Positions 1-64,000 of a stretch of DNA of 64,000 nucleotides are shown one piece after another. Made by a program: the position numbers and the translations under genes. Numbering within the stretch: the first letter of the stretch is position 1; the number at the start of each line of letters is the position of its first letter. This DNA is from Microcaldota archaeon (GTDB taxonomy: Archaea > Micrarchaeota > Micrarchaeia > Micrarchaeales > Micrarchaeaceae), in assembly GCA_021827995.1 (NCBI GenBank), contig JAKATK010000002.1:1-64000 (forward strand), in the 5' to 3' direction. Under the pieces are notes generated by a model. The model had not been told where the DNA came from, did no database searches, and saw nothing but the letters and a program-made list of their open reading frames with translations.

Positions 1-2
1 GG

Positions 3-260
3 CTAGCGTACGCGGCCATAGAGCTAGCCAGGGTGCAGCACATGCCGCTCCACAAGCTCATAGACGCGAGGGTCCGGCTTCGCTACGGCATAAAGGAGGA
101 GCTCCTCGACCTCGTCAGGCTCAGGGAGATCGGCAGGGTCAGGGCCAGGCTGCTCTTCAACAACGGCATCAAGAGCGTCGCAGAGGTCAGGGTGAACCAG
201 GACAGGGTGCGCTCGATATTGGGCAAGGAGATAGCAGAGAAAGTGCTCGCACAGCTCTAG
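3..260 (+). CDS. Hel308-type DNA helicase, C-terminal end only (partial)
   Basis: The reading frame is open from the left window edge and ends with TAG at 258-260, so only the last 85 or so residues are visible. The segment matches what is known of the C-terminus of archaeal Hel308/Ski2-like helicases: a basic stretch (IDARVRLRYGIKEELLDLV), then a helix-hairpin-helix with LREIGRVRARLLFNNGI and a closing helix ending KVLAQL. In that family this domain binds single-stranded DNA at stalled forks. The ATP-binding motifs would lie outside the window, so the call rests on this tail alone. A GTG at 33 is internal to the gene, not its start. Confidence 0.75.
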   Translation, partial: LAYAAIELARVQHMPLHKLIDARVRLRYGIKEELLDLVRLREIGRVRARLLFNNGIKSVAEVRVNQDRVRSILGKEIAEKVLAQL

Positions 261-292
261 CAAGACGGAATGGAGCGTGCATGCCGATAGAG

Positions 293-300
293 TTTTAATA
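293..300 (+). promoter_or_regulatory. TATA box of tRNA-Thr
   Basis: TTTTAATA lies 23 nt before the first base of the tRNA, the usual archaeal spacing. Confidence 0.6.
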
Positions 301-322
301 GCTGAAATGAAAGATGGTGCGG

Positions 323-424
323 GCCCTGGTAGCTCAACGGTAGAGCGCTTGTCTTGTATGCCCGGTCGCTCGCGACGCGGGGCAAGCGAACAAGAGGTTG
401 AGGGTTCAACTCCCTCTCAGGGCT
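323..424 (+). tRNA. tRNA-Thr(TGT) with a 30-nt anticodon-loop intron
   Basis: Acceptor GCCCTGG (323-329) pairs with TCAGGGC (417-423). The D-arm, the anticodon stem CTTGT/ACAAG and the T-arm GAGGG/CCCTC all form. The anticodon TGT is at 355-357. An intron of about 30 nt (359-388) sits at the canonical 37/38 position and itself has a TGCCC/GGGCA helix able to form a bulge-helix-bulge. The first pairs G1-C72 and C2-G71 and a T at the discriminator position fit archaeal threonine identity. Confidence 0.92.
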
Positions 425-522
425 TACATAACTAATTATATGTCCCCTAGAGTGTGTTCCCTAGAGATGCTCTGTTGAACAATTATAACGGAACAGACCT
501 ATCTTTATCTTAACCCACGCAA

Positions 523-940
523 TCATCTCTGTTGGGCGTAACTGCAGATCGCGTCATACACCCAAAATCTCTGCACCGCCTCAGCGATTAGGTTCTCTTT
601 CTTCCTGTTCACAGTATTTTCCCCGAATTTCCGCTTCACCGCAGAGAAAATACCCCCTGTTATGGGCCACCGCATCCCATGTTTCGCTCACCTCCTCCAC
701 TTCTTCTGCATCTTTTTCCTCCTTATTTTGGTGTCGTGAAACGGTCGTCTTCCTGGCCTTGAAGGAAGACAGAATTGGGTTCTCACCGCTCTTCTCCTCG
801 GCGGATTGCTACCGGATGGAGAGGCGTCTATGTGTAGTGGTATCAGCGGTTCCGCACCGAACTTTTCCAGCTATGCAAAGTGTCATTGGTGTCAAATTTA
901 CCGTCGGCGCTTCCGTATTCTCTTCCCCTTTTTGACTAAC
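523..940 (-). pseudogene. DDE transposase, C-terminal remnant (insertion sequence A)
   Basis: Read on the minus strand from 940 downward, this is the C-terminal half of the transposase whose N-terminal half lies at 2466-3074. Recognisable blocks fall in different frames: LVKKGKRIRK, ADGKFDTNDTL, then EKFGAEPLIPLHIDASPSG, and finally FSAVKRKFGENTVNRKKENL ending at TGA 523-525. These are the order and wording of archaeal IS5-like DDE transposases. At least two or three frameshifts separate the blocks, and the usual RW..E motif has lost its glutamate. The gene is therefore dead. It was split by the insertion sequence at 941-2465. Confidence 0.8.
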
Positions 941-2465
941 TTCAGTAGTTGGTCATTTAACGATGTAGACGCGTTGTAACGATAGTTCTGTATTTTTTTC
1001 TATCCGAATGAATAGTGGGCGGACCGACCATCCGCAGGCAACCAGTTCGTATGATGGACGTCCATAAATGTCAGCGGAGCCGCCGCCAGTTGTTCACGGA
1101 CGGCGACCCTCCGCCTAGTCGTTAACATGAAAATATCGAAGAAAACGAATAAGATACCAGCGCCTTCCAAGCGGTTGGAGAAAAGACGCGATGAAGGCGA
1201 TAATGCCTTCCGGCGCGCGTCCGAGATACTGATAACGGTCTTGGATAATGCGTCCCATGCGAAAAGCAATCGAAGGCTGCTCCGCGACGCGGCGGTGGTC
1301 ACAGTCAAGGCGGCCTGCTCGCACAGCAGCATACACGGCGCGAGGAAGAGGATGAAGAAGGGCAGATCGCGGCGTCAGATTGCAAGAGTTCTGGAAGGGC
1401 TCGACCTGAAGAAGGTCGAGGACGGAACCAATTCGATTCTGAGGGCCGATGCGGAGAAAAGATTCGGCAGACGGATTCTCGACATCGCCGTCGACACCCA
1501 TCTGATACCTTATCATGGCCTGCCCTACGAAAGGGAAGAAGAACTTGGCAGGTGCAAGCAGAAGGATGGCACTACCAGGTTCCATGTCATGGCCACCGCG
1601 TATGTTCTAGGGAAAAGGGGGAAACGGTTCACTCTTGCAGTGATCTTTGCGCCTCTCGGCACGTCAATGAGGGACATCGTCAGAGACCTCCTGTTTCTGC
1701 TGCGAAGGTGCGGAATAACGGTCAGGATAGCGCTACTTGACAGGGGATTCTACACCATAGATGTCGTGAGATTGCTCCGGAGACTCGACATCGGTTTCAT
1801 CATCCCGATGAAGGGCGGCAGGCTGAAAAAGAAACGGGGAAGTTACCGCACTTCATACCTAATGAAAAGCGCGAAGGACGGAAAACCTGTGACGTTGCTG
1901 GTAAATGCGACCAGTGCGATCAAGTATAACAAGGGCAAACGGTTCGGCCATCACGGGGCGATGCAGCTATGTTTCATAACCGGCGGCATAGGATTCGCGC
2001 CGGGCAAGATTGCAGAGTTCTACAGAAAGAGGTTCGGCATCGAATCGAGTTATAAACTCGACAAGTCGATAAGACCCAGGACGAGTTCCAGGAACCCTGC
2101 GATAAGATTGTTCCTCTTCAGCGCTGCCGTGCTGATCCAGAATCTTTAGGTGGCAGTGAAGCTGGTTTCCTGCAGGAGGATCCCGCGGTGGTCCGAGCGG
2201 ATGGTGACGCTGCGCGACTTCGCGGACATCCTCCTCCACCGGATCAGGGCGTGCTATGGCGAGAGGACAGGTATAGGATAGGCGGTGCACATGCAGGTCC
2301 CTTACGATTCATCCAGCGGCAGCCATCAAACATCGACGTGAAACGGCCCGGAAATGGCCCTCGCAATCCGGGATCGTGCTACGAGACCGCATTTCATGTG
2401 GGTTTAGCCATGTGCATCATTCAAGATCAGGGCGCAAATCATGTACCTTATGGCCAACTACTGAA
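941..2465 (+). mobile_element. Insertion sequence B, inserted into transposase A
   Basis: Imperfect terminal inverted repeats bound the element: TTCAGTAGTTGGTCAT at 941-956 and its inverse at 2450-2465, one mismatch in 16. Inside is one transposase frame (1127-2281) preceded by a 186-nt leader. The two halves of another transposase gene lie directly outside the repeats and read on across them, so the insertion point is supported by the interrupted gene. I could not see a clear target-site duplication. Confidence 0.8.
1127..2281 (+). pseudogene. DDE transposase (IS4/ISH3-like) with an in-frame TAG
   Basis: The frame encodes 340 residues up to a TAG at 2147-2149, then continues without frameshift for 43 more residues to TAG 2279-2281. 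DDE landmarks are visible: D in AVDTHLIPYHG, D in LLDRGFYTIDVV, and the YRKRFGIESSYKLDK block (Y-R-E-K signature). The sequence before the stop ends AAVLIQNL, where related transposases continue with Trp; TGG to TAG is a single change. The part after the stop (VAVKLVSCRRIPRWSERM onward) looks like a normal C-terminus. Either this copy is newly inactivated, or a shortened or readthrough product is made; the first is simpler. Assignment to ISH3 rather than IS4 is uncertain. Confidence 0.8.
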
Positions 2466-3074
2466 CTTCCGTGCATGCTTAATTCCGACCTTTGGTTCAT
2501 CTGGTCCCTCACCTTCTATGTGTGCATCTACATCAATCAGCTTCTTGTTCTTGTCCGCTGTGATTACGACGGCCAGGTACTTCTTCCTCATTCTCTCTCC
2601 GTACTTAAATATCCTGTACTGCCCTGCGTTGTTGCTCTTCAAACCTGATTCATCACATCCTATCTCAAGATCGTCGTAATCTGGAACAGAGACCTCAAGT
2701 TTCATGTTATGGATCCTGTACCATATCGTCGTATAATCGTCGTATTCGGGAACCAGGCAGAATCGTGCAAGTTTCCTCGCGATTCCTTCCAGTCCCCTGT
2801 AATCGACCAATTGGTGCCATACCGCCTGCCATTTCATAAATGAGTCGGAAAATAGAAAAGGTGCGCCGACTTTCCATTCATTCATACGTTTGAGTCCCTC
2901 TTTCCAACCGTTGGCAAAATCGAAATCTAGGTAGAATTCTCCCCTGACCACACACATTTCATTTGTCTTTATACAATCCCTGTTGTCCTTGTACTTCTTT
3001 TTACCCCAACGCCTTCGGGGTTTCTTACTACTATATAACCCTCTTTGTACTGAGTTCTCCATAGTCGTCGCCAA
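2466..3074 (-). pseudogene. DDE transposase, N-terminal part (insertion sequence A)
   Basis: About 200 residues, start at 3074 (ATG; a second ATG at 3062). It begins with a basic N-terminus (SSKKPRRRWGKKKYKD) and includes GCDESGLKSNN, a likely first catalytic-Asp region, then KKYLAVVITADKNKKLIDV. The frame is cut at about 2466, where the inverted repeat of insertion sequence B begins; the rest of the gene reappears at 940-523. The family is IS5-like by general resemblance. Confidence 0.75.
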
Positions 3075-3333
3075 AAACGACTACTCAGGGGTCTTTTTTA
3101 GACCCTTGGGTCTAACGATAAATAGCGGAATTATTCAACACAGCATTCTTGGCCAACCTACTAAATTAGTGCTTTGTAGAAATCCTTATTTGGGTTGATC
3201 CTACCAAATAATTATGTCAGACCCTTGGCAGTCAGCACTTTCTATTTTGTGGAATGTTAACTACGTCTTTGGTCTAAGAGAATCTTAGCATTTCTACGGA
3301 GCTCAAACTCCTATGTTTATCCTTCGAAAATGA

Positions 3334-3819
3334 TTATCCACGCCCAATACCAAGCTTACTTGTGCGCTTCCCGAAGAATTCATGATCACAAGCAGGGCAA
3401 CGAAAACCCACATCGTAAACATCGTGTTGGAACTCATTGCCTTCCTTATCGCGATGGGTTTCAGAACCCACGCGTACTTTAGATTTTATTTCGGCATCCC
3501 ACCGTCCACAATTTGGGCAGGCATTCGATTTGCTCTTACTTATCACAGCGAACATGGCAACATAGTATATAAGTAATATAAGTCCTAGTATAGGTAGGAT
3601 AAAGAAAGCAAAAGAGAATATGGCGCAGAACGCTAATACTGGTTGCAGATGCTTATTGCGGAATTTCAGCATAAGCCATGTTATAGGAGTGATTATAAGG
3701 ATAATTAGAATGGAAGCGATAGGCAAGGCGATTGCTAAAAATATAGCAAATATTATATAAAGCAACCAAACCAGAGCGATATTAATTTTAAGGATCGATT
3801 GCGCGGTTTTTTCTTGCAT
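3334..3819 (-). CDS. Small membrane protein with C-terminal zinc ribbon
   Basis: 161 residues. Residues 12-45 and 60-95 contain three or four hydrophobic segments; a cytoplasmic-looking tail follows with a CPNCG...CPACDHEF pair of CxxC knuckles, a zinc ribbon. No enzyme motif is visible. The gene is AT-rich and sits between insertion sequences, so it is probably acquired or lineage-specific. I do not recognise a named family and propose no function beyond a membrane-tethered zinc ribbon. Confidence 0.65.
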   Translation of the reverse strand: MQEKTAQSILKINIALVWLLYIIFAIFLAIALPIASILIILIITPITWLMLKFRNKHLQPVLAFCAIFSFAFFILPILGLILLIYYVAMFAVISKSKSNACPNCGRWDAEIKSKVRVGSETHRDKEGNEFQHDVYDVGFRCPACDHEFFGKRTSKLGIGRG

Positions 3820-4019
3820 GATGCATTATTACCTCTGCCATTTATTAATGTTTGTGTCGCCTAGGACACTGAAAAATTTAATGACTGCCTTGTCGAACCC
3901 GAAAGCGCCTTACGTTTTTCCATACGAATCTTTGTGGGCGGTAGAACCTTCTGCAACGACCTTTGCGGAGTAATAGAGTAGAGAAGTGGGCTGCTTTCGC
4001 CACCCACCTCCCCCTCGTC

Positions 4020-4052
4020 GAACGTAGCGAGCGGATTTCCCGCACTACGCTC
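4020..4052 (-). ncRNA. Group II intron domain V
   Basis: A 33-nt hairpin begins GAGCGTAG and ends CTACGTTC, an 8-bp lower helix containing the AGC catalytic triad, with a bulge and a GCGG/CCGC upper helix capped by a GAAA-containing loop. It starts only 11 nt after the stop codon of the reverse transcriptase. Confidence 0.85.
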
Positions 4053-4063
4053 ACAGACGATGT

Positions 4064-5353
4064 TCATCGTGCCGCATTATACGCCATGTATGGAACTGGT
4101 TTCGGCCTGGTATACTGAACGGATAGACCAAGAGCCACATTATTCCTGTATCTCCCGATGTGGTCCTTGTGGTGCCACCTTCTGTTGAGCCTTCCCATGC
4201 GCCGGTCTGCGTATCCCCATATTGCGGAGAACGCGCAATTGGCCTTGCTATGCCTGAAGTAATTGCCCCAGCCTCTGAGAACTCTGGCCACGTTCTCCTT
4301 TGCATCGTACGGAGTGCCCACTGACAGATTGCTCTTGTCGGTGAGTTCCCGTATCCTCTCCATTATCCCCTCCTTTGATTCTCCTGATGGGAACCAGTTC
4401 GTCACTCTCTTGCCCCTCTTCTTGGAGTAGTGCCTGACGAACCAGAATCCGAGGAATCCTAAGCCTTGCTCTGCTTCTAGGATCCTCGTCTTCGCCTTGT
4501 TCAGGGAGAGGCCGATGCTCTGGATAATCCTGTCGAGCTCATGCATCGACTTCACCATGTCATCCTTGCCCAGTATGACGAAGTCGTCCGCATATCTGAC
4601 TAGGTGTGCATCCTTTCCGAACCTGTACGGGATGCCTGTCTGCTTCCATCCCTTATCGAGTTGATCCAGATAGATGTTGGCCAGGAGAGGCGATATCGGC
4701 GAACCCTGCGGTGTTCCCGCATTCGAGTACGAGAGGGATTCGCTGCCCATTACGCCGACTTCGATCCATTGCTTGATGATTCTCAGGATTGCGCCGTCCG
4801 ATACTCTTCGCGCTACCTGCTCAATCAACCTGCCTTTCGGTATCGTGTCGAAGCAGGCCGCTATGTCCGCATCGATGACCGTCTCGTAACCGAAGTTGAG
4901 CCACTTCACTACCTCATCTACCGCGCCAATCGCGGACCTGTCCGGCCTGAAGCCGTATGAGTTCGGTTCAAAATCGGCCTCGAAGATCGGTTCGATGACC
5001 AACTTCACAGCGGACTGCACCACCCTGTCCTTCACCGTGGGTATTCCGAGACCTCTTTTCTTGCCGCTAGGTTTCGGTATCCACACCCTTTTCAACGGCG
5101 ATGGTTCGTACGTTCTTTCCTTCAGTTCCGTGGCCATCTGTTTCAGGAAGAGCTCCGCACCCTCTTTCTCTATGTCCTCTATCGTCTTTCCGTCCGTTCC
5201 TGCCGACCCTTTGTTTTTCCTTACCCTGTTCCATGCTTCGAGGAGGACGTCCTCCCTGTACACCTTGTCGTATAAGGAATGGAACCTCCTCGCCTTGTCT
5301 GCCTTCGCTGCACGACTTAGGGATTGTTGCAGTTCGCTGACGCTGTTATCCAC
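4064..5353 (-). CDS. ltrA: Group II intron reverse transcriptase/maturase
   Basis: 429 residues, apparently intact. Reverse-transcriptase blocks occur in order: the N-terminal KNKGSAGTDG, RVWIPKPSGKKRGLGIPTVKD, EPNSYGFRPDRSA, DADIAACFDTI, GTPQGSPISPLLANIYLD, and the catalytic YADDFVIL near residue 255. A maturase (X) domain follows with LRGWGNYFRHS and GRLNRRWHH. The protein ends soon after, so the DNA-binding/HNH endonuclease region of larger intron proteins is absent. Such proteins stabilise the intron fold for splicing and copy it during retrohoming. Encoded in domain IV, antisense to the host transposase. Confidence 0.95.
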   Translation of the reverse strand: MDNSVSELQQSLSRAAKADKARRFHSLYDKVYREDVLLEAWNRVRKNKGSAGTDGKTIEDIEKEGAELFLKQMATELKERTYEPSPLKRVWIPKPSGKKRGLGIPTVKDRVVQSAVKLVIEPIFEADFEPNSYGFRPDRSAIGAVDEVVKWLNFGYETVIDADIAACFDTIPKGRLIEQVARRVSDGAILRIIKQWIEVGVMGSESLSYSNAGTPQGSPISPLLANIYLDQLDKGWKQTGIPYRFGKDAHLVRYADDFVILGKDDMVKSMHELDRIIQSIGLSLNKAKTRILEAEQGLGFLGFWFVRHYSKKRGKRVTNWFPSGESKEGIMERIRELTDKSNLSVGTPYDAKENVARVLRGWGNYFRHSKANCAFSAIWGYADRRMGRLNRRWHHKDHIGRYRNNVALGLSVQYTRPKPVPYMAYNAAR

Positions 5354-6045
5354 GTATTACGCACCTCCGCGACTTGGACTGCCCCTTGCCGCTCCAATCC
5401 CGCCATCGAATCGAGGCCACTTCGCGTCCACGCCCATTACAGGCGGTTCATCGCTACTATAAGCCCCTCTGACTTCCTGCAACGCATGGGGATGCCTTTC
5501 ACGGGTTACGCTTATGTCATCCCTTACCTTCACCCCGTTTCTCGCAGACATGCCGCAACCCGCGGTGGGGTGCTTTATGATGGGGCACGTCTGCGCATTC
5601 TGGACATTGCAGGATCTCCCGTCTTCTCTTGAATGAACTTCTTCACATGTCCTGCCTGTTACACCGGGAAGCCCCTCAACCCTTGCCGATTCAACGGGCT
5701 GCGGATATTGCCTTCGCCATGACATCAGAGGCTCGGCGCTTCCACTCACCGCATTGCTGCGGGGATTGTTCACGATGCTACACCTGGCTTCACGCATGTT
5801 CGGACCTGTGATTTCGCGTCGGGATACCTGAGCCTGCTTCCGCAGGTTCTGTTATTCCCTTTGTCGTCTTGCTTCAGCCATACATTTGCACGGATGGCCT
5901 TAGACCTCGCTTCATGGTTTTCGGCTTTTACCATGTTGAGACTTTCACTCGGTTCATTCACCTTTGACGGCGCACGACGTCTACAAATGTTAGCGGAAGC
6001 GCCGCCACTTGTTCGCGGACGGCAATCTTCTGCTTAGGTTTAAAC

Positions 6046-7035
6046 ATGAAAATATCGAAACGGCTTTGCTCCTTTAGTCATTGAATTTGACTATTTTAAG
6101 AGCAAAATCCCGACTTTAGGAGCAGGATTGACTTTTAGAGCAAAGCCTATCGAAACTGAAGGATAAAATACCTGTGCTGCTTCCGCGCGCGGTGCTGATT
6201 TCGAGGATCTACGGACACCCGTACAAAAAAGGGCTCATGGTGGCGAAGAACTGGATCGCCCGCGCCATAAAGCAGTTGTTTGGATACAAGAGCGACGAGA
6301 AGGCAGTCGAGGGTATCTGGGAGAACGGCATCGCTGCGCAACTAGGCTACAAACGAAAACCAGACCCATCACTTCTTTTGAAGGCAAAGAAATACGCCGA
6401 AGGGGCGCACTGGAAAAGGTCTACAATGAACTTGCTGGGGAGAAATGTAGTGGCAGGCTACTGCGTCTTATTGGAGAGGACAGCACCGACATCCCAACAT
6501 TCTTCACGAAGAAAGACACAGATGCGCGCCTAGGGCACAGGTCGCAGAAGCGGAGGGAACAGCAGTTGAACGAGATGATCGGCGTAAACAAGAGGGGGAA
6601 GCAGCTCTTCCTAGGCTACAAGTTGCACCTCGTGGATGACTGCGAGATTGGATTGCCCGTTGCCACGAAGGTGGAGACCACGAACGTGAACTATTCGCAA
6701 CCGTTCTACCGGCTCTTCCCGCACATCACGAAAACTTCACCATGCAGCACGAAGCGAAGTTCCTTGCTGATTCGGCGTACGATGCAGCAACAATCCGCCA
6801 GATGGTTCGCGATGCGGGAATGAGAGACGTGATCGCCGTGAACGGCAGGGGCTATTACAATTCGGAAACACCGAAGGACGAAGATTACGGGTCCAGATGG
6901 TTCGTCGAGCAGACGAATTCCGTGTTTGAGATGTCGTACAACCTCACGAGCCACAGGATGAGGGGCATTCTGCGGATCAGTGCGCACGCATTCACCTGCC
7001 TCATCGCGAACCTCATAGAACACTTCAGGGACTGA
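6046..7035 (+). pseudogene. DDE transposase of insertion sequence C (frameshifted, interrupted)
   Basis: The gene starts ATGAAAATATCG at 6046, is split after codon 5 by the 86-bp element (6062-6147), and resumes as KDKIPVLLPRAVLISRIYG. Two frameshifts follow, near 6420 (after EGAHWK) and near 6730 (after RLFPHI). Pieced together it gives about 320 residues with KKDTDARLGHRS, GYKLHLVDD, FLADSAYDAATIRQMV and RWFVEQTNSVFEMSYN, the DDE landmarks of IS5/IS1182-like transposases. It cannot make an active enzyme. The first five codons and leader match insertion sequence B, although the transposase body differs. Confidence 0.8.
6062..6147. mobile_element. 86-bp MITE-like element with 9-bp target duplication
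   Basis: The ends are perfect 10-bp inverted repeats, GGCTTTGCTC and GAGCAAAGCC. The flanks are identical 9-mers TATCGAAAC at 6053-6061 and 6148-6156, a textbook target-site duplication. Deleting the element plus one 9-mer restores the transposase frame. It has no coding capacity, so it must have been moved by a transposase encoded elsewhere. A similar-looking 88-bp stretch lies at 29529-29616. Confidence 0.85.
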
Positions 7036-7211
7036 CGATAAATTTTAACCGTGAAGAGATGCACGTGTTTCCCTTAGTGGTAACTAAGTGCCGTAAAGTG
7101 GGAGGAGACACGCAATCTCGTGGTGCGGCTATAACTCTGTGGAGGTGAGGTTCAAGATTTTCAGTGTCCTATTAACTTTATTAAACTCTTACCTTCTATC
7201 TTTAGATATAA

Positions 7212-7225
7212 GATTTCTACAAAGC
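7212..7225 (-). repeat. Recurrent TTTGTAGAAATC motif
   Basis: GATTTCTACAAAGC here is the inverse of sequences at 3173-3187 (TTTGTAGAAATCCTT) and 8789-8804 (CCTTGTAGAAATCCTT). The copies at 7212 and 8789 face each other across the TPR gene, as terminal repeats would. Only about 11-13 bases are shared. Confidence 0.5.
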
Positions 7226-7241
7226 CTAAAGGTAATATATT

Positions 7242-8786
7242 ATGCCTACAGATAAAATTACCGGATCAGATTCTAATTCTAGACATCGTTACAATTCTTT
7301 TCTAAAGAAAGGTGAAGAACTTATTCAGCAGGGTAAATATGATGAAGCACTTGAATGCTATGATAACGCTATAAGTCTATATCCAGATAATAAGGGCGGA
7401 TTGATAAACAAAGGTGTTACTTTATTAAACCTAAAAAGATACGGCGAAGCATTGAACTGCTTTGACAAGGTATTAACGATAGAGTCTGATGATATTGCTT
7501 TGGCTGGAAAAGGCACTGCTTTAGGCGGCCTAAATAAGTACGAAGAAGCACTTGGATACTTTGATGCGGCATTAAAGATAAGACCAAACAATGATATTGC
7601 TTTGGCTTTAAAGGGCAATGCCCTCCTCGGGCTCAATAGATATGACAACGCATTAAAATGTGCGGAGGAAGCCTTAAAAATAAATCCTAGTGGCAACCCT
7701 AATCCTGCATGGACAGGCACCATGAATTCTGGTACTGAGCTTGCCTGGTTGGTTAAAGGTATTGTCTTAATAAATCGTGGGCAGTACGAAGAAGCACTGA
7801 AATGTTTCGATAACGCTTTGGAGATAAATTCTAATAATTTGGATGCGTTGATAAGAAGAGGCGCAGTCCTGCTCGAGCTTGGGCGCTATGAGGAGGCTAT
7901 TAAGTCTTGCGAAGACGCTATAAAAATAGATCAAAGCAGTATATCTGCATGGATAATCAAAGGTAATGCCCTAGTAAGTCTAGGACATTATGAAGACGCG
8001 ATTGAGCGCTTTGATAGAGTTCTAAAAGTTGATTTTAATAATGTACTCGCATTATTGGGACGAGCTAACGCTTTAGTAGGTTTAGGCAGCTATCAGGATG
8101 CAGTAGAGTTATATAATAGAATTTTGAAAATAGATCCGAACAATGAGTATGCACTAGAATTCAAAGCTGATGCAGAAATAAGTCTTTCTAACAAAAAAAG
8201 CCCAAAAATACCATTTCAAAACAAAGGGTACAGCACCATCTGGAAGTGGATTGGTATTGCACTTCGTACTGGTTGGCCAGGATTTCTACTGCTAGGGGCG
8301 GGTATTTTTATTATAATATATGCTTCGTACATGCTACTAACATATTTTCTGTTAGAGTCCATTATACTTTTTATTGGTATAATAATATTATGGTCACTAT
8401 GGCAATGGCGAAAAAAAGACGAGAAAGCGTTTATGCAAGCGATAATATTTGGATTGCTATTAATTTTTGTAGTGCTATATATTTTGCTCACCAATCAGGG
8501 CTTTGGCGCTATCGGTTATCCGCTATTAGCATTCCTACTTTTTGGCGAGGGTATTTGGTTTTACTTATATAATCAATTTGATACTTATAAGAAGCAATAT
8601 GCGAAAACATACGCATTTAGAGAGGGTTTAGGGATTTTAAGCGGTTTAGGAATAGGCGGATTTATATCCTTTTTATTGGATGGTCTTGTAAGCTCTAATT
8701 TCGAAATATTAGTTTTGAGTATACTCTTTTTGCTAGTAGGCATAATGGCTTACCTAACCAGACAATCTTTCAAATACGTAAATTAG
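7242..8786 (+). CDS. TPR-repeat protein with C-terminal membrane domain
   Basis: 514 residues. Residues 15-315 are eight or nine tandem tetratricopeptide repeats with the typical pattern (KGEELIQQGKYDEALECYD, KGTALGGLNKYEEALGYFD, KGNALVSLGHYEDAIERFD). Residues 335-510 hold about six hydrophobic segments. The likely arrangement is a repeat scaffold for protein-protein contacts anchored in the membrane. No catalytic motif is seen. The gene is AT-rich (many AAA/ATA/TTA codons) in contrast to the chromosome around it and is flanked by facing 11-13-bp repeats, so it is probably horizontally acquired. The partner proteins are unknown. Confidence 0.85.
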   Translation: MPTDKITGSDSNSRHRYNSFLKKGEELIQQGKYDEALECYDNAISLYPDNKGGLINKGVTLLNLKRYGEALNCFDKVLTIESDDIALAGKGTALGGLNKYEEALGYFDAALKIRPNNDIALALKGNALLGLNRYDNALKCAEEALKINPSGNPNPAWTGTMNSGTELAWLVKGIVLINRGQYEEALKCFDNALEINSNNLDALIRRGAVLLELGRYEEAIKSCEDAIKIDQSSISAWIIKGNALVSLGHYEDAIERFDRVLKVDFNNVLALLGRANALVGLGSYQDAVELYNRILKIDPNNEYALEFKADAEISLSNKKSPKIPFQNKGYSTIWKWIGIALRTGWPGFLLLGAGIFIIIYASYMLLTYFLLESIILFIGIIILWSLWQWRKKDEKAFMQAIIFGLLLIFVVLYILLTNQGFGAIGYPLLAFLLFGEGIWFYLYNQFDTYKKQYAKTYAFREGLGILSGLGIGGFISFLLDGLVSSNFEILVLSILFLLVGIMAYLTRQSFKYVN

Positions 8787-8804
8787 GACCTTGTAGAAAT
8801 CCTT

Positions 8805-9213
8805 TCATAAAATTTTCGTTGAGATATGGTTAGGTATGAAAAAGTGCAGAAGATATGTCGTCGAGACAGGTAACGCATTACCACTTACCCTCATGTACCT
8901 GTATATGTTGTAAGCGATGCCCTTCAGTCTCTGCCAATTTTTCTTCATCCACCACTTTTTACTGGTGGGTTCATCGCCCATTTTAGTCTTCTCCACAAAG
9001 TTTACCGTTTCTACCTCGCTCCTTTTATTATACATTTTATTCGGAAAGGACTTTCGCAATTTCTTCCTGTACTCCTATCTTGTTCTACTTACTGGAGTGC
9101 TCTCCCATCGCAAAGGTATTATCGATTTCACGCCCGTCCCTTATCACAAATCTATGGTTTTCTTCGGAATCGTATCCTTTATCGAAAGTTACGTACTTCA
9201 ACGGTACAATCAT
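8805..9213 (-). pseudogene. Transposase C-terminal remnant (insertion sequence D)
   Basis: Minus-strand blocks VPLKYVTFDKGYDSEENHRF and, after a stop and a frame change, YRKKLRKSFPNKMYNKRSEV and WWMKKNWQRLKGIAYNIYRY are those of an archaeal DDE transposase C-terminus. The first block ends at an in-frame TAG near 9100. No N-terminal half is adjacent. Confidence 0.65.
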
Positions 9214-9287
9214 GCAATTTCTTTTTACTACTTAATTTCACCACATTAAACCTTAAAAGGTAGGAGGTTACGTGTTCTTTGATCCAC

Positions 9288-9398
9288 ATGAAGAGTGTAA
9301 CACTACCATTAGGTAGTATATCAATCATAGATAAAATAGAGAGGGAATACGGTCTGATATCAAGTATCTTCGGAAAAGCAGGGGGCAGGTTTTCATAA
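9288..9398 (+). pseudogene. Possible transposase N-terminal scrap
   Basis: A 36-residue frame (MKSVTLPLGSISIIDKIERE... to GGRFS, then TAA). It resembles the start of IS1634/IS4-like archaeal transposases. The resemblance is from memory and weak, and the frame may equally be chance sequence. Confidence 0.3.
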
Positions 9399-9424
9399 AC
9401 CGATTATGCCACGATTGGCGTGCC

Positions 9425-9850
9425 CTATCGCTTGATGCGAGGGCGGCCCGGGCCTCTTTTGCGTGGTGCGGTGAGCGACCGATAGCTGAAGAACAGCGTG
9501 GCTAAGGAAACCGATGCGAGTAGCGCGCCGAAGCCGGTCCACACAAAACCGATTGTCATGTCTACTATGAACAGTATGGCTGAGAGCAGGGAGGATATGG
9601 CTGGGCCGGCTCTACTGGACTTCAGGGATAGTATTGCCGCCAAGAGGAACGCGAAGCCTAGAACAAATGCGAATAATGTCGCGTACAGCAACGCGCTGCT
9701 GCGCGGAGCAAAGCCATAATTTGTCGGGGTTGATGTTTTCCCAATGTAATACAATGCTGAGTCGAGCGCTATTATTATCAGCAACAGCATGCTTGCCAGA
9801 CTCCAGAAGACTGTGCCATAAGCATCGGTGCTTAGTTCCGTTTCTGCCAC
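9425..9850 (-). CDS. Four-helix membrane protein with AT-hook-like tail
   Basis: 141 residues with four hydrophobic segments, at about 13-35, 52-72, 82-102 and 106-125. The C-terminus is strongly basic and ends RKRGPGRPRIKR, which contains the GRP core of an AT-hook. No family recognised. If the tail is cytoplasmic the protein could tether AT-rich DNA to the membrane, but a positive-inside tail would look similar. Codon use is of the GC-rich chromosomal type. The 222 nt downstream to nnrD show no gene. Confidence 0.6.
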   Translation of the reverse strand: MAETELSTDAYGTVFWSLASMLLLIIIALDSALYYIGKTSTPTNYGFAPRSSALLYATLFAFVLGFAFLLAAILSLKSSRAGPAISSLLSAILFIVDMTIGFVWTGFGALLASVSLATLFFSYRSLTAPRKRGPGRPRIKR

Positions 9851-10072
9851 GCGATCACATCTACTTGTTTAGCTATTGTATAGGACGCCATTAATTTAAT
9901 TACTTGCTGCCGAGCGGGACTTTTAGGCCGCATGCCGTGGGTCCTGTGTCCTGCCTTAAAGTGTCGCTACAAAAGCTTAATTGCAGTGCATATCACATCA
10001 CGTAATTATGTCTTCGCTGCCACAACTATGCGAGGCTGACTGCGCTGGGAGCACCGCCGCACGGTGTCTACG

Positions 10073-11011
10073 ATGCCTATTTACATGAAGCCATTTGATG
10101 ATTACGCTAGGGGCGCGAGGCTGAGCCCGAAACTGCTTTGCAGCCCAGGCGACGTTAGGCTTGCGATGCCGCCAAGGCGCATGGACGCGAACAAGTTCAG
10201 CTCCGGCAGTGTCATGATCGTGGGCGGCAGCCAGTACTACCACGGTGCACCGGTGCTCTCGGCCAGAGCTGCCAGCACGGCGATGGCCGCGCTGAGAACG
10301 GGCGTGGGCTACGTCACGGTGTGCGTGCCGAAGAGCATCGAGACGGCGGTGCGCTGTTTGTCGGCAGGTTTGGTCGTGCTAGCGTTCGACGGCGATAGCT
10401 TATCGAAGCGGGCAATCGGAGCGCTCGAAGATGTCAGGCACACCGTATCGGTCATCGGACCAGGCCTAAGTAGGGGTGATGGTGTCGAGAAGGCCGTAGT
10501 CGCTTTCCTTAAGATGGAGGCCGATGCGGGCAGGACGGTCGTCGTGGATGGCGACGCCATAAGGGCGATGCCGCTAGCCGATTCTAGCGCCTGGGCTAAC
10601 ACGATAGTGACGCCGCACCATGGCGAATTCAAAGCGGTTACCGGAGTTGACCTCTCCGGAGCGAAGCTGCCACGCAGGGTCGAGGCCGCGGCCATGTTCG
10701 CAGCGGAAAGGCACTGCGTAATAGTTTTAAAGGGTCACGAGACAATAGTCACCGACGGCATGAAAGTAAAAATAAACTTGAGCAAGAGCCCTGCGCTGGC
10801 GACGATGGGCACGGGCGACGTACTGTCCGGGATAATAGCAGCTTATGCGTCGATGAGCGGACTGCGCTTCGAGAGCGCCGCTGCGGGCGTTTACGTCCAC
10901 TCGGCCATAGGGGACAAACTCCGCAAGACCAAGGGCCTGCACATAGTGGCGCAGGACGTGATCGACGCCATACCAGACTTCCTCAGGCGTTTCGACCGCA
11001 CCGTTGGGTGA
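10073..11011 (+). CDS. nnrD: ADP-dependent NAD(P)H-hydrate dehydratase
   Basis: 312 residues from ATG 10073 (a GTG at 10064 is in frame). The ribokinase-like fold of the CARKD/NnrD family is clear: GSVMIVGGSQYYHGAPVLSA near the N-terminus, VIGPGLSRGDG, VVVDGDAI, the substrate-site TPHHGEFKAVTG, KGHETIVTD, and the phosphate-binding MGTGDVLSGIIAAY near the C-terminus. The enzyme dehydrates the damaged S-NADHX/NADPHX back to the coenzyme using ADP. In many organisms the NnrE epimerase is fused to the N-terminus; here it is absent. The stop overlaps the argS start (TGATG), so the two are probably co-translated. Confidence 0.92.
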   Translation: MPIYMKPFDDYARGARLSPKLLCSPGDVRLAMPPRRMDANKFSSGSVMIVGGSQYYHGAPVLSARAASTAMAALRTGVGYVTVCVPKSIETAVRCLSAGLVVLAFDGDSLSKRAIGALEDVRHTVSVIGPGLSRGDGVEKAVVAFLKMEADAGRTVVVDGDAIRAMPLADSSAWANTIVTPHHGEFKAVTGVDLSGAKLPRRVEAAAMFAAERHCVIVLKGHETIVTDGMKVKINLSKSPALATMGTGDVLSGIIAAYASMSGLRFESAAAGVYVHSAIGDKLRKTKGLHIVAQDVIDAIPDFLRRFDRTVG

Positions 11012-12921
11012 TGCGCATGGACAAAGAGGGCATATCGCAGTACAAGGCAGCCAAGCTGGAGATAGCATCGGCTCTTGCTGATGCAGTAAAGGCTGACGGC
11101 AACGATGCTGACGTGGCGGAGCTGGAACTCACGATAGATGCAGCAAAGGGCTTCGGCGACCTATCGTCCACGATCGCGCTCAAACTGGCAAAGAAAACGG
11201 GCGGTAACGCGCAGGAGATAGCCGCTAGGATAGCAGACGGGATAAAGTGCCCATCGCTGGTCGAGCGCGTGACCGCAGAGAACGGCTTCGTCAACTTCCA
11301 TCTGTCGAGACCAAACTTCGCGGAGGCGGTGCTGGGCAGCATACTCGAGCTCGGCGATGCGTACACTGGCTCGCGCATCGGTGCCGGCAAGAAGGCCATC
11401 GTAGAGTACCCGAGCGTTAACCCGGTGCACCCTTGGCATGTGGGCCAGGTCAGGAGCGCAATACTAGGCGATTCGATTGCCAACATGATGGAGGCCTGCG
11501 GCTATTCTGTGCAGAGGATTGACTATGTCGACGACCTGGGCCTGCAGGTAGCCGAGGTCATATGGGGCATGCAGCACCTCGACCAGCTCGGCGTCAGCCG
11601 GGCCGGGAAGCGCGCAGACTACTTCATAGGCGAGGTCTATGTAGCCGTGAACAAGTTGATGAAGGAGCGCGATCTCGAAGCTGAGATAAAGAACGTGCTG
11701 GCGCTCATGGAGAGGCAGGGAACCAGGGAGTCGCAGGCGTCCAGGTCCATTGCGGAGGAGTATGTCAGGGCAGAGTATGACACGGCCTTCGAGTTCGGCA
11801 TGTACCACGACCTTCTCGTGTGGGAGAGCGATATAATACGGAACCGCGTGCTTGAGCGGGCCATGGACATACTGAAAGATACGCGCATGATAAAGCGTCC
11901 AGCGGATGGCAAGTACGCCGGCTGCACCATAATAGACCTGAACGAGATAGGGGACCTGCCCAAGGAGTTCAGGGGCCTGCGCGAGGACGCCAAGGTGCTG
12001 TTCAGGAGCAATGGCACACCGAACTACCTGGCCAAGGACATAGCCTTCCACATGTGGAAGTTCGGCATCATGCCGGACACGTTCAGGTACGGATACTTCA
12101 TTACCGAACAACCGAACGGCAAGCCGCTGTACACAACGGCTGCAAGTGGCGCACCGATGGAATTCGGCGACGCGAGCGTGGCGGTGAACACTATAGACGT
12201 GAGGCAGTACGCCGAGCAGGCGATGGTGCACATTGCGCTAGACGCTGCGGGCTACAAGGACAAGGCAGCTGGTTTCAAGCATCTCGCTTATGGCATAGTC
12301 ACGCTGGAGAGCGGCGCGCTAGCGGGCAGGAAGGGCACGTGGGTTGGCTACACGGCAGACGACCTGCTCAGGGAGGCGCGCGATAAGGCCGCGCAGTTGA
12401 TAGGCGAGAGGTTCAGGCTCAGCGATGAACAGAGGTCGTCGATAGCTAGGAGCATAGCGCTGTCAGCCATAAGATTCGAGTTCCTCAGGCTCTCGTGCGA
12501 GAAGGAGCTCGTGTTCTCGTGGAGCAGGGCGCTCAACTTCGAGGGGAACTCCGGGCCTTACTGCGAGTACATGCATGCAAGGGCCATGAGGCTGCTGGAG
12601 GATTCCGGCGTCGCGCGCGGCTCGCTGGCCAAGCCAGACGGCTCGCTCATAAGCAGCGACGTGGAGTTCGAGCTGGTCAAGCTTCTAGCCATCGGCCGCG
12701 ACATCATCGAGAAGGCGTGCAGGGAGTACAGACCGAACATAATAACAGAATATATGAGCGACCTGGCCGCAGCGTTCAGCAAGTTCTACGAGCAGAGACC
12801 TGTGCTCAGGGCAGAAGACGCGAGGGAGCGCTTGTCTAGGCTCTGCTTGGTGGAGGGCTTCAGGACGGTGATGCGCTCAGCCATGCGCGCGTGCGGCATC
12901 GAGCCGGTCTCTAGGATGTAG
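11011..12921 (+). CDS. argS: Arginyl-tRNA synthetase
   Basis: 636 residues from the ATG overlapping the nnrD stop (in-frame ATG also at 11017). The order is that of class I ArgRS: an N-terminal Add-1-like domain (1-110), the HIGH-type motif HPWHVGQVRSAILGD near residue 140, YVDDLGLQVAEVIWG, a Rossmann domain, GRKGTWVGYTADDLL in the KMSKS position, and the anticodon-binding helical domain with NSGPYCEYMHARAMRLL and the C-terminal AFSKFYEQRPVL. The signature second His of HIGH is Gln here. It charges tRNA-Arg; a tRNA-Arg gene follows directly. Confidence 0.95.
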   Translation: MRMDKEGISQYKAAKLEIASALADAVKADGNDADVAELELTIDAAKGFGDLSSTIALKLAKKTGGNAQEIAARIADGIKCPSLVERVTAENGFVNFHLSRPNFAEAVLGSILELGDAYTGSRIGAGKKAIVEYPSVNPVHPWHVGQVRSAILGDSIANMMEACGYSVQRIDYVDDLGLQVAEVIWGMQHLDQLGVSRAGKRADYFIGEVYVAVNKLMKERDLEAEIKNVLALMERQGTRESQASRSIAEEYVRAEYDTAFEFGMYHDLLVWESDIIRNRVLERAMDILKDTRMIKRPADGKYAGCTIIDLNEIGDLPKEFRGLREDAKVLFRSNGTPNYLAKDIAFHMWKFGIMPDTFRYGYFITEQPNGKPLYTTAASGAPMEFGDASVAVNTIDVRQYAEQAMVHIALDAAGYKDKAAGFKHLAYGIVTLESGALAGRKGTWVGYTADDLLREARDKAAQLIGERFRLSDEQRSSIARSIALSAIRFEFLRLSCEKELVFSWSRALNFEGNSGPYCEYMHARAMRLLEDSGVARGSLAKPDGSLISSDVEFELVKLLAIGRDIIEKACREYRPNIITEYMSDLAAAFSKFYEQRPVLRAEDARERLSRLCLVEGFRTVMRSAMRACGIEPVSRM

Positions 12922-12945
12922 CAGCGGTTGCCGTGCGCGGCAAAA

Positions 12946-12953
12946 GCTTTAAA
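12946..12953 (+). promoter_or_regulatory. TATA box of tRNA-Arg
   Basis: GCTTTAAA/T lies 27-34 nt upstream of the tRNA start. Confidence 0.55.
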
Positions 12954-12979
12954 TGAGAGACATGTGAAATAGCTTCCGC

Positions 12980-13081
12980 GGGCCCGTAGCTCAGCTTGGA
13001 TAGAGCAGCATCCTCCTAAGGTGATGGTCGCGGGTTCAAACCTGGCACGATCGGTGCCCAGTGAAAATCCCGCCGGGCCCG
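12980..13081 (+). tRNA. tRNA-Arg(CCT) with an intron in the T-loop
   Basis: Acceptor GGGCCCG (12980-12986) pairs with CGGGCCC (13074-13080), discriminator G. The anticodon loop CTCCTAA at 13011-13018 reads CCT. The T-stem GCGGG (13030-13034) pairs with CCCGC (13069-13073), but the loop between is 34 nt instead of 7. Removing 27 nt (about 13041-13067) leaves TTCAAAT. The anticodon stem has one G27-A43 mismatch. No intron is seen in the anticodon loop. Non-canonical T-loop introns are known in some archaea. Confidence 0.88.
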
Positions 13082-13090
13082 CGTGATTGC

Positions 13091-14146
13091 ATGGCTGGCA
13101 GAAACAAGTTGAAGGGTAGCAGGGAGCCAGTCTTCGTCGTCAAGCCTGCGGTGAAGACGCTCGGCTTCGACAACCTGCACATAGTCCTGATGGTCCTAGT
13201 GGTCATACTTGTAGGCGTGGCCTTCGCTATCTCTTTCTTCCAGCAGAGCACGATATCGAAGCTAAGCGACTGCCCATACGGGCTGTCCGCCGGCGCGTGC
13301 TTCTACCCGCAGCACAACGCCAGCCAGGTTCTACAAGCGGCAGGCCGTGTCCTGGCAGCGTACGCGTCAATGAACACCAATGCATCGCTGCTTCCGTACT
13401 ACGCGCGCATAGACATTGCCAACGCATCGTACGTGCCGTCCGGCAACTACTGGATCGTAATCGTGCCGGTGCGCTACCCAGGCATAAACGCAACGCCGAG
13501 CATCACGATGCTGCTGTCCGACAAGAACCTCACGCTGATCGGCTCGTACATAAATTACATAAGGCCGTTTGTCAGCACCTCTGACACGGTTTTGGCTCCC
13601 GGCGTGGTCAGCATAGCCGATGGCGCGACGTGCACTACGACGAAGCCGTTCCCTGTCACGCTGTTCGAGGACCCGTACGCCAATGGCGCTATGTCCAGCC
13701 TTGCCATCGCGCTGAACGCATCGGCGCGGCTAGCCGGCGTTATAAACATGAGCTACATGTTCATAGATACGCCGCAGTACGCGGACAAGTTCGTGTACGG
13801 CGCATACGGCCAGGAGACTAACCTGCTCAACGCGTACCTGGCCTGCGCGTCCAAGCAGGCTGGCTTCGGTGGATTCGTTAGCAACTTAAGCAGGGTGTAC
13901 TACGGAATCCCGCTCAGCAACCTTACGCTGACACAGGTGGCAACGAATTCTGGGCTCAGCATGCCGCGCCTCAATTCCTGCCTGGTAAACTCGAGCATTC
14001 TGCTCAACAACCAGGAGCTGCTTGCGCTGCGGTACAACATAACAGAGGAGCCGATAATGGTGGTCGACTGCGCTTACACGACACTGCCGGAAACGCTGGG
14101 CGAGGCGATCAACTACCTGAACACTACGCTGGCGTTGCAGCGCTGA
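13091..14146 (+). CDS. Membrane-anchored thioredoxin-like (DsbA-type) protein without CXXC
   Basis: 351 residues. The start is set at ATG 13091, because an in-frame upstream GTG (13061) lies inside tRNA-Arg. A single transmembrane segment (about residues 28-50) follows a basic N-terminus. The outer domain carries several N-glycosylation sequons and, in its second half, a pattern like DsbA-type thioredoxin folds: a strand then FPVTLFEDPYANGAMSSLAI where the active site would be, a helical insertion (LLNAYLACASKQ), LNSCLVNS, and ITEEPIMVVDCAYTTLPET near the cis-Pro position. The CXXC motif itself is missing, so redox activity is doubtful. Confidence in the fold is moderate. Confidence 0.55.
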   Translation: MAGRNKLKGSREPVFVVKPAVKTLGFDNLHIVLMVLVVILVGVAFAISFFQQSTISKLSDCPYGLSAGACFYPQHNASQVLQAAGRVLAAYASMNTNASLLPYYARIDIANASYVPSGNYWIVIVPVRYPGINATPSITMLLSDKNLTLIGSYINYIRPFVSTSDTVLAPGVVSIADGATCTTTKPFPVTLFEDPYANGAMSSLAIALNASARLAGVINMSYMFIDTPQYADKFVYGAYGQETNLLNAYLACASKQAGFGGFVSNLSRVYYGIPLSNLTLTQVATNSGLSMPRLNSCLVNSSILLNNQELLALRYNITEEPIMVVDCAYTTLPETLGEAINYLNTTLALQR

Positions 14147-14192
14147 CGTGCGCAATTATTTAAAACCCAGAGTGGTAATAACTACTGATTGG

Positions 14193-14351
14193 ATGGCAAC
14201 GCTTTACTCGCCGCAGAACCAGGCGGGCGTGATGAGCTTCTACGACGCGCCGACCAAGGGGCCGAAGATCAACCCTAAGCTGGTGCTCGTCGCAGTGATG
14301 GTCTTCGCTGTGGTCATACTAATCCTGGACCACGTATCATACCTGGCATGA
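14193..14351 (+). CDS. Preprotein translocase subunit Sec61 beta (SecG-type)
   Basis: 52 residues from ATG 14193; an in-frame upstream GTG at 14148 is less likely. The soluble part has QAGVMSFYDAPTKGPKINPK, close to the family pattern (small residues, a short acidic stretch, then KIDPK), followed by one transmembrane helix VLVAVMVFAVVILIL. In archaea this is the small, non-essential third subunit of the SecYE channel. An AT-rich TATA-like stretch (TTATTTAAAA) precedes the start by about 35 nt. Confidence 0.85.
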   Translation: MATLYSPQNQAGVMSFYDAPTKGPKINPKLVLVAVMVFAVVILILDHVSYLA

Positions 14352-14372
14352 GCCGCGACATTCCTGTACGCA

Positions 14373-15266
14373 TCATTCGACGCGCGCGAAGATGTCGGAC
14401 TTCTTCTCTATGACGTCACCCGAATCGGCGAGTATGTACAGCACTGCGCGCACGCCGTCTTCAGGTGTGTCGGTCGCGGCTGCTATTTCGGCAACGCTCA
14501 TGCGCTTGTCGGACAGCACCTTGAGCACCCTGGGCGATATCTTGTTCACGTAGCTCCTCAGCGCGACGTAGAACTTCCTGTTCTTGAAGGCGCGCTGGCC
14601 GACGACTTGGCCCTGGTGTATGCTCTCCTCGATCGCTGACGCAAGTTCTGTCGCCTCAGCTTCCGTGGACAGCACTATGAAGCCCTCGGATTCAAGCTGC
14701 TTCACGTTCTCCTCCTTGCTGCTGAGCGCCATTTCCCACGTCTTGGGCCCAGGTACAGGCTTCTTAGGCACTGGTTGCTGCGAGTGCTGCGAGAGCATCT
14801 CAAGCTCCTTGTCTGCTTCCATGCCCCGCTTGCCGTACAGGTACCTGTTGTAGACGTCCTTGCTTATGCTGTACGCGAAGTCCTGGCTGGTGCCCTTCCT
14901 CATCAGCGCGATGACGCGCCTGTCTATGAGCCGCTGCAGGACCTTGCGCTCCTGGTCGCTGAGCGTAGCGTTGACCTTGCTGCTGGTGCGCTGGTCGTAC
15001 TTCACCCTGTCTAGCTTCTTAAGCAGCGCGAGCTCCTCCACGCTCAGAGACGGGGCGGGGCGCTGCTGCACAGGTGCGGCCTCCTGCGGTCCGTGCGCAG
15101 CTGCCAGCCCGGTCGATATCCTGGCCAGCAGGTCCTTCGTCTTCGCGAATATGTACGACCTGTCGGAATAGCGCAGGAAGTCGACGTCGTCGCCATCCTT
15201 TATGTCTAGGAGCCTCACTAGCTCGGGCGGCAGCGTTATCGTGAGCCTGCCATTTTGCTTGTACAC
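14373..15266 (-). CDS. AbrB/SpoVT-type DNA-binding protein with helical C-terminus
   Basis: 297 residues. Residues 1-50 (RLTITLPPELVRLLDIKDGDDVDFL) form the swapped-hairpin AbrB/SpoVT fold used by DNA-binding regulators and antitoxins. A Pro/Gln-rich linker (60-75) follows, then helical regions at 78-135, and a C-terminal winged-helix-like part (LKVLSDKRMSVAEIAAATDT, residues 248-297). Two DNA-binding-type domains suggest a transcription factor or chromatin-associated protein. The length and second domain set it apart from small AbrB antitoxins, and there is no toxin gene next to it. A TATA-like TTTAAAAAG (15305-15313) is suitably placed upstream. Confidence 0.65.
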   Translation of the reverse strand: MYKQNGRLTITLPPELVRLLDIKDGDDVDFLRYSDRSYIFAKTKDLLARISTGLAAAHGPQEAAPVQQRPAPSLSVEELALLKKLDRVKYDQRTSSKVNATLSDQERKVLQRLIDRRVIALMRKGTSQDFAYSISKDVYNRYLYGKRGMEADKELEMLSQHSQQPVPKKPVPGPKTWEMALSSKEENVKQLESEGFIVLSTEAEATELASAIEESIHQGQVVGQRAFKNRKFYVALRSYVNKISPRVLKVLSDKRMSVAEIAAATDTPEDGVRAVLYILADSGDVIEKKSDIFARVE

Positions 15267-15607
15267 CCTAGCTATGGAATCACCGCTAGTTCTTCGTGAT
15301 AGACTTTAAAAAGTGTTCGCATGCTCGCGCAGCCGGTACCTCTGCAATCGACGCTCATGTCACGAACGCGGCAACCAACGCGTTGCGCTGAAGGTTGATG
15401 GCGCGCGCTTCGGGCCAGACGCCCAATACCGGATGACGTGGCTTTTCTTATGGCGCGCTGTAGTTGCGGCCGCGCTTTCTGAGATGCTACTATCAAAAAC
15501 GATACGGAAGATATAAATATTGTGATATAAGAACTCTTCGTCGAATTCCTCTTGGATTGGCACAGCACCCAAATTACGGCTGGACCTAGAGACAAGCGAG
15601 TGATTCA
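15267..15607. other. Intergenic region with divergent promoters
   Basis: No credible gene in 341 nt. On the minus strand a TATA-like element (15305-15313) serves the AbrB-type gene. On the plus strand ATATAAATAT (15511-15520) lies about 90 nt before the next gene, so that mRNA would have an untranslated leader. Confidence 0.5.
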
Positions 15608-15985
15608 ATGGTAGAAAAAAACACGAATATGCAGGGCAACGGGACCGATGCGGCGACTGGCAGGAATGCATTTGCGCTTGGCACGCCGAAGGATTACGAC
15701 AGGCTCGAGATGCGGATGGCAGACCCACGGTATCTCATGTTTCTCATGGAGAAGACAAGGAACGGCACGGCCCAGGAGCATGAGGTATTCTCACTTGTGA
15801 TGCACGTCGCCAGGCTGGCACCGGCGCCGCTGGGCAACCTCATAAGGGAGTGCGGCAGGGAGGACGCCGTGGAGTTCGCCACCTTCGTGTACGAGACGCG
15901 CAACAGGCGCGCAGTGAACGGCCTGACGCGCATAGTCATAGGCATAGTGAGCGAGATAGTGCTGCCAGACTACCTGAGGAAGTAA
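15608..15985 (+). CDS. Hypothetical small soluble protein
   Basis: 125 residues, start ATG 15608 (alternative ATG 15632). The N-terminal 25 residues are polar and low-complexity. The rest is predicted mainly helical, with many Arg/Glu and the segment RNRRAVNGLTRIVIGIVSEI. No membrane segment, cysteine motif or known domain is seen. Codon use matches the chromosome, supporting a real gene. No function assigned. Confidence 0.6.
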   Translation: MVEKNTNMQGNGTDAATGRNAFALGTPKDYDRLEMRMADPRYLMFLMEKTRNGTAQEHEVFSLVMHVARLAPAPLGNLIRECGREDAVEFATFVYETRNRRAVNGLTRIVIGIVSEIVLPDYLRK

Positions 15986-16018
15986 ACTACCCACGACTAA
16001 AGAGTGTGGGCTTCCTTG
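15985..16018 (+). repeat. IS605-end-like hairpin (CCCACGACTAAAG...GTGGGC)
   Basis: AACTACCCACGACTAAAG, then AGTGTGGGCTTCC, lies just past the stop of the preceding gene. The stem CCCAC/GTGGG continues through ACT/AGT around an AAAG loop. The wording is very close to the end hairpins of archaeal IS200/IS605 elements (which double as TnpB guide-RNA scaffold). No tnpA or tnpB is nearby. It may instead act as the terminator between the two convergent genes. Confidence 0.5.
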
Positions 16019-16037
16019 TCGAGTATAGGTGAGCGGC

Positions 16038-17141
16038 TCAGTAGAGCCTGTACGTGGCTCCACGCCACCTCACGCGCCTCGCCGTTTTGCCGGCCAGCAG
16101 GTCGGCTAGATAAAGCACTGGCATGAGCGCGACGATTGGGTAGTACGCCGGGCTGTACCTGCGCGTCTGCGCGCAGAACCCTGCTATGTTGAGCAGTAGG
16201 GGGGCGGCGAATATGGCGGCCATCGGAGACAGCGCAGCCGCATAGTACGCTAGCAGCACGTCGTTTAGGCAGAACGCCGAGTAGTATGTGACCCCATACT
16301 TGAAAAGGGCTCCGTTGCCCTGCAGCGCCCAGGCGGTCTGGCGCACGGACCACTCGTAGAACGTTCCGAAGCTCTCCTTGACGAAGACGGTCGGCATGGC
16401 ACGTGGGACGCTGACAACGCCAAGCCCCATAGACCTGCTGGCCCTGCCCACAGCTATGTCATCTGACGCGTTTCTTGCCAGCTCAGCAACGACCCTATCT
16501 AGAAGCGTGCGCTTGAAGGCCATCGAGCCGCCCCAGGGGAACATCGTGCGGCTACTGTTCTGCATGCTGCGACCGACTAGACCCCACACCAGCTTGACCC
16601 TGCTCCAGAAACCTGAGACCGGCGAGAACGTCGGGAACGTAGTGGATACGCCGATGGAGTCGTCGGACAAGAGCGGGCGCACCAGAAGGCGAAGCCAGTC
16701 CCTGCCGACCGTGGTATCGGAATCGAGTACTACGAACACGTCGTACTCTCTGCCCAGATTGCGGAGCGCGGTTAGAATGGCGAAGCTCTTGCCGCTGCAG
16801 CGCTCGGGCATGCGGCGTCTGTCTGTTATCATCACCCGTACGCCGTGCCGCTCCAGTATCTCGTGACTTGGATCGTCATCCGAGTCTATCACGCCGATTA
16901 TTTCGTAGTTGCCGTAGCTCTGGTGCTTCGCAGCCTCTATCGTGTCGTCGAAATTAAGGTCGATGCCCTTGCACGGCATTATAACGAGAACGCTCGGCTC
17001 CCGCCCCTTGGTGCGTGCGGCGCGCTGACGCTTAGGACCGCGCAGGGCCCTGGAAAGGCCGAGAAGCGTGAGCGCTGAAAGGCCCAGAGAGACAAGGGCC
17101 AGAAAAGCTACGATGAAAGTTACGACGCTCACGCAGAACAT
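16038..17141 (-). CDS. Membrane glycosyltransferase, family GT2
   Basis: 367 residues. One N-terminal transmembrane helix (5-30), then a GT-A domain: PSVLVIMPCKGIDLNFDDTI, DYDVFVVLDSDTTVG-type DXD (DSD near residue 146), GGSMAFKRTLLD (acceptor loop), and a divergent QxxRW-like RQTAWALQG. Three more membrane helices follow (275-345). This is the layout of ceramide glucosyltransferase/HpnI-like and polysaccharide-forming GT2 enzymes, which use nucleotide sugars on the inner face of the membrane. The acceptor is unknown; a glycolipid or the glycans of surface proteins encoded nearby are possible. Confidence 0.85.
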   Translation of the reverse strand: MFCVSVVTFIVAFLALVSLGLSALTLLGLSRALRGPKRQRAARTKGREPSVLVIMPCKGIDLNFDDTIEAAKHQSYGNYEIIGVIDSDDDPSHEILERHGVRVMITDRRRMPERCSGKSFAILTALRNLGREYDVFVVLDSDTTVGRDWLRLLVRPLLSDDSIGVSTTFPTFSPVSGFWSRVKLVWGLVGRSMQNSSRTMFPWGGSMAFKRTLLDRVVAELARNASDDIAVGRASRSMGLGVVSVPRAMPTVFVKESFGTFYEWSVRQTAWALQGNGALFKYGVTYYSAFCLNDVLLAYYAAALSPMAAIFAAPLLLNIAGFCAQTRRYSPAYYPIVALMPVLYLADLLAGKTARRVRWRGATYRLY

Positions 17142-17204
17142 TCCAGCAAAAAGGATTAAAGCAGAGACGCTGGAAATTTGGAAGCCTCAGCGCCCATTGG
17201 GGCG

Positions 17205-18374
17205 TCACGCCGGCTCGGCTACCCTCTTCAGGATCATGTACGCTGCTGCGTATGTAGGCACCTCGACCACTGTGTCGTTGTATGGTCCGAACTGCTCGCC
17301 GCGCATGTGGAACGCCATGACGCTTGCGGTCTTTACTCGCACTGAACCGTCAGTGAAGGCGATGGCGTCGTTCATCGGGTCGAAGCCGCCGAGCTCTGCG
17401 ACAGACCCTATCCGCTTCGCTATCAGGCCGGTGTCGCCATGGAGCGTGCCTGGCAGCCTTATCAGGTGGTGCAGGTCCTTAGTCACGTTCTTGTCTATCG
17501 AGTCGCTCTGTGCTATTGCCTGGTGCGCGGCCACCTTGCGCCAGAATGTGGACTTGTCCTTTATGTACACCATGTCCCAGTTGCCGCTGTTCACGCCCAT
17601 CTCTATCAGCGCCCTCTTCTTGTATAGCGTGCCGGCAGTACCGGCGTCTATGTCCATCGCAGTCAGCGCCTCCTTCCCCTTGCCCAGGTTGGCCAGGAAG
17701 GTCTTCGCTATCCTGCCGGGCCAGCCGCCGTCCGTCGGCTTCGGGCCCATCACCTTGGCGAGGCGCTTGCCGCCCCCGCGCTTCGGCAGCGGCACCAGCC
17801 TGAATATCTCGTCTGGATCAAGCCCGCTGCCGCTTATGTACTCGCTCACCTCCCTCCTCGCGTCCGCGCTAAGTTCGAGGGCAGGGCCGGAAGCTACGTG
17901 AACGTGGTAGCCCCTATTGCCGCTGAAGTTTATCAGCAGCTCCTTCTCGGAGAAGCCGAAGTCCGGTATCAGGAAGTCCTCTATGAGCCTGAGCGTCTCT
18001 GCCCGCACGGCCTCGAAGTCCTTCTCGCAAACCCAGTCCCTGCCATGCTCAGACTGGCACGGCAACCTCAGGTCGGTCGCGTCGAGGTCGAAAATGAGCT
18101 CGGCACCAATGAACCCCTTGCGCTCCATGGGCCTGGCGGCAGGGTCCGCGTAGAATGCTGCGGAGTACGACACGAATGGAGGCGCGCTCTCGACCAGGTA
18201 TCTCTTGAGCGAGGCCTCGCTGGCGAACGCGTAGTGCCTGAACGCTATCTTGCGCTCGTAGTCGCCGAAGCCGAACTCCCTGCGCGCCACCTCGGCTGGG
18301 GCCAGGCCTGAAGAACTCTCGTAGAATTTCCTTATGAGCTGCGTTATGATCGATGCGGCAGCCTGGCTCAGCAA
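17205..18374 (-). CDS. priS: DNA primase small (catalytic) subunit PriS
   Basis: 389 residues. Diagnostic blocks: AEVARREFGFGDYERKIAFR near the N-terminus, FVSYSAAFYADPAARPMERK, ELIFDLDATDL (catalytic Asp pair), LINFSGNRGYHVHV (SGNRGYH motif), and LIRLPGTLHGDTGL (nucleotide-site region). In archaea it makes primers together with PriL, which is not in the window. It is transcribed on the same strand as the glycosyltransferase, with about 60 nt between the two. Confidence 0.95.
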   Translation of the reverse strand: MLSQAAASIITQLIRKFYESSSGLAPAEVARREFGFGDYERKIAFRHYAFASEASLKRYLVESAPPFVSYSAAFYADPAARPMERKGFIGAELIFDLDATDLRLPCQSEHGRDWVCEKDFEAVRAETLRLIEDFLIPDFGFSEKELLINFSGNRGYHVHVASGPALELSADARREVSEYISGSGLDPDEIFRLVPLPKRGGGKRLAKVMGPKPTDGGWPGRIAKTFLANLGKGKEALTAMDIDAGTAGTLYKKRALIEMGVNSGNWDMVYIKDKSTFWRKVAAHQAIAQSDSIDKNVTKDLHHLIRLPGTLHGDTGLIAKRIGSVAELGGFDPMNDAIAFTDGSVRVKTASVMAFHMRGEQFGPYNDTVVEVPTYAAAYMILKRVAEPA

Positions 18375-18526
18375 TCGACCACCATTGTAAAAACTATGCT
18401 AACCAAGCTACAAATAACTTGCCACGACTTGCCAAGCGGCGTGGCGCGGCGCGTGAAGATGGTTTAACCAACCGCCAATTCGATCCTAGACTGGCGCCAT
18501 GCGCAGCGAGCGACTATCAGCGTTGG

Positions 18527-18535
18527 TATTTAAAA
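18527..18535 (+). promoter_or_regulatory. TATA box of the membrane-protein gene run
   Basis: TATTTAAAA lies 23-31 nt before ATG 18558, giving a probably leaderless transcript. No comparable element is obvious between the following seven genes. Confidence 0.6.
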
Positions 18536-18557
18536 CCTTAATCCGATAATCTCTGCG

Positions 18558-19289
18558 ATGTCAAACGCACTGGAGAACACAGCGGAGACGTACACCAAGC
18601 ACATACGCCTGATCATGATATCGGCGATACCTGCGGTCATAGCTTTCTTGATACCGGTCTTCGCATCGTTCCCTACGTACAATGTGCTCGGCGCTGTATT
18701 CATAAGGACCGCGAGCATATTCGCAAACCTCAACGTGCTGAACACTGCGGTCATAGTGGCGAGCGTCTTCTTCTCGCTTCTGTTCCTCAGCTTCGCGATA
18801 GTAGCGATAAACGTGGTGGTCAAGCACAGCAGGACATACACGCGCATACGCCAAGAGGTCGTGATGGGTCTGGAGAAGTACACGAGCAGGGTCTTCGTCG
18901 TGCTCCTCGCGTTCGCCGCCATAGTCGTGCTCACTGACATAGTGGCGTCAGGCACAGGCTACGGCGGACTCGCGACGTCGGTGGTCGGCCTAGCGGCCAC
19001 GCCGTTCTTCTTCTATGCGCCTGCATCGATAGTCATAAACGACAACAAGACGGGCAGGGCCGTGACCGCGGGCCTGCGCTTCTTCTTCAAGAGGTTCGAC
19101 TACGTGCTGATGTGGCTCGTGATCGCCATAGCCGCAACCAGCGCGTTCGATGAACTCTTCATAGGCTTATTCGGCCCGCCGCTAGCTGGCTACGCCCTCC
19201 TCATCTTCGACTCGCTGTTCATACTGCCGTTCCTTATCGTGCTTCAGAGCGAGTGCTACATAAAGAGCGTGCCAATGTTAAGGCGCTAG
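18558..19289 (+). CDS. Polytopic membrane protein, first gene of the membrane-protein run
   Basis: 243 residues with about six hydrophobic segments (20-40, 65-90, 112-135, 140-165, 190-210, 212-235) separated by short charged loops such as KHSRTYTRIRQEV and NDNKTGRAVTAGLRFFFKRF. The layout resembles DUF4013-like or glycerophosphodiester-phosphodiesterase-membrane-domain proteins, but I cannot assign a family. It lacks the two motifs shared by the next six genes, so it is not their paralog. The 28-nt gap to the next gene and absence of a new promoter suggest co-transcription. Confidence 0.75.
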   Translation: MSNALENTAETYTKHIRLIMISAIPAVIAFLIPVFASFPTYNVLGAVFIRTASIFANLNVLNTAVIVASVFFSLLFLSFAIVAINVVVKHSRTYTRIRQEVVMGLEKYTSRVFVVLLAFAAIVVLTDIVASGTGYGGLATSVVGLAATPFFFYAPASIVINDNKTGRAVTAGLRFFFKRFDYVLMWLVIAIAATSAFDELFIGLFGPPLAGYALLIFDSLFILPFLIVLQSECYIKSVPMLRR

Positions 19290-19317
19290 CACAGCGTATC
19301 AGCTAGGTGGAATTGTA

Positions 19318-20685
19318 ATGCCAACGGGCAGCGTGCTCAGCCGCACCAGCTTCCTGGTGCTAGCCGTAGCAGCGGTGCTGATCCTGACCCAGGTACCGAC
19401 CGCGGTAGCGTTCAGCCAGAGCGCGTACACGAACAACTGCCCGTCCACTGGTCAGTTCAACGACGGCCTCTGCCCGCTGTGCGTCTTCACTAACACGATA
19501 GGGCCGATAGGCGACTGCGTAGAGTCTACAATACCATACTGGGCGATAGGGATAATGCTCTCGTTCGCGATGGTCGGCATAGCCTACATGCTGGGCGAGG
19601 TGCTGAACCTGAGCGGCTTGAAGAACTGGTACCAGGGCGAGCTCTGGGAGTCGACCAAGACCATAATAATAGTCGTGATAGTCTTCGCCACACTGATACT
19701 GCTGAGCGGCATAGGGGACGCGCTGGCTGGCCCGTACGTCCCGACCGGATCGCCAGCATCCTCGTTCTCGCAGGTCACCGGCGGCACCAGCATGGGCTCG
19801 GTGATAACGAACAACCTGCAGGGATTATACGGCGCCGACGAGGCTTACCTGAAAAATGGTACGACATATCTGAACAACGCCTTCGGCAGCCTCTTGGGCG
19901 CCGCCATGGGCATAGACTTCCTGAAGAGCGTTACATTCAATCTGTGGTTGCCGCTGCCGATATTCCCGCCAGTAATCCAGGTATCGGTGGACGAGGGCTC
20001 GACGGGCAACATCTTCTACAGCAGCATAATAGACTCGCAGTTCGCGTCTCCGTCATACTCCATGCTCGGTGCAGCTGCGCGACTTGTGGTAGTGCCCACG
20101 CTCATCATAATGGAGCTGCAGTATGGTACAGTGACAACTGCACCGCCAAACGGCCTCTTCATTACCATCGTCATGCTCGGCCTGGGCCTGTTCATTCCAT
20201 TTGGCATAGTCATGAGGGCGTTGCCATTCTTGAGGGGTCTCGGCGGCACAATGCTGGCCATAGGGATAGGGCTCTCGATCGTGTATCCAACGCTGCTTGT
20301 GGCGATCAACCTGCCAGTTACCGACATGGTCCTGGGCCAGGCCGTATTCGCCACCTCGCCGCAGGCGCAGTCGCCCTGCAGCGCCGGCCTGCTGTGCTTC
20401 CTTATACAACCGATACAGCAGGCCTTTTCGAGCGTCTCCACCGCGGCAAACAGCCTCGTGAGCTTTGGCTCCGGCTTCGGCTCCGCGACTGGGACCGTGT
20501 TCGGCGTACCTTCAAGCGTATACCCGGTGGCCAACCTCGTGACGACGAACATACTTGTTGCGCTGCTGCAGTTCATACTCTTCATAATAGACCTGATAGT
20601 TGGCTACACGATCATACGCGACGTGGCAGCGCTTATGGGCGGCTCTGTCAGGCTCAGCCTGGGCAGGCGCATGAGTCTTGTGTGA
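19318..20685 (+). CDS. Six-paralog membrane family, member 1
   Basis: 455 residues. A cleavable-looking signal peptide (1-33) is followed by an outer loop with four Cys (CPSTGQ...CPLC...DC). Then comes motif 1, a helix pair around AYMLGEVLNLSGLKNWYQGE and the next helix (74-135), and a long central region. Motif 2 is IVMRALPFLRGLGGTMLAIG with IVYPTLL (around 300-335), and the last helix ends in a short tail with LMGGSVRLSLGRR. ATG 19318 is preceded by GGTGG at a Shine-Dalgarno distance. No catalytic motif. The six genes 19318-27110 share this plan; a channel or secretion-pore role is a guess only. Confidence 0.8.
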   Translation: MPTGSVLSRTSFLVLAVAAVLILTQVPTAVAFSQSAYTNNCPSTGQFNDGLCPLCVFTNTIGPIGDCVESTIPYWAIGIMLSFAMVGIAYMLGEVLNLSGLKNWYQGELWESTKTIIIVVIVFATLILLSGIGDALAGPYVPTGSPASSFSQVTGGTSMGSVITNNLQGLYGADEAYLKNGTTYLNNAFGSLLGAAMGIDFLKSVTFNLWLPLPIFPPVIQVSVDEGSTGNIFYSSIIDSQFASPSYSMLGAAARLVVVPTLIIMELQYGTVTTAPPNGLFITIVMLGLGLFIPFGIVMRALPFLRGLGGTMLAIGIGLSIVYPTLLVAINLPVTDMVLGQAVFATSPQAQSPCSAGLLCFLIQPIQQAFSSVSTAANSLVSFGSGFGSATGTVFGVPSSVYPVANLVTTNILVALLQFILFIIDLIVGYTIIRDVAALMGGSVRLSLGRRMSLV

Positions 20686-20686
20686 C

Positions 20687-21970
20687 ATGACCGGCTTCGT
20701 TTATATGGGCAGTGCGCGGCGCACCTCGCTGCTAGCCCTGCTCGTCGTAGCGCTCCTGATCTCAAGGACGTACGCGACAAGCTGCAACAAGCTCACAGCG
20801 TTCAGCGACGGCTGGCTCGGCATAAATTTCCTGGTCATACTCGTCAGCATAGTCATCATATCCGCGGTGTACATGCTGAGCAATTTCGTGCCAGGACCGA
20901 CTAGGGCGAAGATAACCAGCCTGACGAAGGTGGAGCTAACGCAGGTGTTCATAAGCGCCATAATAATAACGGCACTGCTAGGCTTCACCACCGTGGCCAG
21001 CAGCATATCCACTTACATGACCAGCGGCCTGACGCAGTCGGCTAGGACAGGCACGGGGTCGACACAGTTCTGCGACCCGTTCCAGTCGGCGGAGTTCTAT
21101 GTCAGGAACCTCACGTTCAACACCGGCATAAGCCTGGTCAGCTCCATCTACGGCACGTCAGTGTCGTATGCCATAGACTCGCAGGCATTCGATGCGCTCT
21201 TTCAGGGCATATACGCAAATATGCCTGCGGAATCCGGTATCGCATCTGGAGTCCCGCTCGGCTTTGCGAAGGTCACGTTCATCCTGGGCTCGAACATAGG
21301 CGTGGCATACAGCACTTTCAGCGGCGCGCTCATGGACGTGTTCTCCCCATTCATGATGGTCGGCATGGGCAGCCTTTACATACAATTCGTGCTGCTGCCG
21401 CTGATACAGGCAATCGCATTCGTGGTCATCCTGCCTGTCGCACTGATAATGAGATCGCTGGCTTTCGCTGGACAGGGGCTGAGGCCTGCCGCTAACACCG
21501 TACTAGCAATAGCGATAGCTGCGTACATAGTCTACCCGATGATGGTCAGCTTCGACCCTGTGCTAATGAACTGGATCTTCACGCAGTGCGGCAGCACAGT
21601 TTCAACGCAGAACAGCTTCGGCTGCAACCCGACGAGCGGCTACGTAGGTACCGGCTACGCGCTCAGTAACATACAGGCAGCGCAGTTCCTGCAGTCAAGC
21701 CCGATAAACAGCGGCATAAGCTTATTCAACATACACTTCAATGTACCGGCAATTACCACAACGCAGTTCGTCAACGCCCTAGGCTACTTGAGCCCCGCCA
21801 GCGTAGTGTCATCGCTGCAGACCATAGCGAACAGGATGTCGCAGTTCCTTTTCCAGAGCACCTTCCTGTTCGCCTTAGACATGGCCATCACGATGGGCTT
21901 CGCGGTGGGCCTGGCCAAGGCGCTGAGTAGCGGCATAGAGGGCGCGGCTTCGTTCTGGAGCAGTCTGTGA
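20687..21970 (+). CDS. Six-paralog membrane family, member 2
   Basis: About 427 residues. The start is ATG 20687 (right after the previous stop) or ATG 20705, which directly precedes a good signal peptide (MGSARRTSLLALLVVALLIS). Motif 1 is VYMLSNFVPGPTRAKITSLT with the following helix. Motif 2 is LIMRSLAFAGQGLRPAANTV with IVYPMMV near residue 280, the most divergent of the six because the GG pair is missing. It ends with a helix and ALSSGIEGAASFWSSL. The outer central loops are Ser/Thr/Asn-rich. It overlaps or abuts its neighbours, as expected of one operon. Confidence 0.8.
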   Translation: MTGFVYMGSARRTSLLALLVVALLISRTYATSCNKLTAFSDGWLGINFLVILVSIVIISAVYMLSNFVPGPTRAKITSLTKVELTQVFISAIIITALLGFTTVASSISTYMTSGLTQSARTGTGSTQFCDPFQSAEFYVRNLTFNTGISLVSSIYGTSVSYAIDSQAFDALFQGIYANMPAESGIASGVPLGFAKVTFILGSNIGVAYSTFSGALMDVFSPFMMVGMGSLYIQFVLLPLIQAIAFVVILPVALIMRSLAFAGQGLRPAANTVLAIAIAAYIVYPMMVSFDPVLMNWIFTQCGSTVSTQNSFGCNPTSGYVGTGYALSNIQAAQFLQSSPINSGISLFNIHFNVPAITTTQFVNALGYLSPASVVSSLQTIANRMSQFLFQSTFLFALDMAITMGFAVGLAKALSSGIEGAASFWSSL

Positions 21971-21979
21971 GGCGGTGCC

Positions 21980-23608
21980 ATGATACCTATTATGCTGTCT
22001 ACAACGACGGTGGGAAGCGCGATAGGCTCGTGCGCGCAGCAGTCGACCGGCCTGGCCGGCTCGCTGAGCATGTGCGCTGCCCAATCGAATCTGGTGCCGA
22101 TAATCATAATCGCGTTCCTGCTCGACTCCGCCATAATAAGTATCTGGTACATCGTCGGCTACCTGCTGAACAGCAGCAAGATCAAGGCCGGCGCTACGAG
22201 CGAGGTCGTGCAGCTCATAGGCACGGCAGTCATAATCGCGGCCATACTAGGCATAATGGCGCTCTTCGCGCAGACGTATGGTGCGGCGACGGCATCTACG
22301 CCATTGGGCAGCAAGTCGATGAACGCCATATGCACGAATCTGGCCAACCCGACCACCGGCTCGCAGTTGGACATATTCTCAGGCAACATGATAAGTCCGC
22401 TGTACAGCGGTAACTCGCAGGGACCGTACAACTTCCTCGATGGATGGATCGGCACCACCAGTAGCTTCCCGGGGCTGTGCAGTATGGTGACGAATCCATC
22501 GACCCCGACGGAGCAGCTTGACTACCCACTGGCTGCCACGAGCGTTGTCATAGCGAATATAACCAACCAGACGCTAAGCAACCTGAACTCGCTCTTCGTT
22601 GTTGACTCGTTCATAGGCTTCCTCGACTTTTTCTCGCCACAGATAAACATCTGCGTGCCGCCGACAGACACACCACAGTGCTTCCTGCCGAACCCTGCAG
22701 AACCCATACTATTCGGAATCCAGGCGTCGTACACCCCGTATGCCGGCTACGACTTCCTTTACGAGGCATATGCGCCTCTGGGCGACCTGCTTAGTCTGGC
22801 ATTCGAATCCTACTTCGCGCAGTTCCTCTTCGTGATGGCCATGCTCTTCGTATGGCCATACATGCTGTTCATCGGAATAGCGCTGCGCGCGACGCCGTTC
22901 ACCAGGAAGGTCGGCGGCATGTTCATAGCCATAGCTGTAGGCGCAGTGATACTGCTGCCCATCGTGTACGGCATCGAGTACTCGGCGATGGCCGGTGGGA
23001 TACCGCAGCCATCGCAGGCCACAGTATTCAACTCGTTGAACTACGGCTTTAGCCCGGTCACGAAGATACCGCAACTGTGCGAGCCAGGCGACAGCAACTG
23101 CTTCACGTCGCCCTACATCAGCACCAGCATCGTTGGCGCTGTGTTCAGCGTAACCGGTACGCCAAGCCCGTGCGCGGCGCCGGCATCGTTTACCCCGCTG
23201 ACATCCTCGAGCGATTGCTTCACGAACTACTCTGTGAACTTCTTCGTCACGCCGAAGTATGACCAGATTGCGCACTATTACGGCTGCTGGCACAGCAGCC
23301 TGATTCGCGCTGAGCTGACGGACATCGATGAGACGCTCATACCAGGAGCTAACCTTGTCGGCGGTGCTATAAGCGCCTTTGGGGGCTCCACGCCGAGCAC
23401 GCCCATCAGCTACCCGCTGATATACGGCTGCACTCCTGCCGGCGGCGAAGGCCTGCTGTTCTCGTTCTTCAACGCCTACGGGGTCACGGGCGTCACTGCG
23501 TACTTCCTGCCGATGATAAACCTGCTCATAGTGATAGCAGGAGTCATAGGCTTATCGGGCGCGCTCGGAGGCGACACCGAGTTGGCGGGTCTCGCAAAAC
23601 TGGTGTAA
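21980..23608 (+). CDS. Six-paralog membrane family, member 3 (largest)
   Basis: 542 residues. The N-terminus lacks an obvious signal peptide: a short outer segment with two Cys (SCAQQ..., MCAAQ) leads straight to the first helix (SNLVPIIIIAFLLDSAIISI). Motif 1: WYIVGYLLNSSKIKAGATSE. The central region is longer than in the others, with about ten Cys in pairs (CVPPTDTPQC, CEPGDSNC, CTNYS-like, YYGCWH), suggesting disulfide-bonded outer loops. Motif 2: IALRATPFTRKVGGMFIAIA. The C-terminus ends in GALGGDTELAGLAKLV. Start ATG 21980, with GGCGGTG upstream. Confidence 0.8.
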   Translation: MIPIMLSTTTVGSAIGSCAQQSTGLAGSLSMCAAQSNLVPIIIIAFLLDSAIISIWYIVGYLLNSSKIKAGATSEVVQLIGTAVIIAAILGIMALFAQTYGAATASTPLGSKSMNAICTNLANPTTGSQLDIFSGNMISPLYSGNSQGPYNFLDGWIGTTSSFPGLCSMVTNPSTPTEQLDYPLAATSVVIANITNQTLSNLNSLFVVDSFIGFLDFFSPQINICVPPTDTPQCFLPNPAEPILFGIQASYTPYAGYDFLYEAYAPLGDLLSLAFESYFAQFLFVMAMLFVWPYMLFIGIALRATPFTRKVGGMFIAIAVGAVILLPIVYGIEYSAMAGGIPQPSQATVFNSLNYGFSPVTKIPQLCEPGDSNCFTSPYISTSIVGAVFSVTGTPSPCAAPASFTPLTSSSDCFTNYSVNFFVTPKYDQIAHYYGCWHSSLIRAELTDIDETLIPGANLVGGAISAFGGSTPSTPISYPLIYGCTPAGGEGLLFSFFNAYGVTGVTAYFLPMINLLIVIAGVIGLSGALGGDTELAGLAKLV

Positions 23609-23611
23609 GCC

Positions 23612-24814
23612 TTGGGTCGTGCAAAGAATTTCAAGCCTGCGCTCGGCGCGCTCATAGTGGCGACTATACTCATGGGCGGCTTCGCGTGGGCGACTGGAAC
23701 AGGCACATCATCGAGCGGAGCCACTACGTCGCTGCCCGCCATAATACCGACCAACACGTGCGCCAATATGATAAATGACGCGGGCGGCGCCTTCGGCAAT
23801 GCCGGAGCCTACACCTCGCTGCTCGGCTATGCAGTGCTGATAATGCTCGTCATGATGGCGGCCGCCGGCCTGATCTACGCCCTCGGCTACGCCTTCGGCA
23901 TAGACAAGATGATCAGGTTCTCGAAGTCAGAGCTGGGCGAGATAGCGGTAACTGCCGTGGTGGTCGGCGTGCTTATAGGGACATGGTCTGCAGCGACTGC
24001 GGCGCACAGTGTGGTCAGCGGCACTGGAATTCTGCCGATAGCCGGCGGCCAGTTCAGCAGCCAGGTCTTCGTCAGCAACTGTAACTACCTCATCGGCGGC
24101 TCGGAACAGATACTGACGCCGCTCGTCGTACTGGCGCTAGAGAACATACCGCTCAGCCTAGCCTCGTCGACCGCGATATCGCTTGAACCGACCGGCTTTG
24201 GGATAGCCTTCAAACCCCTCGCCGGCCTGTCCTTCCTGAACGGCCTACTGGGCTTACTGGTCAGCATAGGCGGCATGGTATTCGGAGTACTCTTCGGCTT
24301 CGGAGCGTTCATGGCGATCATCTACGCTCTCTTCCCGATCTTCCTTTTCGTCGGCATCGTGCTCAGGACAATACCTGTTACGAGGCCCGCGGGCGGCGCC
24401 TTCCTGGGGCTGTTCGTCGGCTTCTACATATTCTTCCCCCTTCTGCTCAACCTCATGCTCACGTACCTGCAGGGCGCGACGCCGGCTTCCATGGCGATAC
24501 AGTTCTGCAACTCGCAAGTGAGCGGCACTAACGTGCTGCAGTACTTCAACGCGATGGGCAACTGTTTCGGCAGCACTGGCCTGACGTTCGGCGCGCTGAT
24601 AAGTGGCGGCTCCGGTCTCATAAACGGTTTCACATCAGTGCTGGAGGTCAACCCGATATCGATATTCATAGTGAACGTAATAGAGCCGGCCTTCTACACA
24701 CTTCTTGCCGTTATCATGTCGCTGGTGCTGTCGTACGACTTCATGGAGACACTGGCATCGCTGCTGGGCTCTCCGAGCCTGAAGTCCCACACGGCGCTCA
24801 AGAGCGTGATATGA
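23612..24814 (+). CDS. Six-paralog membrane family, member 4
   Basis: 400 residues from a TTG start at 23612, three nt after the previous stop. N-terminal signal-peptide-like helix (GALIVATILMGGFAWATG). Motif 1: IYALGYAFGIDKMIRFSKSE with the next helix GEIAVTAVVVGVLIG. Motif 2: IVLRTIPVTRPAGGAFLGLF near residue 255, then a helix with FFPLLL. The last helix contains DFMETLASLLGS. Fewer cysteines than member 3. The basic loop in motif 1 (RFSKSE) is predicted inside the cell. Confidence 0.8.
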   Translation: MGRAKNFKPALGALIVATILMGGFAWATGTGTSSSGATTSLPAIIPTNTCANMINDAGGAFGNAGAYTSLLGYAVLIMLVMMAAAGLIYALGYAFGIDKMIRFSKSELGEIAVTAVVVGVLIGTWSAATAAHSVVSGTGILPIAGGQFSSQVFVSNCNYLIGGSEQILTPLVVLALENIPLSLASSTAISLEPTGFGIAFKPLAGLSFLNGLLGLLVSIGGMVFGVLFGFGAFMAIIYALFPIFLFVGIVLRTIPVTRPAGGAFLGLFVGFYIFFPLLLNLMLTYLQGATPASMAIQFCNSQVSGTNVLQYFNAMGNCFGSTGLTFGALISGGSGLINGFTSVLEVNPISIFIVNVIEPAFYTLLAVIMSLVLSYDFMETLASLLGSPSLKSHTALKSVI

Positions 24815-25942
24815 ATGTACGCCAAACTAACCGCAATGGCCCTGCTGTCGCTGCTCGCGATATTCGCAGCGACTGGCATTGCGCAGGCCGCGCGGGCGCC
24901 CGTCCAGTTCGCGCTCGGCGTGGCAACGTACACGCCGCCGCTACTGAGCAGCTGGGAGGCCATCGCATCGATAGCGATCCTGACCGTGATAGGCGTCGCG
25001 GCCATGGTATACATGCTGGCTGGCGTAATCACGAGCCCGAACGCCAGGGCGTGGTCCCGTATGCAGGTATACGAGGCGCTGCTGTCGATGGCGCTCATTG
25101 TGATCTTCGGCGCATTCTCATCGATGCTATTCATGAACCCGATCGGATCGTTCGGCGGCCCTGCGAGCGGTATGACCGGCATCAACGGCGTGAACGTGGT
25201 GCCCTACGCATGCAACGGCGCCCAAACGATGTACGACCTGTCGACGTGCGACATAAGCACATTCGTCAGTACAGCGATAAGCTACTTCGCGGCGTTGTAC
25301 TATGCTGGATGGGGCACTGCGCTGGTGCCTGGCGTCAGCATAAGCACATACCCGCTCACCTTCCTCGGCCAGTCTTCGATAACCTTCGGCGGCGAGGTAC
25401 CGAGCCTATTCCCGAGCAGCGTGATATCCATGATGTCTATGGCCGAATCAGGCCTCCTGCTGCTCATAATGCTCAACCAGATGCAGGTCCTCATACTCGG
25501 GTCTGCGATACTGTGGCTCTCATTCTTCATGGTGCTCGGCCTGGTGGCGCGCACCTTCGGCTTCACACGCACGTTCGGTGGGGCGATGATAGCGTTCGGG
25601 CTTGGTCTAGGGGTCATATACCCGTTGCTGGTCAGCATAAGCTACGGCTTCGTTAACGTGCAGATGCAGTGCGGCGTGCCAGGTGCACTGCCCGGCTGCC
25701 TCACTCCAGGCGGCGCGGCTATTGACATAGTGGGCCTGGTGATAGGCCTAGCCCTAGGCACGGTGACCGGCGGCGCCTCGCAGCTCAATCCGAACACGAT
25801 AGTGCAGCTGGGCTATCTGGTCACCGGCCTGCTGATAATACCAATGCTCAATTTCGCAGTGCTCGATGCGTTTATAATAGACTTCTCGAGAGCTATAGGG
25901 GAGCGCGTGGATTTCATGTCGCTCCTAGGAAACCTCGTGTGA
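24815..25942 (+). CDS. Six-paralog membrane family, member 5
   Basis: 375 residues; ATG 24815 directly follows the previous stop. Signal peptide 1-25 (LLSLLAIFAATGIAQA). Motif 1: VYMLAGVITSPNARAWSRMQ plus the next helix. The outer loop contains the pair VPYACNGAQ...STCDIS. Motif 2: LVARTFGFTRTFGGAMIAFG with VIYPLLV (around 250-275). A Cys pair (QCGVPGALPGC) lies in the last outer loop. Ends DFMSLLGNLV. The repeated pattern with its neighbours, including motif order and C-terminal Leu-Gly motif, supports origin by tandem duplication. Confidence 0.8.
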   Translation: MYAKLTAMALLSLLAIFAATGIAQAARAPVQFALGVATYTPPLLSSWEAIASIAILTVIGVAAMVYMLAGVITSPNARAWSRMQVYEALLSMALIVIFGAFSSMLFMNPIGSFGGPASGMTGINGVNVVPYACNGAQTMYDLSTCDISTFVSTAISYFAALYYAGWGTALVPGVSISTYPLTFLGQSSITFGGEVPSLFPSSVISMMSMAESGLLLLIMLNQMQVLILGSAILWLSFFMVLGLVARTFGFTRTFGGAMIAFGLGLGVIYPLLVSISYGFVNVQMQCGVPGALPGCLTPGGAAIDIVGLVIGLALGTVTGGASQLNPNTIVQLGYLVTGLLIIPMLNFAVLDAFIIDFSRAIGERVDFMSLLGNLV

Positions 25943-25955
25943 CAATGGTGTTCGC

Positions 25956-27110
25956 TTGCGCATGAAGAATCTGATGGCTGGGCTCGCGCTGATGGCGATT
26001 GTGGCCACGCTAGTGGCAGCGCCGTTAGCCACCGCAGGAGGCGGGGGTGGCGCGATACCGTGCGGCGGAGTGCCGCAGAGCATAGCCGAGCACCTACAGA
26101 GCAACGAGGCTTGGTACTGCCCGATAAACCAACAGATAGCCGCCCAGTGGGCCAACAGCATGCCGATAGCCATAGTGGCTGTGCTGCTGGCGTTTACCGT
26201 CGCGGCCATAATATTCATGATAGGCACAGCGGTTAAGAGCGACAGGGTGCGCAACTTTGGCGTGGGCGAGTTGTACGAGGCGCTTGCCAGCGCGATAATT
26301 GTGGCGGCTTTCATGTACGTCGCGTCAGTTGTTTTCGGCTACGGCCTAGGCGCACTGGTCGGCCCGGTAAACCCTTATGCAGTATCGTTCAACCTGATAA
26401 CCAATACCGTGAGCACCGCGGAGCAGTTCTACAGCACGCTGTACCAGATATACTTCCTTGACTCTTTCTACGCATCGATTAACGTGAACATATATGGCAA
26501 CATCGAGTCGCTCGGAGCAGGTTCAATCGCGCAGATATTGGTCGCAGGCAACGGAGCCCTGAACCTGCTCAGCATGGCGTACAAGTTCCCGCTGGTATTC
26601 TTCTTCATCCAGCCTGCGGATCTTGTTTCAAAGCTGCTGAGCGACGGCATACTCGCGCTCTACGGAGAGTACTACCTGCTCGTGTTCTTCGCGGTTTCTG
26701 CGATACCGGTTTTCCTCGTGCCAGGGATCGTATTCAGGGCAATCTACCCGACGAGGGCATTCGGCGGCATGCTGATAGCGCTGGCGATAGCGTTCTATCT
26801 TGTAATGCCTGGCCTCTTCTCGATAGCGTACTACTTCACCACACCACAACTGCAGCAGCAGCTAAGGACCGGCGCTTCGCAGCTTGCCCTTTACGGGTCG
26901 GGCTCAGGCGCCATCACCAACGCGCAGTCATCGACATCACCGATAGTTGAGACACTCGGGACGATCAACGCTGCGATGAGCTCGTTCTGGCTGCTCATAC
27001 TATTCTACCCCGGCCTGATAATAGCAGTAACCTACTCGTTCGTGACACAGATAGCGAATTTCATAGGTGGGGCTTCTTACACCGGCAGCAAGCTGCGCTC
27101 GTTCATATGA
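25956..27110 (+). CDS. Six-paralog membrane family, member 6
   Basis: 384 residues from TTG 25956 or ATG 25962. Signal peptide 1-30 (LMAIVATLVAAPLATA) followed by a Gly-rich start of the mature protein and a Cys pair (CGGVPQ...WYCPI). Motif 1: IFMIGTAVKSDRVRNFGVGE with the next helix EALASAIIVAAFM. Motif 2: IVFRAIYPTRAFGGMLIALA with LVMPGLFS near residue 260. The last helix ends in FIGGASYTGSKLRSFI. It closes the operon; the convergent proS stop lies 6 nt downstream, leaving almost no room for separate terminators. Confidence 0.8.
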   Translation: MRMKNLMAGLALMAIVATLVAAPLATAGGGGGAIPCGGVPQSIAEHLQSNEAWYCPINQQIAAQWANSMPIAIVAVLLAFTVAAIIFMIGTAVKSDRVRNFGVGELYEALASAIIVAAFMYVASVVFGYGLGALVGPVNPYAVSFNLITNTVSTAEQFYSTLYQIYFLDSFYASINVNIYGNIESLGAGSIAQILVAGNGALNLLSMAYKFPLVFFFIQPADLVSKLLSDGILALYGEYYLLVFFAVSAIPVFLVPGIVFRAIYPTRAFGGMLIALAIAFYLVMPGLFSIAYYFTTPQLQQQLRTGASQLALYGSGSGAITNAQSSTSPIVETLGTINAAMSSFWLLILFYPGLIIAVTYSFVTQIANFIGGASYTGSKLRSFI

Positions 27111-27116
27111 GCCAGT

Positions 27117-28580
27117 TCAGTAGGACCTGGCGAAGTTGACCACATGCCTGGCGTCCTTGCCGCAGACGACGCACTTCTTGCCGCCGGCCCTGCCCTGCGC
27201 AGAGAACGGCATGTTGGTGCTCTTGGCACCCGTCTTCTCCTTGACCACGGCCTCGCAGGCCGCATCGCCGCACCACGGTGCCTGCACGAAGCCGCCTGAT
27301 TCCAGGCTCTTTGCCAGGGAGTCCATGCTCTCTACGAAACGCGTGTTCGCATCCATGAAAGACAGGGCCCTAGCATACAGGTTGTCGTTTATTGATACAA
27401 GCGTCTCTGTGAGAGCGCCCTCTAGCCCCTCGAGTGACATCTTCGCCTTCGTGCCAGTATCGCGCCTGACGACCGTAACCGAGTGGCCTTCGGCTTCCCT
27501 ACGTCCTATCTCTAGCCTTATCGGTACGCCCATGAGCTCGTACTGGTTGAACTTCCAGCCTGGCGAGTACGCGTCGTCTAGGTCGGTGTGCACCCTCAAT
27601 CTCTTGATCGAGTCCTCGACCGACTTCGCGTAGCTTGATATTGAATCCCTATCGGCACTGCCGTAGATCGGCACTATAGCTACCTGTATCCTCGACACGA
27701 ATGGCGGCATCACGAGACCCTTGTTGTCGCTGTGGGTCGCGACCATCACGCCGAGCTCCCTCGTCGAAATGGCGTAGGTGTTCTGGTATGCGTACTCGCG
27801 CGCGCCGGCCTTGTTCAGGAACGTGATGTCGAAGGCCTTCGAGAAATTCTGGCCGTCGCTGTGCCAGGCCGGCCCCTGTATCACCTTGCCGCTCGGGAGC
27901 AGGTGCTCAAGGCTGTACGACGCGACGGCGCCGGCGAACTTCTCGCTGTCGGTCTTGCGCCCGGGCACGCACGGCAGCGCCATGTAGTCCTTGAGGACTC
28001 GCACATAAATGCCTAGTATGGCGTCGCGCTCCGCGTCTGCTTCCTGCTGCGTGGCGAAGACGCTGTGGCCCTCGTTCCATAGAAACTCCCTGGTGCGCAG
28101 AAGCGGCACCGCGTGCTTGAACTCCCACCTTACGACGTTGTTCCACTGGTTCAGACGCATGGGCAGGTCGCGCCACGAGCGTATCCACTTGGCATACGAA
28201 GGGTACATTATCGTCTCCGATGTCGGCCTGACGGCGAGGCGCTCCTCGAGTTTGGAGCTGCCGGCCTCGGTGACCCAGGCGACCTCTGCGGAGAAGCCAG
28301 CTATGTGCTCCTCCTCCTTATTGAGAAGCTTCTCCGGTATTAGCGACGGGAAGCAGGCGTTCTGGATGCCATCGCGCTTGAACAGGGCGTCGACGGCCCT
28401 CTGCACGCTCTCCCACGCGAAGTAGCTGTCGGGCCTGAGGACTATGGCACCTGACACGTCGCTGTAGTCGATAAAGCCCGAACTGGTGAGCACCTGTGTG
28501 TACCATTCTGAGAAGTCAGTTTCCTTCTTGGCGGTTATGCCTAGTCCCTTCTCCCTGCCAGTATTCGATTCGGTTGCCAC
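27117..28580 (-). CDS. proS: Prolyl-tRNA synthetase (archaeal type)
   Basis: 487 residues from GTG 28580; longer frames reach into the upstream gene and encode non-conserved sequence. Class II motifs: motif 1 region with GAIVLRPDSYFAWESVQ, motif 2 NVVRWEFKHAVPLLRTREFL, and motif 3 GLVMPPFVSRIQVAIVPI (HSDNKGLVMPP). The C-terminus has the zinc-binding-type domain of archaeal/eukaryotic-like ProRS, with CGDAACEAVVKEK and CVVCGK, ending in Tyr (ARSY), as is usual for that subclass. It lies 44 nt after the TFE-like gene on the same strand. Confidence 0.95.
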   Translation of the reverse strand: MATESNTGREKGLGITAKKETDFSEWYTQVLTSSGFIDYSDVSGAIVLRPDSYFAWESVQRAVDALFKRDGIQNACFPSLIPEKLLNKEEEHIAGFSAEVAWVTEAGSSKLEERLAVRPTSETIMYPSYAKWIRSWRDLPMRLNQWNNVVRWEFKHAVPLLRTREFLWNEGHSVFATQQEADAERDAILGIYVRVLKDYMALPCVPGRKTDSEKFAGAVASYSLEHLLPSGKVIQGPAWHSDGQNFSKAFDITFLNKAGAREYAYQNTYAISTRELGVMVATHSDNKGLVMPPFVSRIQVAIVPIYGSADRDSISSYAKSVEDSIKRLRVHTDLDDAYSPGWKFNQYELMGVPIRLEIGRREAEGHSVTVVRRDTGTKAKMSLEGLEGALTETLVSINDNLYARALSFMDANTRFVESMDSLAKSLESGGFVQAPWCGDAACEAVVKEKTGAKSTNMPFSAQGRAGGKKCVVCGKDARHVVNFARSY

Positions 28581-28624
28581 GCTCTCGACCGTGCTCTGGT
28601 AGGATTGTGCGTCGCTCTTTTTAT

Positions 28625-29527
28625 TTATTTGCCGCTGACCAGCGCAGCCGCTGTGCCGCCGACGATGGCCTCGGCATCGGCCCTGTCTATGCGCTTGAGC
28701 TTGCCACCGCAGGCGCACCTGAAATTCGACTCGAAGGCCTTGTCGAACGGTATTACCTCATGGGTGTCTTTGAAGTCCCGGCTGCAGACGAAGTAGTCGT
28801 TGCACTGGTCGTGCACAGTTGACGATTCCTGCGCCGAACCGTTGACATAGCTTATGAAGCTGTCGAGCTTGTCGACGTTTATGAACCATGCGAAGAGCAG
28901 CCAGCCATTGGTGTTCTTGGCTACGTAATAGTTGGTTATGCCGTAGCCTTGAAGTATGTTCAGTATACGCCTTACCGCATTTATCTTTAGGCCTAGTTGC
29001 TCCGCGATATAGTCGTCGGTGCGTGACGTCGCCAGCATGCCTATGACGTCGAGAGCGACCGCGCCGACGTTCTTCCTCAAATACTCGGCTATCAACTCGT
29101 TGCCAAGCAAATCGTTTATCGCCTTGCGCACTACCTCTGGCTTCTTGATGTTGAGGTTCTTCATCTTGGCCTTGTGCTCGCCGTCATACCCTATGCTAGA
29201 TGCGTCAGCGACCTTCAACGCAATCTCCTGAGCTTCGCGCTTAGGAGGCAGCGACGTCTTATCTACCCCTATCGCCGCGCCTGGGCTGCTCGCATGGGTC
29301 TTGCGCTTCGGATCACTGGCAGGCACCTTTATTACTGCGCCATGCGCTCCCTTGCGTATGGCCGTGGTCCTGGCGCTGCGCATGGGTGCATGCCCATGGC
29401 TGCGCGCTGTTTTTTTCTTACTGCTAGCAGAGGCACCAGCCCCCTTAGACAACTTCTTGGAAGACACTGTATAACCTGCCTGAGATAGTTTTGTGCATTT
29501 TTCAATATTTAAAGCTACTGGTGTCAA
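28625..29527 (-). CDS. tfe: TFE-alpha-like transcription initiation factor with basic extension
   Basis: 300 residues. Residues 1-105 are a low-complexity basic extension (KKTARSHGHAPMRSART). From about 113 comes an extended winged helix (PEVVRKAINDLLGNELIAEY... AEQLGLKINAVRRILNILQ... NGWLLFAWFINVDKL) as in archaeal TFE, which helps TBP/TFB open the promoter. The following zinc ribbon is degenerate: FVCSRDF has only one Cys of the first knuckle, then RCACGGKL. A coiled linker between them is shorter than usual. The real start may be downstream of 29527. A different winged-helix factor is possible but less likely. Confidence 0.7.
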   Translation of the reverse strand: MTPVALNIEKCTKLSQAGYTVSSKKLSKGAGASASSKKKTARSHGHAPMRSARTTAIRKGAHGAVIKVPASDPKRKTHASSPGAAIGVDKTSLPPKREAQEIALKVADASSIGYDGEHKAKMKNLNIKKPEVVRKAINDLLGNELIAEYLRKNVGAVALDVIGMLATSRTDDYIAEQLGLKINAVRRILNILQGYGITNYYVAKNTNGWLLFAWFINVDKLDSFISYVNGSAQESSTVHDQCNDYFVCSRDFKDTHEVIPFDKAFESNFRCACGGKLKRIDRADAEAIVGGTAAALVSGK

Positions 29528-29528
29528 T

Positions 29529-29616
29529 GGCTTTGCTCAAATATTCATTTCTGCTCATAAATCATCGTATCTGCCCAAAATTGCGGTTTACGAGCAGATT
29601 TGTGAGCGAAGTAGCC
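29529..29616. repeat. 88-bp inverted-repeat element (GCTC/GAGC array)
   Basis: It begins GGCTTTGCTCA and ends TGAGCGAAGTAGCC, its imperfect inverse. Inside are further copies of a TGCTCA-like word in both orientations (29551, 29591, 29603). Size and end sequence recall the 86-bp element at 6062-6147, but no target duplication is visible. It occupies the divergent promoter region between the TFE-like gene and the L7Ae gene. Confidence 0.5.
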
Positions 29617-29747
29617 ATAGCGATAAGAGTTAAATAGGTTTTGGGCCATATCTACGCAGCCTGGAGCGATTGCTTGTGGTGGTGCCCGACTGGCGCACCC
29701 GCACAAGGTCGCCGTGAGTGGCCGTCTCGCTTATTTACGGTGTTTGT

Positions 29748-30170
29748 ATGGCGAAATCGTACGTGAAGTTTGAGGTACCGACCGAGGTCGTGTCTAAGAC
29801 TTATGAGGCACTGCAGCTTGCAAAGCAGTCCGGCGCCGTAAAGAAGGGCGCGAACGAGGTTACGAAGAGCATAGAGCGAGGGCTGGCGTCGTTCGTGGTC
29901 ATGGCCGGAGACGTCGAGCCTGAGGAGGTAGTGATGCACATACCGATGCTATGCCAGCAGAAGGGCGTGGCTTACTCGTATGTGCCGAGCAAGCTTGAAC
30001 TGGGCAAGAGCATAGGTCTTGGGGTGCCGTGCACTGCAGTGGCTGTAGAGAATCAGGGCAATGCCGCATCCTCTATAAAGGACATAGTATCGAAGCTTAC
30101 TGGCATATCGCAAAAGCAGGCGAAGGAGCCGATAGCAAAGGCCGATGCCTCCAATGAGGCGAAGAAGTAA
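29748..30170 (+). CDS. rpl7ae: Ribosomal protein L7Ae (eL8), K-turn binder
   Basis: 140 residues from ATG 29748. The L7Ae core is clear: the RNA-contact segment GAVKKGANEVTKSIERG, the hydrophobic MAGDVEPEEVVMHIPMLCQ, and the loop LGVPCTAVAV. It binds kink-turns in 23S rRNA and in box C/D, H/ACA and RNase P RNAs. The last 20 residues are a Lys/Ala-rich tail. A TATA-like TTAAATAGG lies near 29630, giving a leader of some 90 nt. It is first in the L7Ae-S28e-L24e cluster, an order common in archaea. Confidence 0.95.
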   Translation: MAKSYVKFEVPTEVVSKTYEALQLAKQSGAVKKGANEVTKSIERGLASFVVMAGDVEPEEVVMHIPMLCQQKGVAYSYVPSKLELGKSIGLGVPCTAVAVENQGNAASSIKDIVSKLTGISQKQAKEPIAKADASNEAKK

Positions 30171-30191
30171 AACCAACTGAGGTGCATCCGG

Positions 30192-30422
30192 ATGGCCGCC
30201 GAAGAGAGACAGTTTTCTGGCTTCCTCGCTGAGATCGTAGAGATAAGGGGCGGGGTCAAGACCGGCATATCCGGAGAGATCTACGTCGTGTCGTGCAGGA
30301 TACTCGAGGGCAAGGACAAGGGCAGGATAATAAGGAGGAACATGCTAGGACCGGCCAGGGTAGGCGATGTCATAAGGCTGCCTGATACAAGCAGGGAAGC
30401 GAGAGAGATAAGGGTGAAGTGA
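30192..30422 (+). CDS. rps28e: Ribosomal protein S28e
   Basis: 76 residues. OB-fold protein with the conserved tail RIIRRNMLGPARVGDVIRLPDTSREAREIR near the C-terminus and GVKTGISGEIY in the middle. ATG 30192 is preceded by GAGGTG at Shine-Dalgarno spacing. Sits 21 nt after L7Ae and 4 nt before L24e. Confidence 0.95.
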   Translation: MAAEERQFSGFLAEIVEIRGGVKTGISGEIYVVSCRILEGKDKGRIIRRNMLGPARVGDVIRLPDTSREAREIRVK

Positions 30423-30426
30423 GCCT

Positions 30427-30606
30427 ATGCCGCGCAGATGCACTTACTGCACAAGGGAGATACCGTTCGGCACTGGTATGATGTACGTGCAGCGCGGTGG
30501 CGAGGCGCACTTCTACTGCTCGAGGCGCTGTTTCAGGAACAGCGTCGTAATGCATAAGCGCTTCAACAAGAAGGAGCTCGTAACTAAGAGCGCCGCAAGG
30601 ACCTAG
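30427..30606 (+). CDS. rpl24e: Ribosomal protein L24e
   Basis: 59 residues, too short for many gene callers. It has the L24e zinc finger CTYC...CSRRC with FGTGMMYVQRGGEAHFYCS between, and the downstream FRNSVVMHKRFNKKELVTKS. Stop TAG 30604-30606 overlaps the stop of the convergent ftsZ gene by 4 nt. Confidence 0.93.
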   Translation: MPRRCTYCTREIPFGTGMMYVQRGGEAHFYCSRRCFRNSVVMHKRFNKKELVTKSAART

Positions 30607-31691
30607 CGCTTCTTCTCCTCTTCGAAAATCTCGTCTAGGTCGAGCTTCTCGGTCTCTTTCATCTTCCTGGCTATGCCCTCCTCAGTGTACTCAGGGAAAT
30701 CGACACCGCTGACGACGATCATGACGCGCAGGGCATCGCGCTGCATGTTCTGTTCTATCCTGGCGCCCCACTTGAGCATCGCGTCCTTGCTTATCCTGCG
30801 CGCCACCTCCTGGAAGACGGTCTCGGCCTCGCGCAGGGTCAGGCTCTCGCCGCCCACGATGTTGACGAGCGCCTTCTTCGCGTTTCCGAGGCTAGCGTCG
30901 AGGAGCGGGCTCTTTATCGCGTTCTCTAGAGCTATCGATGCGCGGCCGGTGCCGTCGCTCGCGTTGGCGCCCTCCCCGGAACCTATGACCGCGTAGCCGG
31001 ACTCCTTCAGCACCATCTTGAGGTCGGCGAAGTCTATGTTGACCATTCCCGGCTTCGTGACCATCTCCACTATGCCCTTCGTGGCGCTGGCTAGAACCTC
31101 ATCGGATACCCTGAATGCCATGTTGAGCGGCAGGTCCGGCGCTATCGCTAGGAGTTTGTCGTTGTGGATTATGATGACGGTGTCAGCAACCTTGCTAAGC
31201 TTAGACAGGCCCTCCAGGGCGTTGCGCATGCGCATCTTGCCCTCGCTGGAGAACGGTAGCGTAACAATAGCCACGGTCAGCGCGCCCACCTCCTTTGCCT
31301 CATGCGCTATGACGCTAACCGAGCCGGTGCCGGTGCCGCCGCCCAAGCCGCAGGTAACAAAAACCAGGTTGGAACCCTCGAGCAGGTGCCTGATCTCCTC
31401 CCTGCTCTCTATCGCCGCTTCCTCACCGACCTTGATGTCGCTGCCTGCGCCGAGACCCCTGGTGACCTTCTTGCCGAGAAGCAGCTTGCGCTCGGCCTTG
31501 GTCTTGACGAGATGCGGCGCATCGGTGTTCATGGCTACCGTTATGGCACCCTGCACGCCCACGCCTGCCAGCCTGGCTATCGTGTTGCTGCCGCTGCCGC
31601 CGGTGCCGACTATATATATTTTAGGCTTGGCGCTCTCTATGAACTTCAGTATCTCCTCATCGTCAGGTGAAAGAACCTCGGTCGCCTCCAT
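30603..31691 (-). CDS. ftsZ: FtsZ-family GTPase (copy 1)
   Basis: 362 residues from ATG 31691; the open frame runs further upstream but without FtsZ-like sequence. GTP-binding blocks: IYIVGTGGSGSNTIARL, the tubulin signature LGGGTGTGSV, and the synergy (T7) loop NIDFADLK. After the GTPase core there is a short acidic/basic tail ending DEIFEEEKKR. In archaea FtsZ1/FtsZ2 form the cytokinetic rings. This copy has an N-terminal 25-residue acidic extension (EATEVLSPDDEEILKF). Divergently transcribed from copies 2 and 3, with a 270-nt AT-rich gap between. Confidence 0.93.
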   Translation of the reverse strand: MEATEVLSPDDEEILKFIESAKPKIYIVGTGGSGSNTIARLAGVGVQGAITVAMNTDAPHLVKTKAERKLLLGKKVTRGLGAGSDIKVGEEAAIESREEIRHLLEGSNLVFVTCGLGGGTGTGSVSVIAHEAKEVGALTVAIVTLPFSSEGKMRMRNALEGLSKLSKVADTVIIIHNDKLLAIAPDLPLNMAFRVSDEVLASATKGIVEMVTKPGMVNIDFADLKMVLKESGYAVIGSGEGANASDGTGRASIALENAIKSPLLDASLGNAKKALVNIVGGESLTLREAETVFQEVARRISKDAMLKWGARIEQNMQRDALRVMIVVSGVDFPEYTEEGIARKMKETEKLDLDEIFEEEKKR

Positions 31692-31961
31692 CGCCAATCG
31701 CCCGATTAGTGTTTCTCGGAAAGAGATAAAAACCTGATTGTGCACTCGTCGATTCGGGGCGATGCGCACGCGCAGAATCCGACGCTTCATGCCGCAATAT
31801 CGCATTGTATATAAGTATAAATTATTTACTTTTACTATACTTTTATTTATTTGTGTAAAAGATTTTATTTTGGCGGCCGCTTTTGCTCTATGCGCGCATT
31901 GGCGTGACCTGGAGAGAGCTTTTTTAAATCTATTGATGCATATCACTACCAGGTGACCAGT
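31692..31961. promoter_or_regulatory. Divergent ftsZ promoter region
   Basis: The stretch 31800-31875 is strikingly AT-rich (TATATAAG, ATAAATTATTTA) and can supply the promoter of the minus-strand ftsZ. For the plus-strand ftsZ a TATA element TTTTTAAAT is at 31921-31929 and a Shine-Dalgarno AGGTGA at 31951-31956. Confidence 0.6.
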
Positions 31962-33005
31962 ATGAGCGACATCAACAGTGTAATTGCGGAGCCGAAGGCT
32001 TCCGAGGAGTTCGGCGCGGCAGAGATAAAGATCGTTACTGCCGGGTTTGGCGGGGCGGGCAACAACATAGTTAACCGTCTTCTCAAGGCGGGTGTGAAGG
32101 GCACCGAGTTCATTGCACTCAACACCGACGCCCAGCACTTCAAGCTTGTTGACGACAGGATAAAGAAGATACTTATAGGTAAGAGCATAACCCGCGGCCT
32201 GGGCGCTGGCGGCGATCCGAAAATCGGCGAGAAGGCGGCCGAGGTAGACAGGCAGACTATAGAGGAGGCGCTCTCTGGCTCCCAGCTGGTATTTCTGTGC
32301 GCTGGCATGGGCGGCGGTACGGGCACTGGCGCGATAAAGGTCGCGGCACAGGTGGCGAAGGAGCAGGGCGCCATAGTCGTCGCTATGGTTACATACCCGT
32401 TCGACCTGGAGCGCGTTCGCAAGGTCAAGGCTGAGGAGGGCATACAGGAGCTCCGGAGGTACAGCGACAGCGTGATCATACTGGACAACAACAGGCTGGT
32501 CAAGCTGGCCCCGAACCTCCCGATGGACGAGGCGTTCAAGTTGGCCGATGAGGTGCTGGCCAAGGCCATAGGCGGCCTTGTCTGGACCATAACGCAGCCT
32601 AGCCTGATAAACATAGACTTCGCTGACGTGAGGTCCATAATGGGCAACGGCGACGTGGGCTTCATAGCTGTAGGTAACGGCAAGGGCAACGACAAGGTGG
32701 GAATAGCTGCCGAGGCTGTGCTCAAGAACAAGCTCCTGGACGTCGACTTCGAGGGAGCGTCAGGTGCCCTCGTGCACATATCCGGCGGCACCTCGCTAAC
32801 CATAGGTGATGCGATAAAGGCTGGCGACCTCATAACGAGCAGGATGGACCCGAAGGCCAACATAAAGTGGGGGGCGCGGATCATACCGGGCTTCGAGGAT
32901 CAGATCGAGATCGTTGCCATAGTCACTGGCGTAAAAGGCTCTAGCATTGTCGGCAAGCCTGAGATGAAGCAGAAGGCGCCGTACAGCGAACTGGAGTCCA
33001 TATGA
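31962..33005 (+). CDS. ftsZ: FtsZ-family GTPase (copy 2)
   Basis: 347 residues from ATG 31962, 5 nt after AGGTGA. Intact GTPase motifs: IVTAGFGGAGNNIVNRL, MGGGTGTGAI (tubulin signature) and NIDFADVR (T7 loop). The C-terminal subdomain follows (KWGARIIPGFEDQIEIVAIV), then a short tail ending APYSELESI. It shares the LGKSITRGLGAGG and DLERVRK-type wording with copy 3, 36 nt downstream, and is closer to it than to copy 1. It is expected to polymerise with GTP. Confidence 0.94.
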   Translation: MSDINSVIAEPKASEEFGAAEIKIVTAGFGGAGNNIVNRLLKAGVKGTEFIALNTDAQHFKLVDDRIKKILIGKSITRGLGAGGDPKIGEKAAEVDRQTIEEALSGSQLVFLCAGMGGGTGTGAIKVAAQVAKEQGAIVVAMVTYPFDLERVRKVKAEEGIQELRRYSDSVIILDNNRLVKLAPNLPMDEAFKLADEVLAKAIGGLVWTITQPSLINIDFADVRSIMGNGDVGFIAVGNGKGNDKVGIAAEAVLKNKLLDVDFEGASGALVHISGGTSLTIGDAIKAGDLITSRMDPKANIKWGARIIPGFEDQIEIVAIVTGVKGSSIVGKPEMKQKAPYSELESI

Positions 33006-33041
33006 AGGCAGGCGACGCCTTCATCACGTTTGGGTGAGTAT

Positions 33042-34076
33042 ATGGTTTTGGAGAACCCGGATTCGGAAGAGTTTAGCGCGAAGCTTGCGGTGGTTGGCCT
33101 CGGCGGGCAGGGCAGCAACCTGATAAACAGGTTGTACAACAGCGGCATAAAGAGCGCCGCGACGTTTGCCTTCAACACCGACGCCAAGCACCTCAACATA
33201 GTCAGCGCGCACAGGAAGCTGCTCCTTGGCAAGAGCATAACCAACGGGCTGGGCGCAGGCGGCTACCCAGAGATTGGTGCCAAGGCTGCGGACGCGAGCA
33301 GGACGGAGATAACGAACCTGCTGCAAGGCTACGACCTTGTCTTCCTCGCTGCCGGCATGGGAGGCGGCACAGGGGGCGGCTCAGCGCCGGTGGTGGCGCA
33401 GATAGCTAGGGAGCAGGGCTCGCTAGTCGTGGCTTTCGTGACGTACCCGTTCGCGCTGGAGCGCAGCAGGAAGACAAAGGCCGACTGGAGCCTGCAACAG
33501 CTCACGAAGAACGCAGACACGACGATAATAATCGAGAACGACAGGCTGCTGAGCTACGCACCGAACCTGCCGATGGAGAAGGCCTTCGAGCTCATAGACA
33601 ACATCACGGCCAACGCGGTCAAGGGCATAGCGGACACGATAATGCTGCCTAGCCTGATAAACCTCGACTACGCTGACGTGCGCACTGTCATGCGCGACGC
33701 TGGTGCAGCTGTGATAAACATAGGCACTGGAAACGGCAGCGACAGGGTAGAGCACGCGATAAAGTCTACGCGTTCGCACCCGCTGCTGAACGTCGACACC
33801 ACCGGAGCGAAGAGCGCGATGGTACACGTGACCGGAGGGACCTCGCTGACGATAGACGAGGCCACGCGGGTTGGCGCAGGGGTCACGGAGGACCTTGACG
33901 CGAAGGCGAATGTCATATTCGGAGCCAGGCTTATGCCGGACATGGGCGACCAGCTTAGGGTGATGTCGATAATCACAGGGGTCAAGCCAAGGCTCGGGCA
34001 GGGCATACCCGAACCGAGGGGCTACGACAGCAAGTACGCAGCGTCCGACTTGAACCTAGGCCTCGAACTGATATGA
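33042..34076 (+). CDS. FtsZ-family protein with altered tubulin signature (copy 3)
   Basis: 344 residues from ATG 33042, with GGTGAG 6 nt before. The FtsZ fold is complete: AVVGLGGQGSNLINRL, LGKSITNGLGAGGYP, the T7 loop NLDYADVR and the C-terminal subdomain. The tubulin signature reads MGGGTGGGSAP where functional FtsZs have GGGTGTG: the last Thr is Gly. That Thr lies against the GTP phosphates, so GTP binding or hydrolysis may differ, although several FtsZ-like/CetZ relatives tolerate changes here. The C-terminal tail (RGYDSKYAASDLNLGLEL) differs from copy 2. Probably co-transcribed with copy 2. Confidence 0.9.
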   Translation: MVLENPDSEEFSAKLAVVGLGGQGSNLINRLYNSGIKSAATFAFNTDAKHLNIVSAHRKLLLGKSITNGLGAGGYPEIGAKAADASRTEITNLLQGYDLVFLAAGMGGGTGGGSAPVVAQIAREQGSLVVAFVTYPFALERSRKTKADWSLQQLTKNADTTIIIENDRLLSYAPNLPMEKAFELIDNITANAVKGIADTIMLPSLINLDYADVRTVMRDAGAAVINIGTGNGSDRVEHAIKSTRSHPLLNVDTTGAKSAMVHVTGGTSLTIDEATRVGAGVTEDLDAKANVIFGARLMPDMGDQLRVMSIITGVKPRLGQGIPEPRGYDSKYAASDLNLGLELI

Positions 34077-34206
34077 GCGCGCAGGAACTGCAGCGGCGAC
34101 GGCGAGCCATGTAGTCTCACCCACGGGCACCGCAGTGGCTGCCGCTAAGGCATAAATACTGTTGGTGCTCAATCCCATATTCGGCGTGGCGAGCCGCGCC
34201 GGATAT

Positions 34207-34323
34207 GGCGGGGTAGCTCAGCTGGTTAGAGCGCTAGACTCATATGCATAGCACTATGAGTTTTGAGCCGAAAGGCTATGACGAGAAATCTAGAGGTCGC
34301 GTGTTCGAGTCCCGCCCCCGCCA
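34207..34323 (+). tRNA. tRNA with CAT anticodon (Met, or Ile2), 43-nt intron
   Basis: Acceptor GGCGGGG (34207-34213) pairs with CCCCGCC (34316-34322), discriminator A. The anticodon stem CTAGA/TCTAG encloses CT CAT A, and an intron of about 43 nt (34245-34287) sits at the canonical 37/38 position. The T-stem GCGTG/CCCGC has one T-C mismatch. CAT can be elongator Met or, with modified C34, Ile for AUA; the sequence alone does not decide. An initiator is unlikely because the acceptor starts G-C rather than the initiator pair. Confidence 0.88.
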
Positions 34324-34365
34324 CTTAAACTTTTATGCGCGGATGGCAGCCATCGTGATACGCGG

Positions 34366-35751
34366 TCACCTTCGTATCAGATGGTTGCCGCGCGGCTCTT
34401 GCGCGGCAGCCTCCGACGCCCTCGCATAGGCTATCACGGCCCTGATGTAGAAAGCTTCAGACCATGCCAGATCGCTTATCGGGGCGCCGCCGTTCTTGTC
34501 AAGGTACCTTTCTGGGTCGCGGCCAGGCGACTCTGGGTTCACAGTCTCCTGCTCCGGCAGGGAACCCCCACTGCCGTCTAGGTACTTGTGTCTTATGTAG
34601 TCTATTACGCGCCATGCCTCGGGGAGCTCGCCGCGGCCCGCGTGGTAGCTGGCGAACTCCAAGCCGAGCAGCAGCCACCTGCCGCCGTCGAAGTATGTGT
34701 CGCCCAGGTACCGCACCGGGAGAACGTTGCCAGCGAAGAGCTCCGTCTCCATCGCCTCGACGGTGCGCCTCTCGACCTGATCGTAATCCTGTAGGTGTGG
34801 CTTGAACATCGTGAAGACGAATATCTCAGCTGCGTCAAGCTCCATTATCGGGTCGGATTCGAAACCTCCGTTCTGGCTAAAGACCCTCTTTGCCCTGTAG
34901 AGCACGCCGTCCCTAACGAAGAGGCGGTCCAGGAACCTGTCTATGCCTTGGTGGTTAAGCTCGCTGTCGTAAGCGCTGGACAGCGCGGCCGGAATGCCCA
35001 CGCCAAGCTTCGCTGCAAGAGCCTTTGCGGCCCGCACACCCCGCGAGATTGAAGAGATCGAGTATGCGTGCAGCTTGTCGTTTTCAGTTTCCCAAGCGTT
35101 CGAGCACTCGGTCTTGTAGAACTTGAGCATGTACTCGAGGGACAGCGTTAGAAGCCCGGACGCCTGCCCACGCGCATCTCCCAGTGAAGCCGCGCCGAAC
35201 TCGTCGACGAAGCGCTCCGTAGCTATTAGGACGAGCGGCACGGAATCGTACTGCCTAAGCCAGCTGTCCTTGTCGCGCTCTGTCGCGTCAGAGTGCGCCG
35301 AACCTTTGACTACGCCGCTAAAGTACGAGCCATCGCCGCCGACCCTTGCGGGCACGTGGTTCTTGAGTTTCTTGAACTCGTTGTCATCAAGGCTAGAAGC
35401 TATGCCGCGCCTCATGTTGTCGGAGCTGGACCCTATGGCAGACCACATGAACGTTATTATGCTCTTTGCCAGGCTCTTGGCCTCGTCAGCCTCGCTTGGG
35501 TGCCCGTGGTCCGACAGGTACTTCGCGGCATCGACCAGGGATATGGCGACCATAGCGGAATCACGGAACCATGCGGGCGAATACCACTCGTACGTTGTCG
35601 ACGCCTTCATGAAGCCGCTGCCGTCCACATGATCCTTTATGTGCCTTATGCCAGTGATTATCTCGCTGGTGATATCGGCCACACGGCCGTAATCTACGCC
35701 AATGCGCGTGCCGTCAGGACCGCAAGAGTCGCGGGTAACGCTGTGCAACAT
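34366..35751 (-). CDS. GH15-type glucan glucohydrolase (glucoamylase-like)
   Basis: 461 residues, no signal peptide, so cytoplasmic. An (alpha/alpha)6-barrel glycosidase pattern: YSPAWFRDSAMVAISL (substrate-binding R-D), WLRQYDSVPLVLIATERF, NAWETENDKLHAYSISSISR (WE general-acid region), SLPEQ, and PISDLAWSEAFYI near the C-terminus, where GH15 has its catalytic base. The N-terminal beta-sandwich of full-length archaeal glucoamylases/trehalases is missing. In family members the base Glu is four residues after Trp; here that position is Phe and a Glu stands two after Trp, so activity is uncertain. The gene stands alone between a tRNA and a TRAM gene. Confidence 0.8.
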   Translation of the reverse strand: MLHSVTRDSCGPDGTRIGVDYGRVADITSEIITGIRHIKDHVDGSGFMKASTTYEWYSPAWFRDSAMVAISLVDAAKYLSDHGHPSEADEAKSLAKSIITFMWSAIGSSSDNMRRGIASSLDDNEFKKLKNHVPARVGGDGSYFSGVVKGSAHSDATERDKDSWLRQYDSVPLVLIATERFVDEFGAASLGDARGQASGLLTLSLEYMLKFYKTECSNAWETENDKLHAYSISSISRGVRAAKALAAKLGVGIPAALSSAYDSELNHQGIDRFLDRLFVRDGVLYRAKRVFSQNGGFESDPIMELDAAEIFVFTMFKPHLQDYDQVERRTVEAMETELFAGNVLPVRYLGDTYFDGGRWLLLGLEFASYHAGRGELPEAWRVIDYIRHKYLDGSGGSLPEQETVNPESPGRDPERYLDKNGGAPISDLAWSEAFYIRAVIAYARASEAAAQEPRGNHLIRR

Positions 35752-35898
35752 TGAGTCACCAATGCATTAAGCTTCTGCCCGCACGCTTTTAAGCGTTACG
35801 CCAGTTCACGACGAATGCGCGATTGAAGATTTAGTAAGGCTTAAAAAGGTTGTGCTTTAAATAGTAGCAAGAAACACAGTTTCTACGTGGGAGATAGA

Positions 35899-36171
35899 AT
35901 GCAAGAAGAAGATAGGCAAGGAGAAGGCATGGAAGGAGAAGGACGCGAGAGGGGAGGCTTTAGGATAAAGCCGAGCTACTTCCTGCCAAAGCCCGTAAAG
36001 GTGGGCGACGAGCTGCAGGTCAAGGTCGAGGCTACCGGCGCGAGGGGTGATGGCATTGCAAAGAAGGACGGCTTTGTCATCTTCATAAAGGGCGCGAAGG
36101 AGGGCGACGACATAAAGATAAAGATCGTCGAAGTAAAGGCCAAGTCGGCGCTTGCCGAGATAGTCGGTTAA
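35899..36171 (+). CDS. TRAM-domain RNA-binding protein
   Basis: 90 residues from ATG 35899 (GTG 35887 in frame). After a polar N-terminus rich in Glu/Gly/Arg comes a single TRAM domain (residues 30-90): VKVGDELQVKVEATGARGDG, IAKKDGFVIFIKGA, DDIKIKIVEVKAKSALAEI. Small stand-alone TRAM proteins in archaea act as RNA chaperones, some cold-responsive. A TATA-like TTTAAATAG lies about 40 nt upstream. Confidence 0.88.
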   Translation: MQEEDRQGEGMEGEGRERGGFRIKPSYFLPKPVKVGDELQVKVEATGARGDGIAKKDGFVIFIKGAKEGDDIKIKIVEVKAKSALAEIVG

Positions 36172-36250
36172 CGCCGTTGTGCTTACTGCAGTGTTTTTTA
36201 CTTTTTGTTTCTTAATTAATATGGTTTAGCGGAGCATATGCAGTGTTTTG

Positions 36251-38683
36251 ATGTACGATTCTGGGTGCGATTCCAAATGGGACGCCTTCTGGGAGAAGCG
36301 CGGCATTTTCAGGTTCGCTGAGAATGACACGTCGCGGCCAGTGTTCTCGATGGACACGCCGCCGCCCAACACGACCGGCGGGCTGCACATGGGGCACGTG
36401 CTCGACTATATCACAATAGACATACTGGCGCGCTACAAGAGGCTCGCCGGCTACAACGTCTTCTACCCGCAGGGCTGGGACACGCAGGGATTCCCTACGG
36501 AAACCGCGGTTGAGAAGGCCTACGGCAAGGGCATGGGGAGGGACGCCTTCTATGCCAAGTGCGTAGAGATGGCGACGGAGAGTATGCAGACGATGAAGGG
36601 ACAGATGCGCAGGCTCGGCTGCACCTTCGACGAGCGCTACGAGTACGTGACGATGTCGCCATCGTACAGGAAGCTGGTGCAGCTCTCGCTCATAGAGATG
36701 CACAAGAAGGGCTTCGTTTACGTGGCCAAGCACCCGGTCTATTGGTGCACGCACTGCAACTCCGCGATAGCCAGGGAGGAGACGACTGACAGGAACGAGA
36801 AGACTGCGCTCAGCTATGTCAACTTCAAGATGAGCGGCCGCGACCTGACTATAGCTACGACAAGGCCTGAGCTCATGCACGCGTGCGTTGCCATCGCGGT
36901 CAACCCCAAGGACGACAGGTTCAGGCACCTGATAGGCGGCACTGCAGAGGTGCCCATGACTGGGCGTAGCGTGCCCATAGTGGGCGACGATGGCGTTGAG
37001 ATGGCCTTCGGGACCGGCGCTGAGATGGTGTGCACCTTCGGCGACAAGATTGACATAGAGATGTACTACAGGCACAAGCTCGAGCTCATCGAGGCTATGG
37101 ACGACAGGGGCAGGATTAAGAATTCCGGGAAGTTCGACGGCAAGAGCGTTACAGAGACCAGGAAGGGCGTGCTGGACGAGCTCAAGAAGAGCGGGTCCAT
37201 GGTGAAGCAGGAGCGCATAGACCACACGGTCAAGGTGCACGACAGGTGCGGCACACCGATAGAGCTGATAGCGTCGGAGCAGTGGTTCATAAGGACAAAG
37301 GAGCACGCGAGCAAGATAAAGGAGCTAGCGGACGAGATAGAGTGGGTGCCGGCATTCGCGAAGCAGCACATGTTGGACTGGGCAGACCACATAGACTGGG
37401 ACTGGGCGATATCTAGGAACAGGATCTTCGGCACGCCGCTGCCGTTCTGGCGCTGCAGTGGGTGCGGCCACATAGAGCCGGCTGCAGTGTCTGCGCTGCC
37501 AGTGGACCCTGCCAAGGACAAGCCGCCGCTTGACAAGTGCCCGAAGTGCGGCGGCGGGCTCTCTGGCGAGACCGCGACATGCGACGTCTGGGTCGACTCG
37601 TCGATAACGCCGCTGGTGATAGCCGGCTGGCCTGACCTGAAATCCAGGAACAGGGGCCAAGCCCTCTTCCCTTCTAGCATAAGACCGCAGGGCGTCGACA
37701 TAATAAGGACTTGGGCTTTCTACACGATATTCAGGGCGTGGGCGCTGACCGGAAGCAAGGCGTTCGAGCGCGTCGTGGTCCATAGCATGATACTTGGACC
37801 GGACGGCAGGGAGATGCACAAGAGCTGGGGCAACGCTGTCGACGTCGATGAGCTCGTGGCCAAGTACCCGATAGACGACATAAGGCTGTGGGTGTCGCTG
37901 AGCGGGGCCATGTCGAAGGACAGGATCTTCTCGTACAAGGACGTGGACTTCGCCAAGAGCTTCATCACAAAGCTGTACAATTCTGCCGTGTTCGTGAAGA
38001 AGGCGCTCGACGCTGCTGGCGAGATAAAGAGCGAGCCGCACGAGAGCATGAACATCTTCGACGTCTGGATTCTCAACGAGTTCAACTCACTCGTCGGCAG
38101 GGTGAAGGGCTTCTACGATGCGTTCAACCTGTACGAGGCCACGAATGCGATAGTTAACTTCTACTGGCACACGTTCTGCGACTTCTATATAGAGGACGTG
38201 AAGTACAGGATATACTCGAACGAGGACGGTATGGCTGGCAGCAGGAGGGCGGCGGCCTTCACGCTCAGGCACGTGCTGCTCGGCACGCTTAAGCTCATCG
38301 CACCTGTGGCCCCACACGCTGCAGAGGAGATAAATTCGATGATAAGCGACGCCAGCATTTTCGAAGGCGGGCTGCCGGAGCACACAGAGCAGCACGGCGG
38401 CGCAGACTACGTCGTCAACGGCGTGGTCTTCAGGAGCAACATAATGTCGACGGACCTGGCACAGACCGGCGCGCTGCTGAACGACATAATAAGCGACGTC
38501 AGGCGGGCGAAGGCTCAGGCGAGGATCGCGCTGAACCATGAGATAGGCTCAATAAGCGTGACGGTGCCGCAGCCGTTCTTCGACCAGGTGGGGCAGGCCA
38601 GGGACGAGCTGCGCAGGATCTGCAACGCTAAGGGCGTCGTCGTAAAGGCGGGCGCGGACTACGCCGTAGCTATTAATATATAG
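36251..38683 (+). CDS. valS: Valyl-tRNA synthetase
   Basis: 810 residues. Class I motifs: DTPPPNTTGGLHMGHVLDY (HIGH as HMGH), the editing domain with TIATTRPELMHACVAIAVN, CDVWVDSSITPLV, and in the KMSKS position GREMHKSWGNAVDV. The first Lys and first Ser of KMSKS are Glu and His. IDDIRLWVSLSG follows, then the anticodon-binding helical domain. ValRS rather than IleRS or LeuRS is indicated by NTTGGLHMGH and the overall layout. Two zinc knuckles are visible (CTHC; CSGC/CPKC). The C-terminal coiled-coil arm of bacterial ValRS is short. Confidence 0.94.
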   Translation: MYDSGCDSKWDAFWEKRGIFRFAENDTSRPVFSMDTPPPNTTGGLHMGHVLDYITIDILARYKRLAGYNVFYPQGWDTQGFPTETAVEKAYGKGMGRDAFYAKCVEMATESMQTMKGQMRRLGCTFDERYEYVTMSPSYRKLVQLSLIEMHKKGFVYVAKHPVYWCTHCNSAIAREETTDRNEKTALSYVNFKMSGRDLTIATTRPELMHACVAIAVNPKDDRFRHLIGGTAEVPMTGRSVPIVGDDGVEMAFGTGAEMVCTFGDKIDIEMYYRHKLELIEAMDDRGRIKNSGKFDGKSVTETRKGVLDELKKSGSMVKQERIDHTVKVHDRCGTPIELIASEQWFIRTKEHASKIKELADEIEWVPAFAKQHMLDWADHIDWDWAISRNRIFGTPLPFWRCSGCGHIEPAAVSALPVDPAKDKPPLDKCPKCGGGLSGETATCDVWVDSSITPLVIAGWPDLKSRNRGQALFPSSIRPQGVDIIRTWAFYTIFRAWALTGSKAFERVVVHSMILGPDGREMHKSWGNAVDVDELVAKYPIDDIRLWVSLSGAMSKDRIFSYKDVDFAKSFITKLYNSAVFVKKALDAAGEIKSEPHESMNIFDVWILNEFNSLVGRVKGFYDAFNLYEATNAIVNFYWHTFCDFYIEDVKYRIYSNEDGMAGSRRAAAFTLRHVLLGTLKLIAPVAPHAAEEINSMISDASIFEGGLPEHTEQHGGADYVVNGVVFRSNIMSTDLAQTGALLNDIISDVRRAKAQARIALNHEIGSISVTVPQPFFDQVGQARDELRRICNAKGVVVKAGADYAVAINI

Positions 38684-38769
38684 CTTTCCGTGCAAATAAG
38701 TCTGCCGTTTTGCGCCCGGCGCACATGCGCCGCGTGTTGGCGTGCACTGGTATGCTTGGTGTTTGATCA

Positions 38770-39240
38770 ATGGCAAGGATGCACTCGAAGAAGCACGGTA
38801 AGTCCAAGTCCAGGAAGCCGGTTATCGAAGCCGGAGCTGTCCCGGAGGGGCTCACGCTCAGCAAGGACCAGATAACCGAGCTGGCGCTCGAGTACGCGAG
38901 GCAGGGGCTAGGGCCCGAACTGATAGGGGAGAAACTCAAGCGCGAGCACGGCGTACCATACATCAAGCAGATAATGGGCAAGCGTCTCGTCGCGGTGCTG
39001 GCAGAGAAGGGCCACAAGCAGGCAATCCCATCGGACCTCATGAACCTGATAAGGAAGGCAGTGAGGATAAACCAGCACATGGCAAAGAACGGGCAGGACG
39101 CGCACAATAAGATTAACCTTGTCAGGACCGAGTCGAAGATATGGCGCCTGACAAAGTACTACAAGAGCGCCGGCGCGCTGCCGGAGGGCTGGCACTACGA
39201 CCCGAAAGAGGCGGTGCTGCTGGTGAAAGGCAGGGTGTGA
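38770..39240 (+). CDS. rps15: Ribosomal protein uS15
   Basis: 156 residues, archaeal type with the N-terminal extension MARMHSKKHGKSKSRKP. The core has MGKRLVAVLAEKGHKQAIPS-type linker then LMNLIRKAVRINQHMAKNGQD and KIWRLTKYYKSAGALPEGW, matching S15p. It binds helices 20-22 of 16S rRNA. Followed after 3 nt by eS1. Confidence 0.95.
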   Translation: MARMHSKKHGKSKSRKPVIEAGAVPEGLTLSKDQITELALEYARQGLGPELIGEKLKREHGVPYIKQIMGKRLVAVLAEKGHKQAIPSDLMNLIRKAVRINQHMAKNGQDAHNKINLVRTESKIWRLTKYYKSAGALPEGWHYDPKEAVLLVKGRV

Positions 39241-39243
39241 TGA

Positions 39244-39813
39244 ATGGCGGTGCAGAGATCTGTCGACAAGTGGAAGATGAAGAAGTGGCTCTCGATCTAC
39301 GCACCGCAGGTCTTCAACGGCGTCGAGATTGGCGAGATGCCGGCCAACGATGAGAAATCTGCTATCGGCAGGAACATAACCGTGAGCATGGACGCGCTCA
39401 CGCACAACCCGTCGCACGCGTATTCGAACGTTGTGCTCAAGGTAGTGGACGTGAACGGCGGCGCCGCGCACACGAGGCTCGTGTTGATAGAGGAGCTCTA
39501 CAGCTACATCAGGTCTCTGATAAGGCGTTACAGGAGCGTAGCGGATTCGGTGCTGCAGGCGACAACGAGCGACAACGTCAGTGTGGTGCTCAAGATGTTC
39601 GCGGTCACGAAGAGCAGGACTGCGCACACAAAGCTCATAGGCATCAGGAAGGAGATGAACGAGATGGCCGCGAGCTTCGCTGGCGAGCACACTGCAAACG
39701 AGGTCATAGCCGCGGTAATAGACGGCAAGCTACAGGCCAGTATGCAGGCTAGGCTGCACCACATAACGCAGATAAACAAGGTAGAGATCAGGAAGCTGGA
39801 GATAGCTGGTTAA
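39244..39813 (+). CDS. rps3ae: Ribosomal protein eS1 (S3Ae)
   Basis: 189 residues. Conserved N-terminal DKWKMKKWLSIYAPQVFNG, then GEMPANDEKSAIGRNITVSM, RLVLIEELYSYIRSLIRRYR, and a C-terminal NEVIAAVIDGKLQ segment. GGTGTGATG precedes the ATG. The stop overlaps that of the convergent Sua5 gene by 4 nt. Confidence 0.94.
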   Translation: MAVQRSVDKWKMKKWLSIYAPQVFNGVEIGEMPANDEKSAIGRNITVSMDALTHNPSHAYSNVVLKVVDVNGGAAHTRLVLIEELYSYIRSLIRRYRSVADSVLQATTSDNVSVVLKMFAVTKSRTAHTKLIGIRKEMNEMAASFAGEHTANEVIAAVIDGKLQASMQARLHHITQINKVEIRKLEIAG

Positions 39814-40895
39814 CCGCCGAGCAGGCCGATGAGCTCGTCGGCGCTCTCTATCGTGAGGCCGCCTGTGGCCTTGTAGATCCTGTTCATTATGGCCAGGCCG
39901 ATCCCCCGCTCCTCGAATCTTTCCACTATGCCGAGCACGGCCTCGCTCCTGTCGAGGGCCCTGAAGGCCTCGAAGAGGTTCTTCGCAATCTCGTAGAGAT
40001 CTTTCCTGCTTCCTAGAGGTATCACGCTGGCGTGCCGCGCATCGTATGCGCCAATCTTATCGGCAGTTTCACTGCTACACAACAGCGCGACCACCTTGTT
40101 CTTCGCGCTGGCAACCTCCGGTGCGTGCAACATTATCGCGGCATGGTCGGCGAGGGCCAGGCGCTTCGACGGCGCGTAGTGCCTGTACTTCATGCCTGGC
40201 GCCAGTGGTCGACCCGCAGTCACGCCATGGTGCACACCCTTTGGCACGTATATCCTGCCGATGTACTTCTCCAGGTCGTCGACGGTGAACGCACCAGGCC
40301 TAAGCAGAGCTGGAGGCTCTGCAGTCATGTCGATTATCGTGGACTCGACCCCGAATGTGGTGTCGCCGCCGTCTATTATCACGTCGGCCTTGCCATCGAG
40401 ATCGTGCAGTACGTGCTCGAATCTGGTCGGGCTCGGCCTGGTGGAGATGTTCGCGCTCGGGGCGGCTATCGGCACACCGCTCTCCTCTATGAGGCGCAGC
40501 GCTATCCTGTGCGCAGGGCACCTAACCGCGACGGTGTCCTGGCCTGCCGTCACAACAGAGGGCACGGATGGGTTCTTCTTTAATACCATTGTGAGCGGGC
40601 CCGGCCACACCGTCCTCGCAAGCCTCATGGACTTCGAGCTCACGTCCCTTGTGAAGTCACCGAGACGACTAGAGCTGCGTATGTGCAGTATCAGCGGGTT
40701 GTCCGCCGGCCTGCCTTTTATCGAGAATATCTTCCTGCATGCGGCAGAGTCTAGGCCGTTGGCGCCTATGCCGTACACTGTTTCGGTCGGGAATGCGACG
40801 GTGCCAGCGTGCTTTATCACCTGTGCCGCCGCCCTTATCTTTTCTGGCTCGGGGTTGACAGGGTCTATCTTTAGTATCGTTGTCATTGGAACCAT
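39810..40895 (-). CDS. sua5: L-threonylcarbamoyladenylate synthase (Sua5)
   Basis: 361 residues; ATG 40895 or 40886. The YrdC/TsaC domain (1-210) has the hallmark GTVAFPTETVYGIGANGLD, IFSIKGRPADNPLILHI, WPGPLTMVL, AVRCPAH and PIAAPSANISTRPSPT. A C-terminal Sua5 domain (about 235-361) follows, joined by the basic HYAPSKRLALAD linker. It makes threonylcarbamoyl-AMP from Thr, bicarbonate and ATP for the t6A37 modification of tRNAs reading ANN codons, relevant to the tRNA-Thr and CAT tRNA here. Kae1/Bud32 partners are not in the window. Confidence 0.95.
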   Translation of the reverse strand: MVPMTTILKIDPVNPEPEKIRAAAQVIKHAGTVAFPTETVYGIGANGLDSAACRKIFSIKGRPADNPLILHIRSSSRLGDFTRDVSSKSMRLARTVWPGPLTMVLKKNPSVPSVVTAGQDTVAVRCPAHRIALRLIEESGVPIAAPSANISTRPSPTRFEHVLHDLDGKADVIIDGGDTTFGVESTIIDMTAEPPALLRPGAFTVDDLEKYIGRIYVPKGVHHGVTAGRPLAPGMKYRHYAPSKRLALADHAAIMLHAPEVASAKNKVVALLCSSETADKIGAYDARHASVIPLGSRKDLYEIAKNLFEAFRALDRSEAVLGIVERFEERGIGLAIMNRIYKATGGLTIESADELIGLLGG

Positions 40896-41036
40896 GCGCT
40901 GCGTGTACAGTTATTTGCGCGCCGAGATTTTAACCCTTTCCGCTGTTTGTTGCTTTCTCTTGCAGGTCGGCATAGCTGGCGCAGCTGAGCGCAGACCTGC
41001 CTTGGCAGTCTGGTCCGCGCTCTGAGTCGTGACACC

Positions 41037-41045
41037 ATATAAAAG
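41037..41045 (+). promoter_or_regulatory. TATA box of the Nop5-like gene
   Basis: ATATAAAAG lies 29-40 nt before the TTG codons at 41074/41077, which argues that the in-frame GTG at 41029 is not the start. Confidence 0.55.
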
Positions 41046-41073
41046 CTTTGCGCGGCAATCCTTGCACGGTGTT

Positions 41074-42000
41074 TTGTTGGAGCCGTTCGAGGAGGCGCGT
41101 GAGAGGGCCCTGCGTGGCGCCAAGGCAGGCATAAAGAGCTCCTACGGCAGCGAGGAATTCGCGCTCATACAGGCGATAAACGCTTACCGGGAATTGACCA
41201 AGTCGTACAACCTCGCATACGAGCGGCTGAGCGAGTGGTACGGGATATACTTCCCGGAGTTGCGCATATCCAACCCCAAGACGCTGGCTACGCTCGCTCT
41301 AGTCCTGAATAGCAAGCCGATAAGCAGGGATGCGGTAGCGGCCGCGGTCGGCGAGGAAGGCAAGGCGGACGATATCTACGCGAAGGCGAACGCGACCATG
41401 GGCAGGGAGATGGGCGATGAGGAGCGCGGCGCGGTCAAGAAGCTCGCCGAATCGAATCTCGCCATGGACTCTGCACTGGAAGCGCTGAAGGGCTACGTGA
41501 CCGCAGCGTCGAAGAGGCTGCTGCCCAACACGTCTTACCTGACGGACGAGACGATAGCTGCTGAGCTGCTCAGCAAGGCTGGTTCGCTAGAGAAGCTGGC
41601 CACGATGCCAGCAAGCACGATACAGCTTCTAGGCGCGGAAAAGGCGCTCTTCAAGCACATAAAGTTCGGGAGCAAGCCGCCGAAGTACGGCGTGCTGTTC
41701 AAGCTACCGGCAGTGGGCACGGCTCCAAGGCATATGAGAGGCAGGATAGCCAGGGCATACGCGACGAAGATAAGCATAGGGCTGAAGGGCGACGTCTTCT
41801 CCAAGAGGTTCATAGGCGAAGAGCTGAAGAGTAGTCTAGACGCGTCGCTGGAGCGCATAAGGAGCAGCCCGGAACCTGAGCCTAGACAGCATACGCACGA
41901 GTACCAGCGCAGGCCGATGGGCGGGCGCCGCGGATTCGGAGGCGGCCGCCGACCGAGGGGCAGTGAACGCCATGGCCCGCCTAGGCGACCTGGCGCGTAG
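41074..42000 (+). CDS. Nop5/NOP56-like protein lacking the N-terminal fibrillarin-binding domain
   Basis: About 308 residues from TTG 41074 (41062 and 41077 also possible). The coiled-coil part begins at once (RALRGAKAGIKSSYGSEEFA, LIQAINAYRELTKSYNLAYE, RLSEWYGIYFPELRIS). It is followed by the Nop domain with STIQLLGAEKALFKHIKFGS, KPPKYGVLFKLPAV and the basic helix RGRIARAYATKISIGLKGD. The C-terminus is an Arg/Gly-rich tail (RRGFGGGRRPRG). Archaeal Nop5 normally starts with about 110 more residues that hold fibrillarin; here there is no room for them. It should bind L7Ae-RNA in box C/D particles or act as a Prp31-like RNA binder. Confidence 0.85.
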   Translation: MLEPFEEARERALRGAKAGIKSSYGSEEFALIQAINAYRELTKSYNLAYERLSEWYGIYFPELRISNPKTLATLALVLNSKPISRDAVAAAVGEEGKADDIYAKANATMGREMGDEERGAVKKLAESNLAMDSALEALKGYVTAASKRLLPNTSYLTDETIAAELLSKAGSLEKLATMPASTIQLLGAEKALFKHIKFGSKPPKYGVLFKLPAVGTAPRHMRGRIARAYATKISIGLKGDVFSKRFIGEELKSSLDASLERIRSSPEPEPRQHTHEYQRRPMGGRRGFGGGRRPRGSERHGPPRRPGA

Positions 42001-42020
42001 CTGAACCCGATACGCCGATG

Positions 42021-42437
42021 CTACTTTATGTTGAGCTCGGGCTTCGCGCCCGTAGCAGGTATGACTACCGTGGGGCCGTTGAGGCTCTGGGACTTCCTCT
42101 CGCCGCCGGTGCGCTTCACAGCGGTGCCGACAGCCGTTATCTCCATCCACTCGTCATTGTGGAAGTACTTTATCTCCAGCTTCACCCCTATGACACCGTC
42201 AGCGCCGAGCTTCTCAGCCTCTGCCTGCATCCTACCCAGGGCCATGGCCCTGGCGTTGTACATCAGCTTGGTTATGGACCCTAGCTCGCCGCCCACGGCG
42301 CCCTTGATGCCTGTGCTCAGCTCGCCTATGGCACCCATGCTGTATACTGAGTTGCCCACGACGACCGCTACCGGTATGTAGCCGGAGTTTGAGAGCAGCC
42401 AGAAATCACTGGTCGACAGGTCGCTGGTGAAGGCCAT
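42021..42437 (-). CDS. YbjQ/UPF0145-like putative heavy-metal-binding protein
   Basis: 138 residues. The N-terminal two-thirds match the UPF0145 (YbjQ) pattern: GNSVYSMGAIGELSTGIKGA, VGGELGSITKLMYNARAMAL, AEAEKLGADGVIGVKLEIKY, MEITAVGTAVK. The family forms pentamers of unknown role. A Pro/Ser-containing tail follows. A minus-strand TATA element (42468-42476, CTTTTAATAGG) is correctly placed for a leaderless start. Confidence 0.85.
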   Translation of the reverse strand: MAFTSDLSTSDFWLLSNSGYIPVAVVVGNSVYSMGAIGELSTGIKGAVGGELGSITKLMYNARAMALGRMQAEAEKLGADGVIGVKLEIKYFHNDEWMEITAVGTAVKRTGGERKSQSLNGPTVVIPATGAKPELNIK

Positions 42438-42512
42438 CGAATCACTGCTCTGAATGCGTGGCCAACCTATTAAAAGCGTGCGGTAGACGCTTATATGCGG
42501 TGGACAGCCGCA

Positions 42513-42685
42513 AAGCCTGCCACCCAGCCTTTACGATAATGCGCAGAGCAAGCTGTAGTTATGAATGCCGAACTTTCGGCGGTGTTAGGTCGAGCAACTC
42601 ATCCAGCACTGGAACGAGCCGTAGCACGAGTGCTTGGCGTAGTGGTGCAGAAACTGGCAACACACTGCCAGCACCTGATTTTTGC
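42513..42685 (+). ncRNA. Candidate structured non-coding RNA
   Basis: In the 361-nt gap between two minus-strand genes there is no plausible protein frame. A TATA-like TTATATGC is at 42491-42498, followed by three perfect hairpins: GCCGA/TCGGC (42567-42580), AGCACT/AGTGCT (42605-42634) and CTGGCA/TGCCAG (42654-42671). The last is enclosed by GGTG/CACC and followed by TTTTT at 42679. I tried to match it to SRP RNA, RNase P RNA and box C/D RNA and could not. Confidence 0.35.
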
Positions 42686-42798
42686 TTTACAAGGCATCCG
42701 ATTGGGGAATCTACAACAGGTATCTATTGGATGAGGCAGTGGTTGCTCACCTAATAAAAACAAGCTATTGCCATCGGAGACCGCGGCGCTGTGTTTCG

Positions 42799-44475
42799 TT
42801 ATGGTGATGGCGGCGTCACCGGTGGGCTGGTGTACTGGTAGTCTATGACCTGGCCCATGCCACCATGGCCACCAGTCCAGCCGCAGCATGCGCCGCTGCC
42901 GACCCCGTAATTGACATTATATGAACCACCTGGCGCAGGTCCGGTACCGTATGCGAGCAGTATCGCGCCGCCTCCGCCGCCGCCGCCAGCTTCCGAAGAG
43001 CCACCATTTCCACCGCCCCCTGGCACGACAGTGGCAGATATTCCAGGTGCATCGATGGCGCCGTTGTTCACGATCTCGCCAGCCTGTATGTATATACCGT
43101 AGGACCCGTAGCCGCCGGAACCTCCGCCACAACACGAGTAACCATACCCGCCGCCAGCGCCTCTGAGGTAGTTCTGTACCCCGTTCGCCACCATGTTGGC
43201 CACCTGCGAATCTGTGAGCGACGGTGCAGATGGCGTGTTGCCGTTGCTACCGGATCCTCCGCAGCAGCCTCCACTACCAGCACTACCGCCGGACGCAAGG
43301 GTGCTGCCGCCAGAACTGGCCCCGCCGAGTCCGGTGCCTCCTCCTCCGCTGCCGCCATATGAACTTGGATAGTTGGGCGGCGACGTACAGCAGTCAATAC
43401 CGCCGTTCGGAGAGCTGCCGGCAGTGATCGTGCCGCTGTTATCAAAGAGCGTGTTAGCCACCATATAAGTGCCATTCGTGGTCAGAGTTATACTGGTCTG
43501 CACGAATATGCTGTTGGCTGCTTCTACCGGGCCGGTCAGCGACATACTCTGTGTATAGAAGAGGTCGCCGTTGCATGTGCCGCTAGCTAGGTTGAAGCAC
43601 TGTGTTATTGTGCTCGTGGTCGTAGTGCTTGTCGTTGTCGTGGTGCTCGTAGACGTGGTCGAAGCCGTTGTCGTAGTGGAAGTTGTGGTCGTTATCGTTG
43701 TGGATGTAGTTGTTGCGCAGCGTGGGCATGATATCGTTGTGGTTGTCAGGTATATCTCGTACTGCGACTGTGTCGCCACGTACACTGGCTGCCCGGGAGG
43801 GTTGCCTGGCACATCGTAGTAGTCGCCTGCGCCCTGCCAGCCGCCGCCGAAGTTGAACGGATTGGAAATGCTGCCTGTGGGCGCGCTTCCCTGGAGCACG
43901 GTCCCGCCCACAGACACGAGCGTCATTGTAGCTACCTTCTCGTAGTTGGTGGGCGCTGTGCACGGAGCCGAGGTGCAGTAGCCGAGCCAGACGTAACCGG
44001 CGAAGTCTGTGCCGACCGGCGTGCCTGGCTGGATGCCTCCAGCAGCGAAGTTGGTGAAATCCACAGAGACGGTCTGACCAGGCACCAGCCCGCGGTTCGC
44101 GCCGATGCCGACAGGCAGCGCGTTGAGCGTTGTGAAGTTCACAGGTATGCCGCTGGAGTTGAGTGCCTCGCCCTGTGATGCTATGAAGACCCAGTCGCCA
44201 TAGGTGTCCCTGCCAGTGTTCTGGCCGAAGGTGAAGCCTATCGCGTTCGCCGCGTAAACTGGGTTCTCGCAGATGAATCCCGGTATAGGTATGCACGTGC
44301 TTGCGCCGAAGCCGTGGTTGAAGATCCCGAGCTCGAAGAGCGCTGCGAGGACTACAGCAACTACGAGTATCGCCCAGCCGTACGTCATGAAGAACTCGGT
44401 AACGGATTGGGCTTTAGAGCGTCTCTGTTTACTATGCAATCGCGGTTTAAGCAACACACGAACACGTTGTTTCAT
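42799..44475 (-). CDS. Pilin-like surface protein with Thr-rich linker and Gly/Cys-rich domain
   Basis: 558 residues. The N-terminus has a class III (pilin/archaellin-type) signal: basic leader, KAQSVTEF cleavage region, then a hydrophobic helix TYGWAILVVAVVLAALFELG. Residues 55-245 look like a beta-rich outer domain. A 45-residue linker of almost only Thr/Ser (near 255-295) is mucin-like and a probable O-glycosylation site. The remainder is Gly-rich with repeated Cys-Cys pairs (GIDCCTSPP, SGGCCGGSG, YSCCGGGSG, GACCGWTGG). It is probably anchored by the pilin helix and processed by a prepilin peptidase not present here. Function is unknown; adhesion is a guess. Confidence 0.8.
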   Translation of the reverse strand: MKQRVRVLLKPRLHSKQRRSKAQSVTEFFMTYGWAILVVAVVLAALFELGIFNHGFGASTCIPIPGFICENPVYAANAIGFTFGQNTGRDTYGDWVFIASQGEALNSSGIPVNFTTLNALPVGIGANRGLVPGQTVSVDFTNFAAGGIQPGTPVGTDFAGYVWLGYCTSAPCTAPTNYEKVATMTLVSVGGTVLQGSAPTGSISNPFNFGGGWQGAGDYYDVPGNPPGQPVYVATQSQYEIYLTTTTISCPRCATTTSTTITTTTSTTTTASTTSTSTTTTTSTTTTSTITQCFNLASGTCNGDLFYTQSMSLTGPVEAANSIFVQTSITLTTNGTYMVANTLFDNSGTITAGSSPNGGIDCCTSPPNYPSSYGGSGGGGTGLGGASSGGSTLASGGSAGSGGCCGGSGSNGNTPSAPSLTDSQVANMVANGVQNYLRGAGGGYGYSCCGGGSGGYGSYGIYIQAGEIVNNGAIDAPGISATVVPGGGGNGGSSEAGGGGGGGAILLAYGTGPAPGGSYNVNYGVGSGACCGWTGGHGGMGQVIDYQYTSPPVTPPSP

Positions 44476-44631
44476 AGTTTACTGCTCTTGCTATCCGCCG
44501 TCTTTCACACTTTACCTTCAGTAATATATTATACAGCGATGTATTTATTACGCCTTTACCATGCGGTGCGACACCGAACTGCGCACTAGCAAAGTGTTAT
44601 AAAACGGCTTTCCAGAATAATCCTGAATTGC

Positions 44632-45435
44632 ATGGGGAGGCGCCTCTGCGTTGTGAAAATAGGGGGCAGCGTGATAACGGATACGGCCACGCCAAAGAAG
44701 GCCCTTACCGGAGAGATAAGGCGCCTGCTGAAAGAGATCGACGAGGCCGGGAACGCTGCTGACACCGATGTTATAATAGGGCACGGCGGCGGCTCGTTCC
44801 CGCACATACCGGCTAAGCGTTATAGGGTCAGCGAGGGTCTCATAAATGGCAAGAGCATGGAGGGCGCGCTGGCCACGCTCAGGGACGCACGCGAGCTAAA
44901 CACGATAGTGATCTCTGAGGGCCTTGAGCTAGGGGTGCCTCTCTTCCCGTTCTCTGCCTCAAGCTTCACGCTCTCTGAGGATGGCAGAATCACGACCGGA
45001 CTGACAGAGCAGATAAGGGAGGCCCTCAGCCGCGGCTTCATGCCGCTCGTCTATGGCGATGTCGGTATAGACACACGCAAGGGCGTGTGCATACTTTCTA
45101 CAGAAGAGATACTGCGCTTCTTAGCCATCGACATCAAGCCCGTGAAGGTTGTATTCGGGACTGACGTAGACGGCGTCTTCGACAAGGACCCGAAGGGCGG
45201 TAATGCCAGGATCATAAGGGAGATTGACCACAACAACATCGGCGCGATAGGCAGCGCTCTGGGCACGACAAGGAAGGTGGACGTCACCGGCGGAATGCGC
45301 ACCAAGGTGGCGCTGCTGCACGAGATCGTCAAGATGACTGGCGCTACTGGTTATATCGTCAACGCTTCAAGGCCAAACGCAGTGAGGGATGCGATTCTAG
45401 GCGCGGAGGAGCGCTGCACGATAGTAAGACCGTGA
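44632..45435 (+). CDS. ipk: Isopentenyl phosphate kinase
   Basis: 267 residues, amino-acid-kinase fold. VVKIGGSVITD at the N-terminus, DVIIGHGGGSFPHIPAKRY (with the catalytic His that marks IPKs), PLVYGDVGIDT, VFGTDVDGVFDKDPKGG and DVTGGMRTKVALLHEI. It phosphorylates isopentenyl phosphate to isopentenyl diphosphate in the archaeal mevalonate pathway, feeding ether-lipid synthesis. Stop abuts the convergent pyrG stop by 1 nt. Confidence 0.92.
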   Translation: MGRRLCVVKIGGSVITDTATPKKALTGEIRRLLKEIDEAGNAADTDVIIGHGGGSFPHIPAKRYRVSEGLINGKSMEGALATLRDARELNTIVISEGLELGVPLFPFSASSFTLSEDGRITTGLTEQIREALSRGFMPLVYGDVGIDTRKGVCILSTEEILRFLAIDIKPVKVVFGTDVDGVFDKDPKGGNARIIREIDHNNIGAIGSALGTTRKVDVTGGMRTKVALLHEIVKMTGATGYIVNASRPNAVRDAILGAEERCTIVRP

Positions 45436-45436
45436 T

Positions 45437-47065
45437 TCAGGTTTTGCGAGCTGCCATTTGCGCCTTCGCAGCGGAAATGAACGCTGAGAAGAGCGGGGCA
45501 GGCCTCATCGGATTCGACCTGAGTTCCGGGTGCGCCTGGGTACCTATACCGAATGAACTTGCCCATTCGATTATCTCGGCCAGGCCACCCAACGTGACTG
45601 CGCTTATTACGAGGCCCTTCGACGCGAGCGTCTTCTCATAAGAGCTATTGAACTCGTACCTGTGCCTGTGCCGCTCATGCACGATTCCTGTACCGTATGC
45701 CTTATGCGCCAGTGTGCCACGCCTAACGCGCGCAGCCTGAAGACCGAGACGCATCGTGCCACCTTTGATTGAAGCGTCAGCTTGACCTGGCAACAGGTCT
45801 ATGACGTTGTACCTTGTGCCAGCATCGAACTCGGTGGAATTTGCTTTTGCTAGGTGGCATACGTCGCGCGCGAACTCAACTGCCATGAGCTGCATGCCCA
45901 AGCATATTCCCAAGTATGGCACGCCGGTCGTCCTGGCATATGATATGGCTCTTATCATGCCCTCTATGCCGCGCCTGCCGAAGCCGCCAGGTACAAGTAT
46001 GCCGTTCACGTCGCTGAAAACCTCGCCGAGATCTAACGACTTGCCCTCGAGCTTCTCCGAGTCGACCCATTTGAGCTCGAGCCTGACCGAGCTTTTAGCC
46101 GCGGCGTGATAGAGCGCTTCCTTTATGCTGGCGTAGGCATCATGCAACTTCGTGTACTTGCCGACTATAGCTATGCAGACACCAGGTGCCCGCTCGTTCT
46201 CCATCGCCTTGCACAGGGCCGACCATTCTGCCATCGACTTCTTGAGGGCGCTGGGACTGATCCTGTCGCGCAGGCCAAGCCTTGCCATTATGTACTTGTC
46301 GAGCCCCTGATCGGCCAGGTGCACCGGTAACGCGTATATGTTGCCAACATCGTGGTCGTCTATGACAGCCCCATTGTCTAGGTTAGCGAACATCGCAATC
46401 TTGGCCTTTGCGGCATCGCTGAGGCCGTGCTCGGTCCTGCAGACTATCACGTCAGGCTGTATGCCGAGTTGCATTATGTTCCTGAGAGCTATCTGCGTGG
46501 GCTTCGTCTTCTGCTCGCCTACGGAGCCCAGTTCTGGTACGTACGTCACGTCTATGAATGCTACGTCCTCCTTCATCGCCAGCTGCCGCATGGCCTCGAG
46601 GAAATAGTGGTTCTCTATGTCGCCGACAGTGCCACCAACCTCGATTATAAGCACGTCGAGCTCGTTCCTAGAGGAAACGCCTTTTAGGTAGTCCACTATG
46701 TAGCTGGTGACGTGTGGCACGAATTGGACGTCGCTGCCGAGGAAGTCGCCGCGGCGTTCCTTCTCTATTATGGCACTGAATATCTTGCCACCGGTCAGCG
46801 AGAACTCACCCTTCATGCTGGTGCCGAGGAAGCGCTCGTAGGTGCCGAAGTCCATATCGACCTCGCTCTTGTCGTCTAGGACGAACACCTCGCCGTGCCT
46901 GAACGGATTCATGGTGCCGCAGTCGTAGTTCAGGTAGCCGTCGAACTTGAGCGGCAGGGCCCTTATGCCGCGCATCGAGAGCAGCTTCGCTATCGAAGCC
47001 ACAACAACGCCCTTGCCTAGTCCACTAAGGAGCGAGCCTAGGACCACTACGTACTTCGTTGGCAC
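45437..47065 (-). CDS. pyrG: CTP synthase
   Basis: 542 residues, full length. Synthetase domain: VVVLGSLLSGLGKGVVVASI, KFDGYLNYDCGTMNPFRHGE, IIEVGGTVGDIENHYFLEAM, GSVGEQKTKPTQ. Glutaminase domain: GILVPGGFGRRGIEGMI, YLGICLGMQLMAVEFAR with the nucleophile Cys, and a C-terminal AHPELRSNP holding the His/Glu of the triad. It aminates UTP to CTP using glutamine. Minor wording differences from consensus (LSGLGKG for ISGLGKG). Confidence 0.96.
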   Translation of the reverse strand: MPTKYVVVLGSLLSGLGKGVVVASIAKLLSMRGIRALPLKFDGYLNYDCGTMNPFRHGEVFVLDDKSEVDMDFGTYERFLGTSMKGEFSLTGGKIFSAIIEKERRGDFLGSDVQFVPHVTSYIVDYLKGVSSRNELDVLIIEVGGTVGDIENHYFLEAMRQLAMKEDVAFIDVTYVPELGSVGEQKTKPTQIALRNIMQLGIQPDVIVCRTEHGLSDAAKAKIAMFANLDNGAVIDDHDVGNIYALPVHLADQGLDKYIMARLGLRDRISPSALKKSMAEWSALCKAMENERAPGVCIAIVGKYTKLHDAYASIKEALYHAAAKSSVRLELKWVDSEKLEGKSLDLGEVFSDVNGILVPGGFGRRGIEGMIRAISYARTTGVPYLGICLGMQLMAVEFARDVCHLAKANSTEFDAGTRYNVIDLLPGQADASIKGGTMRLGLQAARVRRGTLAHKAYGTGIVHERHRHRYEFNSSYEKTLASKGLVISAVTLGGLAEIIEWASSFGIGTQAHPELRSNPMRPAPLFSAFISAAKAQMAARKT

Positions 47066-47198
47066 GCGTACCCTTGGCCCTTAATGGTTAAAAACGTTTT
47101 CATGATGCAGTCGATGAGGTCGCCATGCTACCGCTCATCGAGGCGCGGAGCACGCAAAGATATTTAAAATGCGCTTGTTGAATAGATTCGGTGTGACC

Positions 47199-47483
47199 AT
47201 GAAGATATCTGAAGTTTATAGCATGGATATCTACAGCGACGCTGGGCAGTACCTTGGCGAGGTGAAGGACGCCATTGTGGATCTCGAGAGAGGCGAAGTC
47301 AGCAGACTCCTTATGGACGACTGGAAGAACGCCGACCGCGAAGAAGTAAAGCGTATACTGCAGCAGAAGAGCATACTCTTCAAGAACATAAAGAACATAG
47401 GCGACGTAGTGCTCGTGGCAGCTACTGGGCCGAACCCTAAGGCCGATACTGCAAGCGAAGCGACAGAGCTGCTGGGTAGGTAG
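47199..47483 (+). CDS. PRC-barrel domain protein
   Basis: 94 residues from ATG 47199 (a start at 47169 would add a non-conserved stretch overlapping the TATA-like ATTTAAAAT). The fold pattern is VYSMDIYSDAGQYLGEVKDA, IVDLERGEVSRLLMD, then KSILFKNIKNIGDVVLVAAT. Small archaeal PRC-barrel proteins include division-linked CdpB-type proteins and RNA-processing factors. With three ftsZ genes elsewhere in the window a division link is conceivable but unproven. The stop TAG overlaps the next start (TAGTG). Confidence 0.8.
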   Translation: MKISEVYSMDIYSDAGQYLGEVKDAIVDLERGEVSRLLMDDWKNADREEVKRILQQKSILFKNIKNIGDVVLVAATGPNPKADTASEATELLGR

Positions 47484-48328
47484 TGCCGAAAGCCACGTAC
47501 GAGTTTGCATTGCAGGACGTAGCGGAGCCGCTAACGGGAAGAACGGGACGTGATCATGTGGCTGGGTCTAGAGTGCCACCGGAGATCGAGTGGCACATAA
47601 ATTTCGACGATGACGTATCGGAGCTAGACGCAGCCTACATAGACGCGTTGATAAGGCTAGCTGGCAGGCGGCTGAAAATCAAGCCTGTGAGCATCCTTGA
47701 CGCACCGTGCGGCAATGGGAGACTGCATGCATACCTCAGGGCCTATGGCTATGATGTGTATGGCGTCGATAGCAACAGGGAGCTCATAGGGCAAGCCAAG
47801 GCCAAGCACAGGGCAAGTCAGGACAGGTACTATGTCGGCGACATAAGGGACTTCGACCTGGGCAGAAGGTTTGACGTTTACTTATCGTGGTTCACGAGCC
47901 TTGGCTACTTCGATGACAATGGAAACATCATGGTTATGAAGAACGCCGCCAAGCACCTGAACAAGAATGGCATCATGATAGTGGATGTGGCGAATGGCGA
48001 AGCCAACATCGCGTACCAGGCATCCAACCCGAATGCGGTTTTCTATAACGAGTCAGGTAGGTACGTGATGGTTGAGCGCCCAACGCTCAGATTTGTTAAC
48101 GGGGTGCCTTATCAACAAAGGGACGAAACATTTTACGAGAAACGGAGGCGCAACCTATTCTTCATCAAAAAGCATGGGCTTAAAATGCTGCGGCTTTACT
48201 CTGAAACAGACTTAAGGAATCAGCTCGCAAAGGCAGGGTTTGATACGATTTACTCGCTATCCGGCAGATCGTTCGCAAAGTTTAGGCGCGATGCCAGACG
48301 CATAGTGGCCGTTGGTGTCAAGAAATGA
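47483..48328 (+). CDS. SAM-dependent methyltransferase
   Basis: 281 residues from GTG 47483. Class I fold: VSILDAPCGNGRLHAYL (motif I), YDVYGVDSNRELI (acidic end of strand 2), YYVGDIRDFDLG, FDVYLSWFTSLGYF (motif IV), and NGIMIVDVANGE. The C-terminal half (YQQRDETFYEKRRRNLFF) is a beta-rich insert typical of small-molecule or tailored methyltransferases. Substrate unknown. Probably translationally coupled to the PRC-barrel gene. Confidence 0.85.
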   Translation: MPKATYEFALQDVAEPLTGRTGRDHVAGSRVPPEIEWHINFDDDVSELDAAYIDALIRLAGRRLKIKPVSILDAPCGNGRLHAYLRAYGYDVYGVDSNRELIGQAKAKHRASQDRYYVGDIRDFDLGRRFDVYLSWFTSLGYFDDNGNIMVMKNAAKHLNKNGIMIVDVANGEANIAYQASNPNAVFYNESGRYVMVERPTLRFVNGVPYQQRDETFYEKRRRNLFFIKKHGLKMLRLYSETDLRNQLAKAGFDTIYSLSGRSFAKFRRDARRIVAVGVKK

Positions 48329-48447
48329 CAGGATAACACTGGCCGCACGGCACGCGCTCGTTTTTGACTTTGAGTTAGCACAATGCCTCGACATATGCGC
48401 ACAGTAACATCGTCAACGTTGCAGGGCTGTGGTTTATCCACGGCGCA

Positions 48448-48702
48448 TCAGAGCTTATAAACCTTCTCCCCACGCTTAATCGGCTGCGACACCTTCAGGC
48501 CTATGGAGTCGCCGGCATTAGCGGAGGAGACGACCTTGTGCGCTATCTGAATGCTCGCCACCGTCTGCTGAACCTAGGCGTCCTTTCCTTCGATTGATAC
48601 CGTGTCGCCGATTTTTAGCGGCGCAGACAGGCTCACTATGGCAACGCCTATGTGGTCTAGATAGTCCACCACTTCACCGACTAGTTGCTTCTGTTCCGCC
48701 AT
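48448..48702 (-). pseudogene. Small EF-Tu-domain-2-like protein interrupted by in-frame TAG
   Basis: ATG 48702 to TGA 48448, 84 codons with TAG at codon 43 (48576-48574). The sequence on both sides is coherent: LVGEVVDYLDHIGVAIVSLS, APLKIGDTVSIEGKDA, stop, VQQTVASIQIAHKVV, GDSIGLKVSQPIKRGEKVYKL. This matches the archaeal 'translation elongation factor-like' family (beta-barrel as in EF-Tu domain 2), where the stop position usually carries Asp or a similar residue. The gene is either recently inactivated or read through; other genes here end in TAG, so TAG is a normal stop. Confidence 0.8.
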
Positions 48703-48803
48703 AATACATTATCGGAATGCAGCAATAAGAAGCTTTACCTTGTGCTCCGTGCACGCGGAGTTTGCTCAATGCAGGTTTCATTGGAGCTTATGTCGAAGTA
48801 GGA

Positions 48804-49418
48804 TTAATCACGAACGGCGAAGATGCACAGTTGGCCGTAAGAATCACGGTGTATGTCGTTTATTTCGAATCGCCTGAACTCATCCCGCAATGTTTTTGCG
48901 GTAAAATAATGATGCAATAGACCCTTCTCTCCGCCGTCTAAAGGCAGGTATGTGTAGCGCGATATGAACGTGCGCTTTTTACCCGCCAGGGCCCTCCTGC
49001 TCTGCACCGTTATGAACGCCATCCCACCATTTTTCAGTGTCCTGTGTATTTCGCTTATTGTTTTTCTTATGCGGGCGAGGGTGTTGTGGTCGATAACCTG
49101 TATGGATATTGCGGCATCGAAGAACTCGTCCGGGAATGGGAACCTGTTAGACATGTCGTGCACGAAGACATGCGCCTTTAGCCCTTGGTCTTTCAAGCGC
49201 TTTTTTGTGTATGCTATACCGGTCTTTGACATGTCGAATCCGTAAACGTCAAAACCGTTCTTGGATAAGTAGATTGTGTGCCGGCCAGTACCGCAACCCA
49301 GGTCCAGTACTCTCTTGGCCCCATTTTTTTTGAAAATTTGTGACATCCTCCTTATGTCTTCTTGGGTGCCAAACCAGCATATGCCGTCTGTCTTGAATAT
49401 GTCTTCCCAATCGCCCAA
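48804..49418 (-). CDS. SAM-dependent methyltransferase (UbiE/type 11 like)
   Basis: 204 residues. AKRVLDLGCGTGRHTIYLSK (motif I), GFDVYGFDMSKTGI, FPFPDEFFDAAISIQVIDHN (motif IV) and LKNGGMAFITVQS. The closing part has HHYFTAKTLRDEFRRFEI. Substrate unknown. Codon use is more AT-rich than that of the methyltransferase at 47483, to which it is unrelated beyond the fold. It lies next to the left end of the putative integrated element. Confidence 0.85.
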   Translation of the reverse strand: MGDWEDIFKTDGICWFGTQEDIRRMSQIFKKNGAKRVLDLGCGTGRHTIYLSKNGFDVYGFDMSKTGIAYTKKRLKDQGLKAHVFVHDMSNRFPFPDEFFDAAISIQVIDHNTLARIRKTISEIHRTLKNGGMAFITVQSRRALAGKKRTFISRYTYLPLDGGEKGLLHHYFTAKTLRDEFRRFEINDIHRDSYGQLCIFAVRD

Positions 49419-49477
49419 TCAAATCACCAGGCACTGTTTGGATTTTCTAACCCTGCTTTGACTGCGTAAATCGGGAA

Positions 49478-49526
49478 GGCAGTGGAGAGATTTGAACTCT
49501 CGAACCCGCTATGGGTTTGAGAGCGT
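49478..49526 (-). tRNA. tRNA 3'-half-like remnant (class II, long variable arm)
   Basis: On the minus strand a variable arm (AACCCATAGCGGGTT), a T-arm (GAGAG TTCAAAT CTCTC) and an acceptor-like CACTGCC follow one another, as in the 3' half of a Ser or Leu tRNA. No matching 5' half (GGCAGTG plus D-arm) is found nearby. The 19-mer CGAGAGTTCAAATCTCTCC is identical to one in tRNA-Leu at 53773-53791, in the same orientation. Confidence 0.6.
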
Positions 49527-49680
49527 TTCCTAGCTGTTTCACGCCTATATTCCTAGCCATATTTCACACCAAAAACAACATAAAATTCTAAGCCCAAGCA
49601 GGTTCATCTGAACCATGAATAATAGCTGAGGAAGGTATATAAGCAGCTAGCGTTCAGATTTCCGAGAATCTGAACCATAG

Positions 49681-51573
49681 CTAATCTATGTGGAAGTGAA
49701 CTATAGCGGTTTGATTAAATGAGTCTATCGCCTCGGCAGTATAATATCCCGGGGTGAGCTTTTCTAAGGTCGAATTTTTAAAGTTTCTTGATTCATCCAA
49801 ATAACCACCTTCACTCCAATAGCCTTTAAAGTCCAGCGTCACTTCCTGTTGCACGGTTTGCGTAGAAGTGAAAGTAACGTTGGCGCTATTTGGATTAAAT
49901 ATAATAGAACTCGCTGGACCGCCTAGAGTTGGGCACGCAATCACACAATTCTCACAAGAATAATAAAGATTGAGTGGCGTTGCATTGTTGATGTTGTTCG
50001 CGGTGTAGTAACCTGCGTAAACTTTTATTCCCAGCAACTTGAATGTATTTTCTACGCACGGCCACCAAGACGGCACCGTATAAACTTGTGCGTTACCCAG
50101 CTCGGGCGTTTTCGTAGCGTTCAGCGTGTAAGATGACGACCCGTTATAGAAGAGCCTTGTTGATATGGATACGCCGCTGGCGGTAGCGTTTGTCGTGTTG
50201 ACTGAAATGGAAAGGTTGAAGTCGCCACGGACAGAGCTATTACTTGGTGGCATTACTGTGGCACTAGTTACATAGAAATGGACTATAGCAGTCTGATTAA
50301 AGATGTCTACCGCTTCAACAGTATAAGCGCCAGGTTGTAAAGTGTGGAATGTGTAATTGTTTCCTGCGGCCGTCCAATAGCCAGTTAGGTTTAGAGTAAG
50401 CTTCTGTGGATAACTAACATTCTGTTGCGAACTAACGTTTGTCCCGTTTCTATAACTCTGCGTTACGTAAGTCAAAGTTACATTATGGCTTTTAGGGTCA
50501 AATGCGCCAACAGGCCCCAACCTCGCTAGGCGAATCGCACAAGGTAAATAGAGGATGGTAGCGTTGTATTGGCCGAGTGGGCTTGCGGAGGTTATGGTAC
50601 CCCAATTATAATATCCTGAATACAGCCTAATACCAAATGTGCTATATGGGTAGCCGTTGCAGTTAAGCGTGTCTGGGCTGGCATAGCCTACGTAAGTATA
50701 AAAATCGCCTTCTGTCTTTGATGTATTTATGGCATACCCGTCGCTTCCATTATAAAAGAGTCCCGCATTTGCTATTGCGACGCCAGATGTAGTATTAACA
50801 TTTATAGACAAATTGAAGTCGTTATAAACGGAGCTATTGCTTGATTGCATTGTCATAGCGCCGGTTACATTGAAGTGCACTATGGCAGTCTGGTTCCATT
50901 CATCCGCGCCTACTAGTGTGTATATCCCCGAAGTAAAGTTATATGCAGGCCCTAAACTTCTTGGAGCAGTATATCCTATTGCATTCATGCTGTACTCTAT
51001 AGTTTCATTGAAGGTTGTGATATTTTTACCCCGCTCGTTATAATTTGTTTTGTTAACGAGCAAAATTGCCTCGTCACTAAGCGGTTTGAACGAATAGGTT
51101 AGAGGTATATAGTGGAATCCGAGTGATGTAGGGCACGATGGTATTGGTAAGTTCTCTCTCGTAAATGGGGCTGCTAGTGCCATTGGATTATTCGCAGAGC
51201 TTATATTGCCCGTAGTATAATAACCCTTAAATAAAGAGAGCCTTATTGCACCAGCTAAAATTCCACTCCCCGTGCATATCTGGCCTGGCTGTGTGTACGG
51301 CAATTCTAAGCCTTTTATATCGGGCCAATTGTTCTCTGCTGTTATATTGATGTACGAATCAAGCGTGTTGACAAGTTTTAGGTCTATGGAGAGATTGCCG
51401 TTTTGAGATATCGCCGTGCTATTTATCGTAAGGGTCAGGTTCAGCCCATTAATCGTATTGCTAGATACGATTGTTTGCGTTTTAGTGTTAATGGAATAGT
51501 TGATTGCTACGATTAAGCATATTATACCTAGAACGACGATTGCGGCTATGATTTTGTTTTGCATAGAAACCAT
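49681..51573 (-). CDS. Membrane-anchored surface protein with three long repeats
   Basis: 630 residues. An N-terminal membrane helix (8-27) is followed by an outer region made of about three repeats of 190 residues. Each repeat ends in a near-identical block: WNQTAIVHFNVT (near 235), FNQTAIVHFYVT (near 435) and FNQTAIVHFHID (the C-terminus), preceded by PG.YT.EA. Each begins SSNSSV..DFNLSI.VNTT. There are more than 40 Asn-X-Ser/Thr sequons, so heavy N-glycosylation is likely. The repeats suggest stacked beta-domains as in adhesins. AT-rich; carried by the putative element. Confidence 0.8.
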   Translation of the reverse strand: MVSMQNKIIAAIVVLGIICLIVAINYSINTKTQTIVSSNTINGLNLTLTINSTAISQNGNLSIDLKLVNTLDSYINITAENNWPDIKGLELPYTQPGQICTGSGILAGAIRLSLFKGYYTTGNISSANNPMALAAPFTRENLPIPSCPTSLGFHYIPLTYSFKPLSDEAILLVNKTNYNERGKNITTFNETIEYSMNAIGYTAPRSLGPAYNFTSGIYTLVGADEWNQTAIVHFNVTGAMTMQSSNSSVYNDFNLSINVNTTSGVAIANAGLFYNGSDGYAINTSKTEGDFYTYVGYASPDTLNCNGYPYSTFGIRLYSGYYNWGTITSASPLGQYNATILYLPCAIRLARLGPVGAFDPKSHNVTLTYVTQSYRNGTNVSSQQNVSYPQKLTLNLTGYWTAAGNNYTFHTLQPGAYTVEAVDIFNQTAIVHFYVTSATVMPPSNSSVRGDFNLSISVNTTNATASGVSISTRLFYNGSSSYTLNATKTPELGNAQVYTVPSWWPCVENTFKLLGIKVYAGYYTANNINNATPLNLYYSCENCVIACPTLGGPASSIIFNPNSANVTFTSTQTVQQEVTLDFKGYWSEGGYLDESRNFKNSTLEKLTPGYYTAEAIDSFNQTAIVHFHID

Positions 51574-51705
51574 TTATAGGTGGTTTTGTCTATTGTTACC
51601 TTGCTATTAGCCCAATAGTCATGCAGCTAACCAATAATTAACTTTTTTGATATCGTTAGATCCTTTTACTCAGCTCGTTCATTCGCCCCACTCGTTTCCA
51701 AGCTC

Positions 51706-52191
51706 CTACATACAGAGAGGAAATCCTAGCTTATTTTCTAAAAATAAGGCCTGGCTACTGTTAAAGGCTATCAGCCTTAATGTAGATCCGGTAACGCATC
51801 CATCTCCAATCGTCTGGTTTAGCTTGATTGTTTGTGTAACGGATTCGTACGGGCTTCTGCACATCTCCGGTCCGCAAACACCATTTATTGTTACAGAAAC
51901 GGTATTAGAACTTATGTCATTTATCGTGAAGTTCATGAAGTTTACGAAGGTTCCATTAGGCCAAGGCGAGATATAATATCGCGCGCCGACTGAAGCACAG
52001 ATGTAACTCTGATTATGCTCCAATGCCATCGACGTAACAATCGCCGCACATTTGATGCTCGCATAATTGTTAGGTATTGAACTGGTAATCTTGACACCGC
52101 GTATACCGTCCAGATTTATTGCAAATGTTAGTGAAATCGCTAAAATTACTAGCCCTACTGTGACTATTGTGCCTACAATTTTTCTGTCCAT
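51706..52191 (-). CDS. Membrane-anchored surface protein
   Basis: 161 residues. N-terminal helix (6-26, VGTIVTVGLVILAISLTFAI) then an outer domain with six Cys (KCAAI, YICAS, GVCGPEMC, DGCVT, PLCM) and several N-glycosylation sequons. The N-terminal layout is the same as in the 630-residue protein downstream on the same strand, with 132 nt between. No family recognised. Confidence 0.65.
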   Translation of the reverse strand: MDRKIVGTIVTVGLVILAISLTFAINLDGIRGVKITSSIPNNYASIKCAAIVTSMALEHNQSYICASVGARYYISPWPNGTFVNFMNFTINDISSNTVSVTINGVCGPEMCRSPYESVTQTIKLNQTIGDGCVTGSTLRLIAFNSSQALFLENKLGFPLCM

Positions 52192-52252
52192 TTATCACAC
52201 TTAATGTAATTCATGTGTACCAATATTATAAAACTTCCTTTAGCTACGCCAG

Positions 52253-52280
52253 CTCGTTAGGTGCCAACGCACCTCACGAG
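52253..52280. repeat. Strong hairpin inside the putative element
   Basis: CTCGT, T, AGGTGC, loop CAAC, GCACCT, C, ACGAG form an 11-bp stem with a single mismatch. It lies in a 219-nt non-coding stretch between divergent genes. Further inverted words follow (GGCTAACGGCC, GGCCTGCAAGCTAGC). It could be an RNA structure, a recombinase accessory site or an origin. Confidence 0.6.
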
Positions 52281-52410
52281 GGCTAACGGCCCAACGGCCT
52301 GCAAGCTAGCTACCAAAGGAGGCTAAACAGCCACGTTCTCCGTGTTATAGTAGAAGAGCATAAAAGCTTTCTAATCGTAATTACTACGTACAAAGCAAAA
52401 AGTGTTAAAT

Positions 52411-52626
52411 ATGATATATAAATATGATCCGAAGACTGACATCCTAGTTCTAGTCCTAGGCAAGGGCAGGCTCGACTTCGGCGAGCAAAAGGAGAATATC
52501 ATAACTCACTACGACAAGAAGGGCAAACCGCTCGAAATCGAGATACTTGAAGCCAGCAAGACAGCAATGAAGATGATGAGCACAATCATGAGCGGCAGGA
52601 AGCGCGTAGCTGTTGCAGCCATTTAG
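52411..52626 (+). CDS. DUF2283-family small protein
   Basis: 71 residues from ATG 52411. The pattern is that of DUF2283: YKYDPKTDILVLVLGKGR, then YDKKGKPLEIEILEASK near residue 45. The family is small, common beside mobile elements and toxin-antitoxin loci, and has no established activity. The C-terminus (MMSTIMSGRKRVAVAAI) extends it slightly. Confidence 0.75.
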   Translation: MIYKYDPKTDILVLVLGKGRLDFGEQKENIITHYDKKGKPLEIEILEASKTAMKMMSTIMSGRKRVAVAAI

Positions 52627-52632
52627 GATTGA

Positions 52633-52899
52633 ATGGAAAACAGGAATAAGAGACATAGAATTACAATAACGGTAAGCGACAGCGAGCTTGATGCGCTTGA
52701 GGATTCCCTAATCGTTTGGAGTCTCTGCAAAAAGCATAATGCAATGACTTTTGACCTCAAGACTGGGGAACCAAGGACAGAGCAAGAGATATTCAAGATG
52801 CAGGATGAATGCAAGGCGTGCCAGAGGAAAAAGAAGCGTGTATTCAGGAAGGCATGGGGTGTAAGCAGCAAATTATTCGAGGCTAGGTATAAGAGCTAG
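52633..52899 (+). CDS. Small basic protein of the putative element
   Basis: 88 residues, starting 6 nt after the DUF2283 gene. It opens with a ribbon-helix-helix-like stretch (RHRITITVSDSELDALEDSL), which suggests DNA binding, followed by a Cys pair (DECKACQRKKKR) and a basic tail. The end overlaps the convergent integrase by 4 nt. It may be a regulator of the element. Confidence 0.55.
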   Translation: MENRNKRHRITITVSDSELDALEDSLIVWSLCKKHNAMTFDLKTGEPRTEQEIFKMQDECKACQRKKKRVFRKAWGVSSKLFEARYKS

Positions 52900-53711
52900 A
52901 ATGGCTTGGAAAGCCTCTCTTTCAGGCCAACGGCTTCGCTCAGGCCGAAAGTGCTGTCTATCTCCTTGTATAGCTCCTCTTTCCTAGTGCTTATGTAAGT
53001 CATGGTGGTGCTTGGATCGCTGTGCCTTGCGAACCTGCTGGTAAGCACCAGATTCCCGTTTGTCTGCTTGGCGAAGCTGGTTATGGCATAGTGCTGTAGG
53101 CTATGCGTGGTGAGCCTATGCAGATGCCTTACGCTCCTGTTAGGGTTAGTTTCATCTGAGGTATCGTATACCTCGTCCAACCCTGCCAGCCGGACATAGT
53201 GCCTGAACCTGTTGCGGACGTAGTTTTGTTCTAAGAATGGTACCGACCGCTTGGTTCGCAGCTTTTCCGCATAGAACAGATAGCCCTGCGCCTCCTCAAT
53301 CTCGGCCTTGTGCTTCGAGATGAAGGCTATGGTATCCTTGAACAACGGCATCGGTATCAATAACGAGTCCATTACCTGAGCCTTTTCGGTCTTCAAGGTA
53401 AGTTCCCTCGTTTCTAGGTCTATCGAGTTTATGTTCACCCTGACTGCCTCGCCTATTCTAAGCCCAAGCTGCGCCTGATACCTGAATAGGAGGCGGAACC
53501 TGTCAGAGTCTATAACATGAAGGAACCTTTGGAGCTGAGTATCAGAAAACGCCTTTGAGAGTGAGCCATATTTCGGCGTCTTCCTCTTTCCCGCAAACCT
53601 CTTGGTTTGCGTCTTGTGCAGCACTGACTGAAGCTGCTGTAATTGGTGCCATGAAACGCTCATGGACACCTGCTTAAGGCCGTCGGAAAACCTGTTGAAA
53701 TCTTCCTTCAT
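52896..53711 (-). CDS. Tyrosine recombinase/integrase
   Basis: 271 residues from ATG 53711; the frame runs open further into tRNA-Leu but without integrase-like sequence. The catalytic domain shows LLFRYQAQLGLRIGEAVRVN (Arg I), a beta-hairpin Lys candidate (TLKTEKAQ), THSLQHYAITSFAKQ (box II), RFARHSDPSTTMTYIS (His/Trp and nucleophile Tyr in TMTY). In the H-x-L-R-H box the Arg is Gln here. The SAM-like N-terminal domain is short. A role in integrating this element at the adjacent tRNA-Leu follows from location. Confidence 0.85.
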   Translation of the reverse strand: MKEDFNRFSDGLKQVSMSVSWHQLQQLQSVLHKTQTKRFAGKRKTPKYGSLSKAFSDTQLQRFLHVIDSDRFRLLFRYQAQLGLRIGEAVRVNINSIDLETRELTLKTEKAQVMDSLLIPMPLFKDTIAFISKHKAEIEEAQGYLFYAEKLRTKRSVPFLEQNYVRNRFRHYVRLAGLDEVYDTSDETNPNRSVRHLHRLTTHSLQHYAITSFAKQTNGNLVLTSRFARHSDPSTTMTYISTRKEELYKEIDSTFGLSEAVGLKERLSKPF

Positions 53712-53765
53712 TTGAGATTTCCGTTCCGGATTTCCGAACCCCCACTTGTCGCCGTAAATTGGATT

Positions 53766-53850
53766 TGCAGGGGGAGAGATTTGAACTCTCGCAGCCCTAA
53801 GGCACAAGGTCCTAAGCCTTGCGCGTTTGGCCAAGCTCCGCCACCCCTGC
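53766..53850 (-). tRNA. tRNA-Leu(TAG)
   Basis: Acceptor GCAGGGG pairs with CCCCTGC, discriminator A. Anticodon stem CAAGG/CCTTG encloses CTTAGGA, anticodon TAG. The long variable arm (TGCCTTAGGGCTG) and D-arm are typical of Leu. No intron. It lies between the integrase and serS, and the integrase coordinates stop 55 nt from its 3' end. Confidence 0.94.
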
Positions 53851-53952
53851 AGCACAGGCTATTTCTTAGATACCAATTTAATATTTAGCACCGATAATGT
53901 TGCAGCGCGGCTGGTAGGCGCCTCTGCAAGTACCGGCAGGTCAATTGGCCGC

Positions 53953-55257
53953 GTGGCCGGTGATTCCATCCTGACGACGAAGTATGTACGGGAGCATATA
54001 GACGAGATACGCGCATCACTGGCAAAGAGGAGGAGTGATTATAAGTTAGACGAGTTGCTCGAACTCGATGAGCGCTGGCGAGGCCTCAGGACGAACCTGC
54101 AGGAGTTGCAGACCAGGAGGAACAAGGAGAGCCTGGAGATATCAGAGCTCAAGAAAGGACATAATGACATAGGCGACCGCGTAAAGGCCCTCGCAGAGGT
54201 CAAGGAGGCAATAGAAAAGGCAGAGAATGAACTGTCGGATTACGATGCGAAGATAGCGACGCTGCTGCTGAACATGCCAAACGTGCTGCACGAGTCCGTC
54301 GTCTACGGGAAGGACGAGACGGAAAACGTCGAGGTTAAGAAGTGGGGCGATACCGATAAGAAGGTGGCGATGGGGCATGCCGAGATACTCGAAAAGATGG
54401 GCCTCGTAGACATAGAGCGCGCGGCGAAGGTATCAGGCGCCAGGTTCTATTATCTCAGGGGCGACCTCGTGCTGCTGGCGCAATCGCTTGCCAGGTTCGC
54501 TATCGATGAACTCGCCAAGAGGGGTTACACGCCGATCTCTACGCCATACATACTCAAGAGGGCTTATTACCGCGGCGTCACAGGCCTGGGCGACTTCGAG
54601 GATGCTCTCTACCTGGCGACCAGCCCGAGGGAGGGCATGACAGAGGAGGACGCGGACGAGGGGGAGACGTTCCTGATAGCAACATCGGAGCATCCGATGG
54701 CGGCTATGCATGCCGGCGAGGTCTTCTCGGCGAAGCAGTTGCCGATCAAGTACGTTGGTGTATCACCGTGCTTCAGGCGCGAAGCTGGAGCGCACGGAAA
54801 GGACACGAAAGGCATATTCCGCGTGCACCAGTTCGAGAAGGTTGAGCAGTTCATATTCAGCAACCAGGACGATTCATGGAAGTACTACGATGAGCTGATA
54901 GGCAACGAGGAGGCGCTGCTGCAGAAGCTCGGCCTGCCGTACCGCAGGATAGAGATGTGCACAGGTGACATCGGCGTGGTGGCCGCCAAGAAGACCGATC
55001 TAGAAGCCTGGTTCCCCAGCCAGCAGAAGTACAGGGAGCTCACATCGGCATCGAACTGCACGGACTGGCAGAGCCTCAGGCTTGACATAAAGTACGACGA
55101 GAGGGGCGAGCGCAAGTACGTGCACACGCTGAACGCCACTGGCATAGCGGTCCAGAGGACCATAGCGGCGATAGCAGAGAACTACTACAACGACAACGGC
55201 ACGATTACCGTGCCCGACGCTCTTGTGCCTTATATGGGCAAGAGGACGATCGGCTAG
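53953..55257 (+). CDS. serS: Seryl-tRNA synthetase
   Basis: 434 residues from GTG 53953; upstream in-frame codons overlap tRNA-Leu on the other strand and are unlike SerRS. The N-terminal tRNA-binding coiled coil starts KYVREHIDEIRASLAKR and ends NELSDYDAKIATLLLNMPN. The class II core has the motif 2 region SPCFRREAGAHGKDTKGIFR with HQFEKVEQF, SNCTDWQSLRLDIKY, and motif 3 NATGIAVQRTIAAIAENY. Archaeal-type common SerRS, not the rare methanogenic form. Followed 17 nt later by the aRF1 gene. Confidence 0.95.
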   Translation: MAGDSILTTKYVREHIDEIRASLAKRRSDYKLDELLELDERWRGLRTNLQELQTRRNKESLEISELKKGHNDIGDRVKALAEVKEAIEKAENELSDYDAKIATLLLNMPNVLHESVVYGKDETENVEVKKWGDTDKKVAMGHAEILEKMGLVDIERAAKVSGARFYYLRGDLVLLAQSLARFAIDELAKRGYTPISTPYILKRAYYRGVTGLGDFEDALYLATSPREGMTEEDADEGETFLIATSEHPMAAMHAGEVFSAKQLPIKYVGVSPCFRREAGAHGKDTKGIFRVHQFEKVEQFIFSNQDDSWKYYDELIGNEEALLQKLGLPYRRIEMCTGDIGVVAAKKTDLEAWFPSQQKYRELTSASNCTDWQSLRLDIKYDERGERKYVHTLNATGIAVQRTIAAIAENYYNDNGTITVPDALVPYMGKRTIG

Positions 55258-55274
55258 CCACGCCGCGTGTTCCA

Positions 55275-56471
55275 ATGAAGAAAGAGTACGAAATAATGAG
55301 GGAGCTCAAGAGGCTCAAGACCGTGCGCGGCTCTGGGACAGAGCTTATAACGATATATGTGCCCACAGGCTTCTCCATAGCAGATGAGATATCGAAGCTC
55401 AGGACGGAGTACGGCCAGGCCTCTAACATAAAGTCCAAGACGACCAGGCTGAACGTGCAGGGCGCGATAGAGAAGCTGATACAGTACCTCAAGCTCTATA
55501 GGGAGCCGCCTAAGAATGGTATGGCGGTCTTCTGCGGCAACATATCGAGCTCGCAGGCAAATCCGGACATAGAGCTCTTCTCCATGGAGCCGCCGCATCC
55601 GATAAAGGTAAACATATACCGGTGCGACTCGACGTTCCTGCTTGAGCCGATAGAGGGCATGCTCGAGGCTAAGGAGGCCTACGTGCTCCTCGTAATGGAC
55701 GGCAGGGAGGCGACGATCGCGACGCTCAGGGGCACCCACGTCACGCAGGAGAAGCGTGTCAGGTCGTTCGCGCACGCCAAGGTTAGGAAGGGCGGCCAGT
55801 CAGCGGCGAGGTACGAGAGGGCAATCTCCGAGAGCATAGACGACTACTACAAGGAGGTGGGCGACTCGATAAACAAGGTGTACGAGAAGTACGGCAACAG
55901 GCTGAACGGACTCATCGTAGGCGGCCCTGGTCCTGCGAAGGAGAACTTCGTGAGGGCCAAGACACTGGACTACAGAGTCAAGGTCATGGGCATATTCGAC
56001 ACCGGTTATACGGACGAGACGATGGGAATAAACGAGCTGTTGGAACGCTCCAAGGAGGTCCTGACCGAGCAGGCTGTCGTGCAGGAGCGCAAGATCATGG
56101 AGCGCTTCCTAGGCGAGGTTGCCAGGAGCGGCCTCGTGGCGTCAGGCTACGAGAGCGTAAAGGCGGCGCTTGACGAGGGCAACGTCTCGCGGCTGCTTGT
56201 CAGCGATGCGGCCGAGTACAGCAATGTGCGATACAAGTGCAGCGCGTGCGGCACTGAGCTGTCCGCGATAGAGAAGGGTGCGACCAGGCGCGACAAGCAC
56301 GAGTGCGGTGGCAAGCTCGATCAGATAGGGGTCAAGGATGCGGTAGATGAGCTGATAGAGGAGGCAGACAGGCAGGGCATTGAAACAGTCTTCGTCTCCG
56401 CTGAGAGCCAGTACGGGAAGGAGTTCCACGAGGGCTTCGGGGGCATAGGCGCGATGCTGAGGCACAGGTGA
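55275..56471 (+). CDS. prf1: Peptide chain release factor aRF1 (eRF1 family)
   Basis: 398 residues. Stop-codon domain with GSGTELITIYVPTGFSI and the NIKS motif (ASNIKSKTTR near residue 58), a YxCxxxF-like segment (MAVFCGN), the catalytic GGQ in KVRKGGQSAARYERAI near 175, and a C-terminal domain with a zinc-type knuckle (YKCSACGTEL). It reads all three stops and triggers peptide release. Its normal NIKS supports ordinary use of UAG as a stop here, which bears on the two in-frame UAG genes. Confidence 0.96.
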   Translation: MKKEYEIMRELKRLKTVRGSGTELITIYVPTGFSIADEISKLRTEYGQASNIKSKTTRLNVQGAIEKLIQYLKLYREPPKNGMAVFCGNISSSQANPDIELFSMEPPHPIKVNIYRCDSTFLLEPIEGMLEAKEAYVLLVMDGREATIATLRGTHVTQEKRVRSFAHAKVRKGGQSAARYERAISESIDDYYKEVGDSINKVYEKYGNRLNGLIVGGPGPAKENFVRAKTLDYRVKVMGIFDTGYTDETMGINELLERSKEVLTEQAVVQERKIMERFLGEVARSGLVASGYESVKAALDEGNVSRLLVSDAAEYSNVRYKCSACGTELSAIEKGATRRDKHECGGKLDQIGVKDAVDELIEEADRQGIETVFVSAESQYGKEFHEGFGGIGAMLRHR

Positions 56472-56473
56472 CC

Positions 56474-57028
56474 TCACTTCGCGACCAGCGACGACTGTAC
56501 TCCGCACCTTAGCAGGAACTGGGCGTCGCCGCTGACCGCCAGGACGTTGTTGTTGTCCGTTACCGTTGTCGAGTTGACCGCGCTGTAGTTTATGAATATG
56601 CTCGGCACGCTGCCGAGGCTCGACAGGCAACTTGCCGCGCTGCTGTTCACCACGCTGCTAGACGGCAGGCCGGGATTCTTGTTTATTATACACGCGGTCT
56701 CGTTCAGAGTGTAAACGTCCTCTGTGCTAGAGTTGCGGTGCAGGTTGCGCCCTATAGCCTGCATGATATCTGACCCGCAGCGCACGGTGTACTGCAGGCC
56801 TGTCTGGTTGGGCGCTATAACGTAGTCGGTCTCGTAGATTGCTACCCTAGGCGCGGAGTTGAAGTTGCTCATGAACTGCTGGAAGCTGCCAGACGCGGAC
56901 TGGCCGCCGGGATAACCAGACGCCAGTATTGCGGCCACTACGATGGCGATTATTATTATGATGAACAGGGCCACTGTCGGCCAGCGGCTGCCGGACCTGA
57001 CCATACCGCTCTTTGATGCGCTGCCCAT
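56474..57028 (-). CDS. Membrane-anchored four-cysteine surface protein
   Basis: 184 residues. One N-terminal membrane helix (18-40) then an outer domain with four Cys in the pattern RCGSD, TACII, ASCLSSL, LRCGV, and PSIFINYSAVNST between the third and fourth. The same four-Cys layout with LILINPDSNGSL occurs at the C-terminus of the upstream 740-residue protein. It lies 7 nt after that gene, probably in one operon. No named family. Confidence 0.7.
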   Translation of the reverse strand: MGSASKSGMVRSGSRWPTVALFIIIIIAIVVAAILASGYPGGQSASGSFQQFMSNFNSAPRVAIYETDYVIAPNQTGLQYTVRCGSDIMQAIGRNLHRNSSTEDVYTLNETACIINKNPGLPSSSVVNSSAASCLSSLGSVPSIFINYSAVNSTTVTDNNNVLAVSGDAQFLLRCGVQSSLVAK

Positions 57029-57035
57029 TGAACCA

Positions 57036-59258
57036 CTAGCTACCGGCCATTACCTTGGCGAGCAGGCATGATTGGCCTGAAACCGCGGCGCCACCGGCCT
57101 GGAGGACGTTGTAGTACAGGCCGGAATACGACAGCGATCCGTTCGAATCCGGGTTTATCAGTATGAGTGGGCCCCTTGAAGCTGCATAGTCTAGGCAGGC
57201 TGTGCCTGTGACCGGGTAGCCTGGGCCTGTGCTCAGCGAGCACGAGTAGTTCTGCGCGCGTATTATGTAGACTGACCTGCCGGACTTGTTCAACTCGGCC
57301 TTCAGCGCACCGGCGCACTGCATTGCTGTAGAGTTGCTGGCGAACCCGGCTATCGAGGTGTTGACGCCTATGTACGCGCTCCTGCTCTGCGCCACGCTGC
57401 TCATGAAGCTGCTCACAGGTAGGAAGCCGGTGGCTGCCTGCGCTAGCATGTAGGTCCATGCCGCGTAGAGAAGGGCTATCATGAACAGGAACGTGAACAG
57501 CACGGCCCATGCGCGCCTGACGCGCGAATTGAGCTTTATCTTCTTGCTCGACTTCAGGCGCACGTATGTGAGCATGTAGATTACGAGCAGGACGACTACA
57601 CCTATGGCCAGCGAGATGGAGAAGACCCACAGCGGCGCGGCGGCCTCCTTAGCTTCTATGCTGCCAGGGCCCGTCTCGAGCACCGACAGTATGCCGCCGT
57701 CTATATTCTTGAGGAGCAGAGGCAGCGAGTACGGCTGTGACAGCGACTGCGCCTGCGATTTTATAGCTACCATATTGGAGGACAGCGTGTTTATCTGCGA
57801 CGAGTTTATGCCGGAAGCGAGCTGCGCGTTGAACAGCTCCTGGCTCGCGAGAAGAGGGGCTAGCTGCTTCGGCATGGCGCTGCCGAATGTCAGCTGGTCC
57901 AGGAGCAGTGTCACGGTGTTGTTCTCGGCCTCGGCGTATAAGCCGTTGAACCGCGACTTTACGGCAGTATACGAGCTGTCCAGGAGGGCCAGCTGCCTGG
58001 TTACGGAGCTGCTCACCTGGCTGACGTTCACCCCCTGGAGCAGGCTAGCCTGCTGGCTCGACAGCCGCGAGGCGTTCATGCTGCTGTTGAACTGCGAGAA
58101 GTCGTAGAACGCTGTGGTAAGACCAGAGACGTTGGCGGCCAGCGCAGGGTCGTGAACCATTGATAGCAACGCTGTGGCGTTGTCGAGCTCGGCGTAGTAG
58201 CGGGGCGCGATGGCTGCCTTGGCATTCGTCAGCGTTCTGAGTTCAGCGCCGAAGAGTATCGGCCTGAACAGCGCCTCGTCCTCGCTCACTGTGGCGTTGG
58301 CTATAGGTGCTATCTGCGCGTCCGTAAGTGGTAATGACGTGAGGCCGGACAGCGCCGACTCCACCTGGCCTATGTCTGAATAGCTGAAGTTCGGCATCGG
58401 GCAGAAGGGGGTAGCTGCCTGCTGGCAGTACCACGGCGCTGCTGCAGTGCTCATCGTGCACGTAGATATTAGGAATGTTGTGGTGAAGTTTGGCGGCGGG
58501 GGGAAGACCGGGTCCCTCCTGAGCGTCGCGTTGAGCTTAGATATGTTGACTGCCAGGCTTTGAAGGCTCAGTATCGATGAACCCGCATTGGTGTAGTTGA
58601 TCGATGACAGCGTATCGAAGTATTCATTGTAGTAGAGGCGCAGCTGGTTATACTGGATGGACAGGTTCTGCACGCCTGATGCGAACGGGCTTGGTATGCC
58701 CTCGGCCTGAAGCACTGACTCCTGCGGGGCGCGCAGTGCGCCGCCGCATATCGCGACAGTGTCGCAGGTGTTGGCCATGCACGTCTGCTGCGACGACATG
58801 GTGGTGCTGGCGTTGCATAGGAAGTACGTGCCATTGTAACGCGTGACACCGGTGAACTGCAGGCATGTGGTCAGGTTCTTCTCGCTCACGTTCTCGAAGT
58901 TGAACATGTAGCTGTGGAGCTGGTTGAGGACCTGCTGGCTCGGGAAGTTGGTGCTCAACTCGTAGGATTTAATGATGCTGAACGCTGCCGACTTGTTCAG
59001 CACGAACGAGTACGACCCGTTGGCTACCTGCGTGATCAGTATGTGGCCGCCGGTGCCGTTCACCATCAGTATGTACGGCGCACCTGCAAGGTTCTCCAGA
59101 TAGTACGACGCCCCGGCCATGACACCCTGCGGCACGTTGGCGCTTATGAATGCTGACAGCGTAGCGTTGGGCCGTATCTGCGTCGGCATCGTCGGATTGT
59201 ACGCGTATGCTAGCGCCGGCGCTACGAGCACGCACAACAGGAGCAGGTAGGGTCGCAT
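57036..59258 (-). CDS. Large secreted/membrane surface protein with C-terminal four-cysteine domain
   Basis: 740 residues from ATG 59258, which directly starts a signal peptide (RPYLLLLCVLVAPALAYA); longer frames add non-conserved sequence. An outer region of about 530 residues has numerous N-glycosylation sequons, a Cys-rich part (SQQTCMANTCDTVAICG; CTMSTAAAPWYCQ) and long helical, possibly coiled-coil stretches. Two membrane helices (about 560-585 and 600-625) flank the basic loop VRLKSSKKIKLNSRVRRAW. A final 100-residue domain with four Cys (QCAG, YSCSL, TACLD, QSCLL) parallels that of the neighbouring 184-residue protein. Function unknown. Confidence 0.75.
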   Translation of the reverse strand: MRPYLLLLCVLVAPALAYAYNPTMPTQIRPNATLSAFISANVPQGVMAGASYYLENLAGAPYILMVNGTGGHILITQVANGSYSFVLNKSAAFSIIKSYELSTNFPSQQVLNQLHSYMFNFENVSEKNLTTCLQFTGVTRYNGTYFLCNASTTMSSQQTCMANTCDTVAICGGALRAPQESVLQAEGIPSPFASGVQNLSIQYNQLRLYYNEYFDTLSSINYTNAGSSILSLQSLAVNISKLNATLRRDPVFPPPPNFTTTFLISTCTMSTAAAPWYCQQAATPFCPMPNFSYSDIGQVESALSGLTSLPLTDAQIAPIANATVSEDEALFRPILFGAELRTLTNAKAAIAPRYYAELDNATALLSMVHDPALAANVSGLTTAFYDFSQFNSSMNASRLSSQQASLLQGVNVSQVSSSVTRQLALLDSSYTAVKSRFNGLYAEAENNTVTLLLDQLTFGSAMPKQLAPLLASQELFNAQLASGINSSQINTLSSNMVAIKSQAQSLSQPYSLPLLLKNIDGGILSVLETGPGSIEAKEAAAPLWVFSISLAIGVVVLLVIYMLTYVRLKSSKKIKLNSRVRRAWAVLFTFLFMIALLYAAWTYMLAQAATGFLPVSSFMSSVAQSRSAYIGVNTSIAGFASNSTAMQCAGALKAELNKSGRSVYIIRAQNYSCSLSTGPGYPVTGTACLDYAASRGPLILINPDSNGSLSYSGLYYNVLQAGGAAVSGQSCLLAKVMAGS

Positions 59259-59285
59259 GGCACCGCAATTATTTGACAGCAAGCC

Positions 59286-59294
59286 TTTTAAATT
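59286..59294 (-). promoter_or_regulatory. TATA box of the 740-residue surface protein
   Basis: AATTTAAAA on the minus strand, 28-36 nt before ATG 59258, fits a leaderless transcript and supports this start. Confidence 0.55.
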
Positions 59295-59525
59295 GTATCT
59301 GTGCGTTCCATTTGCGTTCGATAAAATATCGACGTCAAAGGCTTGGGACTTGACTTCGCAGTATTCCATCCTGGTAATGTTCCTTGGAGAACGGTCCAAG
59401 TACGCGTAGCCGCGTTCTTACGATGGCTTGTGATGGGCGTGCGATTGCGTTATGGTGCACGGCGCGTAAATTGGGCGCATTTAGGCCACGACGGCACGGG
59501 TGGCTCGCGCTATGCCGCATGATTT
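59295..59525. other. Non-coding stretch downstream of the S-layer gene
   Basis: The gap between the two minus-strand surface genes is 338 nt (59259-59596). Apart from the promoter at 59286-59294 and the terminator at 59526-59572 I see no gene, tRNA or repeat; short frames here have unlikely compositions. Confidence 0.5.
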
Positions 59526-59572
59526 AAAACAAAGAGAAAAAGAACGCGGGCAGCAGCCTCACCGGCTGCTGC
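59526..59572 (-). terminator. Hairpin plus T-run terminator of the S-layer gene
   Basis: Starting 25 nt past the S-layer stop, a perfect 9-bp stem GCAGCAGCC/GGCTGCTGC (59550-59572) with a 5-nt loop is followed on the minus strand by a T-rich run (CGTTCTTTTTCTCTTTGTTTT). This looks like a bacterial intrinsic terminator; archaea need mainly the T-run. Confidence 0.75.
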
Positions 59573-59596
59573 TCGCTAGCAAACTGCTTAGCGCCT

Positions 59597-62500
59597 TCAC
59601 GAGGTCGAGGCCGCCGCGGTGTACAGGTCGTTGATGAACTCTGTCGAGGCCTGTGTGGTCTGCGCCGCGGTGTACCCAGCGACGACTATCTTGTTGTTGC
59701 CGCACTGCTGCACCAGCACTGACGTCGGGGTTATCGAAGCCACGGTAGCGGCCGGGCAATACTGCTCGGTCAGCTGGTTCACGTATCCGCTGCCTATCAG
59801 TATCAGGCTGCTGCCTGGGCTTGAGGCGTTCGCCAGGACCACGAGCGGTGTCGTGCCGGTCAGCATCGACTGCAGGCTCGCCGGCGTCTCGTACGTCTTC
59901 GGCGTGATCTGTATTGCTGAGCCTTGTGCGAGGTTGCTGATGCCGTTGATCGTGTAGTTCGTCGTGCCGCTCAGGGCTATCGAGGCGTTGATCTTCGCCA
60001 CGCTCAGGTTGTACACGCCTGGTATGTTGACCGCCTGGCCGACTGCGAATGGTCCGTACGTGTGCGTGGTCGAGCTCGTCTTAGACGCGTTCACGAACGG
60101 AGCGGCGACGAATTCAAGCGAGTCGACGCTCTTCGCGAAGTCTATGGTCAAGCTCGTGGGCGAGATCGAGGCTACCTTGCTGCCGCGCTCTGTCCTGAAG
60201 CCGACCTTGGCGTTGACCGAGTGGATGCCGCTGCCCACGCTGGTCGAGTTGTACGTCATGTTGTTCGACGTGCCGCCCGGGGTCTGGTTCAGCTGGAACA
60301 GGGTGCCGTCTATGGCCGGCCTGCCCGTGCTCGAGTTGTAGATGCCGAAGCTAAGCTGGTCCTGTATGTTGGACTGGCCTGGCACAGCGCTCTCGTTCAT
60401 GCGGTAGGCTGCGAACTCATGGATGTGACCTGCTGCACCGGTGAACGACACGTTGTTCATGGCAAAGGTCGTCTGCGGCTGGCCGTTCTGCTGGTTGTAC
60501 AGCACGCTAGAACCTGGCGTTATCAGGTCGTAGGCCTTGCCAGACGTAGAGTACAGCACCTGCGGCGCTATCGGGTACAGTATGGCTAGTACCTTACTGC
60601 CTACCGTGCCTTCCGGTTCATTGGCTGTTATGGTCACGTTCAGGCCCGGAATCGCGTGGCTTAGCTGTATCTTCGTTATGTTGTAGTAGTCGCCAGCAAA
60701 TGAGTTCGCGAAGGCGGTGGACACGCTGCCCACTGTAGTGCTGTTCGCCGGGAACGACGTCACACCATGGGCAGGCGAGCCTGCCACAGTTATGGTGAAG
60801 GTGTAGTTCTGGTTTACCAGGTCGGCCTCGGCAGCTGTCGCGACCTTATAGTTTATGTAGGTCGCGTTAGTCGTAGAGCCAGCTGGTATCTCGTTCGCGG
60901 TCTCGTTGAGCTGGTACGGTATCAGGTCGTACGTGACCGATGACGCCGTCTGCCCGCCGAAGCTGAACGCGTTCGGTATCTGGCTCGTAACCACGAGCTC
61001 CTGGGCCGGCTCGGTTATGTTGTTTATGTTGCCCAAGCCCGATCCGGTCTTGGCGTTGTTGTTCTCGTAGGCGACGGAGTTCGAGTACGTGGTCGAAGCA
61101 GTCACGGCATCGAAGCTACCTGTGCCAAGAGTCTCACCGACGAATGTCAGCGAGTAGGCAGCCGGGCTTTCTATTATGTTGATGCTCTGCCCTGGCTGCA
61201 GCGCCTGCTCCGGGCTCGTGTTGTAGGCTGCTATCTGCTGCAGCGCATTCGGCTGGCCATTAGATTGTGCGCTAGAGTTTACCCAGCCGATCTCTGCCTC
61301 CCAGCCCGGGTCGTATGTCGTGTTCCACGGCTTACCGCTCGTTATGTTGAACACGTTCGAGTAGAGCTGTAGCTTGGCCCATCTGCTCCCTACGCCGACT
61401 ATACCTGCGGCGGTCTGGTTGACCTTGACGTACAGCCTGTGGCCGCTCACGTTGAACTCGTGGGCCTGTGTGCTCGGGAAGACAGATGTCTCGTTCGTCA
61501 GCACTCCATTGTAGTATATGTCCAGTATCGCCGGTGCTGTGCCGTTCTGGTTGACGAAGCCAACGTCCTTCAGAGTCACGTTGAACGGGCCGCTGGTGAT
61601 GCCCTGACCCACATACACCGTCGTCATGTTCGACAGGGCCGAAGCGAGCTCCAGCTTGCCACCGAACGCCACGTGGTTTGCGGCAACAGTGCCGACCGAG
61701 TGGGAGGTGTAGTTCAGAATCACCCAGTTCTGGCCGAGCAGCTGTATCGAAGCGGTGTTTATCGAGTTGGATGAGGTTCTGTTCTTAATAGGGGTGCTGA
61801 AGACCGCCTGGTACGCTGCACCAGGACCTACTAGGGCCAAGGTGCCTGTCTGCTGGTCGAAGACCGGGAAGCCAGAGATCCAAAGGTACTCGCTCTCGCC
61901 ATTGGCTCCTGAATTGCTCATGAGCGAAGGCAGCTGAGTGCTGTCCAATCTTAGTATGTTGTCCATCGGTGGGTGTGTCGGAGCAGCCGATGAGCTGTTA
62001 GTCAGGCCGGTGAACGAGATGCCACCGCCGTTGCTGCTCGGTGAGACGGACACGAACGGCACTGTGCCGACAATGCTGTGGTTGTAGACGCTGAACGGTG
62101 ACAGCGACTGGAGAGAGTTGTTCTCCGGGTAGCCGTATGAGGTCGACCCTGACAGGTACTTTGTCTGCAGGTAGCCACCGCTGGTTGTTCCCCTGTTTAG
62201 GACTGAGCCTATTAGTGCATATATCGGGTACGAGCCGCTAGTCACTGACGTGCCGGTCTTGTTGAGCCAGACCTGCGCGTTGGACAGCGCGTAGTGCGGT
62301 GAGGCCACTGAAACGCTCAGCACCTTGAGGGCCGCTGTCGAGTTTATCGTGGCTGTCACGTTTGCCTGTGTCGCGGCCAAATTGCCTATTGCAGCTGCGA
62401 TGTTCGCTGCAGCGACGCCGTCGCTCGGTGCGGCCGTAGCGCCCACTGCAATCTGTACAACAGGTTGGCCCGAGTTGTTTATTATCGGTATGCTCTGGAA

Positions 62501-62602
62501 GGAGACGCTGGCGAACGCAATGCCCGCGCCCAAGAGCGCAGCGCCCGCAGCCACAGCAGCTATCCTCTTCACAGTTCTCTTTCTGCCGGTTGTGCTATTC
62601 AT
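59597..62602 (-). CDS. S-layer protein
   Basis: 1001 residues, the largest gene here. A twin-basic leader and signal peptide (KRTVKRIAAVAAGAALLGAG) is followed by SFQSIPIINNSGQPVVQIAVGA and AAANIAAAIGNLA, the wording of archaeal S-layer N-domains. The body is beta-rich with Ser/Thr/Asn excess and many sequons. The C-terminus (SLILIGSGYVNQLTEQYC, CGNNKIVVAGYTAAQTTQAS, then TEFINDLYTAA) matches the C-terminal domain of methanogen and Thermococcales S-layer proteins. No membrane anchor is seen at the C-terminus. SD-like GGATGTGAT precedes ATG 62602. Confidence 0.9.
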   Translation of the reverse strand: MNSTTGRKRTVKRIAAVAAGAALLGAGIAFASVSFQSIPIINNSGQPVVQIAVGATAAPSDGVAAANIAAAIGNLAATQANVTATINSTAALKVLSVSVASPHYALSNAQVWLNKTGTSVTSGSYPIYALIGSVLNRGTTSGGYLQTKYLSGSTSYGYPENNSLQSLSPFSVYNHSIVGTVPFVSVSPSSNGGGISFTGLTNSSSAAPTHPPMDNILRLDSTQLPSLMSNSGANGESEYLWISGFPVFDQQTGTLALVGPGAAYQAVFSTPIKNRTSSNSINTASIQLLGQNWVILNYTSHSVGTVAANHVAFGGKLELASALSNMTTVYVGQGITSGPFNVTLKDVGFVNQNGTAPAILDIYYNGVLTNETSVFPSTQAHEFNVSGHRLYVKVNQTAAGIVGVGSRWAKLQLYSNVFNITSGKPWNTTYDPGWEAEIGWVNSSAQSNGQPNALQQIAAYNTSPEQALQPGQSINIIESPAAYSLTFVGETLGTGSFDAVTASTTYSNSVAYENNNAKTGSGLGNINNITEPAQELVVTSQIPNAFSFGGQTASSVTYDLIPYQLNETANEIPAGSTTNATYINYKVATAAEADLVNQNYTFTITVAGSPAHGVTSFPANSTTVGSVSTAFANSFAGDYYNITKIQLSHAIPGLNVTITANEPEGTVGSKVLAILYPIAPQVLYSTSGKAYDLITPGSSVLYNQQNGQPQTTFAMNNVSFTGAAGHIHEFAAYRMNESAVPGQSNIQDQLSFGIYNSSTGRPAIDGTLFQLNQTPGGTSNNMTYNSTSVGSGIHSVNAKVGFRTERGSKVASISPTSLTIDFAKSVDSLEFVAAPFVNASKTSSTTHTYGPFAVGQAVNIPGVYNLSVAKINASIALSGTTNYTINGISNLAQGSAIQITPKTYETPASLQSMLTGTTPLVVLANASSPGSSLILIGSGYVNQLTEQYCPAATVASITPTSVLVQQCGNNKIVVAGYTAAQTTQASTEFINDLYTAAASTS

Positions 62603-62643
62603 TCTATCACATCCTAAATTTTAAACATTATCAAACAACAAGG

Positions 62644-62651
62644 TATTTAAA
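62644..62651 (-). promoter_or_regulatory. S-layer gene promoter
   Basis: The minus strand reads CCTTTAAATACC, a BRE/TATA-like element 42-49 nt before ATG 62602, leaving a short leader that contains the Shine-Dalgarno-like GGATGTGAT. Confidence 0.65.
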
Positions 62652-62750
62652 GGGATGCATCTCATGTAAGATTTTTTTTATACGAGTTCGTGCCTTGTTC
62701 GTCTTTTGTCAAAACTGTGTTCATTTATAGACGCAAAAACGCGGTCTTTT

Positions 62751-62766
62751 GACGTCATGCGACGTC
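62751..62766. repeat. Paired GACGTC palindromes upstream of the MFS gene
   Basis: GACGTC occurs at 62751-62756 and again at 62761-62766, centres exactly 10 bp apart, in the 276-nt gap between the divergent S-layer and MFS genes. The spacing of one helical turn suggests a possible operator. Confidence 0.35.
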
Positions 62767-62850
62767 AGGGCACTGCGTTGGGCGTCGAAGCATGCGAGGC
62801 ATGCGATTTCCAGGTCCGCGAGAAGGCGGCATTGATATTACACGCTGGTG

Positions 62851-62857
62851 TTTAAAA
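62851..62857 (+). promoter_or_regulatory. TATA box of the MFS gene
   Basis: TTTAAAA lies 28 nt before GTG 62879, consistent with a leaderless mRNA. Confidence 0.5.
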
Positions 62858-62878
62858 GGGTTGCACAGCATTACTGGT

Positions 62879-64000
62879 GTGGAGGACCATTTCGGCTTCG
62901 GCTACTTGCTGGCATCGAGGGCGTTCAGGAGCGTCGGCATAATATACATGACTCTAGCGACGCCACTGCTCTTACTGGCCCTTGGCGTTCATGTAGTTTA
63001 CATAGGCCTAGTGCTCTTCGGCACGATAGCGTTCGGCGCGGCGCAGACGGTCTTGCTCGGCATGCTCGGCGAGAGGACGAGCTACAGGTTGGCCCTTGTG
63101 ATAGGCGATCTGATCCCGTGCACTGCGGCCCTAGTCATAGGGCTTGGAGCAGGAATGACGCTCATGATAGCGGCCCTGATCGTGGGCGGCCTGGGCGGCA
63201 CCGCCGGCGCAATGCGCGGCGCCTTCTCGCCGGCTACGACTGCGCTGGTGGCCCACAACTGGGGCGACGAACGCGAGAGGGCCAGGCGCCTCGGCTACCT
63301 GGTGACCGTGGCCGCGGTGTTCAGCATCGGAGGTAGCCTGCTGCTCGCGTCGCACGCTTACGCGGCGATCGTATACGGCAGCGTGGGCGCATTCAGGCTG
63401 CTCTTCCTAGTCGCGGCCGGAGCGCTGCTGGCCTCGGCGGCAAGCGTGGCCTTCGTCAGGGAGAGCGAGCACGAAGAGAAGACGACGCAGTTCATGAAGC
63501 CTGTCAGCAGGGACTACACGCTAAGGGTGGTCGCCTCGAACGCGCTGTCAGGCCTAGGCATGGGCGTGGCCATACCGATACTGCCGCTGTGGTTCGGCCT
63601 GGCGTTCCACGCGAGCACCGGCATGATAGGCGCGGTCTTCGCGGCGTCGTACTTCGCGACGGCTGCGGGGTCGTTCGCCGCGAGCAGGCTATCGCACAGG
63701 CTCGACATACTGCTGACGGCGTCGGCGACGCGCAGCCTCGGCGGGCTCCTCCTCGTCGCGATGGCGTTCTCCGGCTGGCTCCCCATGGCCGCGGCGCTCT
63801 ACGCCGCTAGGATGTTCGTGAGCGGTTTCGGATCGCCGACGAGGAGCACAGCCAACATGAGGGGCATAAGCAGGGAGGACTACGGCACCGCAACGAGCAT
63901 ACAAGGCTTATCGACGAGGCTCTCGCAGACCAGTTCAGGCATCAGCGGTTACCTTCTGGAGTACGCGCTCGAGGCGCCGCTTCTGGTCGGCGGTGCGCTT
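62879..64000 (+). CDS. Major facilitator superfamily transporter (runs off the right edge)
   Basis: Open from GTG 62879 to the window end, 374 codons without stop, so the gene is partial. About ten hydrophobic helices are visible, in two halves joined by a charged loop (RESEHEEKTTQFMKPVSRDY). The MFS loop 2-3 motif is degenerate; GLGMGVAIPILPLWFGLAF and SGFGSPTRSTANMRGISRED are typical of MFS drug/sugar-efflux-like carriers. Substrate unknown. Divergent from the S-layer gene. Confidence 0.8.
   Translation, partial: MEDHFGFGYLLASRAFRSVGIIYMTLATPLLLLALGVHVVYIGLVLFGTIAFGAAQTVLLGMLGERTSYRLALVIGDLIPCTAALVIGLGAGMTLMIAALIVGGLGGTAGAMRGAFSPATTALVAHNWGDERERARRLGYLVTVAAVFSIGGSLLLASHAYAAIVYGSVGAFRLLFLVAAGALLASAASVAFVRESEHEEKTTQFMKPVSRDYTLRVVASNALSGLGMGVAIPILPLWFGLAFHASTGMIGAVFAASYFATAAGSFAASRLSHRLDILLTASATRSLGGLLLVAMAFSGWLPMAAALYAARMFVSGFGSPTRSTANMRGISREDYGTATSIQGLSTRLSQTSSGISGYLLEYALEAPLLVGGAL

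Follow-up and report, generated by a model that had tools for sequence, protein, structure and literature searches.

Six VirB6-like paralogues in fixed order as putative channel subunits of a type IV secretion-like machine in Micrarchaeota

The window analyzed here, a 64,000-nucleotide stretch of a Micrarchaeota contig, carries an array of six co-directional open reading frames (ORFs) on the plus strand at positions 19318 to 27110, which we call V1 to V6 (Table 1). Successive ORFs overlap or are separated by no more than 13 nt, and their coordinates bear out the sequence-only reading of six adjoining or overlapping same-strand genes encoding 375 to 542 residues. Each member has five to eight hydrophobic segments, and the outer regions differ greatly among the six in both length and sequence. 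V1 combines a hydrophobic N-terminal segment with a Cys-containing outer region and the second of two motifs proposed for the array (motif 2). In most of the order's arrays, an orthologue of the upstream gene, U, sits directly before V1; U is not homologous to V1 to V6 (hhalign probabilities below 2%), and its role is unknown. The array is followed by a prolyl-tRNA synthetase gene on the opposite strand, and the motor genes described below do not adjoin it.

Table 1. Genes of the array and associated genes (positions refer to the window unless another contig is named)
Feature	Position	Strand	Length (aa)	Remark
U, 6-TM protein	18558..19289	+	243	directly 5′ of the array
V1, VirB6-like paralogue 1	19318..20685	+	455	RALPFLRGLGGTM
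V2, paralogue 2	20678..21970	+	430	without the GG motif
V3, paralogue 3	21980..23608	+	542	longest of the six
V4, paralogue 4	23612..24814	+	400	
V5, paralogue 5	24815..25942	+	375	
V6, paralogue 6	25956..27110	+	384	AlphaFold2 model, pLDDT 84.7, pTM 0.77
T1, T2, ATPase	contig 12 of the same genome			
VirB2-like pilin, own copy	contig 11, 8306-8593			

When the six family profiles were compared with each other (hhalign), every pair was matched with a probability of 96.3 to 99.5% (E values of 1.6e-9 to 4.1e-23). Against the same six profiles, probabilities did not exceed 2% for the U-type 6-TM neighbor family and 3.6% for an unrelated 13-TM family, and these controls rule out membrane-composition noise as the source of the similarity. 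Judged by these profiles, V1 to V6 are true paralogues. Motif 2 was present in five of the six members and never arose when each protein was shuffled 500 times, and the motif search agreed with the earlier observation that member 2 lacks the GG of this motif. Motif 1, as originally written, was strictly matched only by members 1 and 3; all six carry it in a relaxed form. A Pfam scan of all six members returned no significant match, nor did NCBIfam and PHROGs scans of those members that were tested; as far as such scans can tell, none of these family libraries knows the six proteins.

What is new here is the fixed number of members, six, together with the conserved V1-to-V6 order. In all 40 complete arrays of the named loci, V1 to V6 were observed once each and in order; the 20 remote-family arrays likewise all have six members, and where a genome carries two arrays, each of them has six genes. 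Position 3 was occupied by a V3-type gene in every one of these 20 remote arrays, and of the 120 remote genes, 65 were of the orthologue type that corresponds to their position, against 20 expected and a maximum of 40 in 20,000 permutations. In the tree, each V formed a single clade with a support of 100, which confirms the suggestion that the duplication is old, and the remote genes clustered by position. The six V lineages are older than the sampled families.

In relatives, the gene order is pilin-like gene, U, V1 to V6, T1, T2, and ATPase. The sequence-only reading had pointed to VirB4/HerA ATPases as neighbors to look for, and beside the relatives' arrays we did find a HerA/VirB4/CedD-type ATPase, as well as proteins like the VirB4 N-terminal domain (NTD) and a VirB2-like pilin. 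Of 60 close genomes, 57 gave a strong match to the ATPase (503 aa; DUF87/AAA_10/TraG P-loop). Its best NCBIfam match was CedD (E value of 7e-22), followed by VirB4-like CD1110 and CedB, with HerA behind; its PDB matches were HerA and VirB4 (4ag5). Its scores fell below the curated cutoffs (77.7 of 600 bits for CedD and 63.2 of 700 bits for CedB), and it is best described, from these scores, as a relative of CedB/CedD and not a member. T1 and T2 are 2-TM proteins that are homologous to each other (hhalign). The six best PDB matches to the T2 model were all R388 VirB4 entries (probabilities of 1.00 to 0.89), and T2 was colinear with residues 24 to 283 of the VirB4 model (E value of 0.003). A search of the genome with PF03135 (VirB4 N-terminal) gave no match. 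T1 and T2 carry a VirB4 N-terminal-type domain, and they may be the equivalent of VirB3 plus the VirB4 NTD. The pilin profile, searched against PDB sequences, found R388 TrwL/VirB2 (8s6h; E value of 7.7e-4) as its sole match with an E value below 1. The VirD4 coupling protein (PF02534) was absent from 20 of 21 genomes, with one borderline case.

T1, T2, and the ATPase also occur without an upstream array in six other loci, each with at least 3 kb of sequence available. These array-less loci and the tRNA synthetase flank rule out a contig-end artifact as the cause of the separate motor genes. A second locus in relatives pairs one VirB6-like gene with a dedicated set of partners: a pilin-like gene, an NTD-like protein, and an ATPase. 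No relatives of this single-gene version (sGG) were found in plasmids or phages, and a search of IMG/VR with V6 and sGG found none; on these searches, a mobile origin was rejected.

Against 350,542 PDB chains, the AlphaFold2 model of V6 ranked R388 TrwI/VirB6 first (and again fourth), with probabilities of 0.97 to 0.98, so that the fold search suggested at the outset was positive. The match is nonetheless weak, with a Foldseek E value of only 0.04 and TM-scores of 0.26 to 0.43. Among viral models, phage TrbL came fifth. A PF04610 profile search of the archaeon's own genome at an E value of 10 found no match, and V1 to V6 gave probabilities below 1% both against nine bacterial VirB6 sequences (hhalign) and, by profile comparison, against the VirB6-like protein of the Sulfolobus conjugative plasmids pKEF9, pNOB8, and pHVE14. 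When the V6, T1, T2, and sGG profiles were searched against PDB sequences, nothing meaningful was returned. The TM1-loop-TM2 region of the V4 family weakly matched the VirB2-like pilin profile (77%; E value of 2e-5). Because V1 to V6 failed the sequence test for PF04610 membership, their VirB6 identity rests on fold and context; sequence homology to VirB6 has not been shown. The context is that expected of VirB6, namely, polytopic proteins encoded with VirB4- and VirB2-like genes in relatives. The earlier idea of a VirB6/TrbL/CedA-type channel gains support from the fold match and these neighbors. Since the V6-VirB6, T2-VirB4, and pilin-VirB2 matches all lead to R388, the data support a type IV secretion system (T4SS)-like machine, Ced/Ted-like (no direct comparison with CedA or TedA was made), with VirB4 split over several genes. 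Bacteria use T4SSs to move DNA or proteins from one cell to another.

We therefore favor, at a probability of roughly 0.6, an explanation in which V1 to V6 are VirB6/CedA-like channel subunits of a domesticated T4SS-like machine, forming a hetero-hexameric ring on a VirB4-like hexamer, and in which the array machine is a core feature of Micrarchaeota, very small archaea that live as symbionts. One copy of each paralogue, at a fixed position, would make up the ring, which would be seated on a hexameric motor formed by the 503-aa ATPase, with both conserved Arg loops facing that motor. Substrate would pass through the ring, which would link the cytoplasm to a short VirB2-like pilus or contact site; this substrate would probably be nucleic acid, either taken in from the host cell or exchanged with it. 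Ring, stoichiometry, and cargo are all inferred. The proposal of a hetero-oligomer is now much stronger because the six genes keep their order across the phylum; the oligomer itself has not been shown, and six genes are not proof of a six-membered ring. In bacteria, VirB6 forms a homopentamer that faces a hexamer of VirB3/VirB4 (PMC9259494, PMC12624023). A more far-reaching version, which we hold tentatively and at somewhat less than even odds, is that six ancient VirB6-like paralogues, one per position, form the channel as an obligate hetero-hexamer matched to the VirB4-like hexamer, without the 5:6 symmetry mismatch of bacteria, its subunits having diverged by position in a manner analogous to the eukaryotic MCM2-7 ring, and that this channel serves Micrarchaeota as their core organ of host contact or DNA uptake.

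As for cargo, the machine could serve for importing DNA, for exchange with the host, or for exporting proteins. A T4SS-like machine for protein export or host attachment, carrying surface or effector proteins instead of DNA, would be compatible with the ring and would differ on cargo only; we consider it a serious, if less probable, possibility. In other families, the genes flanking the arrays encode single-TM proteins of 1,300 to 2,000 aa (those tested were without a Pfam family), Micrarchaeota attach to host cells (PMC8975820), and T4SS genes of a patescibacterium are essential for epibiont growth (PMC12102498). However, the motor is nearest to the DNA-translocating CedD, VirB4, and CedB, although this does not decide the cargo. 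It is also conceivable, though we think it unlikely, that each paralogue forms a separate homomeric channel, dedicated to a substrate or condition of its own, with one common motor serving them all. The strong divergence of the outer regions would fit such an arrangement, and the single-gene locus suggests that a channel of one type is viable; independent channels, however, should vary in number, which is difficult to reconcile with a count and order that are fixed phylum-wide, even where there are two arrays, and in Micrarchaeales one array-type ATPase accompanies the six genes. Least probable is an unrelated hetero-oligomeric membrane complex using a HerA-type ATPase, which could accommodate the missing sequence link to VirB6 and a V6 fold match that is not significant by E value, but not readily three components that point independently to a T4SS (VirB4-like T2, VirB2-like pilin, and VirB4/Ced-type motor) or the ranks of VirB6 and TrbL in the fold searches.

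The T4SS-like machine that we favor has close known counterparts in Ced of Sulfolobales (CedA, CedA1, CedA2, CedB, CedD, and CedE) and Ted of Thermoproteales (PMC9905601, PMC11868833). Like these, it is archaeal, chromosomal, and T4SS derived, with a polytopic VirB6-like channel, a VirB2-like pilin, and a VirB4-type ATPase whose N-terminal domain is split among proteins; CedD is the best NCBIfam model for the ATPase, and the weak channel-pilin similarity parallels that reported for CedA and CedA1. However, Ced and Ted have one (CedA) or two (CedA and CedE) channel proteins in place of six fixed-order paralogues, the VirB4-NTD-like domains here reside in two separate membrane proteins, and the ATPase scores lie far under the curated cutoffs. 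R388 Trw (PMC9259494, PMC12624023) provides the closest structural or PDB relatives of V6, T2, and the pilin. It differs in having a VirB6 homopentamer instead of six different subunits; moreover, the machine described here has no PF04610 match, lacks VirD4 in nearly all genomes checked, and has no identified VirB8 or VirB10. Six ordered, anciently diverged VirB6-like genes bear on this pentamer-on-hexamer mismatch, the role of which is unclear. The Rickettsia rvh T4SS (PMC2653234), from a microbe that depends on its host, likewise combines multiple VirB6 paralogues in a single machine. These have diverged strongly and their flanking regions vary, but they are five, bacterial, and have recognizable PF04610 domains, whereas the array is six, archaeal, without such a match, and fixed in count and order over the phylum. 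If paralogue number reports ring size, the arrays predict a six-membered VirB6-like ring. Finally, cultivated Micrarchaeota need host cells, and a co-culture report describes attachment but names no machine (PMC8975820). Patescibacteria T4SSs (PMC12102498) are bacterial, related to monoderm conjugation machines, and tandemly expanded in their pilin genes; nevertheless, they too are reduced T4SSs retained by ultra-small epibionts, and in parallel with them, a phylum-wide T4SS-like apparatus would be a direct candidate for host contact in Micrarchaeota.

None of the six abutting or overlapping plus-strand ORFs V1 to V6 (together, the array) matched any family significantly in the libraries searched. 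When the six orthologous families were compared profile against profile, they scored 96.3 to 99.5% among one another, against less than 4% for two control polytopic families from the same loci; this proves their common ancestry. Of the two shared motifs proposed in the sequence-only reading, motif 2 held up, being present in five of the six members and absent from all shuffles, while motif 1 as originally written does not fit every member and accommodates all six only after loosening. Downstream of the array lie three clustered FtsZ-family genes (see the table).

All 20 remote arrays, sampled in 12 genomes of the class that belong to other families, have six members, including two in one array (L173) that were initially masked by an overlapping ORF and one in another (L163) that scores weakly; eight of these genomes gave two arrays apiece, with six members in each. 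Among the named loci, 40 complete arrays carry V1 to V6 once each and in order, and intact counts of five or seven do not occur among the complete arrays. L119 alone looks complete yet lacks six intact genes: its V3, V4, and V5 are each in two ORFs, through frameshifts, assembly error, or decay. In the remote arrays, the best-matching orthologue type agreed with position for 65 of 120 genes (20 expected; maximum of 40 in 20,000 permutations), and position 3 was V3-type in all 20. In a tree of 108 proteins, V1 to V6 each formed a fully supported clade, and the genes of five remote arrays grouped by position: those at positions 2, 5, and 6 joined V2 (97), V5 (95), and, weakly, V6 (74), and those at positions 1, 3, and 4 formed clades of their own (98, 97, and 91). 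We claim no branching order, given the length of the deep branches and the weak support of roughly half of the inner ones; even so, the six lineages predate the sampled families.

Sequence comparison of the six with VirB6 gave no support, so their putative VirB6 identity rests on fold and context only. The V6 model is good (pLDDT 84.7, pTM 0.77), and against all PDB chains it placed VirB6 of the bacterial R388 type IV secretion system (T4SS) at ranks 1 and 4 (probability 0.97 to 0.98), with modest match figures (E 0.04 to 0.11, TM 0.26 to 0.43); the matched chains, of 260 to 261 residues, are longer than TrwJ/VirB5. The model of T2, one of two 2-TM proteins (T1 and T2) encoded beyond the array, is also good (pLDDT 84.2), and its six top PDB matches are all R388 VirB4 entries, two of them VirB4 only; in the R388 complexes, chain identity was judged from chain length. 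The T2 sequence is colinear with residues 24 to 283, the N-terminal part, of a VirB4 model (E 0.003). T1, T2, and the T-like protein of a second locus are homologous to one another. The VirB4-like domain is preceded by two hydrophobic helices, which suggests, by inference, a fused VirB3-like anchor. For the pilin profile, the sole PDB match below E 1 was R388 TrwL/VirB2, over nearly its full length (E 7.7e-4). The ATPase (Walker consensus GITGAGKS and VVLDEAW) matches DUF87, AAA_10, and TraG; its best curated models, CedD, a VirB4-like family, and CedB, all rank above HerA, with scores far under the curated cut-offs. In some loci, a gene of about 100 aa directly 3′ of the ATPase resembles a stand-alone ATPase C-terminal domain (profile positions about 421 to 500).

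V6 occurs in 56 of 60 close relatives, and 257 of 295 genomes sampled over the phylum match its profile; the relatives that carry names belong to Micrarchaeota, Ca. Micrarchaeum A_DKE and ARM-1 among them. In Micrarchaeales the gene order is a pilin-like gene (not adjacent in every locus), U (a 6-TM protein), V1 to V6, T1, T2, the ATPase, and then more small genes, with V6 and T1 usually adjacent (median gap, 53 nt). In the window's source genome (1.26 Mb, 22 contigs, 88% complete), only U and V1 to V6 are kept together; contig 12 carries T1-T2-ATPase and contig 11 the pilin-like gene. Rearrangement has therefore broken up the locus, as has happened in some other genomes. Many relatives (e.g., L034-L041, L051, and L067-L069) carry a second, simpler T4SS-like locus of a pilin-like gene, one VirB6-like gene (sGG), one T-like protein with a VirB4 N-terminal-type domain, and one ATPase; no copy was found in the window genome, itself incomplete.

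Coordinates of features in the window and in loci of related genomes
Feature	Sequence	Position	Strand
FtsZ-family cluster	window	30603-34076	
FtsZ-family gene	window	30603-32138	-
FtsZ-family gene	window	31953-33005	+
FtsZ-family gene	window	33030-34076	+
ATPase-C-terminal-like gene, ~100 aa	L070	11513-11824	
ATPase-C-terminal-like gene, ~100 aa	L078	11511-11813	
ATPase-C-terminal-like gene, ~100 aa	L172	12281-12580	
Large single-TM protein	L165	14673	
Large single-TM protein	L167	15332	
Large single-TM protein	L171	13152	
Large single-TM protein	L163	2227	

The phylum-wide presence, the lack of any match in plasmid, phage, and viral-contig collections, and the absence of VirD4 from nearly all genomes checked argue for a domesticated cellular machine rather than a conjugative element. 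The most attractive role is nucleic acid import or exchange through a contact organ. Protein export remains open as an alternative, and in its favor large single-TM proteins adjoin arrays in other families. These proteins (1,300 to 1,670 aa, one TM helix, no Pfam family), which in other families of Micrarchaeota lie next to one array of the two, may be substrates or surface proteins.

A hetero-hexameric ring best accounts for the constant number and order of the six differentiated VirB6-like proteins that accompany a HerA/VirB4-type motor; separate channels would not need a fixed copy number. From helix positions and charge, and taking the N terminus to lie outside after signal cleavage, we infer that both Arg loops would be in the cytoplasm, facing the motor.

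A sixfold paralogous channel is, as far as the sources searched go (subscription papers and preprints were not covered), undescribed. Within the same coverage, no literature naming VirB6 and Micrarchaeota together was found; that joining DPANN and VirB6 concerns Patescibacteria or other bacteria. In R388, a VirB6 pentamer is seated on six VirB3 subunits and a hexamer of VirB4 dimers, with two VirB4 subunits per protomer (PMC9259494, PMC12624023), a pairing that could, by inference only, be mirrored by the two distinct VirB4-NTD-like proteins (T1 and T2) per array. The five VirB6 paralogues of the Rickettsia T4SS (PMC2653234) fit the same ring logic, with five. The similarity reported between CedA and CedA1 in Ced (PMC9905601) has a parallel here, in that V4 and V2 weakly resemble the pilin. 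The V1-V6 machine is T4SS-like and, in its logic, Ced/Ted-like.
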